NCBI GenBank assembly: GCA_027061995.1
Contig: JAMOUT010000104.1
Coordinates: 1-18,502 of the forward strand
Length of the DNA stretch: 18,502 nucleotides
Origin: Candidatus Aminicenantota bacterium
GTDB taxonomy: Bacteria; Acidobacteriota; Aminicenantia; JAMOAD01
Direction: 5' to 3'
Made by a program: the position numbers and the translations under genes. The notes beneath the pieces are model-generated. The model had not been told where the DNA came from, did not search any database, and saw only the letters and a program-made list of their open reading frames with translations. Shown here piece by piece: positions 1-18,502 of the stretch (position 1 is the stretch's first letter; every line of letters starts with the position of its first letter).

Positions 1-101
1 ATGAGGCTTTCTCCCACTTCAAACATCTCCTCTAACTCTTTTTCTACTGTCTCCTCAATACTTTTTTTAATTATCTTTCTTACTTCTTCCTCTTTTAACA
101 T
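1..101 (-). CDS. Unidentified protein, N-terminal fragment (runs off left edge)
   Basis: The ATG (complement of 99-101) is preceded by a clear Shine-Dalgarno GGAGG (complement of 107-111) with a 5-nt spacer, which fixes the start. Thirty-three codons are visible before the window ends, with no stop. The visible part is highly charged, dominated by Glu and Lys, begins MLKEEEVRKI and has heptad-like hydrophobic spacing, so it is probably a long amphipathic helix. No domain can be recognised in so short a piece. It is divergent from the immunity-like gene at 241, so the 139 bases between them should hold promoters for both. I infer no function. Confidence 0.6.
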   Translation of the reverse strand, partial: MLKEEEVRKIIKKSIEETVEKELEEMFEVGESL

Positions 102-230
102 CTTTTCCTCCTTTTTTATTTTTTATCTTCTATTTTACCTTTTTTAAATTTTTCGCCATTTAATATTTTTTACAAAAAACTCTCTCATACACAACTTTTA
201 TTTTACTACCAGCTCCGAGGCTTTTATAAA

Positions 231-235
231 GGAGG
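231..235 (+). promoter_or_regulatory. Strong Shine-Dalgarno of the Imm11-like gene
   Basis: GGAGG lies 5 nt before the ATG at 241 and fixes that start. It contrasts with the genes at 4881 and 5144, which have no such site. I could not pick a convincing promoter from the AT-rich stretch 102-230. Confidence 0.7.
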
Positions 236-240
236 ATACT

Positions 241-882
241 ATGAACATTAAAGACTTTTATTCCTTTGGCAGTAAGCTTTTATCTACTACATTTCAGGCG
301 CATGCTGAAAATTTAACATTGGATAAATCACATAATTTAATATTAGGTGTTTTTGATAATATTGATTTTCCGGTTGTTTTCAGGCAAGAATACGGGAAAA
401 AACTAACGGACATGCTTGATACTGGTTTTGTTTCTCTATTTTTAATCTCGGATAAAATGTTAAGGGTTTTAAAAGAGAATAAAATTACAGGTTGGAAAAC
501 ATATCCGGTAAAAGTATATGATAAAAAGGGTAATGAAGTTGAAGATTATCATGGCTTTTCAATTACGGGTAGAAGCGGACCTATAAATTATGACAAATCT
601 GAAATCATAGAAAAGCAACTTGCTCCCGAAGGGCCTCCGAGTAAATATTATAAAGGGCGATATTTTGGTTATGAAAAATGGGATGGCAGTGATTTTTTCA
701 TTCCCGAAGGGACTTTTTATATTATAGTAACTAAGAAGGTTGTCCAAGCCTTTAAAAAAGCCAAACTAACAAATATTAGATTTGAATGTCTAACAGATAT
801 TGAGACAATGGGTATTATTGTTGAACAAACTTTAAAAAATAAAAAATCAATAATCAAAAGATTGTTTGGTTTAGGTAAATAG
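241..882 (+). CDS. Imm11/DUF1629-like protein (probable immunity-family protein)
   Basis: This is a 213-residue soluble protein with no signal peptide or membrane segment. The middle (about residues 65-115) reads like the DUF1629/Imm11 and Myxococcus 'double-CXXCG' group: a conserved L-x-SDKML stretch, then ITGWKTYPVKVYDKKGN and YHGFSITGR. The C-terminal half has the usual WDGSDFF-x-PEGT element and a final block like 'AKLTNIRFECL'. The CXXCG zinc motifs of the Myxococcus members are absent. Imm11-type proteins are known or predicted to neutralise polymorphic toxins, but family members also occur as stray copies without a toxin. No toxin is visible here. Two small membrane-protein genes follow at once on the same strand. 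The family call comes from remembered motifs and is moderate; the immunity role is inferred. Confidence 0.5.
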   Translation: MNIKDFYSFGSKLLSTTFQAHAENLTLDKSHNLILGVFDNIDFPVVFRQEYGKKLTDMLDTGFVSLFLISDKMLRVLKENKITGWKTYPVKVYDKKGNEVEDYHGFSITGRSGPINYDKSEIIEKQLAPEGPPSKYYKGRYFGYEKWDGSDFFIPEGTFYIIVTKKVVQAFKKAKLTNIRFECLTDIETMGIIVEQTLKNKKSIIKRLFGLGK

Positions 883-897
883 AACAAGGAAAAGACA

Positions 898-1200
898 ATG
901 GCAAAAATAGAGATACCTGAAAAATATGAGGGGAAAATGGGAAAGCCCGGACCCGGAGATTTATATATGATAACTGTAAAACTAAAAAATGGGGAAAAAT
1001 ACAAAAAGCTGGCGTGTTTAGGAAGAACAATAACAGGATATTTATCAGATCCGAATGGGGAATCTGATCTGGATTTTGAAACTGAAGATATTGAAGAAAT
1101 TAAAGAGTATAAACCCTTTATCATCCGTTTAATATATCTTATTATCGTATTTTTATTATTATACGGGGGATTTAGATTATTGAAATGGATATTATTTTGA
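898..1200 (+). CDS. Unidentified 100-residue protein with C-terminal membrane anchor
   Basis: I do not recognise this protein. Residues 1-72 form a small polar domain rich in predicted beta structure (MAKIEIPEKYEGK, then ITVKLKNGEKYKKL and an acidic FETEDIEEI stretch). Residues 74-98 are one hydrophobic helix ending close to the C-terminus, so the domain should face the cytoplasm as a tail-anchored protein. The start is an ATG with AGGAAAAG just upstream. It lies 15 nt after the Imm11-like gene and 22 nt before the next membrane protein, so the three are probably co-transcribed. It could be an accessory protein of the presumed immunity cluster, but nothing in its sequence proves that. Confidence 0.6.
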   Translation: MAKIEIPEKYEGKMGKPGPGDLYMITVKLKNGEKYKKLACLGRTITGYLSDPNGESDLDFETEDIEEIKEYKPFIIRLIYLIIVFLLLYGGFRLLKWILF

Positions 1201-1222
1201 TAAATACGAGAGGGATAAAAAG

Positions 1223-1810
1223 GTGAAAAAAAATAAAAAAATTAAATCCGTATTTAAAAAGGTATTAAAATATTTTACAATTCTGGAAATATTGACATTA
1301 CCGTATATTCTCTGTTTATCCTTTCCTTTAATTAGACCGGGGATAAGATTTGAAGGAGTTGACAATCAGTATAATATATACATTGCATTTTTTTTCTTCT
1401 TAATAGTTATAATAGGAGTTGTCCTTTATTATTTCGTATTAATAGACTTAAGGCTGAATGAAGAATCATTTTTCTCAAAAGCAAACAGAGTATGGATGGT
1501 AGAAAGGGTAACGAAGAAAAGAGCGAAAATATTTTTTAAGAGAGTACTGATAAAAATCTCTATTTTAATAGTGATAATAACAGCTTACTATTTCTTTACA
1601 TGGAAATTGAACAGCTTTGAAAAGCCCTATGTTAATAACGGGATATTATCTTTGCCAAAGGATTGGGAGATATACAAAAAGAAATATTTGTTAAATATAT
1701 ACCACTTTATTACTATTATCATAATCTTTGATTTATTAGTTGATATCATAGTATATTTATATTTAAGAATAATGTTGAAGAAGGATAAAAAGGCTATTGA
1801 AAATTCTTAA
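1223..1810 (+). CDS. Unidentified integral membrane protein, four predicted helices
   Basis: This 195-residue protein starts at GTG, with GAGGGA about 9 nt upstream. It has four hydrophobic segments at about residues 18-38, 52-75, 109-127 and 158-182. Strongly basic stretches at the N-terminus (KKNKKIKSVFKK), between helices 2 and 3 (VTKKRAKIFFKR) and at the C-terminus (KKDKK) suggest both ends are cytoplasmic. No transporter or enzyme motif is visible. It overlaps the following secreted-protein gene by 14 nt and closely follows the tail-anchored protein, so it belongs to the same transcription unit. I assign no function. Confidence 0.6.
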   Translation: MKKNKKIKSVFKKVLKYFTILEILTLPYILCLSFPLIRPGIRFEGVDNQYNIYIAFFFFLIVIIGVVLYYFVLIDLRLNEESFFSKANRVWMVERVTKKRAKIFFKRVLIKISILIVIITAYYFFTWKLNSFEKPYVNNGILSLPKDWEIYKKKYLLNIYHFITIIIIFDLLVDIIVYLYLRIMLKKDKKAIENS

Positions 1811-2373
1811 ATCATACATTATATTTTTCATGGTAATATCAAGCATATCGCTGTATTCTGAAAATTTAAATGAAAACAGTTTCTTAAATCTGGTAAAAAA
1901 TATTGAGAAAGAAATGGTTTGTAGAGGTTGGAAGAATGCCAGATTCAGTAAAAAATATTTGGATAGGATTCTTGATAAAACAAATGCAAAGGAGAAAATA
2001 AAGATGTCATTTGAAAAATTAATTAGGGATAATAATAAAATTGTAACCATGGAAAAAGTTTATTTTGTTGCTTTTCTGTATAAGAATAAAAAACAAAGGG
2101 TTGAAGCTCAGAATAAGTGGTTTGAATGTTTTGGCGTTGATTGTGTAAAGATTAAATTCATGTAAAGAAAGCAAAGGAATAAAATCTTCTCCGATTTTTG
2201 CCGTATTTAAAGATAATTTTATTATTTCCATTACAACAATGTGTGAAACTTCGGATTCAGAGTGGAATAAAATTAAAAATATCATTAAAATTATGTTATC
2301 AGATAGTAAGGATTTTGTTATCCTTGATGTCGGATGTGGAAATTTTGTAAAATGGAAAAAAAGAATAAGGTAA
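1797..2373 (+). pseudogene. Small secreted Cys-containing protein, apparently broken by a +1 frameshift
   Basis: The first frame starts at TTG 1797, overlapping the previous gene by 14 nt, and gives 122 residues ending at TAA 2163-2165. It begins with a convincing signal peptide (hydrophobic IIFFMVISSISLYS, then EN). The next frame is open from 2149 to TAA 2371-2373 and continues with coding-like sequence: LNSCKESKGIKSSPIFAVF, a TTMCET segment and a final DVGCGNF. Shifting forward by one base between about 2149 and 2162 joins the two into a protein of roughly 190 residues with six cysteines. Either a one-base insertion inactivated the gene, or the shift is an assembly error, or the 122-residue form is real. 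The family is unknown. It is the last gene of the immunity-like cluster and faces the minus-strand transporter. Confidence 0.5.
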
Positions 2374-2398
2374 TTATGAAACAAATAATGAGAAAAGC

Positions 2399-3316
2399 TC
2401 AAGGCTTTTTATTGCTCTGGTATGTATCAGGCTCAAGATATATCTTTTTGATCTCAGGATGCTTTGCCCTTATCTCATTCTCAATCTCATCGATAACTTC
2501 CCCTATCTCATCAGCATTAAGATTATCATTAAAATCAACTTTACCCGCTATCAAAATGGAATCGGAGCCCAAAACCATGGATTTCACATATATCAATCTT
2601 TCAACACCTCTGTGAGATTTAATAACTTTCTCAATAAATCTCTGCATCTCTTCGGGTGCAGCTTCACCTATCAGCAAAGATCTTGTTTCACCACCGATAA
2701 TGAACCCGGCAATCAGTAAAATAAGACCTATAAAAACCGAACCTATTCCGTCAAATATGGGGTTTTTCGTAATCCAGTAGAGCAAAACAAATAATAATGC
2801 AATGGATAAACTTATCATCGCCGCAAGATCTTCAAGAAAAACAACTATTATCTCAGGATTTATACTTTTTTTAATATATTCAAAGTATGATAATTCCCCT
2901 TTTACCGAATCTATAACTTTTCTTGCTTTTTGAAATGAGAAATTTTCCGCCAACATAGAAAAAATAATAAGAATGATTACATAAAATATATTTTCAAGAG
3001 GTTCTTTATGTGAAATTTTCTGAATCCCTTTATATATGGAATATAAACCTCCGAGTGTGAAAAGTTGAACAGCAACAAGATACGCCCAAAAAAAACTCTC
3101 TTTTGAATATCCGAATTGATGAGATTTATCCTCTTTTCTTTGACTTTTACTTATACCTATTAATAAAAATATCTGATTGCCCGTATCAACAAAAGAATGA
3201 ATTGCTTCGGAAAACATCGATGATGAACGGGATATAAGAAATACGAATAATTTCACCAAAGCTATTGAAAGATTCGCAAGAAAAGCAAACAGGACAACTT
3301 TTTTACCTGCTTTCAT
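2399..3316 (-). CDS. Cation diffusion facilitator transporter, ZnT9-like
   Basis: This 305-residue inner-membrane transporter probably exports Zn2+ or a similar divalent metal in exchange for protons. It has about six membrane helices in the first 210 residues and a C-terminal cytoplasmic domain (about 215-300). The second helix carries SEAIHSFVDTGNQ (His40 and Asp44, the HxxxD metal-site pattern). The fifth carries LEDLAAM (Glu162, Asp163), which replaces the usual HxxxD/DxxxD and is typical of the ZnT9/SLC30A9 subgroup, as are HQFGYSKE and YSIYKGI. I place the start at the ATG complement of 3314-3316. A longer reading back to 3427 would translate the neighbour's repeat DNA out of frame. The ATG sits 2 nt after the stop of the CHSA-tail gene, so translation is probably coupled. 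It faces the broken secreted gene at its 3' side. The exact metal is not shown. Confidence 0.85.
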   Translation of the reverse strand: MKAGKKVVLFAFLANLSIALVKLFVFLISRSSSMFSEAIHSFVDTGNQIFLLIGISKSQRKEDKSHQFGYSKESFFWAYLVAVQLFTLGGLYSIYKGIQKISHKEPLENIFYVIILIIFSMLAENFSFQKARKVIDSVKGELSYFEYIKKSINPEIIVVFLEDLAAMISLSIALLFVLLYWITKNPIFDGIGSVFIGLILLIAGFIIGGETRSLLIGEAAPEEMQRFIEKVIKSHRGVERLIYVKSMVLGSDSILIAGKVDFNDNLNADEIGEVIDEIENEIRAKHPEIKKIYLEPDTYQSNKKP

Positions 3317-3318
3317 TT

Positions 3319-4881
3319 TTAATGGGCACCACCGGAAACACAGGCTGAATGACAAGCGGAGTGACAGGCGGAATGGCACGCTGAATGACAAGCCGAATGA
3401 CAGGCGGAGTGGCAAGCGGAATGACACGCATTATGCGTAAAACAGGCTGAATGACAAGCTTCCGATTTAATAAATGATTCATAATCAGTTTTAACCGGAA
3501 ATGATGTGGCTGAAGTCGTCGGTTCATTAATGAATAAGGGGTCATAATTGGAATATCTGTATCTTATGAAATTGTCACCCACTTCACTGTCATCTATGGT
3601 TTTTGCCAAAGAAGCCGGTAGATATTTCCTGAATTTATTTATATAGAATTTTTTAGTGGCATCAATATCTGCATTCCACATCTTCTCGGATACTTTTGTG
3701 GAAAGCTCTTTTAGAAGGGCGTGAATAGACTCCTGTCTAAGTCTTCCTGCAGAATCAAAACAATTCAGAAAATTCGTCTCATAATAACTAATATCTCCTG
3801 CTCCGGGTTTAAGCAGTTTTATCATCGGAGGTTTGGATGATTCAAGTTTAATAACCCCTTTTTCATCAAGTCTATAGGAAATTATAGATATGAGATTGTT
3901 TAAAGAAACTCCTATTAAAAAAAGAGCTTCTATATCATCAAGATCAGCCACTTTTCCTTTAACTCTTGCGGAGGGAACAAGGACTTTCGGAGGAACCCAT
4001 TCGGATGAAACCCAATTAAGCTCATTCCAATCCTTTAGAACAGCCCTTCTCTTTTTCACTTTTTTAATAATAAACATATATAAAAATGCGAAAATAAGAT
4101 TCAGGTATAAAAAATATTTGAATATCCCCTTTTTATTTTTTTTATATGTTTTTTCCCCGTTTTCGATTGTTTTTTGAAGAGGGGTTTTTCTGAAGGAAAA
4201 ATATTTTGCGGGAAGATATATCTGAACATTCATCTTATCATAAGCTTTTAACTCTTTTTTATGAATAAGCATGGAGAGGAATAATTTATCTTTGAAAGGT
4301 TGTCCGAAATAATCTATCAGATAATCTTTATTCATAAATTTTTCGGTTAAAATAAGTTTTGATTCTTTAATCTCTTCAAAATTAAATTTTTTCTTTTGAA
4401 CAATTATCGGTGTATAGATGTAAACGGTTTCATGCTCCATAGGATAACTCCACTGAGACGGAGCCCAATTGAATACAACAAGCTCACCGTAATCTTTGTT
4501 TGTTGTTTTTGCGAGATTACCCTCGGAGACAAGATTAACAGCAAAATGAACTATAAATTTCGCTTCCCCCGGACCAACCCTCGTGCTACTGTAAATATCA
4601 TATTTTGTCGCATTTAATCTATCAACGATAAGAGGATATTTCTTATTATTAAACATAAGATATGTCCCTTTCATATCAAAATGGGGATCTTTGGCAAAAC
4701 CTTCAAAATAAAATCCGCTCATATCTCCCGATTTAATATCCCAATCGGATATATATGTAATATCCCCTACTCCATCCTGATGAAGAGATATGGAAATTTC
4801 CACCCATTTAAGGCTGACATCAACCGAATAGAGAGCAACCGAAAACAGTATCAACACCATAAAAGAAAATATTTTCCTCAT
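3319..4881 (-). CDS. Membrane-anchored protein with Cys/His-rich CHSA-repeat tail (DUF2207-like)
   Basis: This 520-residue protein has a signal peptide (residues 1-19) and an extracytoplasmic beta-rich region (about 20-253) reminiscent of the DUF2207 N-terminal domain. One membrane helix follows (254-273) with a basic KKVKKRR stop-transfer, and then a cytoplasmic region (about 280-470) starting with WVSSEWVPPK. The tail (476-520) has C-HSA-C at 476-480 and seven perfect CHSA units at 486-513, then Cys514 and a terminal His520: ten cysteines and ten histidines in 45 residues. Cys- and Gly-rich tails are known on some DUF2207-type proteins; their function is unknown. The composition suggests metal binding, and the gene is joined to a metal transporter 2 nt downstream. 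The start has no Shine-Dalgarno but a promoter ends 5 nt before it. The family call is tentative; the architecture is directly visible. Confidence 0.65.
   Translation of the reverse strand: MRKIFSFMVLILFSVALYSVDVSLKWVEISISLHQDGVGDITYISDWDIKSGDMSGFYFEGFAKDPHFDMKGTYLMFNNKKYPLIVDRLNATKYDIYSSTRVGPGEAKFIVHFAVNLVSEGNLAKTTNKDYGELVVFNWAPSQWSYPMEHETVYIYTPIIVQKKKFNFEEIKESKLILTEKFMNKDYLIDYFGQPFKDKLFLSMLIHKKELKAYDKMNVQIYLPAKYFSFRKTPLQKTIENGEKTYKKNKKGIFKYFLYLNLIFAFLYMFIIKKVKKRRAVLKDWNELNWVSSEWVPPKVLVPSARVKGKVADLDDIEALFLIGVSLNNLISIISYRLDEKGVIKLESSKPPMIKLLKPGAGDISYYETNFLNCFDSAGRLRQESIHALLKELSTKVSEKMWNADIDATKKFYINKFRKYLPASLAKTIDDSEVGDNFIRYRYSNYDPLFINEPTTSATSFPVKTDYESFIKSEACHSACFTHNACHSACHSACHSACHSACHSACHSACHSACVSGGAH
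3343..3426 (-). repeat. Seven tandem 12-bp units encoding CHSA
   Basis: Read on the minus strand, seven consecutive in-frame units encode Cys-His-Ser-Ala without a single amino-acid change. Wobble bases vary widely: Cys TGT/TGC, His CAT/CAC, Ser TCC/TCA/TCG, Ala GCC/GCT/GCG. One more C-HSA-C element sits just upstream in the protein (3442-3456). The pattern points to old repeats kept by selection on the protein rather than fresh DNA slippage. Confidence 0.9.
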
Positions 4882-4886
4882 TTTTT

Positions 4887-4915
4887 ATTATATTATTAAA
4901 TATATTTATATGCAA
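4887..4915 (-). promoter_or_regulatory. Promoter of the CHSA-tail gene (possible leaderless start)
   Basis: On the minus strand TTGCAT (complement of 4910-4915), a 17-nt spacer and a perfect TATAAT (complement of 4887-4892) are followed by AAAAA and the ATG. Transcription would begin at or next to the start codon, which fits the lack of any Shine-Dalgarno. The -35 match is weak (3 of 6), and AT-rich DNA makes chance -10 boxes common. Confidence 0.45.
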
Positions 4916-4922
4916 GTGAACT

Positions 4923-5000
4923 TCATTCCTCCCTATAGAAATAGAATAATAACAGTAAAGCCAGTGTAAAAATTGCGAAAAGATTATAAATAAAAGTCAT
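4923..5000 (-). CDS. Candidate 25-residue membrane micropeptide
   Basis: A minus-strand ATG (complement of 4998-5000) opens 25 codons to TGA. The product is a single hydrophobic helix, MTFIYNLFAIFTLALLLLF followed by YFYREE, which looks like a small one-pass membrane peptide. A Shine-Dalgarno AAGGAG (complement of 5019-5024) lies nearby. However, it is spaced ideally (5 nt) for a different ATG at 5013, whose nine-codon frame ends at 4984 and overlaps this start, and it is 18 nt from this one. It may be reached by coupling from that mini-frame or it may be a chance frame. It lies upstream of the CHSA-tail gene on the same strand. Confidence 0.25.
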   Translation of the reverse strand: MTFIYNLFAIFTLALLLLFYFYREE

Positions 5001-5109
5001 TTTGCCAAATCATAAAGGCTCCTTCAATATCCATCTTCAATTAGTTCATTGTTCCGCTCTTATTCATCCGTTTTTGCATTTTTCGATTTCTATGGAAAAT
5101 ATTTGTATA

Positions 5110-5138
5110 TTGAAAAAAACCTTTCACTTTGTTAAAAT
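5110..5138 (+). promoter_or_regulatory. Promoter of the long plus-strand operon (possible leaderless start)
   Basis: TTGAAA (5110-5115), a 17-nt spacer and TAAAAT (5133-5138) each match the sigma-70 consensus at 5 of 6 positions. The -10 box ends 5 nt before the ATG at 5144, so the transcript should have almost no leader, and no Shine-Dalgarno is present. It is the most likely main promoter for the genes from 5144 onward. Confidence 0.5.
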
Positions 5139-5143
5139 TTAAA

Positions 5144-5695
5144 ATGAAAAATTTAGTGCCTAAAAAGGTTTTCTTAACAAAAGGTATCGGAAAACACAAA
5201 GAAAAGCTCGCAAGTTTTGAAGCAGCTTTAAGAAATGCTGAAATAGCCTCTTATAATCTTGTAACAACTTCAAGTATTTTCCCTCCCGGAGCGGAACTTA
5301 TTGAAAAAAAAGACGGGGTAAAAGAACTTTTACCCGGTCAGGTTCTTTTTGTTGTAATGAGTGAAAATGCTACGAATGAACCGAAAAGGGTTATTTCGGC
5401 TTCTGTCGGACTTGCAATTCCGAGAGACAGATCGACCTACGGTTACCTTTCAGAACATCATAGTTTTGGTCAGGATGAGGCGGAAGCAGGGGATTATGCT
5501 GAATTTCTCGCCGCTCATATGCTCGCTACAACTCTCGGTTCAACCTTTATTCCTCCCGATACACAATGGAAAAAAGAGAAAGATTATTATAAAATCAAAG
5601 ATAAAATTTTACATACAACCTCCATAACTCAAAATGGTGTCGGAGAAAAAGATCTTTGGGTTAGTGTTATAGCGGCCGCTGTATTTATAATTTAA
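5144..5695 (+). CDS. pdaD: Pyruvoyl-dependent arginine decarboxylase (PvlArgDC)
   Basis: This enzyme decarboxylates L-arginine to agmatine, the first step of polyamine synthesis by the agmatine route. It is 183 residues from the ATG at 5144, which matches the family's usual N-terminus (LVPKKVFLTKG). A TTG at 5129 is a poorer start because it overlaps the promoter. The self-cleavage site is TTSSIFPPGAE: the chain should be cut between Ser43 and Ser44, leaving Ser44 as the catalytic pyruvoyl group on the alpha chain. A conserved Glu104 in YLSEHHSFGQDE is the likely proton donor. The C-terminal half has the family's DTQW and the Ala-rich VSVIAAAVF ending. The family is best known from archaea and chlamydiae and is scattered in other bacteria. 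An HU-like gene follows after 5 nt. Confidence 0.92.
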   Translation: MKNLVPKKVFLTKGIGKHKEKLASFEAALRNAEIASYNLVTTSSIFPPGAELIEKKDGVKELLPGQVLFVVMSENATNEPKRVISASVGLAIPRDRSTYGYLSEHHSFGQDEAEAGDYAEFLAAHMLATTLGSTFIPPDTQWKKEKDYYKIKDKILHTTSITQNGVGEKDLWVSVIAAAVFII

Positions 5696-5700
5696 TAGGG

Positions 5701-5976
5701 ATGAAAAAAAAAGATTTGATTGAGGAATTTTATAATAGGACACATTTCACGAAAGAGATATCAAAAAAAATAACCGAAGATATACTAAAGATGATCACTG
5801 ATTCTTTACTAAACAGAGAACCTGTGAAAATAGAAGGATTCGGAACATTTAAAATATCAAATAAAAAAACGGGTAAAGTTCGAGATTTTAAAAAAAATCT
5901 AATAAAAAATTCAAAAGGCGGGGAAAAAATCAGTTTTATACCGTCAAGAAAAATAAGGAGATTCGATGAATCTTAA
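5701..5976 (+). CDS. HU/IHF-family DNA-binding protein with atypical arm
   Basis: This 91-residue nucleoid protein is predicted to dimerise and bend DNA. It has the two N-terminal helices (KKDLIEEF, ITEDILKMITDSL) and the family hallmark GFGTF at 46-50. The beta-arm follows (about 51-80) and the usual short C-terminal helix appears reduced to RRFDES. The arm tip reads KNSKGGE where the family usually has RNPxTGE, so the proline that normally wedges between base pairs is replaced by Ser71. The arm is rich in lysine, so DNA binding is likely but sharp kinking may be weaker. The ATG follows GGG directly after the decarboxylase stop, with poor spacing for ribosome binding, so translation probably depends on the upstream gene. 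It overlaps the AAA+ gene by 11 nt. Confidence 0.85.
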   Translation: MKKKDLIEEFYNRTHFTKEISKKITEDILKMITDSLLNREPVKIEGFGTFKISNKKTGKVRDFKKNLIKNSKGGEKISFIPSRKIRRFDES

Positions 5977-7453
5977 AGTTGATTTAAAATTAAGCATTAT
6001 ATCAAGAAATCAGGTTGTTTACATAGTATCTTTAGAGCAAGACAGAGCTGAAAAAATAGTTAAGAATCTATTTGAATCCCTTTTCCCGGGGATTGAGCCC
6101 TTAAATTATAAAATAGGAAAAGGTTTAATTAATTCAAAAGGGGAAACTATTACCGACAAAGATGGTCCTGACGAAATTTTAAAATTTTACCAAAATTATG
6201 ATAAAAAATCGGTATTATTATTAAAAGATTTTCACCTGTATTGGAAAGATCCGACTCTGATAAGATTAACAAAAGAAACTGTTTTAAATATAAAAGGGAA
6301 AATGAAATATATTGTATTTATCTCAACAATATTGGATATTCCCATTGAGTTAACAAGAGATATTGAGGTTCTTGATCTTCCCCTTCCCGATAAAAAAGAG
6401 ATACGAAAATTTTTATCACAAATAATTGAAACTTATAAGAGAAAAGGGACCTCTTTCAAATTATCCGATAGTGATATTGATGAAATCATAATCGGACTTC
6501 AAGGAATGACTCTAACGGAAATACATAAAAGTTTGATTAAGATTTTATATAATAAAAAAGTGATTGAAAAATCAATAATAGATGATATTCATAAACTCAA
6601 GAAGCAAATTATAAAAAAAGAGAGTGTTCTTGAATATGTTGATAATAAAATTGATCTTAATAATATAGGGGGGCTTGAATATCTGAAAGAATGGCTTATA
6701 AAAAGAAAAGATGCTTTTTTATCTAATGCCGAGGAATATGGTCTCGATAAACCGAGAGGGGTTCTTGTCATGGGAATAACCGGTTGTGGAAAAAGTTTGT
6801 CAATAAAAGCTATTCCGAGTCTATGGAATATCCCCATGTTCAGGTTGGACATGAATCTTGTTTATTCGGGGATAGGAGGAGAGCCCGAGATAGCCTTTAA
6901 TCGCTCACTGAAATTAGTCGAATCATTGGCACCGGCAGTTTTATGGCTTGATGAGATTGAAAGCGGAATAACCGATAAACAAACTGAGGGCTCCACATCA
7001 AGAATCCTCGGTTTCTTTTTAACTTGGATGCAAGAGCATAAATCAGATATTTTTGTAGCCGCAACCGCAAACAGAATCGACAGATTACCGGCTGAGGTTC
7101 TTAGGAGAGGAAGATTTGATCAAATATTTTTTGTTGATCTTCCCACATGGAAAGAGAGAGAGGAAATTTTTAAAGTTCATCTTTTAAAAAGAAAAAATAA
7201 CCTTGATGATTTTAATATACAACAATTAGCTCAAATTACAAAAGGATGGAGCGGAGCAGAAATAGAGCAAGTAATAATTTCAGCCGCATACGAAGCTTAT
7301 GCGGAAAAAAGAAAACTAACCGAAGATGATCTGTTTAAAATCTTCGGTAACACTGTCCCGCTTTCAACAACAATGTCAGAACAAATAAAAAATATAAGAT
7401 CATGGGCACACGACAGAGCAATCAGAGCATCAAAGGAAATACCTGAAGTATGA
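5966..7453 (+). CDS. Ycf46-like AAA+ ATPase
   Basis: This 495-residue cytoplasmic ATPase resembles the Ycf46 family. The N-terminal part (about 1-215) has the family's signature course: YIVSLEQDRAEK, LLLKDFHLYW, then EVLDLPLPDKKEI. The AAA+ module follows from about 235 with GGLEYLKEWL, Walker A GITGCGKS (270-277), Walker B VLWLDE (325-330), sensor ATAN (Asn369) and arginine-finger RRGRFD (380-385), plus the helical lid with WSGAEIEQ. Ycf46 proteins occur in algal plastids, cyanobacteria and many other bacteria; in a cyanobacterium one has been linked to carbon use, but the general substrate is unknown. The start is well supported by AAGGAG (5955-5960) 5 nt upstream, inside the HU gene. Its stop overlaps the recJ start as ATGA. 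Confidence 0.85.
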   Translation: MNLKVDLKLSIISRNQVVYIVSLEQDRAEKIVKNLFESLFPGIEPLNYKIGKGLINSKGETITDKDGPDEILKFYQNYDKKSVLLLKDFHLYWKDPTLIRLTKETVLNIKGKMKYIVFISTILDIPIELTRDIEVLDLPLPDKKEIRKFLSQIIETYKRKGTSFKLSDSDIDEIIIGLQGMTLTEIHKSLIKILYNKKVIEKSIIDDIHKLKKQIIKKESVLEYVDNKIDLNNIGGLEYLKEWLIKRKDAFLSNAEEYGLDKPRGVLVMGITGCGKSLSIKAIPSLWNIPMFRLDMNLVYSGIGGEPEIAFNRSLKLVESLAPAVLWLDEIESGITDKQTEGSTSRILGFFLTWMQEHKSDIFVAATANRIDRLPAEVLRRGRFDQIFFVDLPTWKEREEIFKVHLLKRKNNLDDFNIQQLAQITKGWSGAEIEQVIISAAYEAYAEKRKLTEDDLFKIFGNTVPLSTTMSEQIKNIRSWAHDRAIRASKEIPEV

Positions 7454-9126
7454 ATATATTATGGGAATTTTTACCGGAAAATGAGATATCACCGGATATA
7501 ACGAATACTTTTGATATTGATAGAAGTGTCCTGAATATACTCATCAACAGGAATATTGACAATAAAGAAAAGATAAAAAAGTTCCTTGATGATGGGATTG
7601 AACTCTTGTATAATCCACTGCTGATGCCAGGGATTAGAAAGGGGATGGAAAGAGTTATTTCAGCAGTTAAAAACAATGAAAATATTTTAATAATCGGAGA
7701 CTATGATGTTGACGGTTTAACCGGAACTCTCCTTCTTATTAAAGCTTTAAACATTTTGGGGTTAAACCCTGACTATTATATCCCTCACAGGTTAAATCAC
7801 GGATACGGGATAAAAGAAGAGGATATTGAAGAAGTCATAAAACATAAAGCATCTCTTATTATTACGGTTGATAACGGGATAAAAGCATTTGATTTTGCGG
7901 AGTCTCTCAATAAAATGGGAATAGATCTCATTATAACGGACCATCATATACCCGACGAGATATTACCCGGTGCTTTTTGTATAATAAATCCCAAATTGAA
8001 AAATTCTGAATATCCTTTTAAAGAACTCTCGGGAGTCGGTGTCGCTTTTAAATTAATACAAGCTGTATTTAAGGAATTAAAAACCGAAGAATTTATTTAC
8101 CCTTTACTCAAATGGGTAGCCATAGGAACCGTAGCTGATATAGTTCCCCTTGTCGATGAAAACAGAATTTTGATAAAGGAGGGATTTAAATCCATATCTG
8201 ATTCAAATGATTCCGGTATAAAGGCTCTTTTAAAAGCGGTGGGAGTTAATAAAAAGAAGATAAGCCCCGAAGATGTTTATTTTAGAATAGGCCCGAGAAT
8301 AAATGTTGCCGGAAGGCTTGAAAATCCCAATCTCATAATGGACATGTTCCTTGCTTCCGAAGAAAAAGCCATTGAGCATGCAAAATATCTTAATAAACTG
8401 AATACAAAAAGACAATCAATCGAATATAAAATGCTCCTGAATGCGAGAAAAAAAATTGAGAAAAACAAACTGCATAATGATCCTATAATTGTCGTTGAAA
8501 ACAAAAATTGGCATAAAGGGGTAATAGGAATAGTAGCAAGTAAATTAGTTGAGGAATTCGGTAAACCGGTTATACTCATAGCTATTGATAAAGATGGAAA
8601 GGGTTATGCCTCAGGTCGTTCAGGCGGAGATGTCTCTTTGATAGATAAGATAGAAAAAGTGAAAATTTCTTTACAGCTTGATGACGGAAGTATAAATTTC
8701 GGTGGACATTCCCAAGCAATAGGTTTTATTATTAAGGAAGATAAAATAGACGATTTAAGAGATGCCATAAGAAAACACCTGAACAGTAAAGAAACCATCA
8801 TACAAAAAAAGATATTTGTTGACGGAGTAATAGATATCTTTAAGAGTTCAAACTATTTTTTTAATTCCTTGAAAAAACTTGAACCTTTCGGTTATGGTAA
8901 CCCATCACCTATTTTTGCCTCTTTTAATGTTAATACAAGATTTCTAAATACTAACAATAAAAGCAAAAAGATATATCTTGAAATAACCAATGGTAAGAAA
9001 AAGATTAAGGGTTTTCTGTGGAAAAAGCCCTATATTAAAATGGAATCAGGCATTAAAAATATATTATTTAAACCTATTATAAAAGATAGTGAACTCCAAT
9101 ATATAGAAGTAATGGATTTAAAATGA
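7450..9126 (+). CDS. recJ: Single-stranded-DNA-specific exonuclease RecJ
   Basis: RecJ degrades single-stranded DNA 5' to 3' in recombination, mismatch and base-excision repair. At 558 residues it is of usual size. The DHH phosphoesterase motifs are all present: GDYDVDG (83-89), DNG (141-143), TDHH (163-166) and GTVAD with Asp230. Then come GPRINVAGRL (281-290) and the DHHA1 domain with HKGVIGIVASKL, ASGRSGG and GGHSQAIGF. A C-terminal OB-like domain (about 450-558) begins at LEPFGYGNPSP. The ATG overlaps the stop of the AAA+ gene (ATGA) and its own TGA overlaps the next start in the same way, so the three are translationally linked. All the metal-binding positions I can check are intact, so the enzyme should be active. 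Confidence 0.95.
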   Translation: MNILWEFLPENEISPDITNTFDIDRSVLNILINRNIDNKEKIKKFLDDGIELLYNPLLMPGIRKGMERVISAVKNNENILIIGDYDVDGLTGTLLLIKALNILGLNPDYYIPHRLNHGYGIKEEDIEEVIKHKASLIITVDNGIKAFDFAESLNKMGIDLIITDHHIPDEILPGAFCIINPKLKNSEYPFKELSGVGVAFKLIQAVFKELKTEEFIYPLLKWVAIGTVADIVPLVDENRILIKEGFKSISDSNDSGIKALLKAVGVNKKKISPEDVYFRIGPRINVAGRLENPNLIMDMFLASEEKAIEHAKYLNKLNTKRQSIEYKMLLNARKKIEKNKLHNDPIIVVENKNWHKGVIGIVASKLVEEFGKPVILIAIDKDGKGYASGRSGGDVSLIDKIEKVKISLQLDDGSINFGGHSQAIGFIIKEDKIDDLRDAIRKHLNSKETIIQKKIFVDGVIDIFKSSNYFFNSLKKLEPFGYGNPSPIFASFNVNTRFLNTNNKSKKIYLEITNGKKKIKGFLWKKPYIKMESGIKNILFKPIIKDSELQYIEVMDLK

Positions 9127-10931
9127 AAAAAAGGAATACAATACTTATAACTTTAATCATAATCATATTATTATTATTTTTTTTAATTATCGTGAATAAA
9201 CGAAATAAAAAAAATGTATTAAAAAACAGAACAATCAAGAAAAATATTTTTTATTTTGAAAAATATTCGAAAGGAAAAAAGAAATTCTCAATTAAAGGGA
9301 ACAGATATTATCTCGGGTCCGACAAACAGATTCATGTTCAAGGGGATGTTAGAACCGTTTTTTATTTTCATGGAAAACAGATAAAGATAAATTCCGATGA
9401 ATTAACCTATTCGTTTGATTTAAAAAATCTTTTTTTCAAAAACAATGTTATAGTTACTATCGGAAAGACTAAACTTTACACTGATGAAATTTTTTATGCT
9501 GACCTTATCACCATAAAATCAACAAAACCTGTGGAATTAAAAGCCGAAACTTTTTCTTTTAAAGCAAATAAATTTTTTTATAATTTTAAAAAAGAAGTTC
9601 TTGTTTTTAGGCAATTAACGGATTTTAAGATAAAAAAAGGGGATAATGAGTATCTTGTTAAAGCAAAGAATCTATTCTACTACAGAAACATTCACAAGCT
9701 CTCACTGAGAGGTTCACCGGTTATAATTAACTCCATTAAGAAAAATGAAAAATACATATACAGTTTTCCTTATATGGACATTTATCTTAACAAAGATAAT
9801 AGTATAAAAGAGGCAAATAGCCCTCTACTTTTAATTAATATAGAAGATACGGATAAATCAAATAATATGAAAAAGGATATCACCTTAAAAGATGTCAGTA
9901 TATTTTGGGAGAACGGGAATATATCTTCGGTCATCAGCAATAGCTCCGGAAAACTTATCTATCAAAACAATAAAATAAAAAGAGTATTTAATTTTAAAGG
10001 GGTTGATATATCTTTCTTTGATTCGGAAGATATCAAATCAATCATCTTAAAAAATCTGCAAATGCTATTTTTCAATAAAGAAATAAGATTTGGTCTCGGA
10101 AGAGCTAAAATAACACAAATCGGGTTTATAAAAGGGGGAAAAATCGCATATACATTACTAATAGATAAAGATTATGCTTTTATTATAGACAAAAATTATA
10201 AAGCCGCATCCAAAATAATTATTACTTACCCCTCAAGGAATATATCTGTTTTGAATACTCATAGTGGAATGACCATAAAAGGAAAGATAAAAATTTCGGC
10301 AAACTATCTTTATTCAAACGAAAAACAAAATATCATAAAAGGGGAGAAAGATGTCAGAGGTAGTTTCATAAAAGATAATATGAGTTTTATCTGTGATAAT
10401 TTCTATCAAACTGGAGAAGCCGTTCAATTCACAGGGAAAGTATATATAAAAAAGGGAAAAACAGTGATTAAAGGTGATTCTGTTGACTTTAATGAAAAAA
10501 AGCATATATTTATTATTAAGAATGGTAATATTGAAAAGGAAGAGATTTTTATAAAAGGAAAAGAGATAAAGAAGATGAGAGAAAAAATAGAGATTAAAAA
10601 AAATATCATATTTAAAAAAGGAGATTTAACAGTAACGGGTGAAAGCGCCGATGTTTTAATTGAAAATGGGACATATAATAAAGTTAAGATAGACAATAAT
10701 GTCAAAATACAATATGATAAAGGAAAAGGGGTGGCAGATCAAGTTATTGTTAATCTTAATAAGCAAGTTGTTAAAATGATTGGAAAGGCTAAATTCAATA
10801 GAACAAATGAGATAAAGGTCGAGGGGGATGAATTGACTTTAAACCTGCATAATGGTAAAATTTATGCTGTTTCAAAAAAGGAAAAAAAGGTAAAAATAAT
10901 TCTAAAAAAAGAAAATGATAAAAGCAATTAA
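9123..10931 (+). CDS. Large LptC/LptA-like LPS-transport protein
   Basis: This 602-residue protein is anchored by one N-terminal helix (about residues 6-25) with the rest predicted in the periplasm. That anchor, followed by beta-strand repeats (DKQIHVQGDVRT, INSDELTYSF, LYTDEIFYA), resembles LptC. The last part (about 430-595) resembles LptA/OstA: VQFTGKVYIKKGKTVIKGD, VTGESADVLIENGTYNKV, ADQVIVNLNKQVVKMIGK, IKVEGDELTLNLHNGKIYA. LptC and LptA normally are about 190 and 180 residues, so this looks like a natural fusion or an expanded beta-jellyroll bridge carrying LPS from the inner membrane. It overlaps lptB by 17 nt, which supports the role. The middle (about 200-400) is too divergent to assign. 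Alternative: a general AsmA/OstA-like lipid carrier. Confidence 0.7.
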   Translation: MKKRNTILITLIIIILLLFFLIIVNKRNKKNVLKNRTIKKNIFYFEKYSKGKKKFSIKGNRYYLGSDKQIHVQGDVRTVFYFHGKQIKINSDELTYSFDLKNLFFKNNVIVTIGKTKLYTDEIFYADLITIKSTKPVELKAETFSFKANKFFYNFKKEVLVFRQLTDFKIKKGDNEYLVKAKNLFYYRNIHKLSLRGSPVIINSIKKNEKYIYSFPYMDIYLNKDNSIKEANSPLLLINIEDTDKSNNMKKDITLKDVSIFWENGNISSVISNSSGKLIYQNNKIKRVFNFKGVDISFFDSEDIKSIILKNLQMLFFNKEIRFGLGRAKITQIGFIKGGKIAYTLLIDKDYAFIIDKNYKAASKIIITYPSRNISVLNTHSGMTIKGKIKISANYLYSNEKQNIIKGEKDVRGSFIKDNMSFICDNFYQTGEAVQFTGKVYIKKGKTVIKGDSVDFNEKKHIFIIKNGNIEKEEIFIKGKEIKKMREKIEIKKNIIFKKGDLTVTGESADVLIENGTYNKVKIDNNVKIQYDKGKGVADQVIVNLNKQVVKMIGKAKFNRTNEIKVEGDELTLNLHNGKIYAVSKKEKKVKIILKKENDKSN

Positions 10932-11634
10932 TTTAAGAAAATATTATGGGAATCGAACGGTTTTAAAAGGGATTGATATAAATATTTCTCGGGGGGAAAT
11001 CGTGGGTTTTCTCGGACCTAATGGTGCGGGAAAAACAACAGCCTTTTCCATTATACTCGGATTAATTGATTCCGACGGTGGAACTGTTTTATATGAGGAT
11101 GTTGATATCTCTGAATACCCTATGTATAAAAGAGCCCAACTCGGAATGGCTCTTTTACCGCAAGAATACTCGATTTTTAAAGAACTTACAACAATGGACA
11201 ACCTCCTGGCAGTTCTTGAAAACAGTGTTAAAAAGAGCACAAAAAGGACCTATTATCTTGATTATTTTTTATCAAGATTCGGACTAATTAAAGTTAAATA
11301 TCAACTTGCAAAAACACTATCTGGAGGGGAAAAAAGAAGATTGGAGATTGCAAGAGCTCTTGCCAATTTTCCGAGATATATTTTTATGGATGAACCCTTT
11401 ACAGGAATAGATCCGATTACAATAAATGATATTCAGAAAATTGTCAGAGAATTAAAAGATGAAGGGATAGGTTTGGTTATAAGTGATCACAATATAAGAG
11501 ATACACTGAAAATCACGGATAGAGCTTATATTATGGTGGAGGGTGAAATATTAAAAGAGGGTATCCCTTCTGAATTAATTGAAGATCCTATTATAAAAGA
11601 AAAATATTTGGGAAAGGAGATAAAGATAAACTAA
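10915..11634 (+). CDS. lptB: LPS export ABC transporter ATP-binding protein LptB
   Basis: LptB is the cytoplasmic ATPase that drives LPS extraction from the inner membrane with LptF and LptG, whose genes are not in this window. At 239 residues it is full length. It has Walker A GPNGAGKT (34-41), Q-loop Gln83 in LLPQEYSIF (a segment characteristic of LptB), signature LSGGE (135-139), Walker B YIFMDE (155-160) followed by PFTGIDP, and the switch His192 in SDHNIRDTL. The start lies inside the LptC/A-like gene (17-nt overlap) without a strong ribosome site, so translation is probably coupled. The stop shares one base with the rpoN start. The lptA-lptB-rpoN order is widespread among diderms. Confidence 0.93.
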   Translation: MIKAINLRKYYGNRTVLKGIDINISRGEIVGFLGPNGAGKTTAFSIILGLIDSDGGTVLYEDVDISEYPMYKRAQLGMALLPQEYSIFKELTTMDNLLAVLENSVKKSTKRTYYLDYFLSRFGLIKVKYQLAKTLSGGEKRRLEIARALANFPRYIFMDEPFTGIDPITINDIQKIVRELKDEGIGLVISDHNIRDTLKITDRAYIMVEGEILKEGIPSELIEDPIIKEKYLGKEIKIN

Positions 11635-13106
11635 TGCCAAGAAAAAGAACAGGAATAAATCTTACCCCGTTTAATTCCCAAGTATTAAATCCCTCCCTTT
11701 TCCATAAAGTAAAACTCTTGAATTCAAACATAGTTGATGTTATAACAGCTGTTAACCAAATCATAGAGGCTAATCCGTTTATAGAGATAGATTATGAAGA
11801 GCCAAGTGAAGAGATTGAGGAAAAAGATAAAGAGGAACCTGATAAAGAAGAGGAAAAGGATGTAACAAGTGAAGAATTCGACCTTTCTCTCGTAGAAGAT
11901 TTTTTTGAAAGAGACGATGATATCCCTTATCTAAGTAAAAGAAAAGAGAGAGATAGTAATCTGATGGAAAAACTAATTATGTTTGAAGACTCAACCAAAG
12001 ATAAATTAAAAAAGCTTATAAGAGCTGATTTTGATAATCAATTGGAACTTATAATAGCTGAATATATCATAGATAACCTTGATGAAAAGGGTTTTTTAGA
12101 ACTTAGCAAAGAGGAGATAGAGAATTTTCTTTCCGAGATTGATATCTCCGAAGAAACCATTGATTTAAACTTTTTTGAAAAAGTCAGAAAGAAAATTCTT
12201 TCGATGAAACCTTATGGGATAGCTGCCTACGGAACAAAAGAGAGTCTGATTGTTCAAGCGGAGTATAGAAATTTAAAACATAAAGATATAATTAAAAAGA
12301 TTATAGAAGAGGATTTCCAAAAGTTTGCAACTAATGATACAAACAGTTTGCTCGTTAAATATAATCTTTCCGAAAAAGAGTTTAATGAAATAAAGGAAGA
12401 GATAAAACTATTAACCCCCTACCCCGCAGACATGATTACAGATATCAAGCCCGAATACATAATTCCCGATGTTATTGTTACAAAAGGGGATGGAGATTAT
12501 GAGATATATCTTAATGATGAAAATTGCCCGAAACCGCGATTAAACTCTTACTATAAAAAAATTATCGAGCAGATGAAATGGCAGAGGAATAAAGATGCAA
12601 AATTCATAAGAGCAAAATTTGAAGAAGCGATTAATTTTATAAAATCACTTGATTATAGGAATTCAAGTCTTTATAAAGTTACAAAGGCAATAGTTGAAAT
12701 CCAAAAAGAATTCTTTGAGAAGGGAACCGAATATATAAAACCACTGAACCTGAAAACCATAAGTGAAATAACAGATATACACGAATCAGCAATCAGTAGA
12801 ATAGTTTCAAATAAATATGTTTTAACCCCCAAAGGGGTATTCAGACTAAAATTTTTCTTTTCCTCTTCTTTCCAAAAAATCGGGGGGGGATCAATATCAT
12901 CCAAAAGTATAAAGGAAAAAATAAAAAATATGATAAAAGCGGAAGATTATGAAAACCCTCTGACCGATCAACAAATAGTGGAGCTCTTGGCTAAAGAGGG
13001 GATTAACATAAAAAGGAGAACCGTTGCCAAATACAGGGACATGCTCGATATCCCTTCATCGAAAGCAAGAAAAAAAATGAATAAAAATAGAGAGGTGAGA
13101 AAATGA
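11634..13106 (+). CDS. rpoN: RNA polymerase sigma-54 factor
   Basis: This is the alternative sigma factor for -24/-12 promoters, which needs AAA+ activators. It has 490 residues. Region I (about 1-50: LTPFNSQVLNPSLF, LLNSNI, ANPFIEID) is recognisable but poorer in glutamine than usual. A very acidic linker follows (about 52-85). The core-binding region is in the middle. The helix-turn-helix with DIHESAISRIVSNKY and TPKGVFRLKFFFSS is canonical, and the RpoN box KRRTVAKYR (460-468) recognises the -24 element. It starts at the TAATG shared with lptB and ends at ATGA with hpf. I found no clear -24/-12 promoter in the intergenic parts of this window, so its targets lie elsewhere. Confidence 0.95.
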   Translation: MPRKRTGINLTPFNSQVLNPSLFHKVKLLNSNIVDVITAVNQIIEANPFIEIDYEEPSEEIEEKDKEEPDKEEEKDVTSEEFDLSLVEDFFERDDDIPYLSKRKERDSNLMEKLIMFEDSTKDKLKKLIRADFDNQLELIIAEYIIDNLDEKGFLELSKEEIENFLSEIDISEETIDLNFFEKVRKKILSMKPYGIAAYGTKESLIVQAEYRNLKHKDIIKKIIEEDFQKFATNDTNSLLVKYNLSEKEFNEIKEEIKLLTPYPADMITDIKPEYIIPDVIVTKGDGDYEIYLNDENCPKPRLNSYYKKIIEQMKWQRNKDAKFIRAKFEEAINFIKSLDYRNSSLYKVTKAIVEIQKEFFEKGTEYIKPLNLKTISEITDIHESAISRIVSNKYVLTPKGVFRLKFFFSSSFQKIGGGSISSKSIKEKIKNMIKAEDYENPLTDQQIVELLAKEGINIKRRTVAKYRDMLDIPSSKARKKMNKNREVRK

Positions 13107-13621
13107 ACTTAAAAATTACCGGAAGAAATATTGATATTTCCGAAACAATTAGAGAGTTTGCCGAAAAAAAGATGAAAAAGCTCGAAAAGATATTAGTGGA
13201 AATAGTTGATGCCGAAATCATAATATCACAAGAAAGATATAATTATATCGTTGATATCAATCTTAATTCAAAGGTCGCTTTTTTAAATGCAAAAGAAAAG
13301 GGGAAGGATATTAAAACCGCATTAAAAGCAGCTTTTAACCTAATAACAAAACAAGCGAAAAAAGAGAAGGAGATTATTAAAAACAAAAAAAGGAAAAAAC
13401 CCGAACAAGAGATTTTATCAACTGAAAGATTGGAGGAAACACCTCTTCTCGTATCTTCCGAAAGCTACACTCTTAAACCCATAAGTATCAAAGAGGCTAT
13501 AGTAATGTTAAATAATTCTCCTGACGGTGTTTTTGCTTTTGAGAACATTGACACCGGACTTTTCTCGGTTTTATTCAAGAAAAGTAACAAAGAGATTGGT
13601 ATAATTGAGTTTAAAAGATGA
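13103..13621 (+). CDS. hpf: Ribosome hibernation promoting factor, long form
   Basis: HPF binds the decoding centre of idle ribosomes. At 172 residues this is the long form. The N-terminal HPF/YfiA domain (about 1-95) starts MNLKITGRNIDISETIREF and has the AKEKGKDIKTALKAAFN helix. A basic linker (about 88-100, NKKRKKPEQE) leads to the C-terminal dimerisation domain (about 123-170: LKPISIKEAIVMLNNSPDGV, FENIDTGLFSVLF). Long forms are known to pair two 70S ribosomes into 100S particles by themselves, without a separate RMF protein. Both ends overlap neighbours as ATGA (rpoN before, ptsN after), an arrangement seen in many rpoN loci. Confidence 0.92.
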   Translation: MNLKITGRNIDISETIREFAEKKMKKLEKILVEIVDAEIIISQERYNYIVDINLNSKVAFLNAKEKGKDIKTALKAAFNLITKQAKKEKEIIKNKKRKKPEQEILSTERLEETPLLVSSESYTLKPISIKEAIVMLNNSPDGVFAFENIDTGLFSVLFKKSNKEIGIIEFKR

Positions 13622-14082
13622 ATTTAACTAATTTATTTAATGAACAATTGATTTTTTTTGTTGAATCGGAAAAAAAGGAAAATACCATAAAAGAGATTGT
13701 CCGAGATTTGAAAAAGATGAAAATAATAAAGAAAGAGGATAAGATACTAAAAAAGATTTTTGAAAGGGAACAACTCGGGAGCACGGGAATAGGAAAAGGA
13801 ATAGCTATCCCGCACTGTAAAGTTAAAGATATTAAAAAATCAATAGTTGCTATAGGAATTAGCAGAAAAGGGGTTGACTTTAATTCAAATGATCATAATT
13901 TAACACATCTTATCGTCTTGGTCATCTCTCCTATTGATAAACCTACCCAGCATTTGCAAATACTTGCATCAGCCGCTCATCTTGCCAAAAAAGTATTTCC
14001 GATAATCAACAAGTTGATTAATCTTAAAACCAAAACAGAAGTTTATAAATTTTTAAGAGAGCTTGAGCAAGATAACGGATGA
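13618..14082 (+). CDS. ptsN: PTS EIIA-Ntr-type regulatory protein
   Basis: This single-domain EIIA of the nitrogen/fructose class has 154 residues. The phosphorylation site is His66 in GIGKGIAIPHCKV, preceded by the usual EREQLGSTGIGKG. The following VDF-N-S-NDHNLTHLIVLVISP and the HLQILASAAHLAKK helix complete the fold. In other bacteria the phosphorylation state of this protein controls potassium transport, stress responses and nitrogen-related genes rather than sugar uptake. Here the phosphate donor is probably the HPr at 16301. No EIIB or EIIC domain is attached or nearby. It overlaps hpf and hprK by ATGA at both ends. Confidence 0.92.
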   Translation: MNLTNLFNEQLIFFVESEKKENTIKEIVRDLKKMKIIKKEDKILKKIFEREQLGSTGIGKGIAIPHCKVKDIKKSIVAIGISRKGVDFNSNDHNLTHLIVLVISPIDKPTQHLQILASAAHLAKKVFPIINKLINLKTKTEVYKFLRELEQDNG

Positions 14083-15032
14083 ACAGACAACATAATATTT
14101 TTATTACTGTGGAAGAACTACTAAAACATATAGGCGAAAAAATAGAATTTGAAATCATAGGCGGTAAAAAGGGTCTGAAAAATCAGATAAGCTCTTACCA
14201 TATATTAGAGCCGGATTATCTTGTAAGCAATTTAAGGGAAAAACCGAAAAACGGAGAAGTTTTACTTTTGTCGGAAAGATATATGAAAATATTTGAAAAT
14301 TTTTCACCCTTAAAAAAAATAAAATTATTAAAAAAGATATTTCTTGAAGAGATATCTTGCGTGTTTCTAATTCAACAGAACGAACCACATAAGAAATTCA
14401 TATCCATGGCTAACTATCACAAGATACCGGTTATTATAATTAAATCTCCGTTAAAAGAGACAATAGAAGCCATCTCTTTGTATTTAACCAAAACTCTATC
14501 ACAACATCAAAGAATTCATGGAGTAATGATGGATATTCTCGGAGTAGGAGTTCTTATTCTCGGAGACTCCGGCATAGGAAAAAGTGAAAACGCACTTGAT
14601 CTTGTTATGAGGGGACACAGACTAATCTCAGATGATATTGTTGATTTGTATGAAAGTTTAAACGGTGAAATTATCGCAACTTCTCCCGAACTTACAAGAT
14701 ATCATATGGAGATAAGAGGACTCGGAATAATCAATATAAAAGAGCTTTTCGGCATCTCGGCAACAGGAGACAACAAAAAGATTCAACTTATTATCGAGCT
14801 TGAGATATGGGATGAAAAAAAAGAATATGATAGACTAATCTGGTCAATGAAAACAAAAAAAATAATGGACAAAGAGTTTCCGATAATAAAAATACCGGTT
14901 GCTCCCGGGAGAAATTTGTCGGCAATTATTGAGGTTGCTGTCCGCGTATTCTTACTTAGACAGATGGGAGTCAATCCCATCATAGATATAGATAAAAGAT
15001 TAAGGGAGTGGAATATTAATAATGGTGAATAA
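14079..15032 (+). CDS. hprK: HPr kinase/phosphorylase
   Basis: HprK phosphorylates HPr on Ser46 and also removes that phosphate, linking metabolic state to PTS output. The 317 residues include the N-terminal domain (about 1-130, typical VEELLKHIGE and SNLREK-type segments) and the catalytic domain. The latter has HGVMMDILGVGVLILGDSG with Walker A GDSGIGKS (162-169), SDD (184-186) and the family signature MEIRGLGIINIKELFG (210-225). A conserved loop with FPIIKIPVAPGRN follows. The target serine is present in the HPr of this operon, which supports a working pair. The start overlaps ptsN by ATGA; the 3' end overlaps rapZ by 11 nt. Confidence 0.95.
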   Translation: MNRQHNIFITVEELLKHIGEKIEFEIIGGKKGLKNQISSYHILEPDYLVSNLREKPKNGEVLLLSERYMKIFENFSPLKKIKLLKKIFLEEISCVFLIQQNEPHKKFISMANYHKIPVIIIKSPLKETIEAISLYLTKTLSQHQRIHGVMMDILGVGVLILGDSGIGKSENALDLVMRGHRLISDDIVDLYESLNGEIIATSPELTRYHMEIRGLGIINIKELFGISATGDNKKIQLIIELEIWDEKKEYDRLIWSMKTKKIMDKEFPIIKIPVAPGRNLSAIIEVAVRVFLLRQMGVNPIIDIDKRLREWNINNGE

Positions 15033-15888
15033 TAGTATAATAATTATCACAGGTTATTCAGGTTCCGGAAAAACGACCTTTACAAAGATTCTCGAAGATA
15101 TGGGTTTTTTTTGCATAGATAATCTTCCGGCTGATCTATTCATCCCTTTTCTTGAAATTCTAAGAAAAACAAAAGCCGAGGAGATGACAAAAATAGCCCT
15201 TGTTGTTGATATCAGAGATGAAAAACTGATAAGAGATTTTCCCGAAATCTATAAAAAGGCAAAAAATAAAGGGGTTAATATAGATATAATATTTTTATCC
15301 GCAACAAATGATTCACTTCTTTTACGGTATAAAAGAACCAGAAGACCTCACCCTTTGTTTAAAAAATATAATTCCCTTGAGAAAAGTATTGAGGCGGAAA
15401 AACAAGCACTGGAACCGATTAAACAATTCGCCTCATATTTAATAGATACTTCGGACAAAACTCCGCAAGATTTAAAAAATAAGATAATAGATATCTTAAA
15501 AATAGATACTGAAAAAAACACCTTTTTAATAACTATTGAAAGCTTCGGTTTTCTTAACGGAATACCGGAAAGAGCCGATCTTGTGATTGATGTAAGATCT
15601 CTTCCGAATCCCTATTATGTGGATAAATTTAAAACTAAAACAGGTAAAGACAAAGAAGTGGTGGACTTTCTGTTTAATTTCAAAGAAACAACCGAATTAT
15701 TGGAAAAAACAAAATCTTATCTTGATTTTTTTATAAAACAATCGGAAAAAGACAGATACTATATCACAATTGCCATAGGTTGTAGCGGAGGAAAACACAG
15801 ATCCGTCGCCCTTGTGGAAAATCTGGCAAAACATTATAAAAATCTCGGTTATAATATAAATATAATCCATAGAGATATTATGAGATAG
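15022..15888 (+). CDS. rapZ: RapZ-family nucleotide-binding protein
   Basis: RapZ proteins sense amino-sugar levels; in E. coli RapZ binds glucosamine-6-phosphate and the small RNAs GlmZ/GlmY to set GlmS synthesis. This member has 288 residues: Walker A GYSGSGKT (11-18), FFCIDNLPADL, the YKRTRRPHPL segment, then the C-terminal domain with SFGFLNGIPERADLVIDVR, NPYYVDKFKTKTGKD and GCSGGKHRSVALVE. The protein ends NIIHRDIMR, without the lysine/arginine tail (after RHRTLEKR) that helps E. coli RapZ bind RNA, so this may be a metabolite sensor without the GlmZ role. It starts inside hprK (11-nt overlap). Placement among LPS and PTS genes fits control of envelope precursor supply. Confidence 0.93.
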   Translation: MVNNSIIIITGYSGSGKTTFTKILEDMGFFCIDNLPADLFIPFLEILRKTKAEEMTKIALVVDIRDEKLIRDFPEIYKKAKNKGVNIDIIFLSATNDSLLLRYKRTRRPHPLFKKYNSLEKSIEAEKQALEPIKQFASYLIDTSDKTPQDLKNKIIDILKIDTEKNTFLITIESFGFLNGIPERADLVIDVRSLPNPYYVDKFKTKTGKDKEVVDFLFNFKETTELLEKTKSYLDFFIKQSEKDRYYITIAIGCSGGKHRSVALVENLAKHYKNLGYNINIIHRDIMR

Positions 15889-15892
15889 GAGG
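15887..15892 (+). promoter_or_regulatory. Strong Shine-Dalgarno of the EIIA-Man gene
   Basis: AGGAGG, 7 nt before the ATG at 15900, overlaps the rapZ stop codon. It is one of the few canonical ribosome sites in the string, so EIIA-Man translation can start independently of rapZ. Confidence 0.7.
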
Positions 15893-15899
15893 ATATATT

Positions 15900-16304
15900 A
15901 TGATTGGCGCCGTAATTGTAACTCACGGAACTCTATGTAAAGAACTTCTTGAAACAGTCAAAAGGATAGTTGGAAAAGTAAGCCACATTGAATGTATCGG
16001 AATCGACTGGGATGAAGAGGTTGAAGCAGGCAAAAAAAGGATAAACAATGCAATAAAAAGACAAAATACAGGTTCGGGGGTAATTATTTTTACCGATATG
16101 TTCGGAGGAACACCGTCAAATATCTCTTTTTCTTTTCTTGAAAAAGGGAATATAGAGGTTATAACAGGTGTTAATCTGCCTATGCTTTTAAAATTCACAT
16201 TCGTCCAAAGGAGCACTGATATTAATAGTGTTGCTGAAAGTGTTTGCAAAGAGGGAAAATCAGCAATCTATCTTGCAAGCTCAATTTATAAAAAAGGGAA
16301 ATGA
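15900..16304 (+). CDS. PTS EIIA component, mannose family (stand-alone)
   Basis: This 134-residue EIIA domain of the mannose class has its phosphorylated His9 in AVIVTHG and the second conserved loop FTDMFGGTPSN. The Man-family IIB, IIC and IID subunits are not encoded nearby and no IIB domain is fused, so this is unlikely to serve a mannose transporter directly. Stand-alone copies in rpoN/hprK loci are thought to be regulatory outputs of the phosphorelay. It has its own AGGAGG and sits 11 nt after rapZ; its stop overlaps the HPr start (ATGA). Confidence 0.9.
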   Translation: MIGAVIVTHGTLCKELLETVKRIVGKVSHIECIGIDWDEEVEAGKKRINNAIKRQNTGSGVIIFTDMFGGTPSNISFSFLEKGNIEVITGVNLPMLLKFTFVQRSTDINSVAESVCKEGKSAIYLASSIYKKGK

Positions 16305-16570
16305 TAGAAAAAAAATTAAAAATAATAAATAAGTTGGGACTTCACGCAAGAGCATCTTCAAAATTAGTTCAAACAGCTAACAGATACACTTCAAAAATAA
16401 CAATTATCTATAATAATTCCGAGGTTAATGCAAAAAGTCTGTTGGGACTCTTAACATTGGCGGCCGCCAAAGGTTCGGAAATTATAATTAAAGCGGAAGG
16501 AACAGACGAAGATAAAGCGATAAAAGCTATTGAAAAACTGATAGAAAAAAAATTCGGTGAAAAGGAATGA
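16301..16570 (+). CDS. ptsH: Phosphocarrier protein HPr
   Basis: HPr shuttles phosphate from enzyme I to EIIA proteins. It has 89 residues with His15 in GLHARAS (EI-dependent phosphorylation site) and Ser46 in NAKSLLGLLTLAA (HprK target). The rest is the standard fold with KGSEIIIKAEG and a final amphipathic helix. Having both sites intact together with hprK upstream means the relay can be throttled by Ser phosphorylation, as in Gram-positive carbon control, though in diderms the output is usually different. ATGA overlaps on both sides (EIIA-Man and EI) tie its synthesis to theirs. Confidence 0.95.
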   Translation: MIEKKLKIINKLGLHARASSKLVQTANRYTSKITIIYNNSEVNAKSLLGLLTLAAAKGSEIIIKAEGTDEDKAIKAIEKLIEKKFGEKE

Positions 16571-18336
16571 ATAAAACCAGGATTTTTAAGGGAATTCCCG
16601 CATCTCTCGGTATAGGGATAGGAACCCTGTTTCATATTAAACTTGAATCAGAATTTATCATTAAGGAAATCATCAAAGATGAAGATGTTCAAAAAGAGAT
16701 TCAAAGATTTGAAAATGCATTATCACTTTCAATACAAGAACTTTTAAAATTAAAAAACAAAGTTGAAAAGAACAAAGGCAAAGCTTCGGCTATCATTATT
16801 GAAACACAGATTTTTCTCTTAAAAGACAAAGATCTGATTAATTCATTAAAAAAAATAATTAAAGAGGAAAAAGTTAAAACCGAATGGGCTATCCATTTAA
16901 CAAAAATAAAATATGAAAAAATATTCAGTGAATTTGAAAACGAATATCTCAGCGGAAGAATCATAGATCTTAATGATTCATTAAACAGAATTCTTAAAAA
17001 CCTTAAAACCTCTCAATCCCAAGGAAAAAAAATACCCACAAGAACCCCCATAATTATTTTTGCGGATGACCTCCCCCCATCCGAAATGGCTTATTATATG
17101 ACCCATGCGGATGTGGCGGGGATTATCCTATCAAGAGGGGGAACAAATTCTCATACTGTAATTCTCGCAAAAGCATTTGAGATACCAACCGTTATTAATA
17201 TAGATTTTGACGGGACATCCGTCTTTGATGGAGTGGACGCAATCGTTGACGGAACCGAAGGAGATGTTTATATTGATCCCTCTTTAACAATAAAAAAAGA
17301 GTTCTTCAATAAAAAAGAGCAGTTTGAAGTTTACAGAAGTGAATTAAAATCCGTAAAATCTCTCCCTTCAATAACAAAAGACGGGAAACAATTTAAGATA
17401 ATGGCTAATATTGAAGTTCCCGAAGAGATAGAACTCGCTTTATCATATGGAGCCGAGGGAATCGGACTTTTCAGAACCGAATTTTTGTATATGTTTGAAA
17501 AAACCCCCCCTACCCTTGATGAACAAACCAAAATTTATAAACAAGTTTTATCAAAGATGGGAGATAAACCCGTCGTCATAAGGACTCTTGATATAGGAGG
17601 GGAAAAGAAAATTGAGGCTTTCAACATAGGAAAAGAGGAGAATCCAGCCCTCGGTTTAAGGGCTATCAGATATTTTTTAAAAGAGAAAGCCCATTTTTAT
17701 ACTCAGATAAAAGCCATTTTAAGAGCCGCAAGAAACGGGAAAGTGAAAATACTTTTTCCCATGATAACGGAAATAGAGGAGATAAGAGAATTAAAAGATA
17801 TAGTTTATAGTATAGCAAAAAAAGAATCCGTTGAAAAAGATAATTATGATATAGGTATAATGGTGGAAACACCTGCCGCCGCTTTAACAATAGATTCATA
17901 TGTAAAAGAGGTGGATTTCGTAAGTATAGGAACAAATGACCTGATTCAATATACACTTGCGGTTGACAGAGGAAACTCAAGCGTAAACTATCTGTATAAA
18001 CCTCTGAATCCGGCTGTTTTAAGATTGCTGAAATTTGTTGCTGATGAAGGGAGAAAAGGGGGAATAGAGGTTCAATTGTGCGGAGAGATGGCTTCAAAAC
18101 CCATACACTCAATTATTCTCATAGGACTCGGGATAAACAGCATAAGTATGGCAAGTCAGACAATTCCCATAATAAAGAGGATTCTCAGGTCCATCTCTGT
18201 TAATAGAACCAGACAAATAATGAAAGATGCAGTTAAACTCTCGTCCGCTGATGAAATCAATGAATTTATTGTTGAAAATCTTCTTAGAAAATGCCCATCA
18301 TCATTGTTTAAAAACATACTACCCGTAAAAATATAA
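16567..18336 (+). CDS. ptsI: PTS enzyme I (phosphoenolpyruvate-protein phosphotransferase)
   Basis: Enzyme I takes phosphate from phosphoenolpyruvate and passes it to HPr. It has 589 residues, the usual length for the sugar-type enzyme, with no GAF domain as found in the Ntr form (PtsP). The N-terminal HPr-binding helices (about 30-145) are followed by the phospho-histidine domain with His196 in RGGTNSHTVILAKA; canonical EI often has GGRTSH, so positions 193-194 are Thr-Asn. The PEP-binding barrel has GIGLFRTEFLY, IRTLDIGGEKK, LFPMITEIEEI, GIMVETPAAAL, SIGTNDLIQYTLAVDRGN and the catalytic Cys505 in QLCGEMAS. All key residues are present, so it should be active. It follows HPr by ATGA. Confidence 0.95.
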   Translation: MNKTRIFKGIPASLGIGIGTLFHIKLESEFIIKEIIKDEDVQKEIQRFENALSLSIQELLKLKNKVEKNKGKASAIIIETQIFLLKDKDLINSLKKIIKEEKVKTEWAIHLTKIKYEKIFSEFENEYLSGRIIDLNDSLNRILKNLKTSQSQGKKIPTRTPIIIFADDLPPSEMAYYMTHADVAGIILSRGGTNSHTVILAKAFEIPTVINIDFDGTSVFDGVDAIVDGTEGDVYIDPSLTIKKEFFNKKEQFEVYRSELKSVKSLPSITKDGKQFKIMANIEVPEEIELALSYGAEGIGLFRTEFLYMFEKTPPTLDEQTKIYKQVLSKMGDKPVVIRTLDIGGEKKIEAFNIGKEENPALGLRAIRYFLKEKAHFYTQIKAILRAARNGKVKILFPMITEIEEIRELKDIVYSIAKKESVEKDNYDIGIMVETPAAALTIDSYVKEVDFVSIGTNDLIQYTLAVDRGNSSVNYLYKPLNPAVLRLLKFVADEGRKGGIEVQLCGEMASKPIHSIILIGLGINSISMASQTIPIIKRILRSISVNRTRQIMKDAVKLSSADEINEFIVENLLRKCPSSLFKNILPVKI

Positions 18337-18343
18337 AAGGTGA
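18337..18343 (+). promoter_or_regulatory. Shine-Dalgarno of the cupin gene
   Basis: AAAAGGT, inside AAAAGGTGAT between the ptsI stop and the ATG at 18348, is well placed (4 nt after the motif) and supports that start. Confidence 0.6.
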
Positions 18344-18347
18344 TACT

Positions 18348-18502
18348 ATGAATGAAAATCAGACAAAAAAGATTGAAAAACCTTGGGGATACGAATTACT
18401 CTATGCCCTAACAGAGAAATATGCCGGTAAAATATTATTTGTAAAAAAAGGAAAAAGACTCAGTTACCAATATCATGAAAAAAAAGATGAAACAATGTTT
18501 AT
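18348..18502 (+). CDS. Cupin protein, mannose-6-phosphate isomerase type II-like (N-terminal part)
   Basis: Fifty-one codons are visible before the window ends. KPWGYELLYALTEKYAGKIL followed by GKRLSYQYHEKKDE closely matches the cupin that forms the C-terminal half of bifunctional ManC/AlgA proteins and also exists as a separate small protein. QYH (His43) and a downstream Glu are likely metal ligands of the cupin barrel. Such proteins act in mannose-6-phosphate/GDP-mannose metabolism or bind related sugars; the missing part prevents a firm call. Starting directly with the KPWGYE motif, it should be a stand-alone cupin lacking the nucleotidyltransferase domain. It lies 11 nt after ptsI in the same operon, linking the relay to sugar-phosphate or envelope polysaccharide supply. 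Confidence 0.8.
   Translation, partial: MNENQTKKIEKPWGYELLYALTEKYAGKILFVKKGKRLSYQYHEKKDETMF

Follow-up and report, generated by a model that had tools for sequence, protein, structure and literature searches.

What is the role of the cysteine- and histidine-rich tail that ends an otherwise ordinary membrane protein of a Candidatus Aminicenantota bacterium? The stretch of DNA analysed here, referred to throughout as the window, is 18,502 nucleotides long and encodes a 520-residue protein whose C-terminus reads CHSACFTHNACHSACHSACHSACHSACHSACHSACHSACVSGGAH (ORF 3319-4881, minus strand). A preliminary description of the sequence had counted 10 Cys and 10 His within the last 45 residues, including seven exact CHSA units, and our recount confirmed these figures. 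With one further unit at the start of the tail there are eight CHSA units in total, and the remaining 475 residues of the protein hold only 1 Cys and 6 His. The coordinates of the tail, of the other parts of the protein, and of the related genes and loci discussed below are collected in Table 1.

Table 1. Features of the window protein and of associated genes and loci; entries without a locus identifier are positions in the window.
Feature	Position	Strand	Basis or remark
520-residue membrane protein with C-terminal CHSA tail, presumed radical SAM substrate	3319..4881	-	ORF translation
N-terminal signal sequence / hydrophobic helix, residues 1-19	4825..4881	-	hydropathy peak 2.2 (residues 4-22); helix in model
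Extracytoplasmic beta-rich domain, residues about 20-228	4198..4824	-	AlphaFold pLDDT above 90
Single transmembrane helix, residues 253-275, then KKVKKRR	4057..4125	-	hydropathy 1.85; model helix 253-287
Cytoplasmic helical / winged-helix-like domain, residues about 295-430	3592..3999	-	conservation
Cys/His tail, residues 476-520	3322..3456	-	10 Cys, 10 His
Seven exact CHSA units, 84 bp, wobble-only differences	3343..3426	-	unit comparison
Cation diffusion facilitator transporter	2399..3316	-	PF01545 1.9e-35; TIGR01297 above cut-off
Own-genome enzyme ortholog, with third cassette gene	G000:C83:6869-8095 (L155)	-	59% identity; unlinked to window tail gene
Own-genome third cassette gene	L155:4924-6039		start probably internal
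Sister class, same kind of membrane protein ending in the fixed tail GGGCACACACAGCACACAGGGR, radical SAM enzyme adjacent	L215-L218, L222-L224; L167-L185
Hybrid tails, CHSA array broken by CAC, end CVSSCAGGF or CVSSCAGSF	L070, L089, L148, L221		own group on enzyme tree
Third tail type SCACACVSCACACACAGGGGAGC between radical SAM gene and TPM-domain lipoprotein-like and LemA-like genes	L225:5798-9312; L226:3773-7298

Conservation and topology of the CHSA tail

The preliminary description had further proposed that the tail peptide is under purifying selection, and this proposal is strongly supported. Base differences between pairs of the seven 12-bp units number 49, and every one is synonymous and lies at a third codon position (four wobble positions); of random single-base changes to the CHSA codons, only 22% would be expected to be synonymous. 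On a conservative count of at least six independent changes, the synonymous-only pattern has a p of about 1e-4. Stronger evidence comes from the comparison between species, in which the tail stays fixed (~90% identity between homologues) while the core of the protein falls to ~28%. With the window's own genome excluded, the protein was found at 42-70% identity in 10 of 60 related genomes, and all 10 share the tail and its number of units.

To look beyond these relatives, we scanned genomes for DNA with the pattern (CHxx)5, which returned at least 116 loci, about two thirds of them short DNA repeats, so that the scan gives a lower bound on tail prevalence and no rate. At least about 35 of the loci are C-terminal CH[SDNQA]A tails that end in ACVSGG(A/S)(H/R) or close variants. 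Among the matches listed, the CHSA-type tail is near-invariant in at least 13 phyla, with members assigned, by record title, to Acidobacteriota, Aminicenantes, Kiritimatiellota, Verrucomicrobiota, Planctomycetota, Chloroflexota, Abditibacteriota, Myxococcota, Pseudomonadota, Spirochaetota, Thermodesulfobacteriota, Bacillota, CSSED10-310 and WOR-3, of which any single assignment can be wrong because the source records are mostly metagenome bins. The same scan also picked up (CHAE/CHTE/CHAD)n open frames at L086, L054 and other loci of Parabeggiatoa/Thioploca, Cys-His repeats lacking the tail ending, which may be either DNA repeats arising by chance or a further Cys/His repeat peptide.

Across the 324 units of the 43 distinct tails listed, the first position is Cys and the fourth is Ala in all 324, the second is His in 318 (six changes), and the third is Ser in 279, with Asp in 31 and Asn in 8. 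Units that vary sit at the outer end of the array; CHSA is almost always the sequence of the four units nearest the C-terminus. Tails contain 7, 8 or 9 units, and both the unit number and the end sequence are near-fixed across phyla. A search for frequent non-CHSA substitutions turned up changes almost confined to position 3 of the outer units, and a search for homologues lacking the Cys/His tail found a Cys-repeat tail at the end of all 28 intact core homologues in our phylum sample; neither result contradicts the preliminary description. The sole core match without a tail, L186, was set aside as a tail-less homologue, being a stop-interrupted fragment beside an intact copy. In almost all sampled genomes the tail protein has a single gene; a profile search found no second tail protein in the window's own genome, and the Desulfobulbus tail protein had no match in the plasmid collection that we searched.

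The location of the tail relative to the membrane follows in outline the topology that had been suggested, which comprised one membrane helix and a cytoplasmic C-terminus. A signal sequence and a single transmembrane helix are predicted, and Lys and Arg residues summed over the scored members number 73 after the helix versus 43 before it, favouring a cytoplasmic tail; the window protein taken alone is ambiguous, as both sides of its helix are basic. A cytoplasmic tail would be within reach of a cytosolic SAM enzyme. In an AlphaFold model of the window protein built with 24 homologues, the beta-rich domain resembles ribophorin I and the M1 aminopeptidase N-domain (structural match, Z 13-16.6), and the tail is modelled as a helix with a pLDDT of only about 40. 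Residues about 295-430 form the most conserved region of the core in the alignments and match DUF2207_C weakly in relatives.

This same region is the only part shared with a sister class of distant core homologues, which bear the tail GGGCACACACAGCACACAGGGR instead of CHSA and are likewise encoded adjacent to a radical SAM enzyme. The CACA-type tail has Cys at every second residue and no His on the same kind of core. In several CACA loci the gene pair is preceded by a protein of ~110-130 residues with a zinc-ribbon-like end, CPxC...CPYC. Myxococcota-type loci, and also the genome G190, have a hybrid tail, CHSACACHSACHSACVSSCAGGF.

A radical SAM/SPASM enzyme encoded with the tail protein

In the f4 family, the gene directly after the tail gene encodes a radical SAM/SPASM protein. 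Using an enzyme profile, we found that in 48 of the 55 tail-bearing loci listed, a count in which the records L092 and L145 duplicate L022 and L028, a radical SAM gene begins at most ~320 bp downstream on the same strand, and that the two genes usually overlap or abut. The seven exceptions are three genomes of the f1 family, a paralogue (L052), a locus with the enzyme 1.1 kb away (L053), one whose flank was too short (L093) and one with the enzyme upstream (L224). The f1 family, to which the window belongs, is thus the main group in which tail and enzyme genes are unlinked. The window's own genome nonetheless encodes a full ortholog of the enzyme, with the CxxxCxFC motif, the SPASM cysteines and all cluster-binding Cys present, and because this gene lies on another contig it was invisible in the preliminary description. 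The ortholog is also encoded in the related genomes G001 and G003, and was not found in G004, an assembly that is 97% complete, fragmented and carries 6% contamination.

The association extends to the presence and divergence of the two genes. We searched a phylum sample of 247 genomes with a tail-free core profile and the enzyme profile; each matched 28 genomes, 26 of which were matched by both, leaving two genomes with the protein only and two with the enzyme only (Fisher p 1.4e-30, uncorrected for shared ancestry). In the two enzyme-only genomes, G005 and G091, a different and smaller Cys-tail protein adjoins the enzyme and has a SCACACVSCACACACAGGGGAGC stretch near its end. Among linked pairs, core and enzyme distances correlate with r = 0.78, a value reached in 0 of 5000 permutations, and part of this correlation is expected to reflect shared species history. 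Identity in these pairs is ~28% for the core, ~44% for the enzyme and ~90% for the tail. On the enzyme tree, the enzymes associated with CACA, hybrid and CHSA tails fall into separate groups with high support, a match of enzyme clade to tail type that is directly observed.

All 22 partner enzymes examined match PF04055 and PF13186, which places them in the radical SAM/SPASM superfamily, and the radical SAM motif and Cys positions are invariant in the aligned enzymes, the own-genome copy included. Among the scores listed, none exceeded the cut-off of a named NCBIfam radical SAM maturase (NirJ2, AhbD, PqqE, GeoRSP, ACGX and others); the scores lean towards NirJ2, AhbD and PqqE, each a long way short of its cut-off, and the best reached 176 bits versus a cut-off of 500 (TIGR04055). 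By profile, the nearest solved enzymes are the thioether-forming SkfB, which is the best match, and PqqE. PqqD (PF05402) was detected at E < 0.01 in only 4 of the 22 enzymes (best 6e-4), and in one CACA-type enzyme the match lies at the N-terminus; these matches are below the Pfam cut-off where a score is shown. As read from sequence, the enzyme profile alone does not fix the chemistry.

In most CHSA loci, 29 loci in all with the window's own genome included, the enzyme gene is followed by a third gene encoding a membrane protein of ~300 residues with the conserved motifs Q.Q...N...PY.Y and RQ.T..GY.T. Its model (pLDDT 80) consists of helices and one alpha/beta domain, and a fold search gave no clear match, only weak ones to YbjN and a type III chaperone-like domain (Z about 7), to which we gave no weight. 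The third gene was not seen in CACA loci in the contexts sampled. It is tandemly duplicated in G118 (L220:10342-12265).

Within the window, the ATG of a cation diffusion facilitator gene lies 2 nt past the stop codon of the tail gene, and the two may be translationally coupled. Elsewhere, positions 241-882 (plus strand) encode an Imm11-like immunity protein (PF07791, 1.3e-9); small membrane proteins that lack annotation come next.

Proposed modification of the tail and alternative readings

We consider it likely that the CHSA tail is the substrate region of the dedicated cytosolic radical SAM/SPASM enzyme, which would modify it unit by unit, with a thioether as the likeliest product, in what amounts to a RiPP-like maturation cassette. 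In the mechanism that we infer, a putative PqqD-like (RiPP recognition) domain at the N-terminus of the enzyme would bind the membrane protein, and the enzyme would then act on successive units of the tail. By precedent, the likeliest chemistry would be a thioether crosslink centred on Cys and formed repeatedly along the array; Cys, with Ala, is shared by the CHSA and CACA tails, which makes a Cys-centred bond the leading guess. Such repeated action is known from TvgB, a radical SAM-SPASM enzyme that modifies each unit of a TVGG repeat (PMC9062424), and the formation of several thioethers within one protein subunit is known from QhpD (PMC8172795). The outcome would be a cytoplasmic tail that is anchored in the membrane, made rigid by covalent bonds and possibly redox- or metal-active, and its putative physiological role may be exercised together with the third membrane protein encoded after the enzyme. 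Points that weigh against this reading are the unlinked genes of family f1, the enzyme not found in G004, the sparse PqqD matches, the scores that also lean towards other named families and the third gene's want of a clear fold match. More tentatively, and with somewhat less than even confidence, we suggest that the three genes form an undescribed, phylum-spanning cassette in which the enzyme permanently remodels the Cys/His (or Cys/Ala) tail so that an inner-membrane protein gains a covalent multi-site centre, which would be a new class of enzyme-built protein cofactor with no secreted peptide.

The preliminary description had instead envisaged an unmodified helix that aligns Cys and His along one face as a ladder, binding Zn, Cu or Fe directly or carrying electrons. 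The retention of Cys in 324 and of His in 318 of the 324 units of the tails listed would suit such a ladder, as would the cation transporter encoded directly downstream in the window. The transporter was rejected as a clue to metal binding, however, as it adjoins the tail gene in the window's own genome only and the neighbour in relatives differs. Nor does a ladder account for the radical SAM enzyme that constantly accompanies the tail, or for CACA tails that lack His on the same core: with Cys at every second residue and no His in the sister class, an i+4 Cys/His ladder is not what the two classes have in common. Ala is no less fixed than the presumed ligands, Ser is mostly fixed, and the tail helix is modelled with low confidence. 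As stated, the mechanism is not supported, and we regard the unmodified ladder as quite improbable, although metal binding by a modified tail is possible. It is very improbable, in our estimate, that the tail is a partner of the enzyme in place of a substrate, carrying iron-sulfur clusters or metals, feeding it electrons or iron, or serving as its membrane anchor. A Cys-rich sequence could bind clusters and this arrangement would yield the same linkage and co-occurrence data, but the exact repeats, the fixed Ala, the mostly fixed Ser and the enzyme clades that match tail type look like substrate specificity.

If the tail is modified, it might also be cut off and exported as a RiPP, with the membrane protein acting as its carrier. 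A precursor adjoining an RRE-rSAM-SPASM enzyme is the standard RiPP arrangement, and an M17 aminopeptidase is encoded two or three genes upstream in f4 genomes. Across loci, however, the cassette contains no conserved protease or exporter, and the large globular core is conserved along with the tail, unlike a disposable leader; together with the single gene copy in almost all sampled genomes, this makes an exported product unlikely. The tandem array of 12-bp units could finally be taken for a neutral or slippage-prone C-terminal minisatellite devoid of function, and similar 12-bp DNA repeats do account for many chance matches in the (CHxx)5 scan. This reading is refuted by the conservation data and is scarcely credible: differences between units are synonymous only, unit number (7-9) and end sequence are near-fixed across phyla, and the tail is present in all 28 intact homologues.

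The CHSA tail and its enzyme thus look like an undescribed, widespread system for rewiring a protein tail. If our reading of the tail as an enzyme substrate is true, many bacteria, including the cultured Desulfobulbus alkaliphilus, devote an enzyme to rewiring the tail of one membrane protein, and RiPP-type chemistry reaches from small peptides to a conserved protein of the cell envelope. It would also bring radical SAM chemistry together with the broad group of membrane proteins to which others have tied MNIO enzymes, and would offer a repeat substrate of natural origin that lends itself well to enzyme studies. As the tail sequences are fixed and matched to their enzymes, the chemistry is directly testable by mass spectrometry.

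Comparison with known systems

We found no description of the CHSA tail system in Pfam, NCBIfam or the literature searched, although a mention in Haft and Basu 2011 or in subscription journals is possible. Pfam yields nothing for the window protein at E 1, DUF2207 (PF09972 / PF20990) included, and no NCBIfam model matches it above cut-off. The N- and C-terminal domains of DUF2207 match weakly in relatives, of which 5 of 24 reach DUF2207 at E < 0.1 (best 5.4e-5). The cassette of G005 and G091 adjoins genes that read by eye as TPM-domain and LemA-like; as modelled, the DUF2207, LemA and TPM families have neither a Cys tail nor a radical SAM partner. A 5-thiohistidine/OvoA neighbourhood with DUF2207 was discounted, having been judged unrelated by its authors.

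Among characterised enzymes, TvgB resembles the proposed system in that a radical SAM-SPASM enzyme acts many times on a repeat, here that of TvgA (PMC9062424), and SkfB, along with other sactipeptide enzymes, and QhpD do so in forming Cys thioethers in a peptide or protein. The substrate sequences and host proteins of all of these differ from those of CHSA, for which the reaction is putative.

The nearest described ideas are the Cxxx repeats of TIGR04117 (Syntroph_Cxxx) and the TIGR04222/MNIO proteins. TIGR04117 likewise combines Cys at every fourth residue of a repeat with a radical SAM maturase partner, and weak similarity to it is seen in 6 of 24 CHSA members (best 2.6e-5); the window protein, at 11.4 bits and E 0.26, misses the cut-off of 50. 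That model describes a small protein of 98 positions, whereas the CHSA repeat closes a membrane protein of ~500 residues, keeps His and Ala fixed and Ser mostly so, and is paired with an enzyme that, in contrast to TIGR04117 systems, matches no named maturase above cut-off. TIGR04222 membrane proteins, which have been proposed as MNIO substrates (PMC12452194), are related membrane proteins that similarly end in a Cys-rich tail and have a modifying enzyme encoded alongside; 2 of 24 CHSA members match this family (best 1.2e-7), and the window protein does not. Their enzyme is a multinuclear non-haem iron oxidase and not a radical SAM/SPASM protein, and their tails are irregular in Ser, Gly and Cys, predicted to be periplasmic and more loosely linked to the enzyme (PMC12452194). 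As the window protein belongs by score to neither TIGR04117 nor TIGR04222, we rate the CHSA system as a variant of the enzyme-modified Cys-rich tails and peptides already known.
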